From Sporisorium sorghi (taxonomy: Eukaryota > Basidiomycota > Ustilaginomycetes > Ustilaginales > Ustilaginaceae): DNA of 64,000 nt. The notes under the pieces were generated by a model. It was not told where the DNA came from. It worked only from the letters and a program-made list of their open reading frames with translations, and searched no databases. A program made the translations under genes and the position numbers. The DNA is taken from contig JALCCG010000001.1 of the NCBI GenBank assembly GCA_023212695.1, positions 558,001-622,000 of the forward strand, given 5' to 3'. This document shows, in pieces, positions 1 through 64,000 of this stretch; within the stretch, counting starts at the first letter, position 1, and the number at the start of each line of letters is the position of its first letter.

Positions 1-39
1 AGCTAATACTCCAATAATGAGGGATAAAAGAAGAATCAT
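1..39 (-). CDS. Start of a membrane protein, probably the sensor histidine kinase partner (partial)
   Basis: The complement of 37-39 is an ATG followed by 12 strongly hydrophobic codons (MILLLSLIIG...) running off the left edge. It begins 3 nt after the stop of the OmpR-type response regulator, with a G-rich ribosome site inside the regulator's last codons. The position directly behind an OmpR regulator and the hydrophobic N-terminus fit the first membrane helix of a cognate histidine kinase. Only 13 codons are visible, so this is inference from context. Confidence 0.5.
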   Translation of the reverse strand, partial: MILLLSLIIGVLA

Positions 40-42
40 GGC

Positions 43-741
43 TTAGTCCCCCATCTTGTATCCGATTCCCCAAATCGTCCGAATGTATTGCGGCGTGGAC
101 GGATCCTCTTCGATTTTCTCCCGAAGCCTTCGAATATGTACATTAATCACGTTCTCATTCCCGTAATAATCGTCTTCCCAAATGAATTGATAGATCTGCT
201 CCTTGGTGAATACCCTGCTGTGATTCGTCATAAGGAGCTTCAAAATATGAAATTCCTTCGAGGTGAGCGGGACATGGTTTCCCCTTACTTTTACAGAGAA
301 CGAATGCAAATCCAGGATCAAATCCTTAAACGAAATAACAGGAGGTTCGGCAGATTTACTGTCCGTTTCGGCGTATAGCGTTGCCCTGCGGATAGCAGCC
401 TGAACCCTTGCGGTCAATTCGATCATGGAAAAAGGCTTGCTGATATAATCATCCGCTCCGAATCCAAGGCCCATGGCCTTGTCGAGATCGCTGCCTTTCG
501 CAGATATGATTAAGACGGGAACCTTGCTACTCTCCCGGAAATGCCGAAGCAAATCCATCCCGTTGATCTTGGGGAGCATCAAATCAAGCAATATAAGATC
601 GAACTTCCCTCTGCGAAAAAGAGCAACGGCTTCCTCCCCGTCGCGTGCCGAATCTACATGGTAATGATCCTGCTGCAGCTGGCTTTCAATCAACTGATGA
701 ATGTCATGGTCGTCTTCAACGAGCAAAATTCGCTTTTGCAT
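43..741 (-). CDS. OmpR/PhoB-family response regulator
   Basis: A 232-residue DNA-binding response regulator. The N-terminal receiver domain has the acidic cluster E9-D10-D11, the phospho-acceptor D53 (in LILLDLMLP) and the conserved K102 (in YISKPF). The C-terminal winged helix contains the family pattern around LTSKEFHIL and ends near IWGIGYKMGD. The start at 741 is preferred over an upstream in-frame ATG at 762 because AGGAGG lies 9 nt before it. The next gene starts 3 nt downstream and is probably its kinase, so the pair would form a classical two-component system. The target genes cannot be told from the window. Confidence 0.9.
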   Translation of the reverse strand: MQKRILLVEDDHDIHQLIESQLQQDHYHVDSARDGEEAVALFRRGKFDLILLDLMLPKINGMDLLRHFRESSKVPVLIISAKGSDLDKAMGLGFGADDYISKPFSMIELTARVQAAIRRATLYAETDSKSAEPPVISFKDLILDLHSFSVKVRGNHVPLTSKEFHILKLLMTNHSRVFTKEQIYQFIWEDDYYGNENVINVHIRRLREKIEEDPSTPQYIRTIWGIGYKMGD

Positions 742-871
742 ATCTGAAATCCTCCTGAGCATGAAAGGGTAATATCGATGCTCCGATCATCACGGAACAG
801 TTGTTATTTTTCGATTTTAACACAAATTGGCATGAGCTAGGCTGCAGATTTGGACTTTGTAAAACATAAAA

Positions 872-909
872 AAAGGGATATCCGTTCCTAAAGAAGCGGA
901 TATCCCTTT
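872..909 (-). terminator. Rho-independent terminator of the lipoprotein gene
   Basis: Perfect 13-bp inverted repeat (AAAGGGATATCCG and complement) with a 12-nt loop, followed on the minus strand by a run of eight T. It lies 30 nt past the lipoprotein stop and separates that gene from the response regulator. Confidence 0.88.
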
Positions 910-939
910 GGCCAAGATCCTGCTGCCTGACCTCATTCA

Positions 940-1581
940 TTATGAATCGATTTGAACCGTAGATAACGAGACGAGAACCGGTCCGGCAAAATCCGAAGCC
1001 TCTTCGCCTTTTGGATTGCGAAGACGGAACAGGAAAGCATCGCCTGTCTCTGACTGCCATACGATATAATCGCGGATTCCTTCCTCGTTAGAGGTTTGAA
1101 GGTAGAGCTCTGCGGAACCGAGCGGATGCTCGACAAGCTCACCGCTGTGATTGGATACTTCCCCAAACGCTTTCAATTCCTCCTGGCCTGCCGTTTCAAG
1201 TTCCGTTAGATCATAATCGGCAGGCAGCAATTCGATATCGACATAATATTCCGGATTGCTGGTGAGAAAAAGACGTCCCTTCGCAGCATCGAAATCGAAT
1301 TTCTCAAACACATATAAGGAAAAACCTTCGCCTTGCTGCAAGCTGGCGGAGTGTGGCTGGTTGCCTTCGCCGGTCATGATGTCAAAAGTTTCGCTCTCGG
1401 GACGCGTCTCTTTCTGGGATTGTTCGTTATCTGTCCCAGGTGCCGGAATCTCTTCATTCACCGGTGGTGGTGTTTCAGGTGTGGCTACAGGTTCCGTTGT
1501 TCCATTTCCTGAGCACGCTGTTAGCGATAACGCTATGACGAATACCGACATTTTCAAGAATACGGAGCGTCTTGGTTTCAC
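940..1581 (-). CDS. Hypothetical lipoprotein
   Basis: A 213-residue protein with a type II signal peptide: basic N-terminus (MKPRR), hydrophobic core, and lipobox LTAC, so Cys23 would be lipidated and the protein anchored outside the membrane. A Pro/Glu-rich linker follows (ETPPPVNEEIP), then a compact domain of about 150 residues with no motif I recognise. The GTG start is supported by an AAAGGCGTGA stretch 8-9 nt upstream. It is a single-gene unit with its own terminator. Function unknown. Confidence 0.75.
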   Translation of the reverse strand: MKPRRSVFLKMSVFVIALSLTACSGNGTTEPVATPETPPPVNEEIPAPGTDNEQSQKETRPESETFDIMTGEGNQPHSASLQQGEGFSLYVFEKFDFDAAKGRLFLTSNPEYYVDIELLPADYDLTELETAGQEELKAFGEVSNHSGELVEHPLGSAELYLQTSNEEGIRDYIVWQSETGDAFLFRLRNPKGEEASDFAGPVLVSLSTVQIDS

Positions 1582-1716
1582 GATTGGATCACGCCTTTCG
1601 ATGGTTTCGAGTTATTACCCTTATTTGGAAAATAATACGCAAAACTTCTCGATTAGGTGCCGGGTCCTATGATCCTATCCTTATTCCATGCTTTGCTGTT
1701 CATGTCTAGATTATAA

Positions 1717-1757
1717 AAAGCCCGCCTGGGCTGGGCAGCCTTTAATGGCGGTTTTAG
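1717..1757 (-). terminator. Probable second terminator hairpin
   Basis: CCGCC/GGCGG stem with an internal GCCCAGCCC-rich loop, followed on the minus strand by TTTTT. It lies below the transporter terminator and before the lipoprotein promoter, and may catch read-through. Confidence 0.45.
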
Positions 1758-1815
1758 ATGTATTGTATTAGAATTTCATGGTCACATCACGGATCGTCAA
1801 CGCTAGTGTCTTTAA

Positions 1816-1856
1816 AAAAGGTTCGAAATGGCTTATAAGCCATTTCGAACCTTTCT
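1816..1856 (-). terminator. Terminator of the MFS gene
   Basis: Near-perfect palindrome with arms GGTTCGAAATGGCTTA and complement, flanked by A and T runs. It sits 2 nt past the transporter stop codon. Confidence 0.9.
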
Positions 1857-1858
1857 AA

Positions 1859-3085
1859 CTACCCGGTACCAAGCACCTGTTTACCCAAAATCCGGTTCAC
1901 AATCTCGGCACTCAAGAACATCAGGACCAGTAAAGCAAACACGATGTACGGAAATAATCCGATGCTGAATTGTGATGTGACCAGTCCGAACAAAGGGGGT
2001 ATCGTTGTTGTTCCCGTGTAAGCAAAGGCCATCTGGAATCCCATCAACCTGGCGGAATTCTCTCGTCCGAATCGGGCCGGCGTCTCATGCAGCAGGCCTG
2101 GATAAATCGGAGCAAGTCCAAGTCCGATCAGAATGATGCCGACCAGCGAAGAGGAAATAGGCAATGGAAGCAGCAAGATGATACCGCCGACAATTGTAAC
2201 AAGTTGTCCGTAACGAATCAGCCATCGGTTGGACACTTTCAGCGTGATGAAACCGGTGACCAGCCTTCCTATCGTTATGCCCCCGTAATACAGCGATATC
2301 CAGAGGGCGGCCTTCTCTGCCGTGATATTTCCAGTACCGACGAGGTAACTCGCTCCCCATAATCCCACGGTGGTTTCCACGCCGCAGTAGAATAGAAATG
2401 CGAGCAGGGAGGGTTTCACGCCCCGGATGCCGAACAAGTTGGCTTTTGCAGTCGGTGTTAGCCTTGACGGCGCCGGCGTATCCTGATCGAGGCGTCCATG
2501 GGACTCATCGTTTTGACCGACATGAACACGTTTGGCTGCCACACGTTTCCACAGCGGCAGCGTAACAAGGAGAATCACAACCAGCGCAAACTGAATGACT
2601 GCAACGGTAGTATAACCCGATCTCCAAGAGTTATGGTCGGCAATGGAAGCGGACATAATAATCGGTCCCATCGTGGCCCCGACTCCCCAGAAACAGTGCA
2701 GCCAATTCATGTGATGCGCCTTATAGTTATCGGCTACATAATGGTTCAATGCCGCATCCACAGCACCTGCGCCTAAACCCAAAGGGATGGCCATCACGAC
2801 GAACCAGGCCATGGACGGCGCCATGGAGAAGCCAAGCAAAGCACCGGCTGTCAGAAAACAACTGACCAGTGTGATGGTTCCGGTTCCGAAGCGTTGAATC
2901 ATGGAACCACTGGCAAGACTCGAAACGATGGTTCCTCCTGCGATGATCATGGAGATGATGCCGGCAGAACCTACGGAAGAACCGATATCCGGCCAGATAA
3001 CCGGCCAAGCCGACCCCAGCAGGGAATCCGGTAGTCCCAAGCTAATAAAAGCCAAATAAATAATGACCAAAAACCAAGTTGCCAA
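1859..3085 (-). CDS. MFS transporter, sugar-permease-like
   Basis: About 408 residues with 12 predicted membrane helices, including glycine-rich MFS helices such as GIISMIIAGGTIVSSLASG and the cytoplasmic loop RFGTGT. The overall style resembles fucose-permease/FHS-type sugar carriers. The longer frame opens with GTG at 3103, but a strong ribosome site (AGAGGGTG) lies inside that extension, 5 nt before a TTG at 3085, so the TTG start is preferred. It lies 111 nt downstream of the ROK regulator on the same strand, with a large palindrome between them. ROK regulators usually bind a sugar or phosphosugar, so a sugar substrate is inferred. Confidence 0.85.
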   Translation of the reverse strand: MATWFLVIIYLAFISLGLPDSLLGSAWPVIWPDIGSSVGSAGIISMIIAGGTIVSSLASGSMIQRFGTGTITLVSCFLTAGALLGFSMAPSMAWFVVMAIPLGLGAGAVDAALNHYVADNYKAHHMNWLHCFWGVGATMGPIIMSASIADHNSWRSGYTTVAVIQFALVVILLVTLPLWKRVAAKRVHVGQNDESHGRLDQDTPAPSRLTPTAKANLFGIRGVKPSLLAFLFYCGVETTVGLWGASYLVGTGNITAEKAALWISLYYGGITIGRLVTGFITLKVSNRWLIRYGQLVTIVGGIILLLPLPISSSLVGIILIGLGLAPIYPGLLHETPARFGRENSARLMGFQMAFAYTGTTTIPPLFGLVTSQFSIGLFPYIVFALLVLMFLSAEIVNRILGKQVLGTG

Positions 3086-3106
3086 ACGTACACCCTCTTC
3101 CACTCA

Positions 3107-3142
3107 ATTAATAAAGTATCTTTATAAAGTATATTTATTAAT
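3107..3142. promoter_or_regulatory. 36-bp palindrome, candidate ROK operator
   Basis: Outer arms ATTAATAAA and TTTATTAAT are perfectly symmetric around an inner CTTTATAAAG with the same centre (between 3124 and 3125). Fourteen of 18 base pairs match. It lies just upstream of the MFS start, between it and the ROK gene. Confidence 0.65.
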
Positions 3143-3196
3143 ATGCTACAGCTTAGCACCTTTGTCAATCGTTTATCTCCGAAAAACCCCCGGATT

Positions 3197-4219
3197 CTAA
3201 TTCCAGGGGCTGTGGTTGGCACTCCTATTCTGGGCTGGCTCTAATTCTTGCAGTGTGAGTTTTCGTAATCCCGATTCGAAATCCTGTTGGAAGGTTTGTT
3301 CCCAGATCAGATCCGGATCCGACGGCATCCAATGTTCTCTGTTGAATGCTTTCCACGCTGCTTGCAAGGTTTCAGGATCAACGATATCTTGATAAATCAC
3401 CACTCTGTCAGGTGCCAATACAATGTTTACGGTTTGAATCAACCGACATATTCCGTCTATTAATAGCTTTGGGTCCATCTCCCCTGCCCAGTCCAGGCCG
3501 AGCGGGAGATATTTCACTTCGCCAGACATGCCATTCTTGCCTCGAAATATCTTTCCGTTCAGATAAATGCCCATACCGGGAGGATAGGATTGGGGCAAGT
3601 AGATTCCGAGCATGCACTGGTCTTCTTCCAAGTCTTGATTCATGGCATATCCGAAAATAGCTGCATTTACGTCATTCTCGACCATAATGGGTAACTTGAA
3701 TTGCGTTTCCAGCTCCTCGATCAACCGGACTCCCATCAGCTCGCGATGGCTGCTGACCGTAATCTCGCCATTCACGGCCTGCCCCGGTATGCCAATGCCG
3801 ATGACTTTGATTGAAGGATATAGCCCCACCAATTGCTTGATCAATTGATACATTCGTTCGCGTTGGAACACGGACAGGATGACATCTTTTTTATCCAGTG
3901 ATTCGTTTCTTAAGTTCACGACGGTAGCCGAAATCAGTTCCTGACCGTCACTCTCCTTTATATAGATCACAAGAGCAAGACTATGATCATAATTGTATTT
4001 ATAAGTTAACGCAGGTCTTCCTCCATTGGACGGAACCGTGTCGTCTTCAAACAGTTCTCCAAGCTCCTGCAGTTCTTTAACCAAGGAATTCACCGTTACG
4101 ACACTCAGGTTGGTCAACGAAGCCAATTGGGGTTTGGTAGCCGTCTCGACTAACTTCATGGCTTGACGAACATTGTTTAAGTTGATTTCTTTCATTAGAT
4201 TGGCGTCAGCTTTTTTCAT
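3197..4219 (-). CDS. ROK-family transcriptional regulator
   Basis: A 340-residue regulator. An N-terminal winged helix-turn-helix (about residues 8-65, NNVRQAMKLVE..TKPQLASLTNLSVVTVNSLVKEL) precedes a sugar-kinase-like ROK domain with the phosphate-loop-like GIGIPGQAVNGEI and the conserved ENDVNAAIFGYA segment. AAGGGGG precedes the ATG. The usual Cys-rich zinc motif of ROK proteins is not obvious, so it may not bind zinc. It is upstream of and collinear with the MFS gene and probably represses it through the palindrome at 3107-3142. Confidence 0.88.
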   Translation of the reverse strand: MKKADANLMKEINLNNVRQAMKLVETATKPQLASLTNLSVVTVNSLVKELQELGELFEDDTVPSNGGRPALTYKYNYDHSLALVIYIKESDGQELISATVVNLRNESLDKKDVILSVFQRERMYQLIKQLVGLYPSIKVIGIGIPGQAVNGEITVSSHRELMGVRLIEELETQFKLPIMVENDVNAAIFGYAMNQDLEEDQCMLGIYLPQSYPPGMGIYLNGKIFRGKNGMSGEVKYLPLGLDWAGEMDPKLLIDGICRLIQTVNIVLAPDRVVIYQDIVDPETLQAAWKAFNREHWMPSDPDLIWEQTFQQDFESGLRKLTLQELEPAQNRSANHSPWN

Positions 4220-4589
4220 ACGTCCCCCTTCATGACATGTTCACTTGATTTGTACAGCGGTCGGACCTGGATGACGTCATTATACAACGTCAGAACTTCC
4301 GTTTGCCATGGTCTTGATCACTCTTCGTTCATAATCATAACTGTAGTTGGAAACTTATATTACACAGTATCTCATGGCAGACCGATGCAAACAAGATATA
4401 GGTCCCAGTAGAACCAGATAATGAATTTGATAGAATATGGAATACAGGTTGCTGAATGAGATAGGATCATAATATTTATTATGTAAACTATTGTTTCATA
4501 GAGAACTCTAATTCTCATGTTGCGGGCAGCGTATCTGTCATTAAATCACCCGTCTTAGGTATTAAGGACACGATATGCATTTGTAATGG
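4220..4589. other. Divergent intergenic region without genes
   Basis: About 370 nt of AT-rich DNA between the ROK gene and the TetR promoter. It holds a TATAAT on the minus strand near 4281-4286 that could serve the ROK gene. I see no coding frame or strong hairpin. Confidence 0.5.
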
Positions 4590-4633
4590 TTGCTTAACAA
4601 AAGACATTGGGATAAAATAGAGCGATCGTTATA
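4590..4633 (+). promoter_or_regulatory. TetR promoter with operator
   Basis: A -35 TTGCTT (4590-4595), 17-nt spacer and -10 TAAAAT (4613-4618). The -10 runs into TAGAGCGATCGTTATA (4618-4633), which matches the ideal palindrome TAGAACGATCGTTCTA at 14 of 16 positions. A related site precedes the neighbouring transporter. Confidence 0.7.
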
Positions 4634-4653
4634 TCCAAAGGACGGGATACCAT

Positions 4654-5187
4654 ATGAGTAAAAAACGAGAACAGCTGCTTGAACAATCTGAACGTTTATT
4701 TGATAAACATGGGTTCCATACTGTAGGTCTTAAGCAGATCATCAAACAATCCGGTGTTGCTCTTATGACCTTATACAATCATTTTGATTCCAAAGAAGAT
4801 TTGATCCTGGAAGTACTAAAAAGAAGAGAAACAAGATATCTTAACTCATTAAATGATTCCTTGGACAAAAAAACAAACGCTGAATTAGCACAAGCATTAG
4901 CAAAAGCTCACATGGACTGGATACGTTCTTACGATTCAAATGGATGTATGTTCTTAAGGGCAAAAGAAGAATTTTCTCTGGAGCAGTCGGAGAATAGTGA
5001 AATTGTCGGTTTTGCAGAAGCACATAAAAATCACTTGTTAACCTTTTTTCAAGAAAAAGGGTTAGATATAAGAGAAGCTATTCGACTAGTCTTATTATTT
5101 GAAGGAGCTACAGCATTGGCGGAAGTATTTGAGGTAGAAACAGTCGCTCAAGAATTAGCTTACTCTGTTGAGAAATTATTTTCTTAA
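4654..5187 (+). CDS. TetR/AcrR-family regulator
   Basis: A 177-residue one-component regulator. The N-terminal helix-turn-helix (about residues 5-50, GFHTVGLKQIIKQSGVALMTLYNHF) is typical, and the C-terminal half is a helical ligand domain. The AAGGACGGG ribosome site is well placed. It is followed 84 nt later by an MFS permease on the same strand, and both promoters carry the same 16-bp operator, so it probably represses itself and the permease. The ligand is unknown. Confidence 0.9.
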   Translation: MSKKREQLLEQSERLFDKHGFHTVGLKQIIKQSGVALMTLYNHFDSKEDLILEVLKRRETRYLNSLNDSLDKKTNAELAQALAKAHMDWIRSYDSNGCMFLRAKEEFSLEQSENSEIVGFAEAHKNHLLTFFQEKGLDIREAIRLVLLFEGATALAEVFEVETVAQELAYSVEKLFS

Positions 5188-5192
5188 TGTGG

Positions 5193-5232
5193 TTAAGTCA
5201 TTTATTTGATCTAAAATATAATGATCGTTCTA
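5193..5232 (+). promoter_or_regulatory. Promoter and operator of the second MFS gene
   Basis: A perfect -10 TATAAT (5217-5222) with a weak -35 TTAAGT (5193-5198) and 18-nt spacer. The -10 forms the left half of TATAATGATCGTTCTA (5217-5232), again 14 of 16 matches to TAGAACGATCGTTCTA, so a bound repressor would cover the -10 box. Confidence 0.7.
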
Positions 5233-5271
5233 TCTATTTTTGGGTAATCTACATTATGAGGTGATCGTATC

Positions 5272-6399
5272 GTGTTGAAAATCGTGTTTCCGGGCTTGGC
5301 CATGATTGCTGTGACGTATGCTTTAGCTCGTTTAAGTTTCGGGCTGTTTCTTCCCGATATTTCAAATTCCTTAGGATTAAGCGAAAGCGACAGCGGGCTT
5401 GTTGGCTCTACTGCTTACCTATCATATTCAATCGCTTTGCTTGTTTCTGCAGCCTTAATTAAAAAGCTGGGACAACACAGGGTAATAGTCATTGCGGGTC
5501 TGACGGCAGTTTTGGGGTTGTCAGGAATTGCTTCTGCACAATCTTATCTGCACCTGGTGATTAGCATGTTTATCGCTGGTATTGGCAGTGGCTTGGCCTC
5601 CCCCGCATTAAGTCAAGCGGCGCAAAGTGCACTCTCCAAACAAGAGCTTGATCAGGGGAACACATGGATAAACAGTGGAACAAGTTTTGGCGTCATTTTA
5701 ACAGGTCCCATTGTATTACTTTTTGCGGAACATTGGCGACTATCGTATATTTTCTTTGCTATTATCGCTATAGGCGTGTTGTATTGGAATTATTATTCTA
5801 TTCCATCTCGTTATGACCAGAAACAAGCTATGGATCAAAAAATGAATTGGCTATCCGTAATGAATAAATCGAAGTTTTTATTATTAGCTTCCCTCATAAG
5901 TGGTATAAGTTCATCCATTTACTGGACGTTTTCAAGAAGCTATATAACGGTTGAATATAATATGACAACAAATGAAAGTGTGGTCTTTTGGATCATAATG
6001 GGGGTGGCTGGTATTGTAGGCGGAGCAGCAGGCGGGTTTATCCAAAAACTCGGGTTAGCCTGGTCTTACCGCCTCCTTCTATTTTTATTGTTTATTTCTA
6101 TAGTTCTTCTTACGGCTCCATTGAATTGGACTCATTATTTTTCCGCAGCGTTATTTGGGAGTTCCTATATATTTCTAACAGGTTTGTTTATCGTTTGGGC
6201 AACTAGAATATTTAGCGTCCTACCAGCTTTGGGAGTAAGCTTATCTTTCCTAGCATTGGGCATTGGGCAAGCGCTCGGCTCTTTCTTTGCTGGAAGATTG
6301 ATAGAGATGACCAGTTACCCGTTTAGTTTTATTCTGTTTGCTGGAATAGGATTGATCGGTCTATTATTTCCTACAGAAAAGGCAGCCGATTCATGCTGA
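5272..6399 (+). CDS. MFS transporter, probable efflux permease
   Basis: A 375-residue integral membrane protein with about 12 helices; the second half begins near KFLLLASLISGISSSIYW. The length and the opening (TYALARLSFGLFLPDI) resemble YbfB/YjiJ-type MFS proteins. GAGGTGAT lies 8 nt before the GTG at 5272; the adjacent TTG at 5275 is an equally spaced alternative. Regulation by the upstream TetR gene through a shared operator suggests export of a harmful compound, but the substrate is unknown. Confidence 0.85.
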   Translation: MLKIVFPGLAMIAVTYALARLSFGLFLPDISNSLGLSESDSGLVGSTAYLSYSIALLVSAALIKKLGQHRVIVIAGLTAVLGLSGIASAQSYLHLVISMFIAGIGSGLASPALSQAAQSALSKQELDQGNTWINSGTSFGVILTGPIVLLFAEHWRLSYIFFAIIAIGVLYWNYYSIPSRYDQKQAMDQKMNWLSVMNKSKFLLLASLISGISSSIYWTFSRSYITVEYNMTTNESVVFWIIMGVAGIVGGAAGGFIQKLGLAWSYRLLLFLLFISIVLLTAPLNWTHYFSAALFGSSYIFLTGLFIVWATRIFSVLPALGVSLSFLALGIGQALGSFFAGRLIEMTSYPFSFILFAGIGLIGLLFPTEKAADSC

Positions 6400-6419
6400 A
6401 CGGCCACCTTCCGTGGAGC

Positions 6420-7046
6420 TTATATGTCCTTCCGGTTAAACAAATACACCGTCAAGTAATAGGAACCGATGCATAACAGGATGAGGCCAACGGGGATTAA
6501 CAGCAATGCCTTACCGCCAATGCCTCCATTTACGCTGATCTGCTGCATGAGGAAAGCTGCGGGCTGCGCCAGAACAATGAGGGCGATCATGAATACCGCA
6601 GTAATGATACCGGCTCCTTTCTTGTTCAGCGCATAAAAAAGCGGCATATAGATTGAAATGAGAACAAGCACGATTCCCATGGACACCAGTATAGCTGCAA
6701 TCGAATTATCCGGTTTGTTGAGCTGTGGGACAGCAAGTCTAACGATCCAGTGAATTCCGTAGGAGGCCAGAATTCCAAATAACATATATACAATGGCTGT
6801 TAAGTATTTGGCTTGCACGATATGCTTGCGGCTAATCGGAAGTGTGACCAGAAAATGATGGTTATTGTTTTTGATATCGATCATGGTAACGAGAATAATC
6901 GCTCCGAAAGCTGTATAGATTCCAACGAAATGAAATGATATCTCGCTGCTTGGTATAAAAGCGAGGCTGAATACAGCGAGATAAATGAGGATCGTCCAAA
7001 GTGAGCTTTTGATTGCAATGAAGTCTTTACGAAGCAGATTAAGCAT
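6420..7046 (-). CDS. ABC-2 transporter permease
   Basis: A 208-residue membrane protein with six predicted helices and the pattern of ABC-2 permeases found beside YtrA-type regulators (opening MLNLLRKDFIAIKSSL, then HFLVTLPISRKHIVQAKY in the first cytoplasmic loop). It overlaps the ATPase gene by 8 nt, so translation is probably coupled. With that ATPase it would form a small exporter of the type linked to cell-envelope or antibiotic stress. Last gene of a three-gene operon. Confidence 0.88.
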   Translation of the reverse strand: MLNLLRKDFIAIKSSLWTILIYLAVFSLAFIPSSEISFHFVGIYTAFGAIILVTMIDIKNNNHHFLVTLPISRKHIVQAKYLTAIVYMLFGILASYGIHWIVRLAVPQLNKPDNSIAAILVSMGIVLVLISIYMPLFYALNKKGAGIITAVFMIALIVLAQPAAFLMQQISVNGGIGGKALLLIPVGLILLCIGSYYLTVYLFNRKDI

Positions 7047-7905
7047 GGATTCGTCCTCCTTTGGCGGTAAAATACATGATGTCTTCTAAGGATGGCTTCT
7101 CCAACAGAGCATACCCTCCAAACAATCGTTCCGCCTCCTGCCTGTCATCCACTAAACCTTCGAAACCAACCGCTGTCTCACGAAGCCCGATAAAGTGATT
7201 TCGAATGTCGGAATCCAGCAGCTGCTTGTCGCCCTTCACAATTACGTATCTCTCCATGACTTCTTCTTTCGTTTCGTTAAACACAATCTTCCCCCGATTA
7301 ATAAACGTTATATAATCGGCAATACGATCCAAATCCGTCGTAATATGGCTCGAGAAGATGATTGTGTTTCTCTCGTCCTGCATCATATCCGCAAGCAGAT
7401 CCAGCAGTTCCCTTCGAAATACAGGATCCAGACCAGAGGTCGGTTCATCCATGATAAGCAGTTCAGCCGCGTGAGATAATGCCACAGCAAGAGCAAACTT
7501 GATTTTCATCCCCTTGGACAAGTCGGCAATCTTCTTTTTGGGTGACAACTCGAATTGTTCCAGATAGTTGTTGAATTTCTTGTCATTCCATCTCTTATAG
7601 AAGGGCGCAATCATTTTCTTGGTGTCGGATATCGTGAGATGCTCATAATAGAAGCAATCATCCGAGACAATGGCAATACGCTGTTTGATATCGACCTCAT
7701 GTGCAGGCATATCATTGCCTAATATTTTGACGCTGCCGGAGTCCGGGCGAACGATGCCGAGTATCATCTTGATTAAAGTGCTTTTACCCACGCCATTCGG
7801 ACCGATGAGTCCGGTAATGTAGCCTTGTTTCACGTCCAGAGATATCTGATCAATGGAAAACAGAGGATATTTTTTGGTTAAATTGCGCAATTCGATTGCA
7901 TTCAT
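7039..7905 (-). CDS. ABC transporter ATP-binding protein
   Basis: A 288-residue ATPase of the BcrA/YtrB type. It has Walker A GPNGVGKST (about residue 36), signature-like LSKGM, Walker B LLIMDEPTSGLDP and a switch His in IIFSSH. The signature lacks the usual second Gly-Gln pair, as is common in this subfamily. It overlaps the GntR gene by 4 nt (ATGA) and the permease by 8 nt. Confidence 0.93.
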   Translation of the reverse strand: MNAIELRNLTKKYPLFSIDQISLDVKQGYITGLIGPNGVGKSTLIKMILGIVRPDSGSVKILGNDMPAHEVDIKQRIAIVSDDCFYYEHLTISDTKKMIAPFYKRWNDKKFNNYLEQFELSPKKKIADLSKGMKIKFALAVALSHAAELLIMDEPTSGLDPVFRRELLDLLADMMQDERNTIIFSSHITTDLDRIADYITFINRGKIVFNETKEEVMERYVIVKGDKQLLDSDIRNHFIGLRETAVGFEGLVDDRQEAERLFGGYALLEKPSLEDIMYFTAKGGRIHA

Positions 7906-8285
7906 GGGGTGTTGTCCTCCTCAAACAATAGGTTCAAGTGATCGATGAGATCTTGTTGACTCATGGTTAACTCCTTGCTTTCCCTAATGATCTCCAGCAT
8001 CTTCTCTTCCAGTCTCTTCATGCGCTGTTCCCTGATAAAATCCTTATTGGCTCCTGATACGAAGCAGCCCTTGCCTACAACGGAGTCGATGAGTTCTTCT
8101 TTCTCCAGCTCTTCATAGGCGCGCTTCGTTGTAATTACACTAACCTGCAAGTCTTTCGCAAGCTGCCGAATCGAGGGAAGGCTGTCCCCTGCCTGCATTT
8201 CTCCACTGAGGATGCTTTGTCGAATCTGATTGATAATCTGTATGTAAATCGGATCGCTGGATGCGTTGGATATAATGATGTTGAT
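7902..8285 (-). CDS. YtrA-type GntR regulator, probably starting at ATC
   Basis: Small winged-helix repressor that heads the ABC operon. The first ATG in frame (8198) would remove the first helix of the DNA-binding domain and give 98 residues. The frame stays open upstream to 8294 and encodes the family opening N-I-I-I-S-N-A-S-S-D-P-I-Y, preceded by ATC at 8285-8283. A GAGGTG ribosome site (8298-8293) is 7 nt from this ATC. Starting there gives 127 residues, the usual length for this family (HTH about 30-75, short C-terminal helix pair). No ATG, GTG or TTG lies in frame between the upstream stop and 8198. A GTG in another frame at 8294 is not used by the conserved protein. Confidence 0.8.
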   Translation of the reverse strand: MNIIISNASSDPIYIQIINQIRQSILSGEMQAGDSLPSIRQLAKDLQVSVITTKRAYEELEKEELIDSVVGKGCFVSGANKDFIREQRMKRLEEKMLEIIRESKELTMSQQDLIDHLNLLFEEDNTP

Positions 8286-8321
8286 GTTCTGTCACCTCAC
8301 AGTCGAAGTTGAATGCATACC

Positions 8322-8351
8322 GTATATATATAATATATACACTATACACAA
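8322..8351 (-). promoter_or_regulatory. Promoter and operator of the YtrA-type operon
   Basis: On the minus strand, TTGTGT (8351-8346) and TATATA (8328-8323) are spaced by 17 nt. The -10 and spacer form GTATATATATAATATATAC (8322-8340), an almost perfect inverted repeat and the usual position for GntR autorepression. Confidence 0.65.
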
Positions 8352-8380
8352 GTTCGTCAATCATTCGCCCACGTAAAGTC

Positions 8381-8406
8381 AAAAAAAGCTGCCATCATCG
8401 GCAGCT
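8381..8406 (-). terminator. Terminator of the glycosyltransferase gene
   Basis: Stem AGCTGCC/GGCAGCT with a 5-nt loop, then seven T on the minus strand. It overlaps the stop codon at 8405-8407. Confidence 0.85.
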
Positions 8407-9607
8407 AGATATTGTATTGACTTTTATATTTGAATATCTCATCCACTGCTTGATAATACCCGCCTGATTCTAGAAACGAGTTCCTCATGTGTGCAGCAGC
8501 TTGCTTGAAAGATAGCTTGTTTAACACTTGATCTGCAGCTTCACGAAGTTCATTTGCGGTCAAGCTTTGCATGGATAAGGTGATGCCTGCTCCGACATTA
8601 GCCACTTGCCTTGCGATTACAGGCTGATCCGCGCTCTGTGGAATTACAATTAACGGAACTCCGTTATAGAGACCTTCGTGGACACTGTTCATTCCACCAT
8701 GTGTGATAAACAATTTGGCGTACTGCAGTACATCAGTTTGCGGAACATAATGTTTTACGATGAAGTTTTCCGGGATTTGCCCTAAATCGGATAAACGGAT
8801 CTGATGTCCAATCGACATGACAATCGGGTAACGCGTGTTCCCAAATGCCTCTAAACAAAGCTTGTAAAATTCCAGCGCCTGGTTAAAGACCGTACCCAGT
8901 GAAATGTAAATGGGTTCTCCTCCCTCGATTGCAGTAAAGTCAAAGGGCTCATGATTCAATCGCGAAGAAATGGAGGGTCCTACAAATTGATACGTTGCGT
9001 CGAATGCCTCTCCTTCATATTGAAACTCTCGGGTTGTATATACGAGGGTAAGGGGAGCGGGATTACAAAACACTTCAAATGGCGAATGTATTTCTACGCC
9101 GTATTTTTTGCACACACTTGCCGTCAGGCTTTGATATTTATCTTCTATGGGTTTAACAACTTCAGCAGGAACCTGTTCGAAAAAATGCTTCAGCGTGTGA
9201 TCGAAGGATTCTTTGGTTTGTGCAAATGAGGTGCAGGAATTGATGGCTGGAAGCCTAAGAATTTGAGAGAGCAAACGCCCGCAACCAAACATGGAATCAT
9301 GAATGATGTAGTCATACTGTTCTCCCTTGATCTGTTCAAGAACGCTTGGTATGACGATATCCGCCGTAAGTAAGAGACCGTTGATCCTTTCAAGCAAATA
9401 ATCTCTTCCACCTGAGATAAAGGCTTTGATGAATTGTTGGTCGTCGAATGTTCGCGTCGAAGCCCCTGTCTTCTCAATACGCTCCCGAAAAGCTTCTGCA
9501 CAAAAGTACACAACTTCTTCCCCGCGCGACACAAGCTCCTGCACAACTCCAATCGTTGGATTGACATGCCCTTCTGATCCGCCATTGATAAACAAAACAC
9601 GTGCCAA
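8405..9607 (-). CDS. MGT-family UDP-glycosyltransferase
   Basis: A 400-residue GT1/GT-B enzyme resembling Bacillus YjiC/YojK and macrolide glycosyltransferases, which move glucose from UDP-glucose onto small acceptors. The N-terminal acceptor domain opens with VLFINGGSEGHVNPT. The C-terminal donor domain has FITHGGMNSVHEGLYNGVP and PQSADQP, which bind the nucleotide sugar. The TTG start at 9607 is set by GGAGTGG 6 nt upstream. It is a single gene, so drug inactivation or natural-product tailoring are both possible. Confidence 0.88.
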   Translation of the reverse strand: MARVLFINGGSEGHVNPTIGVVQELVSRGEEVVYFCAEAFRERIEKTGASTRTFDDQQFIKAFISGGRDYLLERINGLLLTADIVIPSVLEQIKGEQYDYIIHDSMFGCGRLLSQILRLPAINSCTSFAQTKESFDHTLKHFFEQVPAEVVKPIEDKYQSLTASVCKKYGVEIHSPFEVFCNPAPLTLVYTTREFQYEGEAFDATYQFVGPSISSRLNHEPFDFTAIEGGEPIYISLGTVFNQALEFYKLCLEAFGNTRYPIVMSIGHQIRLSDLGQIPENFIVKHYVPQTDVLQYAKLFITHGGMNSVHEGLYNGVPLIVIPQSADQPVIARQVANVGAGITLSMQSLTANELREAADQVLNKLSFKQAAAHMRNSFLESGGYYQAVDEIFKYKSQYNI

Positions 9608-9675
9608 TTTCTACCACTCCTTGTTCTCTACAGTGTGTAAGACAACTTAGATTACCATAGGGCTCTATTGTTCCA

Positions 9676-10683
9676 TTATAACTCCTTCACAGTAACAACA
9701 ACCTTTCCTTTGGCACTTCCGCCTTCAAGATACTGAAGCGCCTGAGCGGCATCTTTAAATTCAAATACCTTATCTATCACAGGATGAAGATGACCTGCTT
9801 CAATCCATTCCCTGATCAGCTGTAATTGCGCTCCGCTTGGTTTCATAAAGAGAAAATCATACCTCGTGTGACTTTTCTTCTCCAGGCTCGTGATCTTACG
9901 ACTAACCATGGACAACAGGAACGTCTTGATCCATCCTAGCTGTGCTTCTTTACCGAATCTTGCGTTTGGCCAACCGGAGATGGATACGATTCTTCCATTG
10001 GGTTTGAGGACTCGAAAAGATTTTTCCAGCACTTCACCCCCTAATGTATCATACACCGCGTCATATCCCCACAGCAGTTCTTCGAATTTCTCTTCTCTAT
10101 AATTAATGATCCGGTCGGCACCAAGTGATTTGACTAAATCGTAACCTTTCTCGCTAGCTGTAGTCGCAACATAGGCTTCCATCTGTTTAGCAAGCTGGAT
10201 AGCAAAAGTGCCTACGCCCCCTGATCCTGCGTGAATTAATATTTTCTGGCCTTTTTGAAGGTTCAATATATCGTAAAAGGCTTGGTAAGTCGTAAGCCCG
10301 ACCAGTGGTATGGAAGCCGCCTGTTCAAAACTCAGATTCCGTGGCTTCAGAGATATATCCTCTTCATGAACCGCAATATATTCGGCTAGTGTCCCGATTC
10401 TGTTTTTGCGGGGTCTGCCGTATACTTCATCTCCAGGTTTGTATGTTTTAACCTTCTCGCCCACCTTGACAACGACTCCGGAAAAATCATTTCCCAAGAT
10501 CAGTGGAAACTCATAGTTCAGGAGAAATTTTGCCTTTCCTTCTTTGATTTTAATGTCGATGGGATTTAAACTTGCGGCATAAATTTCCACCAGCACATCT
10601 TCTTCCCCGACATGAGGCACAGGCATTTCTGTCAGTAGCAAGGGAATATTTTTTCCGTATTTCTCGATTGTCATGGCTTTCAT
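9676..10683 (-). CDS. NADPH:quinone oxidoreductase-like MDR enzyme
   Basis: A 335-residue zinc-free medium-chain dehydrogenase/reductase. The N-terminal GroES-like half contains AASLNPIDIKIKEG and the NDFSGVV motif. The Rossmann half has the NADPH loop HAGSGGVGTFAIQLAK. The ATG at 10683 is chosen over the adjoining GTG because AGGAG lies 9 nt upstream. It is downstream of an ArsR gene with a 14-bp palindrome between them. A role in reducing quinones or reactive carbonyls is the family default; the substrate is not known. Confidence 0.88.
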   Translation of the reverse strand: MKAMTIEKYGKNIPLLLTEMPVPHVGEEDVLVEIYAASLNPIDIKIKEGKAKFLLNYEFPLILGNDFSGVVVKVGEKVKTYKPGDEVYGRPRKNRIGTLAEYIAVHEEDISLKPRNLSFEQAASIPLVGLTTYQAFYDILNLQKGQKILIHAGSGGVGTFAIQLAKQMEAYVATTASEKGYDLVKSLGADRIINYREEKFEELLWGYDAVYDTLGGEVLEKSFRVLKPNGRIVSISGWPNARFGKEAQLGWIKTFLLSMVSRKITSLEKKSHTRYDFLFMKPSGAQLQLIREWIEAGHLHPVIDKVFEFKDAAQALQYLEGGSAKGKVVVTVKEL

Positions 10684-10707
10684 CACACATCACTCCTATT
10701 ATGTTGT

Positions 10708-10721
10708 TATGTTTAAACATA
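10708..10721. promoter_or_regulatory. 14-bp palindrome upstream of the oxidoreductase
   Basis: TATGTTTAAACATA is a perfect palindrome 25 nt before the oxidoreductase start. Its GTTTAA core also occurs in the site before the ArsR gene (11114-11129), so both may be ArsR operators. Confidence 0.55.
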
Positions 10722-10762
10722 TGGACCAATCAGACGATAAAACAAGCTGCCCTTAATATCTC

Positions 10763-11089
10763 TTACTTGTCTGGAAGGCTCGTGCACTCTTCGATGGCCG
10801 CAATTAATGATTTGAGCTGATCCAGTGGTTTGCGAACAGTCAGTACATAGTAATTTTCCACGCTCTTTTTTTCAAAGCTTACATAACCCGACTGCTTCAA
10901 TACCTTCAGATGATGAGAGACGGCAGGTCTGGACAAATTGATGTGCTCTGCTATTGTATTGACATTAAGCCCCGCTTTATGCTGCGCAAGCAGTAAAATG
11001 ATGGCTTGGCGTTTTTCATCTGTCAGCACGTCCAGCAAAGGAATGCATTCTTTGAATTGTTGCATAATATGCTCCGTTTTCTGGCTCAT
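10763..11089 (-). CDS. ArsR-family regulator
   Basis: A 108-residue winged-helix repressor with recognition helix around INLSRPAVSHHLKVLKQSGYV (about residues 50-70). It lacks the CxC metal motif of ArsR/SmtB metal sensors, so it probably responds to a redox or organic signal. GGCGGGAG precedes the ATG. The oxidoreductase follows 79 nt downstream on the same strand and is its likely target. Confidence 0.9.
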   Translation of the reverse strand: MSQKTEHIMQQFKECIPLLDVLTDEKRQAIILLLAQHKAGLNVNTIAEHINLSRPAVSHHLKVLKQSGYVSFEKKSVENYYVLTVRKPLDQLKSLIAAIEECTSLPDK

Positions 11090-11113
11090 ATAGCTCCCGC
11101 CTTCCGTTTATTC

Positions 11114-11159
11114 GTTTAACTATATAAACCTATTATAATCCTCTTGTTGATAAAATCAA
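11114..11159 (-). promoter_or_regulatory. ArsR promoter with operator
   Basis: Minus-strand TTGATT (11159-11154), 16-nt spacer and consensus TATAAT (11137-11132). GTTTAACTATATAAAC (11129-11114) follows directly with symmetric GTTTA/TAAAC arms, an expected place for autorepression. Confidence 0.7.
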
Positions 11160-11253
11160 ACTGGATTATGCCGTCTGGATTGCGGTCACAGTTAATTATA
11201 TACAATGCGGTCCAGAATTCCTTGACGATGGAATGATAGTGTGGTTTAGCATA

Positions 11254-11287
11254 TATAAAAACTCGCATGACAACTGCTGGTCATACG
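11254..11287 (-). terminator. Terminator of the WYL regulator gene
   Basis: Stem CGTATGAC/GTCATGCG with one mismatch and an 8-nt loop, followed on the minus strand by AGTTTTTATATA, just past the stop codon. Confidence 0.75.
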
Positions 11288-11290
11288 ACT

Positions 11291-12202
11291 TCATACTTCA
11301 TAATGTTTAAGTGTATTCTGGAGCTCTTCTCTTAAAATTTCTCGCAGTACAGAAGGTTCAAGGACTTCGACCCCGCTGCCAAAACCCAGCAGTATAGACC
11401 AAAGCCAGCGTGCTTGCAAAGGCTTGTTAACAGGAATTCGCATGATCATGCTGCCGTCTTCATGAAATTGCTTCTCCACCTGATGAAACTGATCCATCGC
11501 TTCTGCTAAAGCATCAGCTCCCACTCGGATCACTACTTCCTCCACCTGATCTTGCCCTGCCCCATTAGACAAACCAATCTCGTCCGTATCGTGACGCGGC
11601 TGAAAGGTTTCCTCTGTTAAGAACAAATTCATCATCCGGGATAGCCGGAATTCTCGATAATCTCGTCGTTTCATGCAATAACCATAGATATACCAATTGC
11701 TATATTTAAAATGAAGTCTCACAGGCTCCATCTCACGGGTTGTAAGTTCATTCTTTCCATTAATGTAATCAAAACGGATGATATTACGCTTCGTAATGGC
11801 CGTGCGCAAAACAGGAAGTGCTCCAAAATCCGTACGATGGGTCTCAAAATCCACCGCTAAACTGGAAGACCGATACTCCGTTTCAATCGTTTGCAATCGT
11901 TCAATGGTTCCTTGCGCACGGCCGTCTTCAAATACGGAGGAGAGGCTGCTGAGCACCGTGATCAAAGTAGAGACATCATACGAACCGAGCAAGCTTTTAT
12001 CCATTTTAAATCCGTCGATGATGCCGAATCCACCTTTGTTTCCCTGATACGATATGACCGGAAAGCCGGCTGCACAGATCACATCGATATCTCTATAGAT
12101 GGTTCTTGGGGAAACCTGAAACTCTTCGGCCAAGGTGGAGGCGGATAAAACTTCGTGGTTTAACAGCTTGTAGATCATCGAGATCAATCTTTCCAATTTC
12201 AT
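11291..12202 (-). CDS. WYL-domain helix-turn-helix regulator
   Basis: A 303-residue regulator of the YafY/DeoR-like type. The N-terminal HTH contains LSASTLAEEFQVSPRTIYRDIDVI (about residues 15-45). A WYL domain follows around RNIIRFDYING, with SNWYIYGYCMKRRDYREFRLSRM, and a WCX-type C-terminal segment. The ATG at 12202 is chosen because GGTGGGG lies 6 nt upstream; a longer frame to 12223 lacks a ribosome site. WYL proteins usually sense nucleotides or small ligands. It starts 39 nt after the second BlaI gene and may be cotranscribed with it. Confidence 0.88.
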   Translation of the reverse strand: MKLERLISMIYKLLNHEVLSASTLAEEFQVSPRTIYRDIDVICAAGFPVISYQGNKGGFGIIDGFKMDKSLLGSYDVSTLITVLSSLSSVFEDGRAQGTIERLQTIETEYRSSSLAVDFETHRTDFGALPVLRTAITKRNIIRFDYINGKNELTTREMEPVRLHFKYSNWYIYGYCMKRRDYREFRLSRMMNLFLTEETFQPRHDTDEIGLSNGAGQDQVEEVVIRVGADALAEAMDQFHQVEKQFHEDGSMIMRIPVNKPLQARWLWSILLGFGSGVEVLEPSVLREILREELQNTLKHYEV

Positions 12203-12241
12203 GATATCCCCACCCGTTATCACACAATTTTTAATTCCTGC

Positions 12242-12655
12242 TTATGTGTTATCCTTTTTTTCGGGCTCCTCGTCGTCCCCGTTCTCGTCAAATAAAACTT
12301 TCAGATCCGCGATCTCCTGTGCGCTCAGCTTTTTATCCTGCAAAAAGTTGGCCAGCATCGGCTTTAATGATCCACCATACAGTTTTTTCATAAAAGATTT
12401 GGTTTCGGACCGCAGGTACTCCTCTTCAGTGATAATCGGGTAAAATAACTGGGTACGTTTTGAGCCCTTTTCCAGCTTCGCACCCGCTGCTTCCTTCTGC
12501 ACCAGACGGCTGAGAAGCGTCCGGGTCGTATTCGGGCACCACCCCATTCGATCCGTCATTTGTTTTACGACTTCACTGGATGGGCAATCCGGATTTGCCC
12601 ACAAGACGCGCATAATTTCCAGCTCTGCATCCGTAATGGGTGGTATTGGGTTCAT
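12242..12655 (-). CDS. BlaI/MecI-family repressor, second copy
   Basis: A 137-residue winged-helix repressor (PPITDAELEIMRVLW...NTTRTLLSRLVQKEA) with a C-terminal dimer domain containing the region cleaved by BlaR1 proteases in known systems. Start at 12655 by GGAGG 7-8 nt upstream. By hand count about 80% identical to the copy at 14757-15167. Unlike that copy it is followed not by an M56 sensor but by a WYL regulator. It has its own operator at 12691-12706. It could bind the same sites as its paralogue and form mixed dimers. Confidence 0.92.
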   Translation of the reverse strand: MNPIPPITDAELEIMRVLWANPDCPSSEVVKQMTDRMGWCPNTTRTLLSRLVQKEAAGAKLEKGSKRTQLFYPIITEEEYLRSETKSFMKKLYGGSLKPMLANFLQDKKLSAQEIADLKVLFDENGDDEEPEKKDNT

Positions 12656-12690
12656 ATATGAAACCTCCAAAGTCAATTCAATTCAATTCA

Positions 12691-12706
12691 AACTACGCAT
12701 GTAGTT
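12691..12706. promoter_or_regulatory. BlaI-type operator before the second BlaI copy
   Basis: AACTACGCATGTAGTT has perfect 6-bp arms around GCAT. A degenerate partner, GCTATAATTCTAGTT (12715-12729), lies at the position of the second operator upstream of the other BlaI gene. Confidence 0.75.
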
Positions 12707-12776
12707 ACATCCATGCTATAATTCTAGTTTGCTAATGTCAACATGTTTTGTTCAGGACAATTTGGCAGTCTAAAGA

Positions 12777-12810
12777 ACCCATGCCATCCTGTTTCCAGAA
12801 TGGCATGGGT
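12777..12810 (-). terminator. Terminator after the M56 gene
   Basis: Perfect 11-bp arms ACCCATGCCAT/ATGGCATGGGT with a 12-nt loop, followed on the minus strand by a short T-rich stretch (TCTTT). It separates the sensor from the second BlaI gene. Confidence 0.7.
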
Positions 12811-12843
12811 CTAATATAGAATTACATAGATGGACCAAAATCG

Positions 12844-14757
12844 TTATTCTTTTACCGCTGCCTTCAGGATTTCAATTTTTTGTTTCTTGGGCATATCCGT
12901 TGTGGTTGAAATACTGTATTCGAATTTGTCGGTATGCCAAAAAACGTATTTTGGATAGATATGAGCGGGGAAGTCATCTTCAAAGAATCCTTTTTTCGTA
13001 CTTCCCTCAGAGTCTAATGTAGATTTGGAAATTGCCAATACGTCTTTCCCGTTACTATACTCAAGACGGATGGTTGCCGCCTCTTTCCAATCTATCTTTT
13101 TTGCATAGATAGGTTTACCGCTCTTCTTACCTTCGGCTCTGACTTCATTGATGAATCTTCCTTCGATCGGACCTTCAATTCTCGCTTTGGAAAATGTATA
13201 CCCCGCTGGCAGATTTGAAGGGTGCTTCAAGATGGAGCCTTCCAGCGCAGCAGCTTTGTTCAAGTAGTCCTCGTATGCTGTGTATTGTTGGATCCCTCCC
13301 CAATAACTTAAATCCAATCCGCTGTTCAAGTCTTTGTATTTATGAAACAAGACGTACATATCATCGGACTCCAGCGTTAGCTCCTTAATTCGATTGATCT
13401 CATTTTCGATAAACTTTATGTCCTCTGCAGGTATAAGCTTCGCTGCTTCCGTTGCTTTTTTCAAGGCTTTTTCTTGTTCTTTAGTATAGCTCTCAAGATT
13501 CACCGAAGAAGCCGTAATTTGCTCGGGAAGATTATAATTCCATGGTTTATTCAGGGCGGCTTTTGAATCCTGTTCCGATTGAACGGAAGCCGTTTGCGCT
13601 GTGCTTTTTGCATCGCTTTCTTTTGCATCAACCAATGTTACGCTGCCAAGGGCGAGAATCATTGTCATCCCGAGGATGGACATATGATAAGATTTTTTCT
13701 GAAATTGTTTGATCATGGTAAGTCTCCTTTTTAATTGTTTATGCGTCGCAGACAGGGCAGCAAGTCCAGGCTGATGAGGGCTGCCTGAAAAATGCTCCAG
13801 CACATGAATGATCGTTTGCCCGTATGCATTGTTTTTTTGCGGGCTCAGCCGGTCCAGGGCACATGCGTCGCAGGCTATTTCCTGATCCTGCCTTGCTCTA
13901 TGTACGGCGAGCCATACTAATGGATTAAACCAATGAAGGATCAGAACGATGTGCATGATCCAGTTCATGGCCACATCCCAGCGTCGTATATGGGCGAACT
14001 CATGCGCCAGAATATATTGAATCTGCTCCTTTTTCAACGTAACAAGCAAACGAGGTGAAATAACAACCACAGGTTTATAAAAACCGACCACCGCAGGCCC
14101 GGGAATGTGTTCCGATGCCACAAACCGCACCTTACGCTTCACACCCAATAGCAGCTTCGTTTCATCGAACAATGATGATAAACGAGGAGTTTCAATAGGG
14201 CGTCCTGTGCGGAGAGCTTGTTTTAGTCGAAGCTGATCGCATACTGTTTTTACGGTTAGGATCAGAACACCGGATAACCAAGCCAACATTAGCATATTGG
14301 TGAAGCTCAATTGCTTGAACCCACTCCACCACATTGGCCTATCCTGCGAGTGTACCGATAGTTGAGACGGATCGGTTGCTCCCGCAGCTTCTCTTATGAG
14401 GCCATTTCTCTCTGCAACGAAAGTTGGCTCCGCTTGAACTGCTATTTCGCTCTCGGTACCTGATTCTTTCCACCATTTATGCCAGAATGACAAGCCTTGG
14501 GTTTGCTGATGAATACCGGGCGCTATAGCCTCCAGAGAAAAAACATTGTATAAGCTTAATGAAGATTCCGGTGCCGAAGGAAGCAGCAAGCGGATCACCA
14601 CAGGAATCCAAAGCAAGTATTTCCATCTGGATTCAAGCTTGTTTTTCATTAGAAACTGCAGGGCCAGGATAAGAACAATTAAGATGCCAGCCATGAATGA
14701 TCCACGCAGGACCCAGCCAAAAACAGACAAAAGACTTGCATGCAAGGAAGGACTCAT
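12844..14757 (-). CDS. M56 (BlaR1-like) sensor protease with a non-PBP outer domain
   Basis: About 637 residues. N-terminal helices near 17-37, 46-60 and 155-175 enclose a zinc protease with HEFAH (about 252-256) and a downstream Glu in DQEIACDAC. A last helix at about 360-378 leads to an outer domain of some 195 residues (from about 443). In BlaR1 and MecR1 this outer part is a penicillin-binding domain. Here it is unrelated, lacks SxxK, and is nearly the same as the secreted protein at 15343-16077. The gene overlaps the BlaI stop (TGATG), so the pair is translationally coupled. In known systems ligand binding outside activates the protease, which removes BlaI. The ligand here is unknown. 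A GTG at 14760 is an alternative start. Confidence 0.9.
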   Translation of the reverse strand: MSPSLHASLLSVFGWVLRGSFMAGILIVLILALQFLMKNKLESRWKYLLWIPVVIRLLLPSAPESSLSLYNVFSLEAIAPGIHQQTQGLSFWHKWWKESGTESEIAVQAEPTFVAERNGLIREAAGATDPSQLSVHSQDRPMWWSGFKQLSFTNMLMLAWLSGVLILTVKTVCDQLRLKQALRTGRPIETPRLSSLFDETKLLLGVKRKVRFVASEHIPGPAVVGFYKPVVVISPRLLVTLKKEQIQYILAHEFAHIRRWDVAMNWIMHIVLILHWFNPLVWLAVHRARQDQEIACDACALDRLSPQKNNAYGQTIIHVLEHFSGSPHQPGLAALSATHKQLKRRLTMIKQFQKKSYHMSILGMTMILALGSVTLVDAKESDAKSTAQTASVQSEQDSKAALNKPWNYNLPEQITASSVNLESYTKEQEKALKKATEAAKLIPAEDIKFIENEINRIKELTLESDDMYVLFHKYKDLNSGLDLSYWGGIQQYTAYEDYLNKAAALEGSILKHPSNLPAGYTFSKARIEGPIEGRFINEVRAEGKKSGKPIYAKKIDWKEAATIRLEYSNGKDVLAISKSTLDSEGSTKKGFFEDDFPAHIYPKYVFWHTDKFEYSISTTTDMPKKQKIEILKAAVKE

Positions 14758-15167
14758 CACGTATCTCTCTTTTCTGCTTCACCGCAGCTGCCGTTTTCAT
14801 CAAATAAAGCCTTCAGATCCTCGATTTCCTGCGCATTCAGCTTTTTATCTTTCAAGAAATTAGCCAGCATTGGATGTAAAGCTCCGCCATACAGCTTTTT
14901 CATAAAGGATTTGGTTTCAGATCGCAGATATTCCTGTTCGCTAATGAGAGGATAAAACAGCTGGGTGCGCTTCGAATTCGTTCCCGGCTTCGCCCCAGCC
15001 GCTTCCTTCTGCACCAATCGGCTGAGGAGCGTCCTGGTTGTATTGGGGCTCCATTCCATTCGTTCGGTCATCTGCTTTACGACTTGACTGGAAGGAGAAT
15101 CCGGATTTGTCCATAAGACGCGCATAATTTCCAGTTCTGCTTCGGTAATCGGTGGTATGTGATTCAT
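14757..15167 (-). CDS. BlaI/MecI-family repressor, first copy
   Basis: A 136-residue winged-helix repressor. The start at 15167 is set by GGAGG 8 nt upstream; the frame stays open further upstream, but that part covers the operators and is not conserved. It has the BlaI core PPITEAELEIMRVLW and NTTRTLLSRLVQKEAAGAK. Two perfect operators lie at 15198-15235. The M56 sensor overlaps its stop. It is the natural partner of that sensor and probably represses its own operon, the secreted-domain gene and the second BlaI gene. Confidence 0.93.
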   Translation of the reverse strand: MNHIPPITEAELEIMRVLWTNPDSPSSQVVKQMTERMEWSPNTTRTLLSRLVQKEAAGAKPGTNSKRTQLFYPLISEQEYLRSETKSFMKKLYGGALHPMLANFLKDKKLNAQEIEDLKALFDENGSCGEAEKRDT

Positions 15168-15197
15168 GCATGAAACCTCCAAAATCAATTTACTCAG

Positions 15198-15235
15198 ACT
15201 ACATATGTAGTTGAAATAAATACTACATCTGTAGT
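15198..15235. promoter_or_regulatory. Two BlaI operators
   Basis: ACTACATATGTAGT (15198-15211) and ACTACATCTGTAGT (15222-15235), both fitting ACTACANNTGTAGT, with centres 24 bp apart, upstream of the first BlaI gene. Confidence 0.85.
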
Positions 15236-15342
15236 TTTGTAATGTCAACACGTTTTGGCAGAGAATAACGTTATCTCTCTGTTACATGCACTAACAATTC
15301 GTATAGTCCGTACATCAGACTCATAGACTGGATCACAAAAAG

Positions 15343-16077
15343 TTATTCTTTGACCGCAGCTTTCAGAATCTCGATCTTTTGTTTCTTAGGCATATCCGTT
15401 GAGGTGGAAATACTATATTCAAATTTGTCGGTGTGCCAAAAAACATATTTGGGATAGATATGAGCCGGGAAGTCATCTTCGAAGAATCCTTTCTTTGCAC
15501 TTCCTTCTGAGTCTAACGCATGTTTGGAAATGGCCAGTGTGTCTTTCCCTTTTATATACTCAAGGCGGATAGTTACAGCCTCTTTCCAATCTATCTTTTT
15601 CATATAGATGGGTTTACCGCTTTTTTTACCCTCGGCTCTCACTTCATCATTGAACTTTCCTTTCGTCGGCCCTTCAATTTTTGCCTTGGAAAATTTATAT
15701 CCTTTTGGCAGGTTTGAAGGATGCACCAAGATGGAGCCTTCCAGGTCAGATGCCTTTTTCAAATAGTTTTCGTACGTGGTGTACTGATGATTCCCTCCCC
15801 AATAACTAAGATCGAATCCGCTATTCAGTTCCTTGTATTTATGATATAAGACATACATATCATCTGAATTCTTGGTTAACTCCTTAACGCGGTTGATCTC
15901 ATTTTCGATAAACTTTTTGTCCTCCGCAGGTATGGACTTTGCGGGTTTGGCAGACTTTTTAACAACGTTTTTGGGGGCCGTTTTAGTGGATGCCGCCTCT
16001 GCCCCAAGGTTTACGGAAGAACCTAGCAATAGAATACTGCCTAGTGTTGCGATTGCTACTTTTGTTGCTGCTTTCAT
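15343..16077 (-). CDS. Secreted free copy of the M56 sensor's outer domain
   Basis: A 244-residue protein with an N-terminal signal peptide (MKAATKVAIATLGSILLL, likely cleavage after GAEA), a Lys/Pro-rich linker, and a domain from about residue 48 to the end. By hand count that domain is about 84% identical to the outer domain of the sensor at 12844-14757; the last 50 residues are almost the same. It has no membrane helix after the signal peptide and no protease part, so it should be secreted or wall-associated. Two BlaI operators precede it, so it would be induced with the sensor. It could compete for the signal or act as a binding partner. The domain itself is not one I can name with confidence. 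Confidence 0.85.
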   Translation of the reverse strand: MKAATKVAIATLGSILLLGSSVNLGAEAASTKTAPKNVVKKSAKPAKSIPAEDKKFIENEINRVKELTKNSDDMYVLYHKYKELNSGFDLSYWGGNHQYTTYENYLKKASDLEGSILVHPSNLPKGYKFSKAKIEGPTKGKFNDEVRAEGKKSGKPIYMKKIDWKEAVTIRLEYIKGKDTLAISKHALDSEGSAKKGFFEDDFPAHIYPKYVFWHTDKFEYSISTSTDMPKKQKIEILKAAVKE

Positions 16078-16112
16078 TTTGTAATGCTCCTTTGCTATAA
16101 TTTTAAAATAAG

Positions 16113-16151
16113 ACTACAGCTGTAGTTACAAATCAATACTACAATTGTAGT
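16113..16151. promoter_or_regulatory. Two BlaI operators before the secreted-domain gene
   Basis: ACTACAGCTGTAGT (16113-16126) and ACTACAATTGTAGT (16138-16151), centres 25 bp apart, with the same consensus and spacing as the pair at 15198-15235. The upstream TTGATT/TTGTAA and downstream AT-rich stretch could be the promoter. Confidence 0.82.
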
Positions 16152-16257
16152 TTAATAAAGTCAACCTATTTTTTCAGACCCTTTTGGGTTTCATGTCAAA
16201 CTTACCTTCTATTGTTCCGCCTAATATCGTTGATAGTCCTGCGCACTCCATCAAAAA

Positions 16258-16296
16258 CAGCGGCAGCCGAGACGAGAACGTCCTGGACTGCCGCTG
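16258..16296 (-). terminator. GC-rich hairpin, terminator-like
   Basis: Perfect arms CAGCGGCAG/CTGCCGCTG with a 21-nt loop and, on the minus strand, TTTTT directly after. No clear gene lies between it and the synthase terminator at 16466-16500, so it may be a second terminator. The remaining 16297-16465 shows nothing I can support. Confidence 0.5.
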
Positions 16297-16465
16297 TTCG
16301 TTAAGCTATAGTTCTCGGTTAGCCGTAGTAACATTTTTGGTACACTACCAGCACCAGCCTTCGGCATTTGCTCGCAGAATTAAAAACTAACATGACTACA
16401 ATGACAAGAAGTCGTTGAGCAGTTGCTTCGGCTGTGGCATACATCGGCTCTTTATCAGAACAAAC

Positions 16466-16500
16466 AGAAAAGAAGCCGTTACCCATAGCTTCCGGCTTCT
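16466..16500 (-). terminator. Terminator of the squalene/phytoene synthase gene
   Basis: Arms AGAAGCCG/CGGCTTCT with a 14-nt loop and a T-rich tail on the minus strand, 26 nt past the stop codon. Confidence 0.8.
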
Positions 16501-16525
16501 TGTTCTCTAGATGCGACAAGGGATG

Positions 16526-17344
16526 TTATCCTGTCACACGATTTACAATTTTCAGAACGGCATCTCTTGTTAATTTGCTTCCACCTGCGGAGATGAGGTT
16601 CACCGTAGCGTGAGCTAACGCCAGTGGAATCTTGCAAAATTTTAATGCTGGACCATGTTTCAGGTCTGCAACATAAGAGTCTGCGGTTTGCAAATTGCGC
16701 CGAGTGTACTGCTGCATTTCCTTGAATCCCCATCCGTCAGGATAAAAGTCAACGCCACGTTTAAGATCCTCCTCCCGATTTCGGAGAATATTCACCGCTT
16801 GCAGCCCTCTTCCGAAAGCAACGGCCTTCGTTAAATCGGATTGCGTTCCATCATACCATAACCAGAGCTCTGACAGCATTTCACCAACCATTCCGGCAAC
16901 GCTGTAGGTGTATTTGTCCAAATCCTCTTCGGTATGAATGTTCCATCCGTGCTGAACCCAGTCAGCCATATGTAACGACATCTTGGCAGTGTAACGATAT
17001 ACGATTGGAGCTGCGGTGGGGGGACACAGAGCGGCCCATTCGTCCAGCTGCATCGTAACAGCCGGTAATACCGTCCGATAGGGTGATAGTACAATATGTG
17101 CTTGCGGTACACCCATTCTATCATCCTGGGATTTAAATGTTTCATAAATGCCACGAAGCAGTTCGATCTTCAGTTCATTCGAGAGCTCATGATGATCCTC
17201 GATTTCATCTATTGCCCGCATGCATAGATAGGCAGAGGCAACAGCCTCCCTTAAGCCTAATTCCAAATAACTTATGGGTATATAAAACGTTCGGCTCGTC
17301 TTCTTTAGCATGGTCATTGCTTCATTCAATGCGACGTTATTAAT
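16526..17344 (-). CDS. Squalene/phytoene synthase family protein, possible ATT start
   Basis: About 272 residues of the head-to-head prenyl synthase family, which joins two prenyl diphosphates (or, in Bacillus YisP, acts on farnesyl diphosphate). The two Asp-rich metal motifs are present: YLCMRAIDEIEDH and NILRNREEDLKRGVDFYP. The ribosome site GGAGGGAG (17357-17350) points to ATT at 17344, 5-8 nt away. The only upstream start-like codon, TTG at 17359, is part of the ribosome site itself. The next choices, TTG 17329 and ATG 17317, are too far away. It stands alone with its own terminator and no desaturase, cyclase or hopanoid gene nearby, so the product cannot be told. Confidence 0.85.
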   Translation of the reverse strand: MNNVALNEAMTMLKKTSRTFYIPISYLELGLREAVASAYLCMRAIDEIEDHHELSNELKIELLRGIYETFKSQDDRMGVPQAHIVLSPYRTVLPAVTMQLDEWAALCPPTAAPIVYRYTAKMSLHMADWVQHGWNIHTEEDLDKYTYSVAGMVGEMLSELWLWYDGTQSDLTKAVAFGRGLQAVNILRNREEDLKRGVDFYPDGWGFKEMQQYTRRNLQTADSYVADLKHGPALKFCKIPLALAHATVNLISAGGSKLTRDAVLKIVNRVTG

Positions 17345-17505
17345 GACTACTCCCTCCAAGTATCAGCTCAGCTTTTTATTTTTCGTTGTTTTACCATGAT
17401 AACATAATTTTGTACTCTCAATCCAAATATGATACTCCGGTCCTCGTACAAAAGAGAAGCTGCTGCACAGCGCAGCCCTCGGCAATGCAAGTAGATACCT
17501 CAAGT

Positions 17506-17537
17506 AAAAGGGTGACCTCATAGAAGCCACCCTTTTT
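17506..17537. terminator. Hairpin with T tract
   Basis: AAAAGGGTG/CACCCTTTT with a 13-nt loop and TTTTT on the plus strand. It closely resembles the hairpin at 20143-20171. It may end the TetR transcript on the minus strand. Confidence 0.5.
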
Positions 17538-17625
17538 CGATCCCAAATGCAGCTCCTGTCTAGGGATATAGGTCACCACGAATGCCAGAGCAGCACCGGA
17601 ATTCGCCGCCACGATGAATTGTTTG

Positions 17626-17724
17626 TTAAGAATTTATACCTACGTATACACCAAATGATCCAGGATGAATCAACATGGTCTTTTGGATCGTCTGTTGAAG
17701 CAGGATTTCCTCTGTCATCGACAT
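17626..17724 (-). CDS. Possible 32-residue small protein
   Basis: ATG at 17724 with a good AAGGAG ribosome site 8 nt upstream, a 32-codon frame opening MSMTEEILLQQTIQKTM, and a stop at 17626. It lies 56 nt past the TetR stop on the same strand. No family recognised. It could be a remnant or chance frame. The rest of 17345-17780 shows only the hairpin at 17506-17537. Confidence 0.25.
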   Translation of the reverse strand: MSMTEEILLQQTIQKTMLIHPGSFGVYVGINS

Positions 17725-17780
17725 GCGCCTGCTCCTTCTACAAGAGCAGCAAATACTTACCGTGGGGACTTCTTTCCATA

Positions 17781-18344
17781 TTAAGTAATTGGCGATTTCT
17801 TATACAATTGCGTGATTTGGTTTGCAATGTGCTCGGAGCTGAAATGAATCCCTTCTCGAATCCACCACATGATGATGCCGATGATTGATGCCGTGAGAAT
17901 CTCAATGGAAACCCAGTCTTTTGAGATTCTGCCTTCGTTTTTTGCTCTGTCCCTTCGGGCTTCTATCAGCTGTTTAAATAGGCCGAACAGTCTGCCTTCA
18001 TAATGCTTATACTCAAACAATACGGCAAAGAATTTCCGGTTCTCATAGATATAATCCAAAAACACAGTCAAGCCCTCCCGATTATCATGGATCTCGGAAT
18101 TCACCAACGGCTCCAATTTTATTGACAGTTCGTCAAAAATATCATTCGTGACAATCGACATTAAATCGTGGATGTCTTCAAAATGCAGATAGAACGTGGC
18201 CCTGTTCAATTCAGCGCGATCCGCTACCTTCTGAACGGTTAGCTGTGAGATGGAGTGTTGTTCGATCAGTAGAGATAGTGCAGCTTGTTTAAACAGCTTC
18301 TTTGAGCGGACAGCCCTAGGATCTTCTTTTTTTTCGATTGTCAT
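17781..18344 (-). CDS. TetR/AcrR-family regulator
   Basis: A 187-residue regulator with an N-terminal HTH (LTVQKVADRAELNRATFYLHFEDIHDL, about residues 35-62) and a C-terminal helical domain with the EGIHFSSEHIANQITQLYKK ending seen in TetR_C_8-like proteins. It is divergent from the DHA2-type exporter at 18512, and the shared region contains two inverted repeats. It most likely represses the exporter and itself. Confidence 0.9.
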   Translation of the reverse strand: MTIEKKEDPRAVRSKKLFKQAALSLLIEQHSISQLTVQKVADRAELNRATFYLHFEDIHDLMSIVTNDIFDELSIKLEPLVNSEIHDNREGLTVFLDYIYENRKFFAVLFEYKHYEGRLFGLFKQLIEARRDRAKNEGRISKDWVSIEILTASIIGIIMWWIREGIHFSSEHIANQITQLYKKSPIT

Positions 18345-18376
18345 TCTCTGCTCCTTTATCGATTAATTTCTATTTT

Positions 18377-18474
18377 ATCAACGAATCAAGATCCATCGTT
18401 GATTAGTCGACATATTGAGTGAAATTGCAAATAGGCACTCTTTTTCCGGTATGATATTATCTATTTTATAGATA
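18377..18474. promoter_or_regulatory. Divergent promoter region with two candidate operators
   Basis: ATCAACGA/TCGTTGAT arms at 18377-18403 with an 11-nt spacer lie near the TetR start. TATCTATTTTATAGATA (18458-18474) has 6-bp arms and overlaps an extended -10 (TGATATTAT, 18452-18460) for the exporter. Confidence 0.6.
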
Positions 18475-18511
18475 TGGTGTTGAGAAAGCAATGATTGGAA
18501 GGAGTACAATA

Positions 18512-19975
18512 ATGCAGCAAGAGAAGCCGAATGTAAAAAAAGGGATACTATTATTTATACTGATTTTAGGTTGTTTCTTATCGACCTTGAACCAAACATT
18601 ATTAAATGTTGCACTGAATGACCTTATGGATGTATTTCAGGTTTCAGCAACGACCGTCCAATGGCTTGCAACGGGTTTTATGCTTGTGAATGGCGTGTTA
18701 ATCCCCGTTACGGCATATTTGATGAGACGATTTACGACGAGGCAGTTATTCGTCAGCTCTATGTTATTTTTATTGATTGGCACAGTGATTTGCGCTGTAT
18801 CACCAAATTTCAGCGTCTTACTGATGGGACGCATGATCCAGGCAGCCGGAGCGGCGATCATTACCCCGCTTATGATGAGTGTCATACTGATTGTTTTTCC
18901 AATTGAAAAAAGGGGCAGCGTCATGGGCCTAATCGGCTTTGCCATTATCTTCGCCCCTGCTATTGCCCCGACCTTAGCTGGATTTATCATTGAATATGTA
19001 TCCTGGAGATGGCTGTTTATCGGTTTAGCCCCTCTAGTCTTCATCGTGATTTTACTGGCATTAAAGTATCTGGTAAATGTATCCCAAGCGGCAAAAGCCA
19101 AGCTTGATATCATCAGTGTCATCTTGTCCACAATCGGATTTGGTTTCATCCTCTATGGCTTCAGTAATGCCGGGAGCAAAGGATGGGCATCTCCTGTAGT
19201 CCTGTTGTCCTTAATTATCGGCGTTATGTTCACGACATGGTTCTGTATGCGTCAAATGAAATCAAAGGACCCACTGCTGAATTTGGATGTGTTCAAAAAT
19301 AAGATCTTTACCTTAACCTCACTCATCAATATATTAGTCACCATGATGATGTACGCGGACATGATCCTGCTGCCGCTGTATCTTCAGAGCAGTCGAGGCT
19401 ATTCTGCTTTTCAGGCAGGCCTGTTATTATTGCCGGGTGCTGTGATCAATGCATTTTTATCACCGGTAACTGGCAGGTTATACGATAAATTTGGAGCAAA
19501 ACCACTATTTATCATCGGATTATTGTTTGTTATACCTTCGATGTGGGCTGTAACGGACTTAACGGCTTCGACCTCTTATTCCTATTTAATGATTCGAACA
19601 GTCTTTTTACGAGTAGGCTTAAGCTTTATTACGATGCCGCTGAATACAGCAGGATTAAACGCACTACCCAAAGAATTAGGCACGCATGGTTCGGCTGTGA
19701 ATAACACAGTTCGTCAAATTGCAGGTGCCATTGGGACAGCTGTCGTTATTACGATATATACGTCGCAGGCTTTGAAGCATGCAGCAGACATCAAAAGCCA
19801 AAATGAACTTGTATCACCAGATCAAGTCGCCAGTCTCTCTACCATGCTGGGTTCGAGTGACGCCTATTATTTTATGATGATATTGGCTGTTCTGGCGCTG
19901 GTTATGACACTCTTCATGCCGCCCTCAAAAGGAATTGCAAAAAAGGAATCCGCAAAGGCAGCATCTGTTGAGTAA
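18512..19975 (+). CDS. DHA2-type (EmrB/QacA) multidrug MFS exporter
   Basis: About 487 residues with 14 predicted membrane helices, as expected for DHA2 drug:proton antiporters. Recognisable motifs are LNQTLLNVALNDLMDVF in helix 1 and GRMIQAAGAAIITPLMMSV (motif C region). The ATG at 18512 follows GGAAGGAG by 7 nt; an ATG at 18491 lacks a ribosome site. Divergent from its likely TetR repressor. Substrate unknown. Confidence 0.92.
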   Translation: MQQEKPNVKKGILLFILILGCFLSTLNQTLLNVALNDLMDVFQVSATTVQWLATGFMLVNGVLIPVTAYLMRRFTTRQLFVSSMLFLLIGTVICAVSPNFSVLLMGRMIQAAGAAIITPLMMSVILIVFPIEKRGSVMGLIGFAIIFAPAIAPTLAGFIIEYVSWRWLFIGLAPLVFIVILLALKYLVNVSQAAKAKLDIISVILSTIGFGFILYGFSNAGSKGWASPVVLLSLIIGVMFTTWFCMRQMKSKDPLLNLDVFKNKIFTLTSLINILVTMMMYADMILLPLYLQSSRGYSAFQAGLLLLPGAVINAFLSPVTGRLYDKFGAKPLFIIGLLFVIPSMWAVTDLTASTSYSYLMIRTVFLRVGLSFITMPLNTAGLNALPKELGTHGSAVNNTVRQIAGAIGTAVVITIYTSQALKHAADIKSQNELVSPDQVASLSTMLGSSDAYYFMMILAVLALVMTLFMPPSKGIAKKESAKAASVE

Positions 19976-20142
19976 ATAAAGGTAACGTCATTCACTAATC
20001 AAGGTTTGCTCATGAGTGATCTAACGTATCTCCGCTTTGATCGCAGGTGATACGCGGCGTCCGCTACGCTGCCTCTGAAGGCAAGTGTAGCCGTCGTGGA
20101 ATACAAGATACACGTAGCTATCAGTTCAATACCATTAAAGCA

Positions 20143-20171
20143 AAAGGGTGACTTCAATGAAGTCACCCTTT
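20143..20171. terminator. Bidirectional terminator between convergent genes
   Basis: AAAGGGTGACTTC and its complement with a 3-nt loop, A and T runs on the two sides. It lies between the exporter and the flavoreductase gene. The rest of 19976-20214 shows only an imperfect GC-rich stem near 20053-20101. Confidence 0.75.
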
Positions 20172-20214
20172 GTCAATCTCCTATACATGGCGATAGGCTG
20201 TATGCAAATATTCG

Positions 20215-20922
20215 TCACAATCCATAAAACGCATCTTTTTTGATATTTTGCTTCGCGATATTTGTATTTCGCAGAAAAGTCGTGATCGACTCGACCAGGG
20301 ACTTCGGACCCGCGATGAAGTATTTGCCGTGGTTCTGATATTGGTTAACAAACCTATTGATTTCTTGCTCTAATGCTTCCCTGGATTCAAGATAGGATAT
20401 TTGAACGGCAGCCGAGTTAGCCAGAGCATCCAGCTCATCCCGAAAGAGGTGTGACCTCTGACCGTCCAGATATAGCACACGCACGGGTTTACCCTCTCTG
20501 TCTCTTCCAGCAGCCATTTGCTGCAGGATTGCTCGAAAAGGCGTAATGCCAATACCGGCTGCGATCAGCAGCGATGGGTGTTCTTGATCCAAATGAAAAG
20601 ACCCTACAGGACCGCCCATCTTGATTTTCATTCCAGGCTTTAATTCCAGCATCGCTTGTTTGAAGTCGCTGGGGTTATCACCAATTCGCGTCGTAATGTT
20701 AACAACGTTCTCAGTCGGAGCAGAAGCTATGCTAAAAGGCTTCGTTGGGCTTTTAATTTTCTTGTGTGTAATGCTAAACAAACCGTACTGCCCTGCCGTC
20801 CACGTTAAATTCTCATCTTTTTTGAATGAAAAAGTATATACATCTTCCGATTCTCGAAAGCTTTCTATAAATAACAATTCTCGCTTTCGGAATACGGAGA
20901 TCATGTCTTTAAAAAAAGCCAT
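20215..20922 (-). CDS. FNR-like flavin oxidoreductase
   Basis: A 235-residue protein with an FAD-binding barrel and an NAD(P) domain of the ferredoxin reductase superfamily. The flavin motif is KPFSIASAP, and the nucleotide motif is LLIAAGIGITPFRAIL. There is no iron-sulfur or globin domain, so it is a bare reductase module that needs an electron partner. GGGGG ribosome site. Last gene of the ArsR-SRPBCC-UvrA-like operon, 13 nt after the UvrA-like stop. The partner is not visible. Confidence 0.85.
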   Translation of the reverse strand: MAFFKDMISVFRKRELLFIESFRESEDVYTFSFKKDENLTWTAGQYGLFSITHKKIKSPTKPFSIASAPTENVVNITTRIGDNPSDFKQAMLELKPGMKIKMGGPVGSFHLDQEHPSLLIAAGIGITPFRAILQQMAAGRDREGKPVRVLYLDGQRSHLFRDELDALANSAAVQISYLESREALEQEINRFVNQYQNHGKYFIAGPKSLVESITTFLRNTNIAKQNIKKDAFYGL

Positions 20923-20935
20923 TTTGCATTCCCCC

Positions 20936-23200
20936 TTACCTCAAATACCTGCCCGTAATGGAATCCTCTTCATGGATGATCTCCGTAGGAGTTCCTTCGT
21001 ATACCACCTGACCACCCTTGCTGCCTCCGTCCGGTCCCATGTCGATGATCCAATCCGCTTGGCTGATCACATCGAGGTTATGCTCGATGACAATGACCGT
21101 ATTGCCCGCATCCACCAGGCGGTTCATAATCTCCAGCAGGTGGCCGATATCTGACATATGCAGCCCGGTCGTTGGCTCATCCATCACGTAGATACTGCCC
21201 TTCTTATGCAGCTCGCTTGCCAGCTTAATACGCTGGCATTCACCGCCCGAAAGGGTGCTTAGCGGCTGACCGAGCGTAATATAGTTCAGCCCTACATCAC
21301 TCATTGCCTGGAGCTTGCGCACAACCTCTTTTAGCTGAAAGAATTCCAAGGCCTGCTCTACCGTCATCTCCAATACATCGGCAATGGACTTCCCGTTCAG
21401 CTTGTACTCCAGCACCTCTTCCTTGAATCGCTTACCCCCGCATACATCACATGGAAGTTTCACGCTGTCAAGGAATGCTAGATCCGTATACACGACACCC
21501 AGCCCCTGGCAGTTCTCGCATGCCCCCTTGGAGTTGAAGCTGAAGAGGCCTTGATTGACTTTGTTCGCGGATGCAAACGCCTTGCGAACATCATCCATAA
21601 TGCCCGTATAGGTCGCTGGATTCGAGCGCGTGGACACGCCTACCGCCGATTGGTCGATGACAATGGCATCCGGTTGCTCGCTGAGAAATACTTCGTTGAT
21701 CAGCGTGCTTTTGCCTGAACCGGCGACACCCGTAACGACGGTAAGTACCCCGGCTGGAATATCGACACTCACGTTCTGCAGGTTGTGCAGTGTGGCATCC
21801 TTAATGGACAGCTTGCCGGATGGCTGCCTGCAGTCCTGCTTCAGCTTAAGCGCTTGCTTCATATGGGTTCCCGTCAGTGTGCCTGCTTCCAGAAGACCCT
21901 GGAAGCTCCCTTCGTACACAATGGCACCGCCGCGGCTGCCAGCGTGAGGCCCGACGTCGACGATATGGTCCGCGATTTTGATCACATCCGGATCATGCTC
22001 AACAACAATGACGGTATTGCCTTTGTCACGCAGCTTCTGCAGAAGCTCATTCAAGCGGTGTACATCACGGGGATGCAAACCAACACTGGGCTCGTCAAAA
22101 ATGTAGGTGACATCCACCAGACTGCCGCTTAAATGCTTCACCATCTTGACTCGCTGCGATTCACCGCCGGACAAGGTATCCGTCTCTCGGTCCAGGGTTA
22201 AATAATCAAGTCCGATATCGACCAGATGCTGCAAGCGCTCGCCCAGCGACTTAACCACCGGTGCGGCGACCGCATCGTCAATCTCCCGAATGACACGGAC
22301 GAGCTGTCCGACCTCCATGGAAGACAACTCCGCAATGTTATATCCATTGATCCTGCAGCTTAAGGCGTCCTGGCTGAGCCTCGCACCGTGGCAGCTGGAG
22401 CAAGGCCCCTCGGAAATGTAGGGTGCAACCGCTTTTTGTGTCCGCTCGGACTTCGTCTTGACATCCTGCTTGATGTATTTGTTAGTGAACTTTTCGATGG
22501 CCCCTTCCACCGTTATATTCGTTGCCTTACCGGCGAAATCCATCTTCACTTTCCTGGCCTTGCCATACAGCAGCTGTTCCAGCTCTTCATCCGAGTAATC
22601 ACTCAGCTTCTTGGCAGGGTCGAAGTCTCCCGACTGCACAAGCATGTTCCACTCCCAGCCGTTCACTGAATAGTCCGGCAGCATGATGGCTCCTTCATTC
22701 AGCGACTTGGACATGTCCACCGCCTTGCCCATATCTACGCCTAATTTGCGGCCGATTCCGTTACACTCTGGACACATGCCTTGCGGATCGTTAAAGGAGA
22801 ACATGTTCGCTCCTCCAACATGGGGCTGACCCACTCGGGAAAAGAGTAATCGGAGAATGGGAGATATATCGGTAATCGTGCCCATCGTGGAATGGGAGCC
22901 CCCGCCCAACCGCTTCTGATCCACAATAACCGCCATGCTCAGATTTTCGATTGCATCCGTATCCGGCTGCGGAACACGGGGCAGGAAGGTACGTATGAAC
23001 ATGCTGAAGTTCTCATTCAACAAACGTGTGGATTCCGCAGCAATCGTATCAAAGACGATCGAGGATTTGCCAGATCCGGATACCCCGGTAAAAATCGTGA
23101 TCTTCCGTTTGGGAATGCGCAAGGATACGTTCTTGAGATTGTTTTCCCTCGCACCTGAGATAACGATATATTCCTGATTAGATTCGTTCATGCCGTTCAT
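20936..23200 (-). CDS. UvrA-like ABC ATPase (short form)
   Basis: A 754-residue excinuclease A homologue with two ATPase halves: Walker A GVSGSGKSS and GVAGSGKST, signatures LSGGESQRVKM and LSGGECQRIKL, Walker B YIFDEPSVGLH and YVMDEPTTGLH. Zinc-finger cysteines occur in CPECNGIG, CSSCHGARL, CENCQGLG and CDVCGGKRF. It is about 190 residues shorter than housekeeping UvrA (about 940-950) and seems to lack the UvrB-binding insert. Such short UvrA-like proteins often serve in resistance to DNA-binding drugs. GGAGG lies before the ATG. It sits between SRPBCC and flavoreductase genes under an ArsR regulator. Confidence 0.9.
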   Translation of the reverse strand: MNGMNESNQEYIVISGARENNLKNVSLRIPKRKITIFTGVSGSGKSSIVFDTIAAESTRLLNENFSMFIRTFLPRVPQPDTDAIENLSMAVIVDQKRLGGGSHSTMGTITDISPILRLLFSRVGQPHVGGANMFSFNDPQGMCPECNGIGRKLGVDMGKAVDMSKSLNEGAIMLPDYSVNGWEWNMLVQSGDFDPAKKLSDYSDEELEQLLYGKARKVKMDFAGKATNITVEGAIEKFTNKYIKQDVKTKSERTQKAVAPYISEGPCSSCHGARLSQDALSCRINGYNIAELSSMEVGQLVRVIREIDDAVAAPVVKSLGERLQHLVDIGLDYLTLDRETDTLSGGESQRVKMVKHLSGSLVDVTYIFDEPSVGLHPRDVHRLNELLQKLRDKGNTVIVVEHDPDVIKIADHIVDVGPHAGSRGGAIVYEGSFQGLLEAGTLTGTHMKQALKLKQDCRQPSGKLSIKDATLHNLQNVSVDIPAGVLTVVTGVAGSGKSTLINEVFLSEQPDAIVIDQSAVGVSTRSNPATYTGIMDDVRKAFASANKVNQGLFSFNSKGACENCQGLGVVYTDLAFLDSVKLPCDVCGGKRFKEEVLEYKLNGKSIADVLEMTVEQALEFFQLKEVVRKLQAMSDVGLNYITLGQPLSTLSGGECQRIKLASELHKKGSIYVMDEPTTGLHMSDIGHLLEIMNRLVDAGNTVIVIEHNLDVISQADWIIDMGPDGGSKGGQVVYEGTPTEIIHEEDSITGRYLR

Positions 23201-23246
23201 GCTTCATATCCTCCAAGCTTTTTTCTTTTCTACTGCTGAAACACGG

Positions 23247-23645
23247 TTATTGTGCCAACACCTTTTCAAGCTCGACGGTCCAAGCGCTCCAACCATACTT
23301 AGCGCCTTCAAGTCCATGGACATTGGAGAATCCGATTTGCTCGAGATGAAGGTTAACCTTCCCATCCCCTAAATCCTGCAGGGTCCAGTTCACCGTGTGT
23401 TGCTCATCCCCGGTTGCCCAAATATAAGACAATCGATGGGGTTCATCCACGATCGTTACTTCACCTTCAACAATTCCATCCCATCCATTGTACGGCTGAT
23501 GACGAAACTGAAAACGATGTCCTACGACAGGTTTAAAATCATTTTCCGTAATCCACTGGGCAAGCTTGTTGGGATCGGTCAAAGCGCTCCATACCTTTTC
23601 AATTGTTGACGTGTACTGAAAATCCATAGATAAAGTTAAACTCAT
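23247..23645 (-). CDS. SRPBCC/AHSA1-family protein
   Basis: A 132-residue START-like fold protein: MSLTLSMDFQYTSTIEKVWSALTDPNKLAQWI is the usual opening of AHSA1 proteins, and the C-terminal helix ends GWSAWTVELEKVL. The start at 23645 overlaps the ArsR stop (ATGA) and has GGAGG upstream; the frame further upstream lies inside the ArsR gene. ArsR-SRPBCC pairs are common and the SRPBCC member may bind a hydrophobic ligand. Confidence 0.9.
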   Translation of the reverse strand: MSLTLSMDFQYTSTIEKVWSALTDPNKLAQWITENDFKPVVGHRFQFRHQPYNGWDGIVEGEVTIVDEPHRLSYIWATGDEQHTVNWTLQDLGDGKVNLHLEQIGFSNVHGLEGAKYGWSAWTVELEKVLAQ

Positions 23646-23971
23646 TCTTCTTCCTCCTCTAATAACTGCTTCAATCGAAGCATATTCGTGCTCCAGTACT
23701 TGTTGTAGAAACCCACCCAATCTTGAACCTCTTGCAGTGGAGAGGCATTTAGCCTGTATCTCGTTTCCCTGCCTACTTTACGGTCCTCCACCAGTCCGGC
23801 CTCTTTAAGAATTGTCAAATGCTTCGATACCGCTGTGCGGCCCATTTGAAACTGTGGCGTCAACTCATGCAGGGGCAGCTCCTCTGCCTCTGATAGCAGA
23901 TGAATCAGATGACGCCTTGTTGGATCTGCAATCGCATCAAACACGTCTCGCAACTGATTGATCTCGGTCAC
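23642..23971 (-). CDS. ArsR-family regulator
   Basis: A 109-residue winged-helix protein (IADPTRRHLIHLLSEAEELPLHEL, recognition helix MGRTAVSKHLTILKEAGLV) without metal-binding CxC. GTG start with GGAGAGGG just upstream. First gene of a four-gene operon (ArsR, SRPBCC, UvrA-like, flavoreductase). Tandem inverted repeats overlap its promoter, so it probably represses the whole unit. Confidence 0.92.
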   Translation of the reverse strand: MTEINQLRDVFDAIADPTRRHLIHLLSEAEELPLHELTPQFQMGRTAVSKHLTILKEAGLVEDRKVGRETRYRLNASPLQEVQDWVGFYNKYWSTNMLRLKQLLEEEEE

Positions 23972-24077
23972 AACACCCTCTCCTATAATATTATTGCCAA
24001 GGGACAGACGTTAGTTTCCCATCCATTAAACTACAAGTCTCTTCGATCTTTGCGCTTATGTAACAAAAGTACTCAAT

Positions 24078-24130
24078 CGACACCATTTAGTGTCGTTTTG
24101 ATTATAGGCCACCCTTTGGTGTCGCGTCAA
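24078..24130 (-). promoter_or_regulatory. ArsR operon promoter with tandem operators
   Basis: Minus-strand TTGACG (24130-24125), 18-nt spacer, TATAAT (24106-24101). CACCCTTTGGTG (24110-24121) lies in the spacer, and CGACACCATTTAGTGTCG (24078-24095) lies just downstream of the -10. The two share the GACACC/GGTGTC half-site, centres 29 bp apart. The rest of 23972-24348 has only the terminator at 24269-24309. Confidence 0.8.
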
Positions 24131-24268
24131 CATTCTCTCATATCTGCCTGCATTGGTATCTCAACGGATAATACAGCTGAATCGATGGATTAGAAACATC
24201 ATAACAGAAGCAGCGGATAACCACAGCGAGAGCTGACCTTCATGAATGAACCACGAATCCATAACAGC

Positions 24269-24309
24269 AAAAATAACCAGTTCGACTTTATCAGCGACTG
24301 GCTATTTTT
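24269..24309. terminator. Terminator of the aldo/keto reductase gene
   Basis: Arms AAAAATA-A-CCAGT and ACTGG-C-TATTTTT with one mismatch and a 15-nt loop, about 40 nt past the stop. T tracts occur on both strands. Confidence 0.8.
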
Positions 24310-24348
24310 ATTCGTTTCTGGAAGGATTTGTTCACGGCAACACGAGGT

Positions 24349-25338
24349 TTACTTTTTAAGAACTGCCCATGAAGCATCACTAATTGCGTCCATTTCACTT
24401 TGTGTCAAAGAGAAGTTCATAGCTTTGACATTCTCCTCGGCATGTTTCACTTTAGTGGCTCCAGGAATCGCAAATATGCTCTCGCCTTGAGCGTGTATCA
24501 TCCAATTCAAAGCAACCTGTGTCGGTGAGGCATCGTATTTCACTGCAAGCTCTTCAAGAGTTTCGATAAGAGGCCATGATTTTTTTAAACCGGACGCACG
24601 GAAACCCGAGCTCCACTTTCTCGGACCCTTGATCGCTCTTACGAGGTCTTCATTTCGATGGAATTTCCCGCTCAAAATCCCTTGCTCCAGCGGTGAGTAA
24701 GCAATAATGGCGATGCCCAGCTCGTTTGCGGTATCCAAAATACCATTCTGTTCTATTCTGCGATTCAGCAGACTATATTTCACCTGGTTGGAGACGAGTC
24801 GAAGCCCATGCTCCTTCAGCGCCCTGTCAGCTTCACGCATGTTGGCTGCGGAATAATTGCTGATCCCTACGTTTTCAATTTGACCCTTCTTCACCAGTTT
24901 GGCCATCTCGTTCATTTCACTTGCCACCGACGAGAAGGAGTAGGGTTGATGTACCTGATGAAGATGAATGGTACGGTTGTCAAGCATTTGAAGCCGCACC
25001 CCGATTGTCGTTCCGATGCTGCGGGCTGTTCTTAAAGCTGGCCACCACTTGGTCGCGATGTGAGCTTGTTTCGATTGTGGGCTATCGATTTCCTTCAAGA
25101 CGCTGGCCAGCATTTGCTCAGACTGACCTCCCCCATAAAATTCCGCTGTATCAAACCAGTTGATCCCTCCATCGAGACTGGTTCGCACGATGTCCAATAC
25201 CACGTCTTTCGGTAGAGACGGCCAGTAATTGCCTAACATTCCTTTGCCACCACTGAATTGCCAACAACCAAGACCTATCGGGGAGAGCATGAGATTCGAA
25301 CTGCCTAATTTACGACGAATGGGGGATTCCATGTTCAT
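24349..25338 (-). CDS. Aldo/keto reductase
   Basis: A 329-residue NADPH-dependent (beta/alpha)8 oxidoreductase. The catalytic Asp and Tyr lie in WFDTAEFYGGGQSEQML, the Lys in IATKWWPAL and the His-containing strand in IHLHQVHQP. The cofactor segment AIPGATKVKHAEENVKA is near the end. It reduces aldehydes or ketones; the true substrate is unknown. It follows a TetR gene by 32 nt and is probably its target. Confidence 0.92.
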   Translation of the reverse strand: MNMESPIRRKLGSSNLMLSPIGLGCWQFSGGKGMLGNYWPSLPKDVVLDIVRTSLDGGINWFDTAEFYGGGQSEQMLASVLKEIDSPQSKQAHIATKWWPALRTARSIGTTIGVRLQMLDNRTIHLHQVHQPYSFSSVASEMNEMAKLVKKGQIENVGISNYSAANMREADRALKEHGLRLVSNQVKYSLLNRRIEQNGILDTANELGIAIIAYSPLEQGILSGKFHRNEDLVRAIKGPRKWSSGFRASGLKKSWPLIETLEELAVKYDASPTQVALNWMIHAQGESIFAIPGATKVKHAEENVKAMNFSLTQSEMDAISDASWAVLKK

Positions 25339-25370
25339 TAGATCTATTTTCCCTTCTTCCTGAGAGTGAA

Positions 25371-25949
25371 TTAAGGTGTAATTCCTTTGAAAAATAATTC
25401 GAAGGTCATCGCCATTTGATTTGATAGTTTATCGTCGCCAAGGCCCTTGCTCCAGTACAACAGAATGCCATCATAGGTCTGTACAGCCATCTCCGCGATG
25501 ATATGGGCTGGAATGGCCGGGGTGATCTCCCCTCTACTCTGGGCCGCGGAAACAACCTCGGAGAGCATTTGCTTAAACGGGTTGTTTTTTGTTTTTTCCA
25601 GTTCAAGCAGCTTCGGATTGTTCAAGGTGGTTTGAATCAAAGCCAGAACGAGCGTGCGTTCCGCAGGAAGACGGCGGCACATATCCATAAGAAACTCACG
25701 GACGAGCGGAATAATAGGACCGGGGTGATTCAGCAAAACGGAGAATTCCTCTGTAGCCAACGTGAGCTGGATATCACAAAGCACTTCTTCCTTGGTATCG
25801 AAATAGTTAAAAAAAGTGCCTTTTGCCACTCCAGCATGCGTGGTAATTTGATCAATCGTTGTTTTGGAGTAGCCATGCTCCGCAAACAGCTTAAGCGCAG
25901 ATTGGATAATGTTCTCACGGGTTGCTTTTTTCTTTTCTTCGCGATTCAT
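25371..25949 (-). CDS. TetR/AcrR-family regulator
   Basis: A 192-residue regulator; HTH YSKTTIDQITTHAGVAKGTFFNYF (about residues 25-50). The start at 25949 is set by GGAG upstream; the ATG at 25964 lacks a site. It is cotranscribed with the aldo/keto reductase. The operator candidate is at 25982-25997. Confidence 0.92.
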   Translation of the reverse strand: MNREEKKKATRENIIQSALKLFAEHGYSKTTIDQITTHAGVAKGTFFNYFDTKEEVLCDIQLTLATEEFSVLLNHPGPIIPLVREFLMDMCRRLPAERTLVLALIQTTLNNPKLLELEKTKNNPFKQMLSEVVSAAQSRGEITPAIPAHIIAEMAVQTYDGILLYWSKGLGDDKLSNQMAMTFELFFKGITP

Positions 25950-25981
25950 GGTAATCAGCTCCAAATAAGGCGATATATAAT

Positions 25982-25997
25982 TATGACTATAAGTCTA
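25982..25997. promoter_or_regulatory. TetR operator candidate
   Basis: TATGACTATAAGTCTA: GACT/AGTC arms around ATA, 33 nt before the TetR start. Confidence 0.5.
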
Positions 25998-26131
25998 ATA
26001 TTTTAAAAACCGGATGTCAATTTAAATTATCAACTCCAATATAAATTGATTATTTATGACATTCAATAAATGACCAATAGTATAATATTTTAATCCCATA
26101 TGAATCAGATCATGAGAAATCCAAAGTGTAA

Positions 26132-26163
26132 AACAGGCCAGAATCCGTGGATTCTGGCCTGTT
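26132..26163 (-). terminator. Terminator of the sugar operon
   Basis: Perfect 13-bp arms AACAGGCCAGAAT/ATTCTGGCCTGTT with a 6-nt loop, then TTTT on the minus strand. It ends 5 nt past the oxidoreductase stop, closing the operon that starts with the kinase at 34262. Confidence 0.85.
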
Positions 26164-26168
26164 CTACA

Positions 26169-28427
26169 TTATCTATGAACATCATATATTCGAATCTCGA
26201 TTACTTCTGCTCGTTCACTGCCGTTTGTTTCCTTGATGACGACCCTGATTCGGTTCGATGGTATCGGCTCCTCAAATCGATGGATCTTTTTGCGTGTACG
26301 ATTATGGTTATCACCGGCAACCGTTGCCCACTCCCCATCCATATATGCCTGCAGCTCATATGCCTTAACCAGCTCCGGAATGATCAGGAACGGCGTCTCG
26401 TGATGATGCAGATTGATCAAATCCTCATTGACGTCATCATTGAAGGTAAGATGGATCTCCCGGATATCCGCTCGTTCTGGTAGCTCAACTTCCACCCATT
26501 CTACCTGGCCGTTTACGAGGGGCTCCGATACCCACATCTGCGGACCTCCATAAGGACGAACATAACCGCTAACTACTTTATCAGCCGAATAAGCGCTGGT
26601 CTCAACCGCAAAACAGAACGGCTTGCGGACAAGGCCTCTCATCGACCATTCAATCACCAGCTGATCCGGCTGATGGTCCTCCAGATCGGAGCTGACTACC
26701 GGCTTGGCCCCGCGTTCGAATGCGAGCACGCCGGTGAGGGGTACCTCAGATGTAAAGAGACTTGCTGCCTCATTGGCGCGGACAATAACAAATCCATTGC
26801 ACGGTTTATCGCCAAACAGCATCCGGTCCGCCGGAATATCCAGCCACTGCTTCTCACCGGCAGCAACCTCAATGATCAAAGTCTGCCTGTGATTTGCAGG
26901 CACATAGTTCTCATCGCGTCCCGTATCCCACAGCTCGATGTTCAACTGCGTGGTTTCCCTGGCGGTAACCAGGATACGGAGTCCTTCAACCTCTCCATCA
27001 GCCGGGAACAACAATCCAACGTCCGATATGAGTCGATACTCTTGAGCAGCGTTATCGAGCCGTATGCCCTTCATTGTGCTCGACGCGCTGACAACTCCTT
27101 TCTTTGCCAAGTCATGAACATCCTCATTACGCAGACCGATGATCGAAGCATCGGTGCGCAGCATCGTTTGCTGGAGCTCAGACAGGTACCGCTCGCGCAA
27201 TTCGCGCGGCGTGATCCTTTTCATAACGGACAATGCGGCACCAACGCCGGCTGCTTCGCCCATCACTGCACAGGTCGCCATGACGCGCGTCGTTCCGAAG
27301 GCCACATGTGTTGCACTAATATTCCGTCCGGCGAACAGCAGATTGCTTACGTTCCTCGAGTAAAGCGAACCGAATGGAATATGATAAATGCCGTCCATAT
27401 GCAAATGCTTCGAGCCGCTTTCAGTTGCATACATCCCTTGCGGCGGATGAAGATCGATAGACCACCCGCCAAAAGCTACCCTATCTTCGAACGAACGCTG
27501 CGCAATAACATCGTTCTGCGTCAATATGGAATCCCCCAGAAAACGGCGGTATTCGCGTTTACCCGGAATCGATCCTACCCATTCCAAGGTCATATGATCG
27601 GCTTCAAACTCCCCCGAGTTCTTGATATAGTCCCATATGCCGTAAATGACTGACCATAACTCATCCCGGATCCGCTCGTTCTCATGGACCGTATCCAGCT
27701 CGCCTCCCCATTCAATCCACCAATAATGACAGCCGGAGTCACCGCTTCGAATGACGCGTTTGATCGGAATCGACGTTGTGGTAATATCTTTTGCAAAAGA
27801 CGGGGCCACGAAACGCACGGGTTTCTCCGTTTCTTTAGTATAGAACAGCAAGGTGCTGCCGAGCGTGATGTCGTCAGCCACTTCCGGGGCCCAATCCTCT
27901 AAGAACTCGTGCCTGGCTTCACGCCCGATGCGGTATGCTGCTCCTGCCAAGAAGCCAACGAGTCCATCACCTGTACAGTCGAGAAAAATCTCGCTTTCGA
28001 ACGTAATTTCGCGCTCCGATCCCATCATCCAGCCTGTGACGCCGCGAATCACCCGGTTATCCAGTTCTCCGACAGCTTCAACCTCTCTTACATCCGTATT
28101 CAGGAACAGCGTGAGGTTCGGCTCGGCTCTGACGGCATCCAGCAACGTGACATCCCATAAATAGGGATTGCCTTCCGGGTTACGATATTGGTTTTCTATA
28201 AACAGTTCTCCCATGATGCCGGTCTCCCTGGCATAACGGTTCACTCCGTGCCCGGTTGCCCCGCATACCCATACGCGTACCTCGGAACTGGAGTTGCCGC
28301 CAAGCACAGGGCGATTATGGACAAGCGCAACCTTTTGCCCCAGTCTTGCTGCTGCAATTGCGGCGCTAATTCCGGCCAGACCTCCTCCAATGACGGTTAT
28401 ATGCGAATTTACTGTCTCTTGTCTCAA
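26169..28427 (-). CDS. FAD-dependent oxidoreductase with beta-rich C-terminal half
   Basis: A 752-residue protein. The first part is an FAD_oxidored-type flavin fold: dinucleotide motif ITVIGGGLAGISAAIAAARLG (from residue 10), GGNSSSEVR, and LDCTGDGLVGFLAGA. From about residue 450 to the end the sequence is beta-rich (LNIELWDTGRDENYVPA; RADIREIHLTFNDDVN; SNRIRVVIKETNGSE), resembling discoidin-like sugar-binding domains. TTG start with AAGGAGG 8 nt upstream. It is the last gene of the kinase/regulator/ABC sugar operon, so its substrate is probably the imported sugar or a derivative. No signal peptide, so it acts in the cytoplasm. Confidence 0.85.
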   Translation of the reverse strand: MRQETVNSHITVIGGGLAGISAAIAAARLGQKVALVHNRPVLGGNSSSEVRVWVCGATGHGVNRYARETGIMGELFIENQYRNPEGNPYLWDVTLLDAVRAEPNLTLFLNTDVREVEAVGELDNRVIRGVTGWMMGSEREITFESEIFLDCTGDGLVGFLAGAAYRIGREARHEFLEDWAPEVADDITLGSTLLFYTKETEKPVRFVAPSFAKDITTTSIPIKRVIRSGDSGCHYWWIEWGGELDTVHENERIRDELWSVIYGIWDYIKNSGEFEADHMTLEWVGSIPGKREYRRFLGDSILTQNDVIAQRSFEDRVAFGGWSIDLHPPQGMYATESGSKHLHMDGIYHIPFGSLYSRNVSNLLFAGRNISATHVAFGTTRVMATCAVMGEAAGVGAALSVMKRITPRELRERYLSELQQTMLRTDASIIGLRNEDVHDLAKKGVVSASSTMKGIRLDNAAQEYRLISDVGLLFPADGEVEGLRILVTARETTQLNIELWDTGRDENYVPANHRQTLIIEVAAGEKQWLDIPADRMLFGDKPCNGFVIVRANEAASLFTSEVPLTGVLAFERGAKPVVSSDLEDHQPDQLVIEWSMRGLVRKPFCFAVETSAYSADKVVSGYVRPYGGPQMWVSEPLVNGQVEWVEVELPERADIREIHLTFNDDVNEDLINLHHHETPFLIIPELVKAYELQAYMDGEWATVAGDNHNRTRKKIHRFEEPIPSNRIRVVIKETNGSERAEVIEIRIYDVHR

Positions 28428-28445
28428 TGTATGAACCTCCTTCGA

Positions 28446-29276
28446 TTAGCCTTTAACTGCCGAACTCGATATACCTTGGATGATATATTTCTGTCCTATC
28501 AGGAATATTAGAATCATAGGAACGATAGCCGCTGAAGAAGCAGCCATCATGCCATTATAGTCAACGTTGTTTTCCAGAACGAAATTTTGCAGGCCAAGCG
28601 GAATCGTATAGAGCTCCGGACTCGTCAGAAACACGAGCGCATTCTCATAATCATTCCATTGCCAGGAGAAGTCGATAATGGCAAACGTCGCAATCGCTGG
28701 CTTGGCTAACGGCAGAATCAGCTTGAAGAATATCCGAAAATGGCCGGCTCCGTCCAAAAACGCGGATTCGGTAATCTCCTTCGGTATCCCGAGGAAAAAC
28801 TGGCGAAGCATGAAGACTCCGAATATCGAGAACATGGCGGGCAGGATGAGCGCCCAATGGGTGTTGTAAATATGAAGCCAGTTAAACATAATGAACTTCG
28901 GAACGAATACGACTTGAGGGGGAATCATCATCATGGACAAATACACCATGAACAATGTATCCCGGCCTTTGAATTCCGTACGCGCGAAGCCGTAGGCCGC
29001 AAGGGCTGACATGAATACGGCGCCAACCGTGCCGATAACAGCGATTTTAATCGAATTCCAGTAATAAGGAAGAAAATTATAGTTCCCTGACCATATTCGG
29101 ATATGGTTACTCCAGTCGAGCCTGGAAGGAAGCCATTGCCGAAAAACTTCGCTCGGCGTTTGGAACGAGGTGCTGAGCATCCATAGGAAAGGGACAATCA
29201 TAAAAAATCCGGCAATCAACATAAGAGTTGTCGTGACAAAAAGCTTAATGGAGAGGTTCTTTTTCGTTTCAATCAT
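28446..29276 (-). CDS. CUT1 sugar ABC permease (MalG-like)
   Basis: A 276-residue inner-membrane protein with six helices and the EAA loop ESAFLDGAGHFRIFFKLILPLAKPA that contacts the ATPase. It is the second permease of the operon, 15 nt after the first. No ATPase gene is in the operon; CUT1 systems of this group usually share a general MsmX-type ATPase encoded elsewhere. Confidence 0.92.
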   Translation of the reverse strand: MIETKKNLSIKLFVTTTLMLIAGFFMIVPFLWMLSTSFQTPSEVFRQWLPSRLDWSNHIRIWSGNYNFLPYYWNSIKIAVIGTVGAVFMSALAAYGFARTEFKGRDTLFMVYLSMMMIPPQVVFVPKFIMFNWLHIYNTHWALILPAMFSIFGVFMLRQFFLGIPKEITESAFLDGAGHFRIFFKLILPLAKPAIATFAIIDFSWQWNDYENALVFLTSPELYTIPLGLQNFVLENNVDYNGMMAASSAAIVPMILIFLIGQKYIIQGISSSAVKG

Positions 29277-29291
29277 ACAGCCTGCTCCTCT

Positions 29292-30176
29292 CTAGTAATG
29301 AACCCAGCGTTTTTGGCCTACCCACTGGATGATGGTAATTACGAGAATAACCGCGAACAGAAACCAGGATATCGTTGACGCATAACCCATCTCATAGTAG
29401 CTGAATGCCGTTTTGTAGACGAATAAGGACAGGATTGTCGTGCTTCCGCTTGGTCCTCCGCCCGTTATGGCTTGAATCAGGGAGAAGGATTTGACCGTCA
29501 TGATCAGTCCTGTAACCAGCAGCATAAACGTTGTCGGACTAACGAGCGGCCATACAATCTTCCACGTAATCGTCGACGCGCCCGCTCCATCGATTCGCGC
29601 CGCCTCCAGCTGCTCGGTGGAGATTTCCTGCAGCGCCGCAAGGTAAATAATCATATTGTAGCCAAGCATGAACCAGATCTGTACAACGTTGATCGCATAC
29701 ATCGCTGAGCCTGAATCCGCAAACCATCCTGGAGGAGAGGCGACACCGATCCAACGCAGTACTTCATTGATCGGTCCTTGCGACGGCTGGAACAACAGCA
29801 TCCAGACAAAAGCAACAGCAACGCCGCTAGAGATATACGGAAGGAAAAACATACCCCTGAGCAATCCCTTCAAATACACACTGCGGTTAAGCACAAGCGC
29901 TACAAGGAATGCCAGTCCCAGTGAAACCGGAACGGATAACAGGAAAATCACAGTATATTTGATCGAGGCATAGAATTGATCATCACCAAAAAGGCGTTTG
30001 ATATTATCCAATCCCGTGAACGTCCAGTTCGGATTGGCAAATTGATAGTCCGTGAACATCATAAAGAAGGAAAACAGGGCAGGCAGAATGAAAAATGCCA
30101 GAATCCCCAGCATATTAGGCAGAATAAAGGCGTAGCCAACCCAGCTCTGTTTCCGAATCCAGCTGTTCTTTTTCAC
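29292..30176 (-). CDS. CUT1 sugar ABC permease (MalF-like)
   Basis: A 294-residue permease with six helices and the EAA loop EAARIDGAGASTITWKIVWP. The start is placed at the GTG at 30176, 8 nt after AAAGGCGG, because an upstream GTG at 30185 lies inside that ribosome site. It pairs with the following permease and the binding protein at 30283-31611. Confidence 0.9.
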   Translation of the reverse strand: MKKNSWIRKQSWVGYAFILPNMLGILAFFILPALFSFFMMFTDYQFANPNWTFTGLDNIKRLFGDDQFYASIKYTVIFLLSVPVSLGLAFLVALVLNRSVYLKGLLRGMFFLPYISSGVAVAFVWMLLFQPSQGPINEVLRWIGVASPPGWFADSGSAMYAINVVQIWFMLGYNMIIYLAALQEISTEQLEAARIDGAGASTITWKIVWPLVSPTTFMLLVTGLIMTVKSFSLIQAITGGGPSGSTTILSLFVYKTAFSYYEMGYASTISWFLFAVILVITIIQWVGQKRWVHY

Positions 30177-30222
30177 AGAAAACACCGCCTTTCTTCTTGT
30201 TTAGAGCTTTCTAGATACAACA

Positions 30223-30261
30223 AAGAGAGAAGAAGGAAGCGGAAGATCCTTCTTCTCTCTT
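30223..30261 (-). terminator. Strong hairpin inside the sugar operon
   Basis: Perfect 15-bp arms AAGAGAGAAGAAGGA/TCCTTCTTCTCTCTT with a 9-nt loop, between the binding protein and first permease genes. The following T content is modest (TTTGTTG), so partial termination or mRNA-end protection fits, favouring the binding protein over the permeases. Confidence 0.7.
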
Positions 30262-30282
30262 AAGGGTATTGACCATATGCGA

Positions 30283-31611
30283 TTACTTGATATAGTCCTG
30301 GTGACGTTTAGTCATATTTGTAAGTGTTGTATCGATATCCTGCTCATTCAGGAAGTATTTCTCATATTCTTCCTTGCGGGCATCCAGCGCTTGCTGCGGA
30401 ACATTCAGCTGGAACGACGGGAACTGACCGAACACCACGTTATTCAGCGATGCTGTATCGTAACTATCCTCATTCCCCTTGAGCAGCAGTTCCATCGCCT
30501 GTTGGTTATCCACACTCTTCGAGGATGGAATCCGACCACCGCTAGCCATTGGCAGCATGCCGCCATCGGCATACCATTTCGCGAACTTCCATGCCGCATC
30601 CTGATTTTTGGATTTGGCATTGACGGAGAGCATATCACCGAGTCCGCCAGCATATTTATAATCCTTCTGATCAGCGGTTACTTTCGGAATCGTTGCGAAA
30701 GCAATCTTGAAATCATGTGGAAATTCCTTCTGATTGTTGGCATTGCGGAAAATAAATTCCCCTGCGGCCAGCATGGCTGCCTCGCCTTTTAAGAAATTTG
30801 TATCTACCGGCATTTTGCTAGTTACTTGTTCGCCGTACTCCGGTGTCGATTTGTCCACGAACATCATATCATGCACGGTTTGAAGCTGCTGCTTCCAAAG
30901 ATCGTTATCAAAGTTGGATGTACCATCCGGCTTCGTTACGCCAAGACCGGCAATAGTGCCATCAATTGTAGCGGTAAAGGCGGCGTCATGCTGCATAAGG
31001 CCATACACATTCTCTTTTGTTAATTTCTTCGCGTATTCTCTCAGATCGTCCCATGTCCAGTCGACGGAAGGAACCGGAAGTCCCGCTTCATCAAGCATGT
31101 TTTTGTTAAGCCAGATGAACAGCATGTTTTTCTTTGTAGGGATCCCGTAGTATTTATCGCCGATTTTCCATTGAGCAGCATCCGGGCCCATTTGCTCATC
31201 GATGTTGTAATCCGTTTTGCTGCTGAGGTCCAAAGCGACCCCTGCGTCAACGCGTTTTTGCAGGCGGTTAATCGTATAGTTGATGAACAAGTCTGCATCC
31301 TGGGCCGTGATGAGTGCCGTATCCAGCTTCAGGTTACCCGGATCATCATTTACGTAGCGGACGTATTCCACCTGAATGTCCGGATTTTCTTTATTCCAGT
31401 TGTCAATCACCTCTTGAGGACCTGCTTCAGCAGGAACCGCTCCCCAAAGCTTGAGGTTGATTTTTTCACCCGAACCGCCTGCTGAAGCTTCACTTGCCGA
31501 TCCTGCATTCGCCCCTTCATTGCTACTGCTGTTAATGCCTCCACATGCGCTGAGCATCGAAGCTGCCAGAGTGGTCATTAGAACTAACTTCAACCATTTT
31601 CTCCGTTTCAC
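30283..31611 (-). CDS. Extracellular sugar-binding lipoprotein
   Basis: A 442-residue solute-binding protein of the CUT1 type. Signal peptide with lipobox MLSAC (Cys23), Ser/Gly-rich linker, then the two-lobed binding fold (INLKLWGAVPAEAGPQEVIDNWNKENPDIQVEYV opens lobe one). GTG start with GGGGGA upstream. It delivers an unidentified sugar to the two permeases downstream. The YesN-type regulator upstream probably controls it. Confidence 0.93.
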   Translation of the reverse strand: MKRRKWLKLVLMTTLAASMLSACGGINSSSNEGANAGSASEASAGGSGEKINLKLWGAVPAEAGPQEVIDNWNKENPDIQVEYVRYVNDDPGNLKLDTALITAQDADLFINYTINRLQKRVDAGVALDLSSKTDYNIDEQMGPDAAQWKIGDKYYGIPTKKNMLFIWLNKNMLDEAGLPVPSVDWTWDDLREYAKKLTKENVYGLMQHDAAFTATIDGTIAGLGVTKPDGTSNFDNDLWKQQLQTVHDMMFVDKSTPEYGEQVTSKMPVDTNFLKGEAAMLAAGEFIFRNANNQKEFPHDFKIAFATIPKVTADQKDYKYAGGLGDMLSVNAKSKNQDAAWKFAKWYADGGMLPMASGGRIPSSKSVDNQQAMELLLKGNEDSYDTASLNNVVFGQFPSFQLNVPQQALDARKEEYEKYFLNEQDIDTTLTNMTKRHQDYIK

Positions 31612-31705
31612 TCGTGGTCCCCCTCATCAAAATGATAAGCTTATTGGCTACGTCTTTAACTTTATCACCTGCCTGGCATTGGGGGTATGAACGGCGTTTG
31701 GATAT

Positions 31706-32473
31706 TCATAGAACGAATTTTTGTTCTTTCCGGTATTCGTTTGGGGTCACACCGCACCAGCGCTTGAATATTTTGATGAAATAATTGTCGTTCTCAAAGC
31801 CTACCATTCTGCCGATTTCGCTAACCGTTTTCTCGGTTTCGGACAACAGCATTTTCGCCGCTTGAACGCGGCGGTTCTGGATAAAGTGCGTCAGCGTGGT
31901 GCCGGTCTTCTTCTTGAATAAATCACTGACATAACTGGCATCCATGCGGACAAATTCAGCCAGTCTCTTTAATGTCACTCCCTCGGCAAAATGCTCTTCA
32001 ATGTAGTTGATCATTCGGTTCAGCTCCGGGTGGTCCGTCGGTTCTTGGGCAGTCCTGTCCGGGAACCATTTATCTGCCAGGCGAAGCTTGTCCATTCTCG
32101 TCAGCTCTGCAGCCACTTTGTCCATGGCTTGCTTGAGTCCCTTCAAATCCAGAGAAAGCTTCATCAAATAGCCAGAAGCCCCGTACTCCACCGCTTGCCT
32201 GGCATACTCGAACTCACTTACTGCCGTCAGCATGACAAACCGGCACTGGAAACCTTCCTCCCTCGTCAGCTGCAATAATCGGACGCCATCCATTCGCGGC
32301 ATAAAAATGTCGGAGATGACAACATCGGGCTGCAGCTCCCGAATCAATTGCAGGCCCTCCTCACCGTTTACCGCTTCACCTACAATTTCGAACGGAATAT
32401 CCGCCTTTACAAACAATTTGCGTAAGCTTGCTCTCGCGTACTGTTCATCTTCAACGATCAGTGTGCGCCACAT
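31706..32473 (-). CDS. AraC-type response regulator (YesN-like)
   Basis: A 255-residue regulator. Receiver domain with VEDE near the start, phospho-acceptor D55 (VVISDIFMPRMDG) and Lys in GYLMKLS. C-terminal AraC double HTH (VTLKRLAEFVRMDASYVSDLFKKKTG and VSEIGRMVGFENDNYFIKIFKRWCGVTP). Overlaps the kinase gene by 23 nt. In this family the pair senses an extracellular sugar signal and turns on the ABC operon. Confidence 0.94.
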   Translation of the reverse strand: MWRTLIVEDEQYARASLRKLFVKADIPFEIVGEAVNGEEGLQLIRELQPDVVISDIFMPRMDGVRLLQLTREEGFQCRFVMLTAVSEFEYARQAVEYGASGYLMKLSLDLKGLKQAMDKVAAELTRMDKLRLADKWFPDRTAQEPTDHPELNRMINYIEEHFAEGVTLKRLAEFVRMDASYVSDLFKKKTGTTLTHFIQNRRVQAAKMLLSETEKTVSEIGRMVGFENDNYFIKIFKRWCGVTPNEYRKEQKFVL

Positions 32474-34262
32474 ACGCGCTCCCCTCCTTCAAATAGGGTT
32501 TGGATAGCAATAACGGGAAATGCATGACAACCTTCGTTCCTTCGTCCGTCGACTCGATCAGAAGTCCTGTTGGCTGGTTCTTAAACATAAGCTCCAGGCT
32601 TTCCCTAAGATTTTGGAGGCCAATGCTTTTTCGTTTCCGGTTGGACTGATTCTCCTGCGATCGCTTAATCCCCATGCCATTATCCACAACTTCCAAATAA
32701 AGCAGCGAATCGCGGCTTGATGCACAAATGACGATTTGCCCCTCATGATGGGATTGTCCAAACCCATGGAGCAGCGAATTTTCTACCAGCGGCTGCAGGC
32801 AGAATTTCGGAATCAGCGCATACTCCAGATCCTCGCTTACTTCATACTGAATCTCAATGCCGTGCCCGAATCGTTTCCGCTGGATATCCATATAGGATTC
32901 GACCAGTACAATTTCGTCCTTCAGAAGGATGAGGTCAACCTCCAAATTCAGCGTTGTTTCCAATATGTTGCCAAGCGCAACACAAATCTCGTAAATCTCA
33001 TCCTCATCCTTATCCAGCGCGATACTCTTGATGGTGTTCAGCGTGTTCAGCAGAAAATGAGGATTCATCTGACTAAGCAGCACCTGAAACCGGACAAATT
33101 GCTTTTGACGCTCCTCAAGCTTTAACCGCTCCAACAGATTATTGATGTCTGCAATCATGTAATTGAAGCTTCGGGTCAACGCCAGTAATTCACCCCGACC
33201 CTGTTCCGGAAGCTTAGTCTTCAAATTCAATTTTACGGTGGTCTCCATTTTTCGCTGAAGCAGCTTCAAAGGGCCGGTGACCGTTGAAGAAATGAGGTAA
33301 GTCAAGAGTACAAACAGCAGCAGGATAGCCCCATAAACGGTATAAAACCTCTGCTTCTGTTTGTTCACTTCTTCAAACAACAAGGACAGCGGCACCTTCT
33401 TCACGAGATAACCGTCCAGCTCTTGAATCTTGCTGTAGGTATACATCGTATGATTGTTCACAATGGATTGGGAGGAGGAATCCGCTCCCGCGCTCTGACT
33501 GGCTGCTGCAATAGCAGATGACACGGTAGACGGCACGTCCTCTTCCGAATCCGATTGAAGCAGCGTATGTCCGTTTGCATCCAGCAGGAAATAGGCGCCT
33601 TCCCCATGTCTGCCGAATGTTTTTTCCTCGAACCAGCCCTCATAATCGATACTAAAACGTCCGTAAGCAAATGGCTTCAATCCATCGTCACGCAGCAATG
33701 CGTAAAGGCTCAGCATCCGAATGCCCTGCCTCTCTCGGACCTCCGTCGTGTGATCATCGGATGTCCAGATGTAACGCTGTCCCCCTGCCCTTTTCAGCTC
33801 CTGCACCCAGGGCTCGGAGCTCATGGCGGCATAATTCAGGGAGCTCACCGGTGTATACGAGGTGTAAGCGTTTCCTTTTAAATCGATTAAAGTGTAGAAA
33901 ACCGTAGCTCCTGTTAGGAAAAAGCTGTTTTCAATACCTGCAAATTTATTTTCAACGATTCGTTTTCGATGGATAGCATCATATAATTCCGGCTGCTGCA
34001 TGACTTGGCGGAGAACGGAATCCTGTTCCAGCAGCATCCCGGTTTTCATCACAAGGCTCATCAAATCGATAAGATCGTATTTGATGCCTTCGAGCTGCTT
34101 GATGTTACTGTCCGAAGCATTCCGCTGGAGTATCGTTTCCGTTTCCCGGAAGTTGTAGAGGAATAACAGCGCAATCGGCGCGAGGAGAAACAACAGAAAG
34201 GAAAACAAGATTCGGTGTTTAAAGGTTTCAGGCGTTATTCGTCGTAACCATCTGGTCAACAT
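32451..34262 (-). CDS. YesM-type sensor histidine kinase
   Basis: A 603-residue membrane kinase. Helix 1 is at about residues 17-35 (ILFSFLLFLLAPIALLFLY), followed by an outer sensor region of some 250 residues, helix 2 near 290-310, a HAMP domain, the His-kinase motif QMNPHFLLNTLNTIKSIAL with its phospho-His, and an ATPase domain with PLVENSLLHGF and DNGMGI. It partners the regulator that overlaps its 3' end. The outer domain is the likely signal sensor. Confidence 0.94.
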   Translation of the reverse strand: MLTRWLRRITPETFKHRILFSFLLFLLAPIALLFLYNFRETETILQRNASDSNIKQLEGIKYDLIDLMSLVMKTGMLLEQDSVLRQVMQQPELYDAIHRKRIVENKFAGIENSFFLTGATVFYTLIDLKGNAYTSYTPVSSLNYAAMSSEPWVQELKRAGGQRYIWTSDDHTTEVRERQGIRMLSLYALLRDDGLKPFAYGRFSIDYEGWFEEKTFGRHGEGAYFLLDANGHTLLQSDSEEDVPSTVSSAIAAASQSAGADSSSQSIVNNHTMYTYSKIQELDGYLVKKVPLSLLFEEVNKQKQRFYTVYGAILLLFVLLTYLISSTVTGPLKLLQRKMETTVKLNLKTKLPEQGRGELLALTRSFNYMIADINNLLERLKLEERQKQFVRFQVLLSQMNPHFLLNTLNTIKSIALDKDEDEIYEICVALGNILETTLNLEVDLILLKDEIVLVESYMDIQRKRFGHGIEIQYEVSEDLEYALIPKFCLQPLVENSLLHGFGQSHHEGQIVICASSRDSLLYLEVVDNGMGIKRSQENQSNRKRKSIGLQNLRESLELMFKNQPTGLLIESTDEGTKVVMHFPLLLSKPYLKEGSAYVAHTDR

Positions 34263-34553
34263 GATTATGGCTCAGCCCTCCAATCGGTGTGTATCTCCCA
34301 ATTTACTTGAGGTTACACTTGATCGCAACCATAATTTTTTTAAGCTCAAACGAACAGATCCTGAAGAAACGTAAACCAGCCCTTGATAGAGTCTGGTTTA
34401 CGCTTTTGAATCGGCATTTCTATGGATCTATACTTGTCATGTATGTATTAGGCAATCCCAAATCCTCATATAATACTGCGCTTGTATGGTGTGCTGCCGT
34501 ATGAACGCGACTAGATCCGTCACGCGGACGAATCAGTGCAACACGCTTTAAAA
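34263..34553. other. Intergenic region upstream of the sugar operon
   Basis: About 290 nt that must hold the kinase operon promoter. I see no coding frame, no convincing operator and no cre-like site. Confidence 0.4.
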
Positions 34554-34580
34554 CAAAAAAAGCCGCGAATTCCGCGACTT
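34554..34580 (-). terminator. Terminator of the S41 protease gene
   Basis: AAGTCGCGGAATTCGCGGCTT hairpin form with seven T on the minus strand. One of three near-identical terminators in this half of the window (others at 36330 and 41146). Confidence 0.8.
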
Positions 34581-34662
34581 TATCCTCATATCCCTTGCTG
34601 CGTTCCCTAGCCCAACAATTGGAACATAGATTTTTATCATATCCGGCCGATCATTCATTTCC

Positions 34663-35649
34663 TTACAGCTGCTTCAATTGGTTCTCGGCTTCCTTTACTA
34701 TAAATCCATATTCGTTTCTGTCCTGATATAAAGATATTACGTGTTTAAGAGCAAGTTTATACGCCGTTTCATATGCCTCATGTTGAGTTGTCTCAACATC
34801 CGGCGTTACGCCTATTCCCTCCCAATTGGTTTGGGTAATAGGATTAATCGCTCGTCCATCCGGGATAAAAATACCAAAGTGTTTCGTTAATTGATGAACG
34901 GCTCCAGGATTGGCTCCTCCTGCGGTAACTTCTCCAATGATGGTTGCCCGCTTTAAGTTTTTCAGATTATATGTAAACTCCTCCGCAGCAGAGAATGTTC
35001 TGTGACTCGTTAATACATAAACAGGTTTGTTTCCATACCGTTTTCCGGGCACATACGATAACGTCCAAGACTGACTTATAACATCGTTTGCCCGCGAATA
35101 AAAACTGTTTAAGTGAAAAGGTTCGGAATCAAACAAATAACTTGTGAGAAAGGCAACCATCGATGGGCTCCCGCCACCGTTATTCCGTAAATCAAAGATA
35201 AGCGCGTCCGTGTTAGCCACCAAATTCATTGCATTTACTGCAGCCTCGCCTGCAAACTCTGGATCGTGAAAACCTCGCAAATGGATATAGCCGATGTTCC
35301 CCGCAAGACGTTCAACTCTATGAAATCCATAATTATCGAGCTTGGCATGGAGGAGATATTCCTCCCTTTGCTCCTTCTCACTAATCTTCATATCAACCGA
35401 CTTCTCTTGTTCCGTGTATCGTAATTTCAAATGCTTGTCTTTACTAATTTCCCGAAGGTCGTACGTGACTTGTTCACAAAAAGCTTCTGCGTTTTTAATC
35501 GCTTCATATTCTTTTCCGACTAACTTATGCTCCAAGTAATTTCCCATTTCTTCAGCAACATCGGGAAACACATAATGATTATTTAACGCTTTGGCTAATG
35601 AATGGATTACCTCTTCATGAGCCCAACCCCTCATCTGGTTAGCTTCCAC
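34663..35649 (-). CDS. S41-family peptidase
   Basis: About 328 residues. An N-terminal helical part precedes the protease core with DALIFDLRNNGGGSPSMVAFL, YVLTSHRTFSAAEEFTYNLK (catalytic Ser in the SAAEE region) and GEVTAGGANPGAVH. It is closer to retinoid-binding/tricorn-like S41 proteins than to CtpA because no PDZ domain is visible. No signal peptide is seen with the chosen start. GAGGGG is 9 nt before the GTG at 35649; ATGs at 35658 and 35655 abut the ribosome site. Role unknown, perhaps peptide clearance. Confidence 0.85.
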   Translation of the reverse strand: MEANQMRGWAHEEVIHSLAKALNNHYVFPDVAEEMGNYLEHKLVGKEYEAIKNAEAFCEQVTYDLREISKDKHLKLRYTEQEKSVDMKISEKEQREEYLLHAKLDNYGFHRVERLAGNIGYIHLRGFHDPEFAGEAAVNAMNLVANTDALIFDLRNNGGGSPSMVAFLTSYLFDSEPFHLNSFYSRANDVISQSWTLSYVPGKRYGNKPVYVLTSHRTFSAAEEFTYNLKNLKRATIIGEVTAGGANPGAVHQLTKHFGIFIPDGRAINPITQTNWEGIGVTPDVETTQHEAYETAYKLALKHVISLYQDRNEYGFIVKEAENQLKQL

Positions 35650-35705
35650 GATCATCATCCCCTCTAAATTATTGTTCAAAACGGACCCGTTGAAAAACAA
35701 TTGAT

Positions 35706-36248
35706 CTAACTGCTCTCGGAGGGATTGATAAGTGCAAGAACCTGATGATCCTCCCATACCCCGTTGATCTTCACGTTGCTTCGGGCTATGCCTTCTTTGT
35801 GGAACCCTGCATGCTCAAGCACGCGTATGGAGCCGGGATTCCGGGGAGAGGCCTCCCCTACGATCCGGTGAAACCGAAGCTCCTCGAAGGCATAGCGTAC
35901 CACCTGTTTTACGGCTTCTGTCATATAACCCTTGCCGTTATGATTCTGGTCCAGGCTGTATCCGATCATACAGCTCTGAAGCGGGTCCCGTACCACGAAG
36001 GACAGCCCTATACTACCAATAATCCGGTCGTCCTCGGTGCGGCATATCACGAAGTCATATTTCCGGTCCTCCTCCCTGTCCGTCTTACTCTTCCTAATCA
36101 TTTGGAGCTGATGCTCCTCTGTATAGAACCCTTCTGGGTTGCTTGGCGAGAAGTTCTCAAAAAAGACCCGATTGCGATTGTACATGTCTGTCAATTCTGC
36201 GGCGTCCGCTTCCTCCGGAAATCGGACATATACTTGCTGCTCTATCAT
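35706..36248 (-). CDS. GNAT acetyltransferase, RimJ/RimL-like
   Basis: A 180-residue N-acetyltransferase (VYVRFPEEADAAELTDMYNRN opening). The acetyl-CoA loop is QNHNGKGYMTEAVKQVV, followed by FHRIVGEASPRNPGSIRVLEHAGF, typical for enzymes acting on protein N-termini or amino groups. Start at 36248 by GGTGGGG 9 nt upstream. The S41 gene follows 56 nt later and may be cotranscribed. Confidence 0.92.
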   Translation of the reverse strand: MIEQQVYVRFPEEADAAELTDMYNRNRVFFENFSPSNPEGFYTEEHQLQMIRKSKTDREEDRKYDFVICRTEDDRIIGSIGLSFVVRDPLQSCMIGYSLDQNHNGKGYMTEAVKQVVRYAFEELRFHRIVGEASPRNPGSIRVLEHAGFHKEGIARSNVKINGVWEDHQVLALINPSESS

Positions 36249-36329
36249 CTGCACCATCCCCACCAACTCATAAAATGTAAGGAGATTATATCACAGGATG
36301 GAAAGGGGCAGATATTGCGATTCGCAAAA

Positions 36330-36356
36330 CAAAAAAAGCCGCGAATGGCGCGACTT
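36330..36356 (-). terminator. Terminator of the FGE-like lipoprotein gene
   Basis: AAGTCGCG-CCATT-CGCGGCTT stem form with seven T on the minus strand. Same design as the terminators at 34554 and 41146. Confidence 0.78.
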
Positions 36357-36453
36357 CCCAGACCTATATGCTCTTGTCCAACGAAACTTCGCTGAGCTCG
36401 TTGTTCCCCTTATTCCTGGAGATAAAAGTGATGCTTTGTCTGCCTTGTTCCGA

Positions 36454-37293
36454 CTATTCTCCGCGAACGACACGGAAGCCTTGATCAGGACCGAAGCCAT
36501 TCGCATCAAACTTGCCTCGGAAGGATATCTCGTTGTTGCTGACGTCACCCATCCAACCGCCGCCCTTCACAAGCCGGTAGGAGCCGGTCCGGCTATCCGA
36601 ATCGCCATGCCACTCCCAGCACCATTCCCTTACGTTGCCAGACATATCGTAAATGCCTAACTCATTGGGTTTCCGGGTACCGATCGATTTGGTTTGATTG
36701 CGGTTGTTCTCTATGGCTGGCCAGTTCCAATTTCCGGTTAAGGGTTTGTTCCCGGCGTTTTTCCAATACCATGCGACCTCGTCGGCATTATTGCTGCCGC
36801 TGTATATGTAACCCTTGCTCGCCTGACCTCCGCCTGCAGCATATTCCCACTCCGCTTCGGTTGGCAATCGGTAACCGTTAGCCCCCTCATGGATCGTGAC
36901 TATCCATTTTATATTATCGTTCTCATTGTTGTTATTCGGGTCCTTTTTGTTCTTGTCTATATTGTAAAACGGATTTAAACCCTCTTTTAGACTTCTTTGA
37001 TTACAGTATTCCACAGCGTCATACCAGCTCACCATCTCTACGGGTAAATTGTCGCCTTTGAATCCCGAGGGATTACTGCCCATGACCTCGGCCCACTCTT
37101 TTTGGGTGACCTCATATTTGCCGATATAAAAATTCGATAGGGTCATGCCTTCTCCAGCGTAATTGGAGTTGTTGTTCTTAAAGGTTCCGCCCTCCACGAA
37201 TACAAGATCATTCTTCGATTCAGGTTTTTCTTCCGAACATGCGCTGATCACAACCACTGCTGCTATTAAAAGAAACATGAATAGCTTTCTCAT
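36454..37293 (-). CDS. Formylglycine-enzyme-like (SUMF1 fold) lipoprotein
   Basis: A 279-residue lipoprotein: signal peptide MRKLFMFLLIAAVVV, lipobox ISAC, then the FGE-sulfatase fold (FVEGGTF; YEVTQKEWAEVMG; YRLPTEAEWEYAA; GNVREWCWEWHG; LVKGGGW; GFRVVR). The active-site Cys pair of true formylglycine-generating enzymes, expected in the stretch after GGGW, is absent (ISFRGKFD). It is therefore probably a binding or structural member, not a sulfatase activator, and no sulfatase lies nearby. ATG at 37293 is 8 nt from AAGGAG; an ATG at 37299 is too close. The Asn-rich insert NNNNEND is unusual. Confidence 0.85.
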   Translation of the reverse strand: MRKLFMFLLIAAVVVISACSEEKPESKNDLVFVEGGTFKNNNSNYAGEGMTLSNFYIGKYEVTQKEWAEVMGSNPSGFKGDNLPVEMVSWYDAVEYCNQRSLKEGLNPFYNIDKNKKDPNNNNENDNIKWIVTIHEGANGYRLPTEAEWEYAAGGGQASKGYIYSGSNNADEVAWYWKNAGNKPLTGNWNWPAIENNRNQTKSIGTRKPNELGIYDMSGNVREWCWEWHGDSDSRTGSYRLVKGGGWMGDVSNNEISFRGKFDANGFGPDQGFRVVRGE

Positions 37294-37582
37294 TGACATA
37301 TCTCCTTTAAGCCTGATAGGAAAAATGATAAACGATGATAGCCTGCTGCTCGGCTCCGGCAAGCCATGGGCCGCTGTTCCCGTTAATTCCGCTAGCCCTG
37401 CCCAGCGCAACCGGACCGATGGATACAACGGGAGGAGAACGGCCAATCGGCCGCCCTCCAATGTTGAAGTCCACTTCGGTATGACATAATTTATCCGCGT
37501 AATTCATTACCAGTAGCTTGAAACACCGAATGAGTAAGCGGTTTCAAATCTGATCGTTCGTTGTGTTGCCTTCATGCACCCG

Positions 37583-38218
37583 TTACCATACCGTTACATT
37601 GGAGCTGCCGCTGCTCTGATAGCCCTCTGTCGCTAACACCTGATAGGCCCAGCTGCTTCCCAGATTCATTCCTTTGCTAGCCCATGCATTCACATGATTG
37701 CTGAACGTAATACTGGAGTTGACGCCGGTCGCTCTCTTCGATTGCCGAACACTCCAGTACTGGGCAAACGTTTGTGTTCCGTCAATGGAAGGAGCGTTGT
37801 ATCTCATTGTCGTATAGATGTCATATGTGCCCCCATCACTCGTCACCGTGCCTTTATGTGTTCCCGTAGGCCGGTACGTCCCCCAACTGTCCACAACGTA
37901 ATATTCGATGAGTGAGTTCCGGGTCCATCCGTAAAGGGTCAAATACCCATTGCCGGACGGCGCCCAGACACCGGCATTGTAGTTAATTGTCCGGTTTGGA
38001 GATCCGGTATTCCAGCCTTTACCGACTACGAAATTCCCGGTATTTTGCCAGGTCACGCTGTAATTGCCGCCGGACCCATTAACGGCATTGACCGTACCGC
38101 CGCCATCCGTCCAATTTTGCCAGTAGTCCGTAGCTGCACTTGAGGTTGATGCAAACAAGCCAAAACTCATAGATGCTGCAAGAATGACCGTCATCAATTT
38201 CTTACTAAACTTAAACAT
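37583..38218 (-). CDS. xynA: GH11 endo-1,4-beta-xylanase
   Basis: A 211-residue secreted xylanase. Signal peptide of about 28 residues (cleavage after TSSAA or nearby), then the jelly-roll domain starting [12 protein letters not shown]. Catalytic Glu105 is in [11 protein letters not shown] (nucleophile) and Glu198 in ATEGYQSSG (acid/base). It has the full length of single-domain GH11 enzymes and no binding module. It degrades xylan outside the cell. A cre-like site is at 38341-38354. Confidence 0.97.
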
Positions 38219-38340
38219 AATCTACCTCCTCAGATTTTTGTCATTGCCTCATACGTCTGCATGTCGATTGGCTCGCTGTGCAGCACATCCCTTATCCTGT
38301 ATGTTTTTTCCTTTACCTCCTTTCTAAGTAAATTATAGAA

Positions 38341-38354
38341 TGATAGCGATTTCA
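38341..38354. promoter_or_regulatory. cre-like catabolite repression site (xylanase side)
   Basis: TGATAGCGATTTCA fits the CcpA consensus TGWNANCGNTNWCA at every fixed position. It lies 123 nt before the xylanase start. Confidence 0.6.
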
Positions 38355-38520
38355 TAACACTTCACAAATTAAATATGTTACATCAATTATTTTGCAATTT
38401 GAAATATTCTGAGTTTAAATTGATTCTCCAGATCTATTGAGAATAATTAACATTTAAAGTAAATTATGCTTATCAAACCAAGAGCAATGATCCGCAGAGG
38501 AAATCGTTTCACGCCAATCA

Positions 38521-38534
38521 CGTAAGCGCTGTCA
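38521..38534. promoter_or_regulatory. cre-like site (chitinase side)
   Basis: CGTAAGCGCTGTCA matches the CcpA consensus except for the first base (C for T) and contains the palindromic AGCGCT core. It lies 91 nt before the chitinase start. Confidence 0.5.
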
Positions 38535-38624
38535 ATCACTAGTTTTCCGTGAAGTTTTGAAAGGAGGCGATGCTGCTTTACGCAGGTAGACAAAATCTGA
38601 TAAACGATTAGTGAGGAGGAATTA

Positions 38625-40091
38625 ATGATGAGAAAGGGCTTATTCGGGGCGCTGGGCAAATCCAAAATGATGCTGCCTCTATTAATTGTCGTAGCTATGA
38701 TGATGAGCTTGTTCCCGCGCGAGGTTTCAGCAGCAGAACGGGGTGCATGGGCACCCAATGTGGCTTACGCCGTAAACGATACCGTCACTTACAGTGGAAA
38801 GACGTACAAGGCTATTCAGCCCCATACCTCATTGACAGGCTGGGAACCACCCAATGTTCCGGCATTGTGGCAGCAGGTTCAAGGCGGCGGAGGCTCCGAT
38901 ACGGTAGCTCCCACAGCTCCCGCGAACGTAACCGTGAGCGGAGTCACCTCCTCCAGCGTAACTTTGTCCTGGCAGGCCTCCACGGATAATGTAGGTGTGA
39001 CAGGTTATGATGTATACCAAGGTACATCACTTGCAGTAACCGTAACCTCGAATACAGCGACAATCACCGGGCTCTCCGCCAAGACAACCTATTCTTTCAA
39101 GATCGTTGCCAAGGACGCTGCTGGAAACCTCTCTCCAGCCAGTGCAACGGTAAGTGCAACAACAGCCGAGGGAACTCCTGGCGGTGTTGGCCAACTGCCG
39201 AAGCATATATTGACAGGATACTGGCAAAATTTTGTCAATGGTGCTACCAATGTGAAAGTGAGAAATATACCGGATCAGTACGATATCATTGTATTAGCCT
39301 TCGCAGAGATGGACCCTGCTAATCCCGGAGGTGTCACCTTTACGGTTAATTCTGCCCTATCCAATGCTCTCGGCGGGTACACAGAAGCTGAGCTGATCTC
39401 GGATATCCAGGCTAAACGTGCTCAAGGCAAGAAGGTTATTATATCTATTGGAGGAGAACTGGGGAACGTCAATCTTAATAATCCTTCGCCGAATGTAACG
39501 AATTTTGTGAACAGCGTTTATGGGATCATCACGAAATTTGGACTGGATGGATTGGACGTTGACCTGGAGCATGGCTTGAATGTACCTAATTTAACCAATG
39601 CGATTCGTCAATTGAAGCAAAAAGTCGGGAATGATTTTGTATTGACGATGGCTCCGCAAACCATCGACATGCAGAATCCAAATACATCTTATAGCCAGCT
39701 TTATAACAATCTGAAGGATATAACGACCGTGGTGAACGTGCAGTACTATAATTCCGGATGCATGCTGGGTCGTGACGGAAAATGTTACAGCCAGGGAACC
39801 GTTGATTTCCTTACGGCTCTTTCGGACTTGACGCTGCAGTGGGTGTCTCCTTCCCAATTGGGATTGGGCGTGCCAGCTACCCCTTCAGCCGCAGGGGGAG
39901 GATATGTTTCCCCTACGGTTGTCAATAATGCACTGAATTGTCTTGCAACCGGAAACAGCTGTGGAAGTTATAAGCCAGTTGCTAAATACCCTGATATCCG
40001 AGGAGCGATGACATGGTCCATTAACTGGGATGCAACCACGAATTATACCCTTGCCAAGACAGTAAGACCATTCTTGAGCACACTCCCTTAA
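38625..40091 (+). CDS. GH18 chitinase with CBM5/12 and FN3 modules
   Basis: A 488-residue secreted enzyme. Signal peptide to about residue 37 (VSAAE), chitin-binding CBM5/12 module about 40-86 (AWAPNVAYAVNDTVTYSGKT... WEPPNVPALWQ), a fibronectin III domain about 95-181, and the GH18 barrel from about 193. The catalytic motif DGLDVDLE (308-315) ends in proton donor Glu315. SIGGE and the final W in AMTWSINWD are also present. GAGGAGG precedes the ATG. Layout resembles Bacillus ChiD-type chitinases. It degrades chitin outside the cell. Confidence 0.96.
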   Translation: MMRKGLFGALGKSKMMLPLLIVVAMMMSLFPREVSAAERGAWAPNVAYAVNDTVTYSGKTYKAIQPHTSLTGWEPPNVPALWQQVQGGGGSDTVAPTAPANVTVSGVTSSSVTLSWQASTDNVGVTGYDVYQGTSLAVTVTSNTATITGLSAKTTYSFKIVAKDAAGNLSPASATVSATTAEGTPGGVGQLPKHILTGYWQNFVNGATNVKVRNIPDQYDIIVLAFAEMDPANPGGVTFTVNSALSNALGGYTEAELISDIQAKRAQGKKVIISIGGELGNVNLNNPSPNVTNFVNSVYGIITKFGLDGLDVDLEHGLNVPNLTNAIRQLKQKVGNDFVLTMAPQTIDMQNPNTSYSQLYNNLKDITTVVNVQYYNSGCMLGRDGKCYSQGTVDFLTALSDLTLQWVSPSQLGLGVPATPSAAGGGYVSPTVVNNALNCLATGNSCGSYKPVAKYPDIRGAMTWSINWDATTNYTLAKTVRPFLSTLP

Positions 40092-40183
40092 TATCAGGGA
40101 GCTGCTTGCTGAGAGCCGGTCCAATCAATAACCAGCCTTAGTGCTGCCAGAACTAATATAAATTTCTTCACTGACTGCCCATC

Positions 40184-40231
40184 AAAAGTCGCCGCTCTCT
40201 TCCGTTGACGGAAAGAAGCGGCGGCTTTTTG
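40184..40231 (+). terminator. Terminator of the chitinase gene
   Basis: Long stem: AGTCGCCGCT...AGCGGCGGCT with an inner TTCCGT/ACGGAA, followed by TTTTT on the plus strand. Confidence 0.85.
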
Positions 40232-40303
40232 ACTTGACTCCATTTTCGGATGCATTAGCCAGCCCTGTTGCTGGATCTCCAGCAAGGTATGATATTTTCA
40301 CGC

Positions 40304-41014
40304 TCAACGGTCCGGGCAAATGTTATGGATTTGGGAGATCAGCTCTTCTGAATTGGTACGGAACGCTTGGTTCGAATCCGTCCAGGTTGAATTGAGAAAA
40401 TACGAGGCATGAAATCGCCAGCCCTGATGATCCGGATTAAAATCCATCTGAATTTCGCGCCCCGGCTTCCCTCGGTACAACCTGGATCCTGGCTTACGCC
40501 AGCTGCCGATTTGGGTGATCCTGTCCGGGTTCTGTCCAGTAATATAGGTGAATCTTTCATTATATGGAATGTCCTTCACATAAAACTTGGGGCAGCCCAC
40601 AGCAAATACCTGCACATGCTGAATATCGTGTTTGTCCTGCAAATAAAGTCCTGCCCGATAGGCAATTACACCTCCGGCGCTGTGTCCGATAAGGATCAGG
40701 CGATCTGCATCTGATGCATGCTGAAGAATGATTTGCGCTGCCTTGGTAACTCGCCGGGACTGATCGCGAGCCAGATCATAGCCAACCTGCGTAAGCTGCC
40801 GGGCCAGCAAACGCAAGGTTGAGGAGCCCTTGGTTCCGTTTGCCATACCGTAGGGAAAGATCATCACGATCTTAGCTTGCTGATAGCTTTTGGCAATCTC
40901 ACTGGCAGCCGCTTCAAAATTATTCCGATACGTCAACACACCAGCAAAAAAGAAAACCACCGTGCGGCACTGTGTTGTGCATGCGCTATTGGAGGATACA
41001 AACGTCTCTGTCAT
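40304..41014 (-). CDS. Alpha/beta hydrolase (lipase-like)
   Basis: A 236-residue protein with the nucleophile elbow LIGHSAGGVIAYRAG (Ser112) and an HASYFLNS segment near the end that may carry the catalytic His. The opening VVFFFAGVLTYRNNFEAAASEI resembles lipase-type proteins, although no signal peptide is seen. Start at 41014 by AAGGGGA upstream rather than the ATG at 41059. It may be a cytoplasmic esterase. It lies past the terminator of the LacI operon, so it has its own promoter. Confidence 0.8.
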   Translation of the reverse strand: MTETFVSSNSACTTQCRTVVFFFAGVLTYRNNFEAAASEIAKSYQQAKIVMIFPYGMANGTKGSSTLRLLARQLTQVGYDLARDQSRRVTKAAQIILQHASDADRLILIGHSAGGVIAYRAGLYLQDKHDIQHVQVFAVGCPKFYVKDIPYNERFTYITGQNPDRITQIGSWRKPGSRLYRGKPGREIQMDFNPDHQGWRFHASYFLNSTWTDSNQAFRTNSEELISQIHNICPDR

Positions 41015-41145
41015 TCCACAGTCCCCTTCTTGTCTATTAATCACATTCAGCCCACTCATGCTGTTGGAGAAGTATTACCCCTATGATAAACAAAACTTCA
41101 GTTCAGTTCAAAGGCAGCCTGGGACAAGAACTCCTATCAGTAAAA

Positions 41146-41172
41146 ACAAAAAAGCCGCGGTTTCCGCGACTT
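41146..41172 (-). terminator. Terminator of the LacI/ABC/PHP operon
   Basis: AAGTCGCGGAAACCGCGGCTT stem form followed by six T on the minus strand, 37 nt past the metallohydrolase stop. Confidence 0.82.
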
Positions 41173-41208
41173 CTCCAGGCTCTAAGCTCAAAATTTCGTC
41201 CTTCCCCA

Positions 41209-42516
41209 TTAGTCCCGGACTATCACGTTGGTATTAAAATAGATCGGATTGGTCAATGCAGCCATCATCGTCCTTTCCACCTGTTGAAAATACCGCCATA
41301 TTTCGGCTCGCAGAAAGCGCCGTTCCTTAGCATCAAATCTAAGTGTCCTTTCCCCATCCGTTTCAGCAGCACTCTCCTCTTCAAGGCCTCGTTCGCTGTA
41401 TAGCCGAACCAGATCACCGGCACGCAAACCATCCAATTGAACAACTACGTCTTGATCAGCCTGATCAAATGGCACTTCATCTCCAATTCCAAACTCGCCG
41501 CATTGGAGGCTAGCAAACGGCCCGTCAGGGGCATGAGTGATTACGACATGACCCTTAACAATGCCGTCCAGCACTCGCTCCACGGTTTTTTCCTCAGACC
41601 AGACCCATACACATGGCATCGCATGCTTCACGTGCGGACCCGGACGATGCACGTCACTTCCGCCCACCGCTACCAGACGTCTGCCCTTGACGAGCTGCTC
41701 ATGCCACCAGAAAAGCGCGCGTCGGTTTCGCTCATCCCAGGGGCCGTTCCACACCTCCACCCCGTCGTGATCCACTTCGAAGTCCCATTCCCATGGGCAA
41801 TGATCACAGTGTGTGTGATTTAATACAATTTTGGCCCCCCGCTCACGCGCAATCCGAAACTTCTCATGTACATCGGACATCTCTGTTACACGGAAATCAT
41901 CCATGGGGCTCATAGCTCCGAGAAAATTGCTATGCCCGAAATTCGTTGTAAATTCCGTACCCGGAATCATCAGAACCGATGTTTCTCGGGGATACGCGAG
42001 GTTTTGACTGCTCGTATTGTGATCTGTCATCGCGATAAATTCGCATCCCAGACTCTCCATAATGGCTGCATTCTCTTCCAGTGTATAGGCACCATCGCTA
42101 TGAACGCTGTGCGTGTGAAGGTCTCCCTTCAACCAGCGCGGTGTCTTGTGCATAAACTCGATGTCGATCGTTACCGTGCAGCCTTCTTCCGGTACCTTGT
42201 AGGCATTATGAAGTACAGCCCATTCGCCCGGAGCCAGCGCTCCCGACAGATAACCCGGGGTCGCTTGGCTCTGACCGATGTTAAATTCCTGACGCGCTCC
42301 CCCGCTCCAGCCTCTGACTCTGACGCTGTCCCGTACACCAAGATCAATCACCGCTGAGGATTCCCCGCTGTATGTTTCCACCTGATAGCGCACGTGGATT
42401 TCCTCAACCTGCTCCGGCATTTGGAACGGAACCTCAATGTACGTGCTTTGCTCCGAATGCTCAATATATCGCTTGAAAGTAGCAGAAGAACGCCGCTGCG
42501 CGTTTGAGTTTGCCAT
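41209..42516 (-). CDS. CehA/McbA-type PHP-domain metallohydrolase
   Basis: A 435-residue protein. About 130 N-terminal residues form a beta-rich domain, then a PHP phosphoesterase domain begins with KGDLHTHSVHSDG (metal ligands) and continues with AMTDHNTSS, GTEF, LNHTHCDHCPW and GGSDVHRPG. CehA/McbA enzymes cleave carbamate or phosphoester bonds. AGGAGG precedes the ATG. It is the last gene of the LacI-regulated sugar operon, so a sugar phosphoester or an oligosaccharide derivative is a reasonable substrate guess. Confidence 0.9.
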   Translation of the reverse strand: MANSNAQRRSSATFKRYIEHSEQSTYIEVPFQMPEQVEEIHVRYQVETYSGESSAVIDLGVRDSVRVRGWSGGARQEFNIGQSQATPGYLSGALAPGEWAVLHNAYKVPEEGCTVTIDIEFMHKTPRWLKGDLHTHSVHSDGAYTLEENAAIMESLGCEFIAMTDHNTSSQNLAYPRETSVLMIPGTEFTTNFGHSNFLGAMSPMDDFRVTEMSDVHEKFRIARERGAKIVLNHTHCDHCPWEWDFEVDHDGVEVWNGPWDERNRRALFWWHEQLVKGRRLVAVGGSDVHRPGPHVKHAMPCVWVWSEEKTVERVLDGIVKGHVVITHAPDGPFASLQCGEFGIGDEVPFDQADQDVVVQLDGLRAGDLVRLYSERGLEEESAAETDGERTLRFDAKERRFLRAEIWRYFQQVERTMMAALTNPIYFNTNVIVRD

Positions 42517-42539
42517 GTGTATCCCTCCTGATCTCTGCC

Positions 42540-43406
42540 TTATTCTTTATTTGCTCCAACAAACATCCCTTTAACAAAATACTTTTGCACATACGGGTAG
42601 ATGATGATAAGCGGAAGCAGGGCAATGACAATGCCTGCCATCCTGACATTGGTCGTGATCATGAAATTGCTGGAGGTTGCATCGTTATCCACGATGAGTG
42701 ATTTCAACGCAATTTGCAGCGTATATTTGGACGAGTCGTTAATATAGAGCACGGCCGGTGTAAATTGATTCCAGCGACTGACAAACTCGAACAGAGTGAC
42801 CGTTGCCAGTCCCGCTCTTGCAAGAGGCAGATACATCGTAAAGAATATCCGATAATCGCCAGCTCCGTCGATCCGCGCTGATTCTGACATCTCATAAGGG
42901 ACGCTTAAAAAGAAGTTTCGCATGAGCATTACGCTGAAGCCGGATACGAAACCCGAAAGAATCAGCGAACTCAGCGTGTTAAGGAGTCCCAAGTCCTTAT
43001 TCACAATATACAAAGGAATCATAATGGCCTCGCTTGGAATCATCATGGTCAGAAGGATCGCGGATAACATCCACTTCTTTCCCGGAAGTCCTCTCTGGAT
43101 CAGCACGTAACCTGCCATAGAGCTTAAGAAAACATGACAAACGGTACCTACCACAGTCACGATGACGTTATTCGTAAAAGGCAAATAGAGCTTCATGCGG
43201 CTCCATACCGTGGAGAAGCCCTCTACGCTGAATTCTTTGGGCCAGAGCACAATGCCTGGCTGCATGGAAGCAAAATTAGATGAAAATGCAAGCGCAAGCG
43301 TATTTAAAAACGGAATCACCATGGTCAATACGAGCAGAAGGAGAAACAAAATATTGATCGTATCAAAAATACGGCTCGGATAGCTTATTTTTTTCATTGA
43401 TTTCAT
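42540..43406 (-). CDS. Sugar ABC permease (LplC-like)
   Basis: A 288-residue permease with six helices and EAA loop ESARIDGAGDYRIFFTMYLPLA. The start at the ATG 43406 has AAGGGTG 7 nt upstream; a GTG at 43418 overlaps that site. It has the style of LplC/YtcP permeases that import oligosaccharides or complex polysaccharide fragments. Works with the neighbouring permease. Confidence 0.9.
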   Translation of the reverse strand: MKSMKKISYPSRIFDTINILFLLLLVLTMVIPFLNTLALAFSSNFASMQPGIVLWPKEFSVEGFSTVWSRMKLYLPFTNNVIVTVVGTVCHVFLSSMAGYVLIQRGLPGKKWMLSAILLTMMIPSEAIMIPLYIVNKDLGLLNTLSSLILSGFVSGFSVMLMRNFFLSVPYEMSESARIDGAGDYRIFFTMYLPLARAGLATVTLFEFVSRWNQFTPAVLYINDSSKYTLQIALKSLIVDNDATSSNFMITTNVRMAGIVIALLPLIIIYPYVQKYFVKGMFVGANKE

Positions 43407-43414
43407 ATATCGAT

Positions 43415-44293
43415 TCACCCTTCATCGTAGCGGATAACCGCTCTCGTTGCGTACGTAAGCATGAATGTCGCCATAATTACGAGGAACCCGGCAGCCGTAG
43501 CTGGCCCGATACTAAACTCCAATATGCCTTTCTGATAGGTATACATCATAATCACGTCCACCTTGTTAGCGATGGCGCCATTACTCATCACGAATATTTG
43601 ATCGAACATCCGCAGGATACCCAGTATATTCAACATGATGACCACTTTCATAGTGGATTTGAGCATCGGAAGCGTTACATAACGGACTTTCTGCCAGCGG
43701 CTGGCTCCGTCCATGCTTGCAGCCTCGTATAATGACGGATTGATGTTCACGATGGCAGCCAAGTACAGAATACAGGTATACCCCATCTCCTTCCAACCTG
43801 AGGTCAGGATCATCACGGTACGGGCATAGCGGTCGGAAGACAGAAAGCCAACAGACTGACCGCCGAAGAGCTGAATGATCTGATTTACGATGCCCGTGTC
43901 CGGGGACAGCAGCAGAATCCACATGCCGCCTACAACAACCCAGGAGAACAAATGAGGTAAATAAACGATCATCTGGGTCATCTTTTTGAACCAGACCGAA
44001 GCCACTTCATTCAAGGAAAGCGCCAGGATCAGCGGTAAAATAAAGTTGATCACAAAAATTCCGCCGCCGATCACAAGGGTGTTCCTGGAAACATCCCAAA
44101 AAGCCGGATCCTTTAGTACACTTCCATAATTATCGAAGCCGATAAACGGCCGGTCCCCGATGAGACGGTAATCCTGAAAGCTGATGACAAGTCCGCGCGC
44201 AAGTGGATAAAAGGAAAAAATCAGGAAGTAAGCCAGGATTGGAAACATCATAAAATAGAGTGTTTTATACTTGAACACGGCTCTCACGTACAT
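43415..44293 (-). CDS. Sugar ABC permease (LplB-like)
   Basis: A 292-residue permease with six helices and EAA loop EAASMDGASRWQKVRYVTLPML. AAGGTGG lies just before the ATG. Follows the binding protein gene by 62 nt. No ATPase is encoded in the operon, as usual for this group. Confidence 0.93.
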   Translation of the reverse strand: MYVRAVFKYKTLYFMMFPILAYFLIFSFYPLARGLVISFQDYRLIGDRPFIGFDNYGSVLKDPAFWDVSRNTLVIGGGIFVINFILPLILALSLNEVASVWFKKMTQMIVYLPHLFSWVVVGGMWILLLSPDTGIVNQIIQLFGGQSVGFLSSDRYARTVMILTSGWKEMGYTCILYLAAIVNINPSLYEAASMDGASRWQKVRYVTLPMLKSTMKVVIMLNILGILRMFDQIFVMSNGAIANKVDVIMMYTYQKGILEFSIGPATAAGFLVIMATFMLTYATRAVIRYDEG

Positions 44294-44355
44294 TCACCAC
44301 CTTCATAATAAAAGAAAGAGGGAGCAGAGTGCCGCCGCCCCCTCCTCTTCAAGCA

Positions 44356-45777
44356 TTAATCGATAAACCCGCCTGCCTTGAGTTCTTCGCGCATTTGTTT
44401 CACTGCATCGACAGCCGGCATTTCGCCCATGATGGCTTTGAAGGAATATTTATTGATAATCTTCTCAGCGTCCGACCAATGGGGAGGCGTTAATTCCAGT
44501 GATGCGTATTGATCAACGAGATCCTGCGCTTCCTGTACGCCTGGCAGTTTGCCAAAAGGCGCTTCGACGTTGCTGTTGTACCAGAATGGAACGCCGTGGT
44601 CGGAAGCATGCTCTTTACCGATCTGGGTCAGTGCATACTTGCCGCTATTATCTACTGTGTAATCAATATCCTTGATACCTAAGCTTCCTAAAGTAATGCC
44701 TTCCTCGGAATGCCACCATTCAATAAATTCAAAGGCTGTTTTCGGATGCTCTGCATTGATTGGAACAACCCAAACATCCGGATCACCTCTGCGCAGCATG
44801 TGGTTGCCGTTTGAATCTGCCGCTCCCGGCAGGCCCTTCGCTTCAAATTTCGTAGTCGGATCTTGTTCATAACGCGTATTGTTCAGCATGCCTACCCAAG
44901 CGTCCCAGTACGTAATCATGCCGACACGGTCTGTCAGGAACAGGTCGCGCATTTTACCTGTGTCGTTGGTGGCAAAGTTCGGGTCAAGAATCCCTTCTGT
45001 AAACAGCTTGTTCAGCCATTCATAAACCGGGATGGCCGCATCTGTAGAATACGGAACGTCCAGCTTGCCGTCCGCTGTTTCCACATATCGCTGTTTAAGG
45101 CCCGCTGCGCTGAAGAAGCCCTGCAATTCGTACATGCCTGCCGTGCTGAGTCCGTAGGTGTCTTTTTTGCCGTTGCCGTCCGGATCCTGTTCCGTGAAAG
45201 CCTTGAGGACCTTATAGTAATCATCAAGCGTTTCAGGTTCAGACAGATTCAGCATGGTCAGCCAGTCTTTGCGAACGATCGGCATCGTACCTCCCTGATA
45301 TTTGGTGAACACACCGTAAACCTGCCCATCCTTGGTCTTAACCTGCTCCCATTCCTTGGCGGGAATAACTTCAGTGTCTGATAGCACCTTGGAGCCATTC
45401 ACTTGATCGGTCAACGGCATGAGGATGCCTTGATCAATAAAGGTGGACATTTTCTCTTTACTGATCTGCAGCAGATCGAACTTTTCTCCGGAAGCGATAG
45501 CGGCAAGCAGCTTCTGATCGTAGTCGGAAGCCGGCTTGTTCATCGTTACCTTGATGCCGGTTAAACGTTCGATTTCCTGCTCGAACTGAATGTTTTCTTC
45601 CGGCGTTTTCCCACCGATGACACCTGTCATGATTTTGAGCGTGCGTTCCTCCCCATTCGATGATTCTTGAGATGCCGCACTGCTGCGGTTGTCCGAACTC
45701 GGAGAACAGCCTGCAAGTACACTTCCGAATAAAGTTACAACCATGAATGCACTAAGAATCTTCTTTCCTGTTGCCAA
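44356..45777 (-). CDS. Sugar-binding lipoprotein (LplA-like)
   Basis: A 473-residue solute-binding protein with a type II signal peptide (MATGKKILSAFMVVTLFG, lipobox VLAGC) and a binding domain rich in YNGYK-like aromatic surfaces (for example YDQKLLAAIASGEKFDLLQI). TTG start at 45777, 6-7 nt after AAGGAGTGG; the GTG at 45786 is part of that site. It carries the imported carbohydrate to the LplB/LplC permeases. Confidence 0.93.
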   Translation of the reverse strand: MATGKKILSAFMVVTLFGSVLAGCSPSSDNRSSAASQESSNGEERTLKIMTGVIGGKTPEENIQFEQEIERLTGIKVTMNKPASDYDQKLLAAIASGEKFDLLQISKEKMSTFIDQGILMPLTDQVNGSKVLSDTEVIPAKEWEQVKTKDGQVYGVFTKYQGGTMPIVRKDWLTMLNLSEPETLDDYYKVLKAFTEQDPDGNGKKDTYGLSTAGMYELQGFFSAAGLKQRYVETADGKLDVPYSTDAAIPVYEWLNKLFTEGILDPNFATNDTGKMRDLFLTDRVGMITYWDAWVGMLNNTRYEQDPTTKFEAKGLPGAADSNGNHMLRRGDPDVWVVPINAEHPKTAFEFIEWWHSEEGITLGSLGIKDIDYTVDNSGKYALTQIGKEHASDHGVPFWYNSNVEAPFGKLPGVQEAQDLVDQYASLELTPPHWSDAEKIINKYSFKAIMGEMPAVDAVKQMREELKAGGFID

Positions 45778-45796
45778 GCTAACCACTCCTTATTCG

Positions 45797-46810
45797 TCAT
45801 TTATGATCAACAAAAACACTGCAGGATTCCCTTACAACCAGCTGCGCGGGGATGATGACTTGCCTGTGGACGCTGCTGTCGTTTATTTTCTCAATTAACA
45901 GCTTGGCAGCTTCATCTCCGAGCTTTTCTGCCGACAATTCGACCGACGTAAGCCTCGGATTCATGTCTTGAGCTAAAATCGCATCATTGCTCAGCGCGAT
46001 GACCGACAGCTGTTCCGGCACCTTGATATCAAGCTCTCTAGTAGCCCTCAGCACGCCAAGAGCCACTCTGTCCGTATCCGTAATGATGGCTGTATAGCTT
46101 AATTTTCCATAAGTATTCAAAATGGACATATAACCGTAATCCGTTCCGTTGGTATGGGCATAGTACATCACGCATTCATCCCGTAACGACAGGCCGTGCA
46201 GGCTATAGGCCTCCGACAAGCCCTGTCTCCGGTCCTGGGCCACCGTCATATCGGCTGCAGCATTCAGAAACAGTATCGATTCGTGGCCGTTTCGGAGCAA
46301 ATAGTCTCCTACCTCATGGGCAGCTTCCGTATTGTTGTTATCCACGTAGCTGATCGATTCGTCATGCGGGTCAGGCCGTCCCACCAGTACGAGGTGAATT
46401 CCCATCTTACGGTACCGTTTAATCCGTGAATCATTCTTACGAGGGTTCAGCAGGATGACGCCATCAACGGGATCCTGGGAATACATAGTGGGATCCTCCT
46501 GCTCCGGCAGAGTGTCAAGCACCACCCTGTAGCCTTGCTTGGTGCATTCCTTGATGACACCGTTAATCATCTGAGTATCAAAGGCCGTCATCGTCCCGTC
46601 GGGAGGAAGGGGTATCTTGAGACCAATGCTCATCGTCCTTTTGATCGCGAGGCTTCGCGCCAGATGGTTAGGGAAATATCCCAGCTCTTGGGCTACTCTC
46701 AGTACCCGCTCCGTCACTTGTTGGCTGATCGGTCTTTTTTTGCTGAACACGCTGGATACGGTCCCCTTGGATACTCCTGCCATCTTGGCAACATCATCAA
46801 TGGTAGCCAT
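45797..46810 (-). CDS. LacI-family regulator
   Basis: A 337-residue repressor. HTH at residues 2-25 (ATIDDVAKMAGVSKGTVSSVF) and hinge helix region LGYFPNHLARSLA, then a periplasmic-binding-like effector domain. Start at 46810 by GGAAGGAA 7-8 nt upstream. First gene of the operon, 19 nt before the binding protein. A 20-bp perfect palindrome with the LacI-type core lies 48 nt upstream, so it autoregulates the operon. The effector is probably the imported sugar. Confidence 0.94.
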   Translation of the reverse strand: MATIDDVAKMAGVSKGTVSSVFSKKRPISQQVTERVLRVAQELGYFPNHLARSLAIKRTMSIGLKIPLPPDGTMTAFDTQMINGVIKECTKQGYRVVLDTLPEQEDPTMYSQDPVDGVILLNPRKNDSRIKRYRKMGIHLVLVGRPDPHDESISYVDNNNTEAAHEVGDYLLRNGHESILFLNAAADMTVAQDRRQGLSEAYSLHGLSLRDECVMYYAHTNGTDYGYMSILNTYGKLSYTAIITDTDRVALGVLRATRELDIKVPEQLSVIALSNDAILAQDMNPRLTSVELSAEKLGDEAAKLLIEKINDSSVHRQVIIPAQLVVRESCSVFVDHK

Positions 46811-46857
46811 TACATTTGGTTCCTTCCTCTGCTGCGAATTCTGAATACTCTGCATAA

Positions 46858-46877
46858 TCATTAAACCGGTTTAATGA
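46858..46877. promoter_or_regulatory. LacI-family operator
   Basis: TCATTAAACCGGTTTAATGA, a perfect 20-bp palindrome with the central CG typical of LacI-family operators. Confidence 0.85.
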
Positions 46878-46952
46878 CCCTGCGTATTTGATTTTAAGTA
46901 AGAATAATTTAATAGAATCCATGTTTATGTTAATTGAAAATAAAATCTCTTA

Positions 46953-47005
46953 AATAAAAAAAACACACACTATGATCTGAATAAGCTAGATCATAGTGTG
47001 TGTTT
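46953..47005 (-). terminator. Terminator of the TetR/GNAT unit
   Basis: Perfect 18-bp arms (AAACACACACTATGATCT and complement, 46961-46978/46988-47005) with a 9-nt loop, then a run of T on the minus strand. It lies 50 nt past the GNAT stop. Confidence 0.9.
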
Positions 47006-47055
47006 GGCATACGGGATGGTCTGAACGTAGAGTTGGCGAGAATTCGTTTTGGAGA

Positions 47056-47649
47056 TTATTGGGTATGGATCAACGACACAAAGTAATTAATTCCTATTTT
47101 CTTAGCCTGTTTAACAGGTATTGGCTTTCGCTTGTATTCGTCAAAACCTAATTTATGATAGAGTTTCATGGCCGGAATATTGGTATCTGCGACTCCATCA
47201 ATCAAATAAACTTGATAAGGTGTATGCTCAAGGATATGACATATCAGTTGTGAAGCAACACCTTGCCCTCTGAACTCAGCAGCCGTGCCTACAAATTCGA
47301 TGGAACCTGCGCCAGGTGAAGGATGTCCGGGAGTCGTTTCAAATTCTTTTTTCAGGAAAATAGCGGCCATGCTGCCTTTGAAAAAGCCCAGATGTTTTCG
47401 AAGTTCCTTTTTATCAAGTTGAACCGAAAATGAGGCTCCATCCGTGCAGGCTGCCATTCCGATTACTTGTCCGTTGGATACAGCCACGTAGAATTGATCC
47501 AGAATGAACATATGGGCAAATGACGCTGCTATCTTCTTGGGATCCTTGGAGAAAAATCCTAGCCACTGTGTAAAGCCCTCGGCGAATGTTTCAGCTATTC
47601 CTTGCCTCACATCACACTCGGCTTGATCCGCTCTTACAATGGTAATCAT
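47056..47649 (-). CDS. GNAT acetyltransferase
   Basis: A 197-residue N-acetyltransferase with acetyl-CoA loop FVGTAAEFRGQGVASQLI and the later LYHKLGF segment. It overlaps the TetR stop by 4 nt (ATGA), so it is coupled with that regulator. Substrate unknown; amine or drug acetylation is possible beside a MATE pump. Confidence 0.9.
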   Translation of the reverse strand: MITIVRADQAECDVRQGIAETFAEGFTQWLGFFSKDPKKIAASFAHMFILDQFYVAVSNGQVIGMAACTDGASFSVQLDKKELRKHLGFFKGSMAAIFLKKEFETTPGHPSPGAGSIEFVGTAAEFRGQGVASQLICHILEHTPYQVYLIDGVADTNIPAMKLYHKLGFDEYKRKPIPVKQAKKIGINYFVSLIHTQ

Positions 47650-48266
47650 GACACGTCCACTCCCTCTCTAAATAGAAACGCTGTGAGCACCGACGGTGAG
47701 GGCATCGCAAAACTGTTCTTCAACAGCACCTTCATCTCAGCCAAGCCCTGAACCGATGCGTAAAAAAAGACTGCCATTTCGCGTGCATCGCCTGAGCGGA
47801 ATTCTCCAAGATGCTGCCCCTTACGAATAAGTTGGGCCGTAGCATCAAGCAGTCTTGCATTGACCTGGAGAATCTCTTCATGTTGTTTGGAGGGTGTGCC
47901 AGCGCCTGCAAACATGGATTGATTGATCAGAATCAACAGATTGACTAGTTCCTCCCCATTCATGAAATCTGTGTAGATTTCGTCCACAAATCGCGCCATT
48001 AAGGTTTTGGGGGATAGATCGGATTCGAAATAGGCAATATTACGTTTCAATCCTTCGACGGCATCGTCCACCATTTCGTGAAACAATTGATCCTTTGTTC
48101 TGTAATGCCGATACAGAAGCCCAATACTGATGCCAGCTGTATCCGCAATATCTTGAACATTGGTTGATCCGAATCCTTGATGAACAAATAACTGCATTGC
48201 AGCAGAATGTATTTTCTCTCTAGTGGCATTGCGCATTTCTTCAAATTGTTCCTTCGTACGCGGCAA
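47646..48266 (-). CDS. TetR/AcrR-family regulator
   Basis: A 206-residue regulator with HTH FGSTNVQDIADTAGISIGLLYRHYRTKDQLF (about residues 30-60). TTG start with AAGGGGC upstream. It sits between a MATE pump gene and a GNAT gene on one strand. TGAGTTTTTACTCA at 48302-48315 is a probable operator. Confidence 0.92.
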   Translation of the reverse strand: MPRTKEQFEEMRNATREKIHSAAMQLFVHQGFGSTNVQDIADTAGISIGLLYRHYRTKDQLFHEMVDDAVEGLKRNIAYFESDLSPKTLMARFVDEIYTDFMNGEELVNLLILINQSMFAGAGTPSKQHEEILQVNARLLDATAQLIRKGQHLGEFRSGDAREMAVFFYASVQGLAEMKVLLKNSFAMPSPSVLTAFLFREGVDVS

Positions 48267-48301
48267 TTGAAAAGCCCCTTTTTAAGCTCTTTTTTTATGA
48301 G

Positions 48302-48315
48302 TGAGTTTTTACTCA
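48302..48315. promoter_or_regulatory. TetR operator candidate
   Basis: TGAGTTTTTACTCA, perfect 5-bp arms around TTTT, with an additional ATGAGT copy just to the left (48297-48302). Confidence 0.55.
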
Positions 48316-48336
48316 TTATAAAACATAACAACCTGT

Positions 48337-49692
48337 TTAACAATGCACTGTTAAATTCTGCATCCATTTACCAGATCGATATCGAATATAACCGATTATA
48401 AATCGCACGACCTCCTCCAAGGAGAGGAAAAAATAAACCCAGAACAGCGGCTGCTTCCATACATAAGACAGCATGAATCCGAGGGGTACCCCGACTAGCC
48501 ATGTAGCCGTCGACTCCATGGCGAAGACGAATTTACTGTCTCCGCCACTTTGCAGGATCCCCCCTGCGATGATCATATTTGCAACCTTAACCCACATGAA
48601 TGCAGCAAAAACCCATATGACATAAACGGACAGCTGTTTCACTTCCACCGAAACTTGGAATATTCTCGTATACATTGGAGCTAGGAGAACAACCGCAATG
48701 CCAAGTCCGAATGAAGTCACCATGCCGACGCGAATGAGTTTTCCAGCGTAATTCATTGCCTGTGTATGATCACCTTCGCCAAGCTTGTTTCCAACCATTA
48801 CACCTGCCGCCGCTCCTATACCCGACAATAAACCGATCATCAGCCCTTGAAGCGGAAACGTAATGGTCATGGCCGTCATCTCGGCCACACCCATTCGGCT
48901 ATAAATAACAGCATAAACTGCCTCACCGAGCACCCATACGAACTCTGTCAGCACAAGCGGGTACATGGTGACAAGGAACTTTCTCGCTAGCGGCCTCGAT
49001 GTGCGGAAGAGATGTTTGAACTCCACGGCCCCCGGAAGACGGAACCAGTATACGGCTCCAATAATGAGTAAACATTCCGCTAACCTGGCAATAACGGTTG
49101 CATATGCAGCGCCTGCGAGTCCAAGCTGCGGGAAACCGAAATGTCCGAAGATCAGCAAGTAATTAAGAATCATGTTAAGCATGACCGCGCATAAACTGAC
49201 ATACATCGGAAGCTTTACATGCCCTGTGCTGCGCAGAATTGCAGAGTATAACATCGTCAGCATGATTGGAACATAGCTAAGCGCTCCGATCTGCAGAAAG
49301 ATGCCGCCTTCTCCTGTCACAAGCATATCTGTCGTAAACAAGGAGAGCAGCGGCTGCGGATTGAAATAAACGATAATGGCAAACAGTATCGACAGAGATA
49401 ATCCCAGATACAAGCTCAGTCCCAGCAAGTGTGAAATGCTCTTTGTATCCTTCTTCCCCCAATACTGAGCAGTATAGATGGAAAGCGTGGCAGCAAGTCC
49501 AGCCAGAACGACGGAAATAACACTGAAAATCTTGCTGGAGATTCCAACCGACGCGATGGCAATATCACCCAGCTGTCCTACCATGACTTGGTCTGTCATG
49601 TTTAGCAGAGCCATAATTAAGCTCTGAAGCGCAATCGGAATCGCTAGTTTATATAGCTTCTTGTAGAATGATGTATTGGCATTGTCACTCAT
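48337..49692 (-). CDS. MATE-family efflux pump
   Basis: A 451-residue transporter with 12 predicted helices in two halves (LAIPIALQSLIMALLNMTDQVMVGQLG; PLVLTEFVWVLGEAVYAVIY). MATE pumps export drugs or metabolites with sodium or protons. AAGGAGG lies 7 nt before the ATG; an upstream start at 49716 is not supported. TetR and GNAT genes follow on the same strand. Confidence 0.94.
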   Translation of the reverse strand: MSDNANTSFYKKLYKLAIPIALQSLIMALLNMTDQVMVGQLGDIAIASVGISSKIFSVISVVLAGLAATLSIYTAQYWGKKDTKSISHLLGLSLYLGLSLSILFAIIVYFNPQPLLSLFTTDMLVTGEGGIFLQIGALSYVPIMLTMLYSAILRSTGHVKLPMYVSLCAVMLNMILNYLLIFGHFGFPQLGLAGAAYATVIARLAECLLIIGAVYWFRLPGAVEFKHLFRTSRPLARKFLVTMYPLVLTEFVWVLGEAVYAVIYSRMGVAEMTAMTITFPLQGLMIGLLSGIGAAAGVMVGNKLGEGDHTQAMNYAGKLIRVGMVTSFGLGIAVVLLAPMYTRIFQVSVEVKQLSVYVIWVFAAFMWVKVANMIIAGGILQSGGDSKFVFAMESTATWLVGVPLGFMLSYVWKQPLFWVYFFLSLEEVVRFIIGYIRYRSGKWMQNLTVHC

Positions 49693-49748
49693 GGATTTAC
49701 CTCCTTGTACACTCAATTTTTAATATGCAAGCTAAAATCTGAACGCAA

Positions 49749-49786
49749 AAAAAGCACAACCCCGACGAAGCCAAGGTTGTACTTTT
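49749..49786 (-). terminator. Terminator closing the carrier-protein cluster
   Basis: AAGCACAACC/GGTTGTACTTTT arms with one mismatch, followed by seven T on the minus strand. It lies 122 nt past the BtrH-like stop and upstream of the MATE gene. Confidence 0.78.
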
Positions 49787-49907
49787 CAGTAGCATTGCCT
49801 GTATATTGCTATGAGTATAGCACCAGGATTTGGATATTACAAGATGGAGAAACTACGCTTATCCGTACAAGAAACAAGTAGCAATCCATATCATTAATTA
49901 GGATCAG

Positions 49908-50957
49908 CTAGGCGGAGCCTTCGAGCAGTGCAATCAATTTTTGCAGGAGAACCGACTCTTCCTTTCGGAACTGGTCGAACCGGATCCTGAGCCGTTCAAA
50001 CACGTCCTTGTCTGCTCGAATTTCATGACGAATGTACTGATCCCTCAGTTTCATCGCTCTCTTGGTGATATCCCTGTAGCCATCCGCAAGCTCTTCATCG
50101 TACGGGATGATCCCTTCAGCCACCAAATAGTCGATCCGCTCGCTCATCATTTTTTTGTGCTCCCAGAGCACATGTAGATGCCTCACGTCACTACGGTCAC
50201 CAAGCCGGGAATCGTTGCTCTCTACGGAATCAAAGTACATTTGCAAATAGTCGTAGACCTTTAATCCGAAAGCCTGCTCTTCGTCCGGATTATAATTGAT
50301 TCGGTTTAAATGAGTTTCACCGTTTAAGTAATCGCGCAGTTGGTCAATCGCAGCCGTTCGATCAAAAGGATACGGAGAATGCGGTTCGTATTTGTAGAAA
50401 TACGTGTGATGATCCGCCGTAACCCCCTCCTTCAGCAGATGCCTCATGGAATGGACAGCATCCTGGAACTCTGTGAACGGGATCTGCAGATTGCGGTACA
50501 CTCCCGTATGGTCGAACATGGAAGCATCGAAGATTGCTTGGTCCAAGTCGAAACCATATAGAAACAGATGGTGGGGAAACGGCTCTTTCTGATAGGCCGC
50601 CGCCGGGGATAGCCTCGATTCGTCCAGAAACACAACGCAATAATAGCCGCTGCGAATCTGATCCGCAAAGAATTGCGGCCAGGCGTCCAAGGGCAAAAAC
50701 TCTAAAATCGTATAGTTGACGGAGCACGTGAGCAGAAACGGATTGTTGAAATTCAGTTCATTCGGTTTGCCGCGAAAAAAATCGAAATAGAACTGCCTGC
50801 CATCCTCCAGGAATGTTTTTTTGCAGGACAACTGAATAAAATTGCTGTAATACCAAGGAATCGTTTCTTCGTGGATGCTGGTGATCGAAAGTGTATAAGC
50901 CCACCTTAAAAATCCTTTAAGCGGCGGATTCGATATCGGAAGCTGAACAGCCCTCAT
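49908..50957 (-). CDS. BtrH N-terminal-domain-like protein, possible acyltransferase
   Basis: A 349-residue cytoplasmic protein. The middle segment GYYCVVFLDESRL...PFPHHLFLYGFDLDQAIFDASMFDHTG (about 105-151) has the layout of the papain-like BtrH_N/C39-like fold, where a His in the HHLFLYGFD strand and an Asp form part of the active site. Cys45 (FIQLSCKK) is a possible nucleophile. The C-terminal 150 residues are helical and charged. In butirosin, BtrH moves an acyl group from a carrier protein to an amino group. Start at 50957 by GGGGGAGA. It is the last gene of the cluster; the family match is from motif pattern only. Confidence 0.6.
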   Translation of the reverse strand: MRAVQLPISNPPLKGFLRWAYTLSITSIHEETIPWYYSNFIQLSCKKTFLEDGRQFYFDFFRGKPNELNFNNPFLLTCSVNYTILEFLPLDAWPQFFADQIRSGYYCVVFLDESRLSPAAAYQKEPFPHHLFLYGFDLDQAIFDASMFDHTGVYRNLQIPFTEFQDAVHSMRHLLKEGVTADHHTYFYKYEPHSPYPFDRTAAIDQLRDYLNGETHLNRINYNPDEEQAFGLKVYDYLQMYFDSVESNDSRLGDRSDVRHLHVLWEHKKMMSERIDYLVAEGIIPYDEELADGYRDITKRAMKLRDQYIRHEIRADKDVFERLRIRFDQFRKEESVLLQKLIALLEGSA

Positions 50958-51020
50958 GGATTCTCCCCCTTCTGGTTTCTGAGTTATCACCCAGCTGCCA
51001 TACATGACCGACAGATCTTC

Positions 51021-51824
51021 TTAGCTGCTTGCACTGCTGTATCCCTTCACAGCCTGCTTCCAAATCAGTCGAATGACTGTGAAGAGCAGAAGCGAACCGG
51101 CAAGTGCCAGTCCCGCGTAGAGCCAGCTGAGCTGTCCCAGCAGGAACAGCGGTCCGAAATTGGTAATGAGGAACAGTGGAATGACAAATGTTCCGATTCG
51201 GCGGACCCAAGCCGGGTAAATCGCCATGGGAAAATTGTTGGCGTCCCAGGCGGAATGGGCGATCTCCGACGCAGAGCCCGTCTGAACGAACCAGAATGAC
51301 AGCAGCGCAGGGATAATCATCAGACAGTATGTGATGACAACGGAGACAAGCAGCAGCAGCATAAACCCGGCAAGCTGCAGCAGCGTCAGCGGAATATCCA
51401 TGGCATGCCAGCCGATGCCAATCATGACGAACCCAACCAGAATATCAGGGATCGGCAGCGCCAGATCGACATAACGCAAGGAAGCCATAAATTGAAGAGA
51501 AACCGGCTTTGTAAGCATTAAGTCGAGCGAGCCGTCCTTGATATACTCCGGAATTTTTGTGAAATTCGTGAATAAGAGTCCCACATAAATGCCGGTCACT
51601 ACGGTGTGCATGCCTATAAATAGAAGCAGACCTTCAGGCGGTATGCCGTCTACGTGAAGATCGGTGCGGAACACAACGAGCACATACAACAGCTTGGCGA
51701 GCAGGTAGACGGATTCCACAAGCAGACTCATCATAAAATTGCCCCGAAACTCCATCTGGGCGATGAGACAATTTTTGATGAACATGCCATACAGATGTGC
51801 GTATTTTCTTATGGTTTTAAACAT
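51021..51824 (-). CDS. ABC-2 family permease (DUF990-like), second
   Basis: A 267-residue membrane protein with six helices. The stretch IPEYIKDGSLDLMLTKPVSLQFM is a hallmark of DUF990-type ABC-2 permeases, which occur in pairs with one ATPase. Twelve nt after its partner permease. It probably forms a heterodimer with that partner to export the cluster product or protect the envelope. Confidence 0.88.
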   Translation of the reverse strand: MFKTIRKYAHLYGMFIKNCLIAQMEFRGNFMMSLLVESVYLLAKLLYVLVVFRTDLHVDGIPPEGLLLFIGMHTVVTGIYVGLLFTNFTKIPEYIKDGSLDLMLTKPVSLQFMASLRYVDLALPIPDILVGFVMIGIGWHAMDIPLTLLQLAGFMLLLLVSVVITYCLMIIPALLSFWFVQTGSASEIAHSAWDANNFPMAIYPAWVRRIGTFVIPLFLITNFGPLFLLGQLSWLYAGLALAGSLLLFTVIRLIWKQAVKGYSSASS

Positions 51825-51836
51825 ATGGAATGCCCG

Positions 51837-52646
51837 CTACCCCCCAACCGCCGAATATTTCTTCATGGAAACCCGCCACGTCAGTCGGGATAGCAAGAAG
51901 AACAGGAGTATCCATCCACACTGGATGAGCAGCCCCTGGTACATCGCCCCTACCTCTGTTTTGCCGCTGAGGACATTGACCGGAAAATAAATGGTGTACG
52001 GAAACGGCGTGTACTGAAGTGCCTGCACCACCGAATCTCCGAAAATCTCAAGCGGAAACATGCCTCCGCTCAAAATATTGACAAGCAGACTCGTAATAAC
52101 AAAAAAATAAGAGATTTCATTCAGATAAAAAGCACTCGCACAGATGCAGTAAGCGATCAGGAAATTAAGCAAAAGCGCGCCCCACAGCGTGACGGCAAAC
52201 AAGACCAGCCGTACGGCCTCGAGCTCGATTATGTCCCCGGCCGCTGCGATCCAGATGATCCCGACAAGCATGACAGCGGTAATTCCGTAATAAATCGCCT
52301 TCTGCCCGAAAAAGGACACCAGTCGATACCCGAAGTAGCTGACCGGTTTGATCAAATACTTGTTGAGTCCGCCGTTCTTGATATCGTCGACAATCTGGTG
52401 CTCGAACTGGGTCGCGATCAGCTTGGACACCAATCCCGCCAAAATCGTATACAATATGATTTGATGGTATGAATACGAGAACAGCGCCGTTTCGCCGGAG
52501 TGTCGGTAAACTGCCGTCCAGATAAAATACTGGACAAGAATCGGAAACGCCGCTCCGAGAAGTCCGAGAAAGAAGTGGAATCGGTATTCCATCGAATGCT
52601 GAATTCCCATCGAGAAAACAGCCGTATACAATCTCCGTCTATTCAT
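51837..52646 (-). CDS. ABC-2 family permease (DUF990-like), first
   Basis: A 269-residue membrane protein with six helices and the same hallmark loop (VDDIKNGGLNKYLIKPVSYFGYRL). It overlaps the ATPase gene by 4 nt (ATGA). Together with the next gene it forms the membrane part of the exporter. Confidence 0.88.
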   Translation of the reverse strand: MNRRRLYTAVFSMGIQHSMEYRFHFFLGLLGAAFPILVQYFIWTAVYRHSGETALFSYSYHQIILYTILAGLVSKLIATQFEHQIVDDIKNGGLNKYLIKPVSYFGYRLVSFFGQKAIYYGITAVMLVGIIWIAAAGDIIELEAVRLVLFAVTLWGALLLNFLIAYCICASAFYLNEISYFFVITSLLVNILSGGMFPLEIFGDSVVQALQYTPFPYTIYFPVNVLSGKTEVGAMYQGLLIQCGWILLFFLLSRLTWRVSMKKYSAVGG

Positions 52647-53626
52647 CCTGCATATTCCTTACGGTACAGCCTTGATATACTCTCTTCGATCGGCACGTCC
52701 TCAATCGTCCAATCCAAAATATCAAACGAATCAAGGACGGCGCGCGATACTTCCTTCATGCGGTATTTCGGCAGCTCCAGCACAGCGTTATAATCGTCCA
52801 TACTCACAATCTTCCCGAACGAAGCCAGCCGCTGTTCCGCGACCGGCTCGGAGAACTGCAGCCTGATGATTTTGTGCTCGCCAAATAAATGGTTAATCTT
52901 ATGAAGATCGCCGTCATACAGCAGGCTTCCTTCGTTAATGATGATCGTCCGCTTGCACAGGTCCTCCACATCCTTCATGTAGTGGCTGGTCAGCAGAATC
53001 GTCGCGCCGAACTGCTCATTATAATATTTCAAAAACTCCCGGACCTTCTTCTGGGAGGGGAAATCCAGGCCGATCGTCGGCTCGTCCAGATACAGCAGCT
53101 TCGGGCGATGGATCAGAGCGGCAATCAGCTCCATTTTCATCCGTTCGCCCAGAGACAGCCGGCGCACCTGCACATTCAGAAGCTCCTGCACACCTAACAT
53201 CTCCGATAGTTCGGCAAGACTTCGGCGGTAAAGATCATCCTCCACGTCATAAATACATTTGTTCAAATAAATCGATTCGCTGGCGGGAAGGTCCCACCAG
53301 AGCTGGTTCTTCTGGCCCATCACAATGGAGAACAGCCGTTTGAACTCGTTCCTACGCTCCCAAGGCACATAGCCGAGCACGTTGGCCTCCCCGCTTGTGG
53401 GGTACAGAATACCCGACAGCATTTTGAGTGTCGTGGTTTTCCCCGCCCCGTTAGGACCCAGAAATCCAACGCACTCGCCTGGGCCGATATCGAAGGAAAC
53501 GGATTTAACCGCTTCCTTCACAAGTGACTTACGGGCAAACAAATTTTTCAGTGAATGCCTAAGTCCAGCCTCTTTCCGGTAATACACAAATGATTTGTGC
53601 AGCTCCCGCACACGGATAAAGTCCAT
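52643..53626 (-). CDS. ABC exporter ATPase
   Basis: A 327-residue ATPase with Walker A GFLGPNGAGKTTTLKML, signature LSLGERMKMELIAALIH, Walker B LLYLDEPTIGLD and switch His in LLTSHYMKDVEDL. The N-terminal insert FVYYRKEAGLRHSLKNLFARKSL before Walker A is usual in DUF990-linked ATPases. AGGAGG 6 nt before the ATG at 53626. It powers the two following permeases. Confidence 0.93.
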   Translation of the reverse strand: MDFIRVRELHKSFVYYRKEAGLRHSLKNLFARKSLVKEAVKSVSFDIGPGECVGFLGPNGAGKTTTLKMLSGILYPTSGEANVLGYVPWERRNEFKRLFSIVMGQKNQLWWDLPASESIYLNKCIYDVEDDLYRRSLAELSEMLGVQELLNVQVRRLSLGERMKMELIAALIHRPKLLYLDEPTIGLDFPSQKKVREFLKYYNEQFGATILLTSHYMKDVEDLCKRTIIINEGSLLYDGDLHKINHLFGEHKIIRLQFSEPVAEQRLASFGKIVSMDDYNAVLELPKYRMKEVSRAVLDSFDILDWTIEDVPIEESISRLYRKEYAG

Positions 53627-53686
53627 CCCCGCTCCTCCTGAACGATAACATATAGTCCCATTTTGGGCGGTATCCAATCTGAAAGC

Positions 53687-54862
53687 TTAAACTCCATTGT
53701 TATACAAAAGCACACATTTGGAGCATATCGGCATCAAACCGCAGGCCAGCACCTCGCGCTGTTTCCGTAGATCCTCGCCGTGAAAAATATCCGCCACGCT
53801 GTCTTCGTACAGATTGCCGACACTGAATTCCGGGAAAAATTTGCACGGATTCACTTTGCCGTCCGGCATGACATCCATCCGATTCGAGATAGAGAAACAC
53901 TTGGTCCGCTTCATGGCCGGCTTCTCGCTGCCTCGGATGAATCCTTCTACTTCTTCGGGCTCCAGTGCAGGCTGATAGCGAATGCGCACATTCCATACAC
54001 GGGAATTGACGCGTTCAAGCTCTTCGATTAGTGTGTCATAATTATCGGGCGAGATATGGAATGTGAAGGAGTGCCAGCTATTCTTGTGATTGTCCGCAAA
54101 GCGGGAGGCAAGGTGCGGGAAATGGGCATCAAAGTAGGTGTCCATCTTTTCCGCCGTACCGGGAGGAATGTACCATGGGAAGCAGAAGTAAACGGAATCG
54201 ACGCCCATCTCTTCGAAGAATTCCATAAAGCTGTAAAGCTGACCAACCATCTGGTCATTCACCGTCAGGGCTACGGAAACTTTGCCTTTGTACAAGCCCT
54301 GCTTCTGCAGATCAAGCAGCAGCTGTACGGCGTGGATCACTTTCTTGAAGGTGCCTTTGCCCCGAATCGCGTCATTCTCCTTCTCGAAACCTTCCAGGCT
54401 GACCAGCATAACCAGATTTTCCGACATTTTCAGAATGGAATCCAGCTTCTGTTCGATGAGAATCGCGTTTGTGCAAATGGTTGTGTACCGGTCTTCCTTG
54501 GCCAGCAATTCCGCCAATTCATCGAACTTGGAATAGAACAGCGGTTCTCCACCCCACAGGAACACACGCGATTTGCGCTCTCTCGTTTCGGCCAGAAGCT
54601 TCTCCACGACGGGAATGTCGATCTCGTCTTTCTTCTCTTCCTTGGCAAACCCGTGATGGAACCCGTCCGGATTCCATTCGAAGCAGTGCTTGCAGCGCAG
54701 GTTGCAGCCGTTATTAAGCTTGATCCCGATCTCATAAGGCACGGGGGCGGCATAAGTCGGATCTTCCCGAAGCTTCCTCCCCGTTTCCGCCAGCGGAACG
54801 AGGGTCCTTTTCATATTTTGGAATGTCAGCTGGTCAAACGTAACTGCTGTTTTCGGCTGCAT
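53687..54862 (-). CDS. Radical SAM/SPASM-type enzyme
   Basis: A 391-residue enzyme. CNLRCKHC (Cys53, 57, 60) binds the SAM [4Fe-4S] cluster, followed by VFLWGGEPLF and LVSLEGFEKENDAIRGKG. The C-terminal SPASM-like part has cysteines in KCFSISNRMDVMPDGKVNPCKFFP, CGLMPICSKC and the typical SVGNLYEDSVADIF, so one or two extra clusters are likely. Start at 54862 by GGGAGG; it overlaps the glycosyltransferase gene by 29 nt. There is no precursor-peptide gene nearby, so the substrate may be the carrier-bound acid or the glycoside. Confidence 0.9.
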   Translation of the reverse strand: MQPKTAVTFDQLTFQNMKRTLVPLAETGRKLREDPTYAAPVPYEIGIKLNNGCNLRCKHCFEWNPDGFHHGFAKEEKKDEIDIPVVEKLLAETRERKSRVFLWGGEPLFYSKFDELAELLAKEDRYTTICTNAILIEQKLDSILKMSENLVMLVSLEGFEKENDAIRGKGTFKKVIHAVQLLLDLQKQGLYKGKVSVALTVNDQMVGQLYSFMEFFEEMGVDSVYFCFPWYIPPGTAEKMDTYFDAHFPHLASRFADNHKNSWHSFTFHISPDNYDTLIEELERVNSRVWNVRIRYQPALEPEEVEGFIRGSEKPAMKRTKCFSISNRMDVMPDGKVNPCKFFPEFSVGNLYEDSVADIFHGEDLRKQREVLACGLMPICSKCVLLYNNGV

Positions 54863-55940
54863 AAGTTTTCCTCCCGAAATGATTGATTTTTGATCGCTCC
54901 TCCAGCAAACGCGTGTGTATTCTCTCCAGATGTTGTTTCGAGAAATCCTGGGCTGCCCATTCCGCGAACCGGATGCCGAAGCCGCAGGATTCCCAATAAC
55001 TTGAATTGTGCAGCTCATGCTCGCCGAACGGCTCCAGCATGACAAAAGGGATTCCATATGACAGCGAGTCGTTCAGGGTGGCTCCTCCCGGCTTGCTGAT
55101 TATGGCAGCGCAGTTCTGCATCAGATCCGTGTAAGCGGCGTAATCCCTGAGCGGGATATCCTGTAGAACGCCGCCCTCACGGACATAACGGACCATCGGC
55201 GGAAACGTATGCCGCCCCTGTTCATCCCGGCTCCACGGGTCCCAGGCTGCGCCCGTTCCGAAGTACCGTGTAACCCCGTCGTCCTCCTCCACTTCGGAAG
55301 GATCATAGACAATCACATCCAGCGGGTAACCGAGCTCGCGAAGCTTAGGGATCGTTCCGGCATACGTCCCGATCCCCCAGCCGCCGCCATGGATCAGAAT
55401 GCGTCCGGCACGCTGCGCATAAGGCAGAGGCTCCGTCTCGTCTGAAGCAATATAGCCGCCCGGTGACCATTTCGAAGGCTCATAGAACCAGACGTTATGG
55501 TAGCCGGGGTACAAGGACTTGTGTACCTTGAACGATGGCGTATCCCACGCATCCAACCGGATCAGTCGAATATCCAGAGGCTCGCGGGCAATGATCTTGT
55601 AGCGCTCCAGGATCGGCAGCCAGAAGCCGGTAAACACGGCAAAGCGGGATACCCCATCACGGTTCCATGCATCCAGCAGACGCTGGACCTCCTCCTCGTT
55701 CAGGGAAGATTCAACGGGTTTGGCCAGCTTATGGCCCATCAGGGCAACGGAGAAATCGGCATGGAATGCTTTTTTTGTGGAAGGGATCTTGCGCCTGATT
55801 TCTTCGTGATACAAATTCTCCAGAACGTGAACCGCTGCTCTGACACCTCTGTCTTGGAGGTACGTGTACAGGTGCATAGCCGGAATGTACGCGCCCAGCG
55901 AATTGCCCGACGCCAGCATGGTGATCGAAGATGAATTCAT
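54834..55940 (-). CDS. MurG/GT28-like glycosyltransferase
   Basis: A 368-residue GT-B-type protein. The N-terminal half opens ITMLASGNSLGAYIPAMHL (acceptor domain). The C-terminal half has RILIHGGGWGIGTYAGTI and CAAIISKPGGATLNDSLSYG followed by PFVMLEP, which is the sugar-nucleotide pocket of MurG-type enzymes. GAGGTGG before the ATG. The donor and acceptor are unknown. It is flanked by ATP-grasp and radical SAM genes, so it probably builds part of the product. Confidence 0.82.
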   Translation of the reverse strand: MNSSSITMLASGNSLGAYIPAMHLYTYLQDRGVRAAVHVLENLYHEEIRRKIPSTKKAFHADFSVALMGHKLAKPVESSLNEEEVQRLLDAWNRDGVSRFAVFTGFWLPILERYKIIAREPLDIRLIRLDAWDTPSFKVHKSLYPGYHNVWFYEPSKWSPGGYIASDETEPLPYAQRAGRILIHGGGWGIGTYAGTIPKLRELGYPLDVIVYDPSEVEEDDGVTRYFGTGAAWDPWSRDEQGRHTFPPMVRYVREGGVLQDIPLRDYAAYTDLMQNCAAIISKPGGATLNDSLSYGIPFVMLEPFGEHELHNSSYWESCGFGIRFAEWAAQDFSKQHLERIHTRLLEERSKINHFGRKTYAAENSSYV

Positions 55941-55962
55941 GCCCTGCCACCTCGTTCCCGAT

Positions 55963-57438
55963 TTAGTTGTACACTTTAACCGACAAGTCAGCGAACACCT
56001 GTCTCAGCCTGTTAATCAGTTCACTGCGGTGCTCGTTGTCACGACCTACCACCGATACATACAGCCGTCCCTTCGGCATGCCCCGTTTGCTCTGCAATCC
56101 CTCGGCGATACGGCGGGAGGTCAGAATATCGTTCACCATTACGGTGTTAGATGAAAGAGGCACAATCCCGTACCCTTCCTGGACAGTTAAGAGAAGACCG
56201 GACACGCGCAGCGCGTCCAGCAGCCTCCCGAACGCGAAGCCTTCGGGTAAACCGAGGGACAGGAATGTAAGCCAACTGGTATGGCCATGCGTTTCCCAGA
56301 CTTTATTGAGATAAGCGTTAATGAGGCCCATGGACATGCGGGCGTTAATCTCTACAATCGGCACCACATCCCCGTTCTCCAGAATCATGGAGTCGAAGCA
56401 GACGAAACCGTGGTAGCCGTCCCCAGCCAATATGCCGAGTGCTTTTTCCATCGTGTCGAAATAACCGGCGTGCTCCAGAAGACGGATCAAAGCTTCATCC
56501 GCTTTAATAGACCCGCCGTAGTTCTGCCGCTGATTCATCATCTGCTGAACGGAGATGAAATCCTTCTCACCGTTTTCCCGGATGAACCAGTGGGAACTGA
56601 AGTCGGTCCCCCTCCTCAGCAGCGGCTCCAGCAGAAATTGTGAGCGGAGGCCGCTCCGCTCCTGTTTATCCAGATGTCCCGCTATCCTTCGCTGCATGGC
56701 TTCGCCGTCGATGAGCAGGTTACCCTTGCCCGACACACCGAAGGGATCCTTCAGCAAATACGGCCCCTGCTTCAGAAGCGTATTTCCGGCCGACTCCATT
56801 TCCGCTGCGCTGTTCGCCTCCATGCCGTAACACTTCTCGCCGATTCTAGCCAGCAGGCGGTTGGAGTAGATTTTGGAGTTCACACGGACAACCGTCTCAA
56901 GGTCAGGCAAAGGACTAAAGGGCCCGGCGGCTTGAAGGTAAACTTCCGTATCAGCCGTAATGGCATACGGAGTGAGAGGTTTGACGGTGTGAGTCCATAC
57001 CGCTTCACGGTGCAGACCACCGGCAGCATGCTTGAGAGATATCATTTCCGCCAACCCCGTTGCCTCCGGATAGCCGGAACCTACTGCCTGCAGCATGCGG
57101 TCTGCCGTTATCTGACTTTGGGTTTGATCCGCCGCAAGACGGAACATGCACCGCTTGAAAACGTCCGCTTCTGGCAGGGGCTTCTTCTCATCGCTTAAAT
57201 CAAAGTGATAACGACTTCGAAAGGAAAATCCTAACCCGGCCAGGTATTCATACAGTTCTGGATCGATTTGACACCGGCTGTAGAGGATATCGTCCGGTCC
57301 GCAAAATGGAAATAGCAGCTCGTCCATACAGAGAACTATGGATTCCCGTTCTCTATCCGGCATAGCGGGCAGCCTGGTTAGATTCGGATCCCTCCACCTC
57401 GTTTCGGGATCGAATGTACCCATTACGATGGTTGGCAT
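55963..57438 (-). CDS. ATP-grasp ligase, BtrJ-like
   Basis: About 491 residues with an ATP-grasp fold: glycine-rich loop LLKDPFGVSGKGNLLID (about 228-244), the hinge-lobe segment QFLLEPLLRRGTDFSSHW, and metal ligands in VPIVEINARMSMG. In butirosin, BtrJ uses ATP to load glutamate onto the BtrI carrier protein, and this gene is next to a carrier protein in the same way. The start at 57438 has GAGG 8-9 nt upstream; an ATG at 57462 overlaps the ACP gene and has a poorer site. The acid loaded is unknown. Confidence 0.82.
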   Translation of the reverse strand: MPTIVMGTFDPETRWRDPNLTRLPAMPDRERESIVLCMDELLFPFCGPDDILYSRCQIDPELYEYLAGLGFSFRSRYHFDLSDEKKPLPEADVFKRCMFRLAADQTQSQITADRMLQAVGSGYPEATGLAEMISLKHAAGGLHREAVWTHTVKPLTPYAITADTEVYLQAAGPFSPLPDLETVVRVNSKIYSNRLLARIGEKCYGMEANSAAEMESAGNTLLKQGPYLLKDPFGVSGKGNLLIDGEAMQRRIAGHLDKQERSGLRSQFLLEPLLRRGTDFSSHWFIRENGEKDFISVQQMMNQRQNYGGSIKADEALIRLLEHAGYFDTMEKALGILAGDGYHGFVCFDSMILENGDVVPIVEINARMSMGLINAYLNKVWETHGHTSWLTFLSLGLPEGFAFGRLLDALRVSGLLLTVQEGYGIVPLSSNTVMVNDILTSRRIAEGLQSKRGMPKGRLYVSVVGRDNEHRSELINRLRQVFADLSVKVYN

Positions 57439-57448
57439 CAAGCCGGCC

Positions 57449-57724
57449 TCACTTCTGGACATCTTCGTATAAAGATAACTCCTGAGGCTGGCAGCTTTTC
57501 AGGAAAGTCATAAAGGTGTCGATCGACTGGAGATGCTCGTAATCGAATTGGTCATAGTCAATGACAACGTTCAACTGTTCCTCGATTTTAAGCATAAACT
57601 GGATCATTTGGAGTGAATCGAGGCCAATATCGTTGTTCAGTTCCGTGGTAGGGGACAGAATTTGGCGAAGTTCCGGTTGGTCTTCCTTAATAGCGCACAA
57701 AATGTCTACGATTTTATCGTACAT
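57449..57724 (-). CDS. Acyl carrier protein
   Basis: A 91-residue carrier protein. IGLDSLQMIQFMLKIEEQL carries the phosphopantetheine Ser37, followed by the usual helix III region DYDQFDYEHLQSIDTFMTFL. AAGGAG lies 7 nt before the ATG. First gene of the cluster. As a lone carrier it needs a partner to load it, most likely the ATP-grasp gene next door. Confidence 0.93.
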   Translation of the reverse strand: MYDKIVDILCAIKEDQPELRQILSPTTELNNDIGLDSLQMIQFMLKIEEQLNVVIDYDQFDYEHLQSIDTFMTFLKSCQPQELSLYEDVQK

Positions 57725-57839
57725 GACTACACTCCTTTAAAGTGATAATGTGTGAGGGTACAACCGATCCTTACGTTTAGAGAATGCCATTCAAATCTAA
57801 CCTGACTTAGACGCCCCTCCCTTTTCCATAGTTACAATT

Positions 57840-57868
57840 ATTATGCTCAACATGCCAATTTATGTCAA
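57840..57868 (-). promoter_or_regulatory. Promoter of the carrier-protein cluster
   Basis: Minus-strand TTGACA (57868-57863), 17-nt spacer, CATAAT (57845-57840): near-consensus sigma-A. The leader of about 110 nt to the ACP start shows no clear riboswitch or operator. The DNA between 57869 and 58041 shows nothing else. Confidence 0.75.
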
Positions 57869-58041
57869 TGATAAATACCGTTGCGTTGATGACTTTCAAC
57901 AATTACTGCCGGAGTAATACAGACACGGCGGTCCTCATGCACCAGCTAATATATATGCGTTGTTCCAATAGGCAATTCATATGAATGCACGCAAAATCTA
58001 CATGTCACCTTCCCGTCTACCATACGGAAGCCGCCAATATT

Positions 58042-58234
58042 CTATATTTTCTTTCTCAACATGTGGAGATGATCCTGCAAATCATCCTCCATGATCTGTA
58101 TACCGGGCTCCTGCGAAGGCTTCATTTTATCGTCAAACCTTCGCATAAGCACTTCAGCAGCTGGAAGCACAGCGACTCCCTTTGACTGTGTCTTTTTTGT
58201 CCGCCATCGCATCGACAATTAACCTAAATTGCAT
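58042..58234 (-). pseudogene. Small gene interrupted by a frameshift at a run of six A
   Basis: ATG at 58234 with a strong GAGGAGGGA site 8 nt upstream opens MQFRLIVDAMADKK, but the frame ends at 58154. In the +1 frame the DNA continues with a coding-like, charged stretch (KMKPSQEPGIQIMEDDLQDH) to a stop at 58042. The two frames join at AAAAAA near 58188-58193 on the minus strand, where losing one A would give about 63 residues. The gene starts 28 nt past the DUF998 stop. It may be a true frameshift, transcript slippage or a base-calling error. Confidence 0.45.
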
Positions 58235-58262
58235 TTGGATTCCCTCCTCGTATTTATGCTTC

Positions 58263-58919
58263 TTATACCTGGAGTGTTTCAGCACGCAATTTCGCGGCAA
58301 GCAGCGAAACCCAACCGAAAGCAACCATTCCGGCGCTGCCCATAATAACGCCAATCCAAGCACTGTTCATCGAACCTACTATGATGAGCACAGGCGCAAT
58401 AATGCAAGATGCAATGCAATAGAAGCTCCAACCACGCTCGCCTTGTGAAGCAAACCGACTTGCAAAGACCATATTGGCCACGATCAGGCAAATAAAGGCG
58501 GTAAAAAAAGCTGCCGAGTGAAGGGCTGCATGGCCGCTCATCGATGTCGGCGCTTCTGCGGGCGCACCCGGAGGAAAGCTGAGCCCAGGGTCTGGTCGAA
58601 ACAGGCCGGCCATCATCATGCCAATCCCATAGATTCCAATAAGCAGAGCCCCCCATGTACCTCCCTGGAATCCACGAAGTAAACGGCGCACGCCAATCGC
58701 CGCACATACAGCAAGCAATCCAGTAATGAAGAAATTAGCGCTCTGGACCCATCCCGCATCCCCCAAAGTAAGAGTACTGATAGCGTGGAGCCTGATATCA
58801 AATCCCGTACGCGTAAACGATTGAATAATAGCTACTACATAGAACAACGGGGTGGATATAACTCCACCCATCAGAAGCATACGAATCACCTTATAATTTT
58901 GCTTGTTTATCATCATCAT
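58263..58919 (-). CDS. DUF998 membrane protein
   Basis: A 218-residue protein with six predicted helices and the DUF998 pattern (LHAISTLTLGDAGWVQSANFFITGLL; GLFRPDPGLSFPPG). The function of the family is not known. AGGAGG before the ATG. The frameshifted small gene follows directly. Confidence 0.85.
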   Translation of the reverse strand: MMMINKQNYKVIRMLLMGGVISTPLFYVVAIIQSFTRTGFDIRLHAISTLTLGDAGWVQSANFFITGLLAVCAAIGVRRLLRGFQGGTWGALLIGIYGIGMMMAGLFRPDPGLSFPPGAPAEAPTSMSGHAALHSAAFFTAFICLIVANMVFASRFASQGERGWSFYCIASCIIAPVLIIVGSMNSAWIGVIMGSAGMVAFGWVSLLAAKLRAETLQV

Positions 58920-59071
58920 GATCTTCTTCCTCCTTAATTTTCCTTTTTACCTACGCAGAATGAACTTCTCCGTTATATAGACAACGAACAAGAGCAGAGC
59001 TAATCGACATTCCTCCATTCTTTTTTTGCGATTTTAATGGAATGGCTCGTTAACGATGTTCTATCGCTGTA

Positions 59072-59106
59072 TAAAAAAACAAGCCCTGCTAAGAGCAAGG
59101 CTTGCT
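59072..59106 (-). terminator. Terminator of the chemoreceptor gene
   Basis: CAAGCC/GGCTTG arms with a 13-nt loop and seven T on the minus strand. The rest of 58920-59199 holds only the DUF998 promoter region. Confidence 0.72.
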
Positions 59107-59199
59107 GTAGGATGAGTTTCCTCTAAAATACTACTTCGCAGGCATATCGAGAGATGTAAACCGGGTCAGCCGTACAGCTTCTCTCCAGCCTGAAGTGAA

Positions 59200-61284
59200 T
59201 CACTTATTATTTATGGTGAATTTTTTTACATTATCCTCCAGATCCGTGGACAGTGCCTTGAGCTGAGACAGATAATCTGCCAAGTCATCAATCGTAGCCA
59301 ATTGCTCCTCAGCAGCCGCAGACACGTCTTGAGTAATGGCTGCATTTTCTTCAGTAATCGCTGATATATTGGTAAAGACGTCCGTAAGTGCATACCGCTT
59401 TTCTTCCATCAACTGGATATGGACATCTACCTCGCTTGTTTTATCCACTTGGCTGTCAACGGAGACCATAATGTCGTTAAAGATCGATTCCGTTTCCCGT
59501 ACAGCTGTTTCTTGATCCCTGAAGAGCTCACGGGATGTGCCGATAGCCTGAACTGCCGCACCTACCTGACTGTTTACGTTTGAAATAATGTAGCTAATAC
59601 TGTTCACCGCGGAAGCTGATTGCTCAGCGAGCTTGCGGATCTCGGCAGCTACAACGGAGAATCCACGCCCATGCTCGCCTGCTCTGGAAGCCTCGATCGA
59701 AGCGTTTAGGGCCAGCAGGTTGGTCTGTCTGGATATTTCAAGGATTGTGACAAGTATGCTGCTGATTTCACCTGCACTTTCATTCACTTGATTAATGGCC
59801 AGTGCTGTTTCTTCTGACGCTTTCAGTGTATTGTTGAATCTTCCTACCAACTCCTGCATAATGACGATCCCTCGTTGATTAAGCTCACCCGTATGTCGAG
59901 CAATATCCAGTATTTCCTGAGTGGATGTAGTGACCTGATCGATCGCTCCGCCGAGTTCTTCTACTTTTTCAGAGCCATTCATAACAGTGCTCGCTTCTTC
60001 ACTGGATGCGGTAGAAAGCTGGATGATGGACTCGGTTATTTGAGAGGAAGCCTTTTGAGTCTGATCCATACCATCTTTAAGGTTGGACGCCGATTGTGAG
60101 ACAATATGCACCGAACCCGATATCCCACCGATTATTCTCTGCAAATCCTGCTTCATGACATCCATGGCCCGAACCATTGTGCCTACCTCGCTCTTCTTCT
60201 TCAACATCGCTTGTGGAATTTCAGCGGCAAGATTACCACTACCAATTTGCTGCAGATAATGTACAGCAGCATGAATCGGCTTGGTAATCGCGCCGGATAC
60301 AATCAACGAGACACCGATGGCAATCAGGACGATAATTCCCATAACAATGAAAATAATTCGCTGGATCGCATCGATGGATTCCTCGATTTCACTCTTGTCC
60401 ATGATCGCGATATATCTCCACTGGGTTTCCGGTGATACAAAGACGCTGGCTGTGTAGTTCTTGTTATCCAAGGTGATATCAAAATTCTGATCTTTCAACT
60501 TGTCGATTTCAGTAAATTCCTTTACACCCAGATCCTTCAGCGTTTTGAAATTCGTTTCCGGGTTCTTAGGATTCGCCAGAACTGTACCATTTTGGTCTGC
60601 CAGAATGACATAGCCAGTTTCACCGATTTTAATGTCATTGATGGTCTCCGTCAGTGATTCCAAGCTTACATCTACACCTTGAACACCAACGATGTTGCCT
60701 GCCTTGTCCTTGATGGTAACGGATGAACTGACAATTGGAACATTTCCGGTAAACGAAGCATAAGCACCTGTGCGCATGACTTTATCCGGGTTATCGATAG
60801 CCTGGGTGTACCACTCCCTGGGTCTTGGGTCGAATTTATCGTTAGAAGTACCTTCCGGCCATTGAATGTATCCACCATCCTTTGTTCCCAAATAGATGTA
60901 AGCAACATTCGGATGTGTTTTGGAATAATTCAAGAAAAAGTTGTAAATGTCCGATTCCAAACCTGCTTTTTTTGATGGCGTCATCTGAATGGTCCCGTCT
61001 TGGCCTACTTCATTCACATAAGAGGTGATGGATTTATCGATCTGCTTAGTGAGAGGATGATTAGCGAAGTATTCAACCGATTCATTTACCGTATTAAAGT
61101 ATAGGTTCATAGCACCACTAACTTGCTTAATTTCCTTACGAGTGGCTTCATAGAAATTATTTTCCATGTCATTCTTAACTTTTTGGTCTATCGCGAGGCC
61201 TAGTGATAATGTCGATATCAATACCATGACGACCATCGTAACCAATAGTTGAATTTTTAGATTCCATTGCAATTTCTTTCTCAT
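59200..61284 (-). CDS. Methyl-accepting chemotaxis protein with dCache sensor
   Basis: A 694-residue chemoreceptor. Helix 1 about 10-32, outer double-Cache domain about 35-295 ([47 protein letters not shown]), helix 2 about 300-325, HAMP about 326-380, and the signalling domain with tip sequence [20 protein letters not shown]. dCache receptors bind small ligands such as amino acids or organic acids. A duplicated ribosome site and a leader peptide precede it (61281-61310). Confidence 0.94.
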
Positions 61285-61310
61285 GTTGTTTCTCCTCCAG
61301 TTTCTCTCAT
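61281..61310 (-). CDS. Nine-residue leader peptide overlapping the chemoreceptor start
   Basis: A 26-bp segment with CTGGAGGAGAARCAACATGAGA occurs twice in tandem (minus strand). The upstream copy gives a second ATG (61310) with its own GGAGGAG and a frame of nine codons (MRETGGETT) whose TGA overlaps the chemoreceptor ATG (ATGA). Ribosomes on the leader would be handed to the main start. Expression is inferred. Confidence 0.5.
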
Positions 61311-61527
61311 GTTGCTTCTCCTCCAGTGTTAAAACATTTATGTATGTGTCCTTACATTCTATCGGCCGAAGGAGTGGATTTTGTTAAAAATTTGTCGAAT
61401 TGTTCACAAATTTTTAAGACTTTGGTTGGATACTATTCATTTTCACACTATTTACAACGATATTAATACAGGGAGAGAGAAACATAATGAGTAATTTGTA
61501 CTATTCAAACATCAGGAGGTAAGACAC

Positions 61528-63150
61528 TTGAGTAAAAGAATTTTAAATTTCAAAGTATTATTAGCTATTTTGTTAATTGCAGCCATTTTTCCATGGAATC
61601 ATGCAAATGCCGAAATAAAGAAACAGGCGTTTGAACCGTTTGAGAAAAGTATTGATGAAGTCGCAACTGCTTTGAAAACGAAGCAAATTACATCGGAAGA
61701 ACTCGTAGAATATTATCTGAAGCGTATTGAGGCCTTTGACAAGCAAGGTCCCACTATAAATTCCATTATTACAATTAACAACAAAGCGCTTGAAACAGCA
61801 AAAGCTCTGGATACTGAACTTAAAAAGAAAGGTCCAAGAAGCAAACTGCACGGCATTCCTTTTGTCGTTAAGGATAATTACGACGTCGTGGGCATGCCGA
61901 CAACAGGCGGATCCGTTGCTCTGAAGAATGCCTATCCGACCAAGAATGCATTCACCGTACAGAAGCTTGTCGATGCCGGGGCTATTGTAATTGCCAAAAC
62001 AAACATGTCTGAGCTTGCCGCTTCCTACGGAAGACTGGGCTATAGCTCCATGGGCGGTTTAACAATCAATCCTTATAATCTGAATCGTGATGCTTCGGGG
62101 TCCAGCAGTGGCAGTGCTGCAGCTGTTGCGGCTAATTTTGCCGTATTCGGGCTTGGAACGGATACTTCCGGTTCGGTCAGAGGTCCAGCTAACGTTACCG
62201 GCCTCGTAGGTATCAGACCAACTATGGGATTGACCAGCCGCAGCGGCGTCATTCCCAGCTCACTCTCTCTGGACGTAACGGGCCCTATGGCACGCAGTGT
62301 GAAGGACGCTGGCTTAGTACTCACTGCGATGGCTGGTACAGATAAAGAAGATAAAGCAACAAAATTTGCGAAACAGCATGTTCAAGACTACACCAAAGCA
62401 TTAGATTCTTCTTCGTTGAAGCATGCACGCATTGGGGTCGCAACTGATTTCTTCGGTGACCATGTCGAAGTGGATACGATAACAAATCAAGCAATCGCGA
62501 AAATGAAAAGTATGGGAACGGTTGTCGTACCTGTATCGTTCTCCAACCAAACCAAATACCTCTGGACTCCGGTGCTTGGACCGGTCGGGGATGCCGAATT
62601 CAAAAGCCAGTTTGAAAAATTCTTAAGTTTCCTTCCTGCTGGCGCACCCAAAACGCTGCAGGACGTGATTGACATTAGTGAGTCTCCTGAAGTATTGAAC
62701 TCGAAGACGCCTGTTAACCCCGCACGTCTGGAAGGCTTGAAGACAGCATTGGCACAAGCGGATACGCTGTATTCCAAAGAATACAAGAACATCATGAACA
62801 AAGAAATTCCGAAGACCCGTGAGGAAATCACGAAAATAATGAAGGACAACAAACTTGATGCGATTGTCTTTCCTACCATGTCCTGCCCGGCTTCGAACCG
62901 TTTTGACAAAGAAGATCCTGCTTATATCTGTGAAGCATATGACACCTATGCCGCAAGTTATGTGGCATCAGCAACAGGCTTCCCTGAAATCACCGTCCCT
63001 GCAGGAGCAGTGGAAGCAGGAGTACCCGTGGGCATCTCGTTCCTCGGTACGGCATACAGTGAGCAAAAGCTTCTTGATCTTGCCTATTCCTTTGAGCAAG
63101 CTACCCATGCCAGATTCGTTCCTGTTCATACACCAGAAACTATTCAGTAA
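61528..63150 (+). CDS. Secreted amidase-signature family enzyme
   Basis: A 540-residue amidase. Signal peptide (KVLLAILLIAAIFPW, cleavage near NANA), then the amidase-signature domain: catalytic Lys115 in FVVKDNYDV, the bridging Ser in GSSSGSA (about 192) and the nucleophile in GTDTSGSVRGPA (about 216). It hydrolyses amides to acid and ammonia. An exported form is less common and suggests a cell-wall or external peptide/amide substrate. TTG start by AGGAGG 7 nt upstream. Confidence 0.92.
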   Translation: MSKRILNFKVLLAILLIAAIFPWNHANAEIKKQAFEPFEKSIDEVATALKTKQITSEELVEYYLKRIEAFDKQGPTINSIITINNKALETAKALDTELKKKGPRSKLHGIPFVVKDNYDVVGMPTTGGSVALKNAYPTKNAFTVQKLVDAGAIVIAKTNMSELAASYGRLGYSSMGGLTINPYNLNRDASGSSSGSAAAVAANFAVFGLGTDTSGSVRGPANVTGLVGIRPTMGLTSRSGVIPSSLSLDVTGPMARSVKDAGLVLTAMAGTDKEDKATKFAKQHVQDYTKALDSSSLKHARIGVATDFFGDHVEVDTITNQAIAKMKSMGTVVVPVSFSNQTKYLWTPVLGPVGDAEFKSQFEKFLSFLPAGAPKTLQDVIDISESPEVLNSKTPVNPARLEGLKTALAQADTLYSKEYKNIMNKEIPKTREEITKIMKDNKLDAIVFPTMSCPASNRFDKEDPAYICEAYDTYAASYVASATGFPEITVPAGAVEAGVPVGISFLGTAYSEQKLLDLAYSFEQATHARFVPVHTPETIQ

Positions 63151-63214
63151 CGACATGACAGCCTCTGAATTCGCTCATTCTCTCCCTCAACATGCAGGCT
63201 GAAGAAACTACGAT

Positions 63215-63245
63215 ACCGCTCCGTTCCATACGGAGCGGTTTTCTG
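63215..63245 (+). terminator. Terminator of the amidase gene
   Basis: ACCGCTCCGT/ACGGAGCGGT arms with a 5-nt loop, then TTTTCTGTTTT on the plus strand. Confidence 0.88.
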
Positions 63246-63344
63246 TTTTATGGGAAAGAAGACCAAGCCTCATTCCAGGCAAGCAGGGACAATTTCTTTT
63301 AATGAGAATTCCATTCGACTTGCACATTACCTGAAGCACAAACG

Positions 63345-63383
63345 AGCAGCCTTAGTCCGGTCAAGATCCGAACTAAGGCTGCT
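63345..63383. terminator. Long hairpin between convergent genes
   Basis: Perfect 12-bp arms AGCAGCCTTAGT/ACTAAGGCTGCT plus inner CGG/CCG. T content nearby is moderate on both strands. It lies downstream of the glucan-binding gene and may be its terminator. 63151-63522 otherwise shows no coding frame I trust. Confidence 0.55.
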
Positions 63384-63522
63384 TAGAGAGGCTTTTTATA
63401 TAGTTGTCTGCTTGACACCAATGGCTATACTGAACGATACACGAGAGCATATGAATATTGCTCTCCCTCTGCTCGGAAGATATGGCTGTTCCAGCAGCCT
63501 GTTCTAGCCAAAGCTACCGTGG

Positions 63523-64000
63523 TTACTCCGGTGTGCCTTGAGTTACCCCGTGAACATAGGTGAACCAAGGGGTGTCCAGAGCTCCTTGCCCCGGGTTATA
63601 CGTAAAGAAGTACTCGACAGTATCCCCATGTTTCAGATTCTTCACAGGATACGTATAGTTGCCGTTTCCAGTCGGAGTCATGGCTACATTCAACTGCCCT
63701 CCGTTATTGACCTTATAGTGCAGATCCGCAAAGGTTGCACCATTGACATAAAACAGCAAGTCATCGCCGGTTTTCTTCAGGCCCCGCACTTCATCGCCAA
63801 TGATGATGACGGTGGATGGTTTAGGCACAACCGTGATGGTGGAAGCCGCAGTATGATTGCCGTCAACGGTTGTCGCCGTTACGGTTGCCGTTCCCGGAGC
63901 AAGCCCGGTCACGAGCCCGTTCTGACTCACGGAAGCAACACCGGAGCCCGATACGGACCAAGTGACCTGCTTGTTCGATGCATTCGCCGGTGCTGTGCTG
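63523..64000 (-). CDS. C-terminal end of a secreted Big_2/CBM56 glucan-binding protein (partial)
   Basis: The frame is open to the right edge (about 159 codons visible). It starts in a bacterial Ig-like domain 2 (SNKQVTWSVSGSGVASVS, NGLVTGLAPGTATVTATTVDG) and ends in a CBM56-like module: DLHYKVNNGGQLNVAMTPTG, HGDTVEYFFTYNPGQGALDT and PWFTYVHG. CBM56 binds beta-1,3-glucan and is common at the C-terminus of GH16, GH64 or GH81 glucanases in Paenibacillus. The catalytic domain lies outside the window. Confidence 0.85.
   Translation of the reverse strand, partial: STAPANASNKQVTWSVSGSGVASVSQNGLVTGLAPGTATVTATTVDGNHTAASTITVVPKPSTVIIIGDEVRGLKKTGDDLLFYVNGATFADLHYKVNNGGQLNVAMTPTGNGNYTYPVKNLKHGDTVEYFFTYNPGQGALDTPWFTYVHGVTQGTPE

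Follow-up and report, generated by a model that had tools for sequence, protein, structure and literature searches.

A conserved eight-gene operon from Paenibacillus with a free carrier protein and a predicted papain-fold protein lacking the expected cysteine: a candidate amide pathway

Introduction

The side chain of butirosin is assembled with the help of BtrI, BtrJ and BtrK, a carrier protein and an ATP-grasp ligase among them, and butirosin also has a radical-SAM enzyme, BtrN. BtrH is described as having a papain-like domain and acting as an ACP:aminoglycoside acyltransferase (PMC10318531), and a butirosin-like cluster is stated for P. chitinolyticus DSM 11030 (PMC9744104). In lincosamide biosynthesis, CcbD is carrier-dependent, acylates an amino sugar and uses a Cys-His-Glu catalytic triad, according to passages of PMC12945683, while the carrier is loaded by an adenylation domain, as stated in a portion of PMC4351081. 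For closthioamide, an excerpt of PMC6772006 gives CtaD as predicted to load beta-alanine on CtaE and proposes the joint action of an ATP-grasp enzyme, a carrier and CtaG.

Here we analyze an eight-gene unit in a stretch of 64,000 nucleotides, hereafter the window. No description of this gene set was found among the open-licence PMC papers listed in our searches.

Results

The eight genes form one operon, which is conserved as a block. All of them were confirmed on the minus strand of the window at 49908-57724, in a region assigned to Paenibacillus; they are co-directed and tightly packed (Table 1), with intergenic gaps of -14, 22, -29, 60, -4, 12, and 63 nt. The order is ACP, ATP-grasp ligase (ATPG), GT-B glycosyltransferase (GT), radical-SAM enzyme (rSAM), three-part ABC exporter, and BTRH, the papain-fold protein. 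For rSAM and the ABC ATPase we took the ATG codons at 54862 and 53626, the longest ORFs beginning at 55057 and at TTG 53677, respectively; BTRH most likely starts at 50957 rather than 51005, as most homologues begin there.

Table 1. Features of the operon in window coordinates.
Feature	Position	Strand	Evidence
Promoter TTGACA-17-CATAAT	57840..57868	-	11/12 consensus; -35 and 17-nt spacer kept in 25/25 upstream regions
ACP, 91 aa, free-standing acyl/peptidyl carrier, GLDSLQ phosphopantetheine site	57449..57724	-	PF00550 5.7e-08
ATPG, 499-aa ATP-grasp ligase	55963..57462	-	modelled fold
GT, 368-aa GT-B glycosyltransferase, distant GT28/UgtP-type relative	54834..55940	-	profile and Pfam of members
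rSAM, 391 aa, twitch-like four-Cys auxiliary domain	53687..54862	-	PF04055 3.1e-20, PF13186 9.3e-12
ABC exporter ATPase	52643..53626	-	PF00005 7.5e-24
ABC exporter permease 1	51837..52646	-	PF06182 8.1e-22
ABC exporter permease 2	51021..51824	-	PF06182 7.3e-38
BTRH, 349-aa papain-fold protein of the CcbD/AziU3/CtaG/BtrH kind	49908..50957	-	modelled fold
Intrinsic terminator, 18-bp hairpin and U run	49745..49787	-	fold of 49735-49900, z -3.38

The promoter before the ACP gene is the best-scoring site in the region's consensus scan, but the scan alone is at background, as it yielded 12 promoter-like sites against 11.1 expected by chance. We accept the promoter because it is conserved across loci: TTGACA-N17-[C/G]ATAAT occurs in all 25 aligned upstream sequences (the window, L018, and every full locus except L016, 23 of 24), its 3' end lying 107-124 nt ahead of the ACP gene. 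The -10 box is CATAAT in the window and GATAAT in the other 24. The terminator was not picked up by the consensus scan and was found by folding, which places the hairpin at about 49749-49787, none of 200 shuffles folding equally well.

Of the 29 loci where BTRH, the last gene, has a close homologue, 24 carry the complete eight-gene set. No flanking family is common to more than five of the 25 contexts compared (ORFs of at least 90 aa, flanks of unequal length), and each of the eight genes shows purifying selection, with dN/dS of 0.02-0.20 against four relatives. Therefore, the block reflects more than chance, and the single transcription unit proposed in the first-pass annotation stands. The genes for rSAM and the ABC ATPase evolve more slowly than those for ATPG and BTRH. 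The exceptions to the full set include L018, where the exporter is absent, L023 and L024, where BTRH occurs without the other seven genes, and L022, where it is accompanied only by genes for ADH and GH3.

ATPG, GT, and BTRH have no Pfam match over the cut-off, and therefore their names come from models and profiles. The closest NCBIfam relatives of the ACP are petrobactin AsbD and cispentacin AmcB, both below the cut-off. Neither Pfam nor NCBIfam gave anything over the cut-off for ATPG; its structure prediction, a suggested check, yielded an ATP-grasp fold with the ATP- and Mg-binding residues present. The nearest solved structures are the peptide ligases 3wvq (PGM1), BesA, and 8ynd, which are alike in fold, with an identity to ATPG of just 16-19%. 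The substrates of these three ligases are free amino acids or peptides.

GT is likewise without a match over the cut-off in Pfam or NCBIfam. The profile of its 21 members matches best 9wde, a processive diacylglycerol beta-glucosyltransferase (8.3e-08), and the members have weak Pfam matches to EryCIII-like_C (6/21) and Glyco_tran_28_C (1/21), so that of the initial label "MurG-like" a distant likeness is left. The exporter is comprised of an ABC_tran protein and two ABC2_membrane_6 permeases. Pfam and NCBIfam searches of the eight proteins revealed neither an NRPS or PKS domain (condensation, adenylation or ketosynthase) nor any aminoglycoside core gene, and the largest gap of 63 nt leaves no room for a precursor peptide within the unit, all as initially noted.

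In rSAM, eight cysteines are invariant in all 20 sequences: C53, C57, and C60 (CX3CX2C), C130, and C322, C340, C380, and C383. Residues 313-383 match BtrN (4.7e-09), the match being confined to the C-terminal domain, while for the core the nearest relatives are peptide maturases, SkfB for instance (3.6e-12). A full SPASM domain has seven cysteines. From the cysteine pattern, we read the auxiliary domain of rSAM as probably twitch-like, with four cysteines as in BtrN; in the earlier radical SAM/SPASM label, "SPASM" is a Pfam name that the cysteine pattern does not bear out. The accompanying claim that butirosin has no such radical-SAM step next to these genes fails, given that BtrN exists and matches this very domain.

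The predicted structure of BTRH, another suggested check, resembles CcbD, AziU3, and CtaG along the full length, with a papain-like core and a C-terminal helical part. Pfam and NCBIfam searches were empty, BtrH_N (PF14399) did not match at E 1, and PDB sequence searches with BTRH or its 41-row profile gave no credible relative; the likeness came solely from the model. Of 80 non-redundant relatives, none has a cysteine at residues 12-20, where the nucleophile that opens the first helix would be expected, and one has a cysteine at 21, the expected place being taken from ranges aligned to CcbD (Cys19) and CtaG (Cys11). A C11A variant of CtaG appears among the PDB titles, and hence CtaG has the cysteine. 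Where the range alignment puts Cys19 of CcbD, BTRH has Phe16-Leu17. On the other hand, His129 is present in 78/80 relatives and aligns with the histidine of the Cys-type family, His267 in 80/80, and Asp112 in 72/80, the dN/dS of BTRH being 0.08-0.13. The Asp112-His129 spacing of 17 equals that of Asp114-His131 in CcbD. The designation "BtrH-like" thus holds for the fold, and not for the cysteine of the characterised relatives; lacking it, BTRH may work in a different way.

Ties to Cys-type proteins are few. An hhalign comparison of BTRH with a second Cys-type family (L066, L095, L108) was weak (probability 14). That family matches L111:1012-1920 at E 5.3e-27 or better, which overlies a BtrH_N match over the cut-off and is the family's sole tie to BtrH_N. 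When the profile of one Cys-type family was searched against solved structures, no credible relative emerged. L093:7587-8576, without a Pfam match, was assigned to the Cys type by eye; elsewhere in L093, a protein matches BtrH_N weakly (0.00047). The P. chitinolyticus genome (L017) has six BtrH_N matches, five in regions L112-L115 and one in the short locus L111; by eye, none is a butirosin cluster.

Of 392 genomes sampled in the order, 128 have a homologue of rSAM; the window type (at least 92%) occurs in 10 of 100 genomes of the genus. Hence "standalone", as the set had been described, is too narrow, and the cluster is not singular: it forms a branch within a large group of related clusters, marked by the rSAM enzyme. 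We compared 21 related stretches, hand-picked across identity tiers, with scoring profiles built partly from them. GT is present in 21, the carrier in 20, and ATP-grasp in 19. In the two stretches lacking ATP-grasp, an AMP-binding ligase adjoins a further ACP instead, as expected if ATP-grasp loads the carrier. In 17, the fetched stretch includes a BtrH/CcbD-type protein; three of those without one come from genomes with a window-type BTRH elsewhere, and in the fourth the contig ends early. Exporter genes are absent in six of the 21, and one has only fragments.

Individual relatives carry additional genes. In L099, genes for a PLP decarboxylase and another ATP-grasp enzyme accompany one for a BtrH_N protein (5.4e-12), a combination reminiscent of the butirosin side-chain set. 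A PIG-L de-N-acetylase is encoded in four relatives; as such an enzyme would release the amine of a sugar, it is counted toward an amide pathway. L101 and L102 each encode a BTRH-type protein alongside a BtrH-like one that contains the Cys. In L063 and L064, an MBOAT acyltransferase is followed by a 386-aa protein without a Pfam match, AlgJ-type-like by eye only. The ADH gene of relatives had no match in the window's assembly at E 1e-15, in a search with no positive control, and the GH3 gene had only matches of 42% or less.

Discussion

We lean towards the view that the operon makes a small metabolite with an amide bond, assembled on the free carrier protein and then exported; the folds of ATPG and BTRH, predicted with high confidence, support such a pathway. 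Using ATP, ATPG would activate an acid, amino or other, and attach it to the ACP at the phosphopantetheine thiol. GT would build a hexose glycoside supplying or carrying the acceptor, and rSAM may act, by oxidation or rearrangement, on the sugar part or on the acid carried by the ACP. BTRH, judging by its modelled fold, would then pass the acyl group from the ACP to an acceptor amine, forming an amide in the way that CcbD acylates an amino sugar, probably without the cysteine acyl-enzyme used by CcbD, and the exporter would remove the product. More tentatively, the BTRH family might produce amides from carrier thioesters by direct aminolysis via His129, perhaps His267, with no acyl-enzyme, in glycoside pathways widespread in the order.

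Some observations fit an amide operon less well. The eight genes include no de-N-acetylase, aminotransferase or other amine-making gene; BTRH, without the cysteine of CcbD and CtaG, could be inactive. The slower evolution of rSAM and the ABC ATPase is not simply predicted by a single tight substrate chain, and BTRH may stand apart (L022, L023, L024) or the exporter be missing (L018, and six of the 21 related stretches, which were hand-picked).

It is conceivable, if rather doubtful, that BTRH is a non-catalytic partner docking the carrier or the acceptor, and that any amide is made by the ATP-grasp enzyme, as in PGM1 and BesA. The missing cysteine, the pairing of both protein types in L101 and L102, and the peptide ligases nearest to ATPG agree with this, while the retained His129 and His267 and the low dN/dS argue for function in BTRH itself. 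The window's assembly also has no BtrH_N match at E 0.01, a profile that misses BTRH too and would miss close kin. Alternatively, the operon could make or decorate an envelope or spore glycolipid or polymer, GT acting on a lipid, the ACP-borne acid being transferred, and the ABC pair flipping the product. The GT profile points that way, as do the MBOAT genes of L063 and L064; still, MBOAT was noticed, outside any systematic search, in just 2/21 stretches, and patchy presence within the genus fits a specialised metabolite better, which makes this unlikely. As rSAM has a core nearest to SkfB-like maturases, it could mature a RiPP whose precursor gene was missed, but the gaps inside the operon are too short for one, and the GT, ACP, and ATP-grasp partners recurring in relatives are not RiPP-typical, so we regard this as very improbable.

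The rSAM family, present in roughly one third of the order's sampled genomes, indicates many related pathways, in which the chemistry of a key enzyme, BTRH, appears to have changed. According to PMC12945683, CcbD and other amide synthases with a papain fold act in clinically used antibiotic classes. A cysteine-free amide synthase of this fold, if true, would be both new enzymology and a usable catalyst, and direct aminolysis on it would be an independent counterpart of NRPS condensation domains. Relatives with varied loading enzymes and tailoring genes offer a natural series toward working out the product.

The side-chain logic of butirosin, to which the first-pass annotation had likened the locus, is borne out by the Pfam-assigned ACP and the modelled ATPG and BTRH. 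Like the operon, butirosin (BtrI, BtrJ, BtrK, BtrH; BtrN) combines a carrier, an ATP-grasp ligase, a BtrH-type protein, and a radical-SAM enzyme with the domain matched in BtrN; this is a parallel by protein kind rather than by direct comparison with the BtrI, BtrJ, and BtrH sequences. Unlike BtrH, BTRH has neither the cysteine at the expected place nor a BtrH_N match, and the PLP decarboxylase, monooxygenase, and cyclotransferase of the butirosin side chain are absent from the eight genes. Compared with the lincosamide condensation by CcbD/LmbD, where CcbD relies on cysteine, BTRH has Phe-Leu in that range, and the carrier is probably loaded by ATP-grasp rather than by an adenylation domain. 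Closthioamide differs in its thioamide synthetase and transglutaminase, neither of which is encoded among the eight genes, but, as proposed in PMC6772006, its pathway likewise combines an ATP-grasp enzyme (CtaD), a free carrier (CtaE), and a peptidyl transferase (CtaG), the last sharing the fold modelled for BTRH.

Operon Structure and Conservation

The window carries eight adjacent genes in a single direction, with neighbouring genes overlapping or separated by 12–63 nt. The first-pass annotation had placed this set under one near-consensus promoter and one terminator, and both elements held up. The region has 12 promoter-like sites, no more than chance would give, and the annotated promoter is the best match among them; even so, TTGACA-N17-[C/G]ATAAT is kept in all 25 aligned upstream sequences (the window's own, those of 23 among the 24 full loci described below, and that of L018, a related locus). 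The hairpin-bearing stretch past the last gene folds better than each of 200 shuffles. Judged by eye, many of these 25 sequences also share a AATTGTAAC-like stretch directly past the -10 hexamer, perhaps an operator.

Features of the operon and of related loci (L-numbers denote loci from other genomes; other positions refer to the window)
Feature	Position	Strand	Remark
Eight genes: ACP (carrier protein), ATPG (ATP-grasp ligase), GT (glycosyltransferase), rSAM (radical-SAM), ABC ATPase, two permeases, BTRH (BtrH/CcbD-like papain-fold protein)	49908-57724	minus	
rSAM gene	53687-54862		encodes C130
AATTGTAAC-like stretch	57831-57839		candidate operator
Zinc alcohol dehydrogenase and GH3 glycosidase	L012:7358-10056 (and 13 other loci)		Pfam run on L012
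Apparently decayed cluster, Paenibacillus glacialis	L002:6358-7395		
Ketosynthase-III-like protein, MBOAT, 386-aa protein	L063:10892-15727		

A scan of genome contigs yielded 53 BTRH loci, 29 of them at 58–85% identity and 24 at 24–28%. All eight genes in unchanged order occur in 24 of the 29 closer loci, counting L011, where the second permease gene is split in two pieces. In L018, also among the 29, the neighbourhood lacks exporter genes; BTRH is accompanied by two additional genes in L022 and stands without the other seven in L023 and L024. The P. glacialis locus (L002) retains ACP near BTRH, with ATPG and GT reduced to short pieces, and the cluster there appears to have decayed. Since no flanking gene family is common to more than five of 25 contexts compared (with flanks of unequal length), the conserved block stops at the borders of the operon. 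Against four relatives, dN/dS was 0.02–0.04 for rSAM, 0.08–0.13 for BTRH, and 0.12–0.20 for ATPG.

The window's assembly comprises 23.2 Mb in 469 contigs with three ribosomal protein L2 matches, and is therefore probably a mixture of several organisms. The eight genes look like Paenibacillus; Paenibacillus glucanolyticus has an ATPG 98% identical to the window's.

In 14 of the 29 closer loci, zinc alcohol dehydrogenase and GH3 glycosidase genes, absent in the window, immediately precede BTRH. Their products may trim or oxidize the sugar part.

The Wider Radical-SAM Family

Of 100 genomes from the genus, 43 have an rSAM match at E 1e-60, with an identity of 92% or above in 10; across the order the figure is 128 of 392 genomes, a sample overlapping the former. 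We compared the surroundings of other rSAM copies in 21 stretches: four came from one set of genomes, and 17 were hand-picked, non-randomly, across the identity range from 58 listed places. Scored with profiles built partly from those very loci, and with counts read from rows, GT is present in all 21, a carrier protein in 20, ATP-grasp in 19, the full ABC trio in 14, and a Gfo/Idh oxidoreductase in 11. All 20 of 20 rSAM relatives share C130, an extra cysteine that belongs neither to the CX3CX2C motif nor to the C-terminal ones. In L101 and L102, the two stretches without ATP-grasp, an AMP-binding ligase occurs together with an additional ACP, hence ATP-grasp is most likely the loader of the carrier protein. 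A PIG-L de-N-acetylase is encoded in four stretches, assigned by Pfam in L094 and by 47–75% identity to that protein in L096, L097, and L098; L099 combines a BtrH_N protein with a PLP decarboxylase and a second ATP-grasp.

A BtrH/CcbD-type protein lies nearby in 17 of the 21 stretches. Seven have the BTRH type (L094, L096, L097, L098, L101, L102, L104), together with a cysteine-containing type in L101 and L102, and the remaining ten have cysteine-containing types only. The cysteine-type assignments are of uneven strength: the L099 protein scores above the BtrH_N cut-off, those of L103 and L101 below it; L066, L095, and L108 are tied to BtrH_N through L111, a short P. chitinolyticus locus; and L093 was placed by eye and by a weak BtrH_N match of another protein in its locus. 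Of the four stretches without such a protein, L100 stops at a contig edge, and the genomes of L063, L064, and L065 hold window-type BTRH elsewhere (L023, L024, and L002). Further genes in L063 and L064 encode a ketosynthase-III-like protein, an MBOAT, and a protein of 386 aa that has no Pfam match, which hints at a transfer step onto an acceptor outside the cell.

Among distant BTRH proteins, those of L031–L038 and L051 are encoded directly downstream of a distant radical-SAM gene, preceded in L031 by an ACP and a ketosynthase protein. Cohnella panacarvi has a tandem pair of BTRH-type genes at two places (L040 and L044).

Proposed Function

The BTRH and ATPG identities in the window are predicted mainly by models. 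For the BtrH-like identity proposed initially, the fold and the histidine were found, the cysteine of this kind of enzyme was not. No description of the eight-gene set was found in titles and abstracts of the open-licence PMC literature. The set is best explained as a carrier-protein amide pathway acting on a glycosylated acceptor. Such a pathway would work like the side-chain transfer of butirosin (PMC10318531), the lincosamide condensation (PMC12945683), and closthioamide assembly (PMC6772006).
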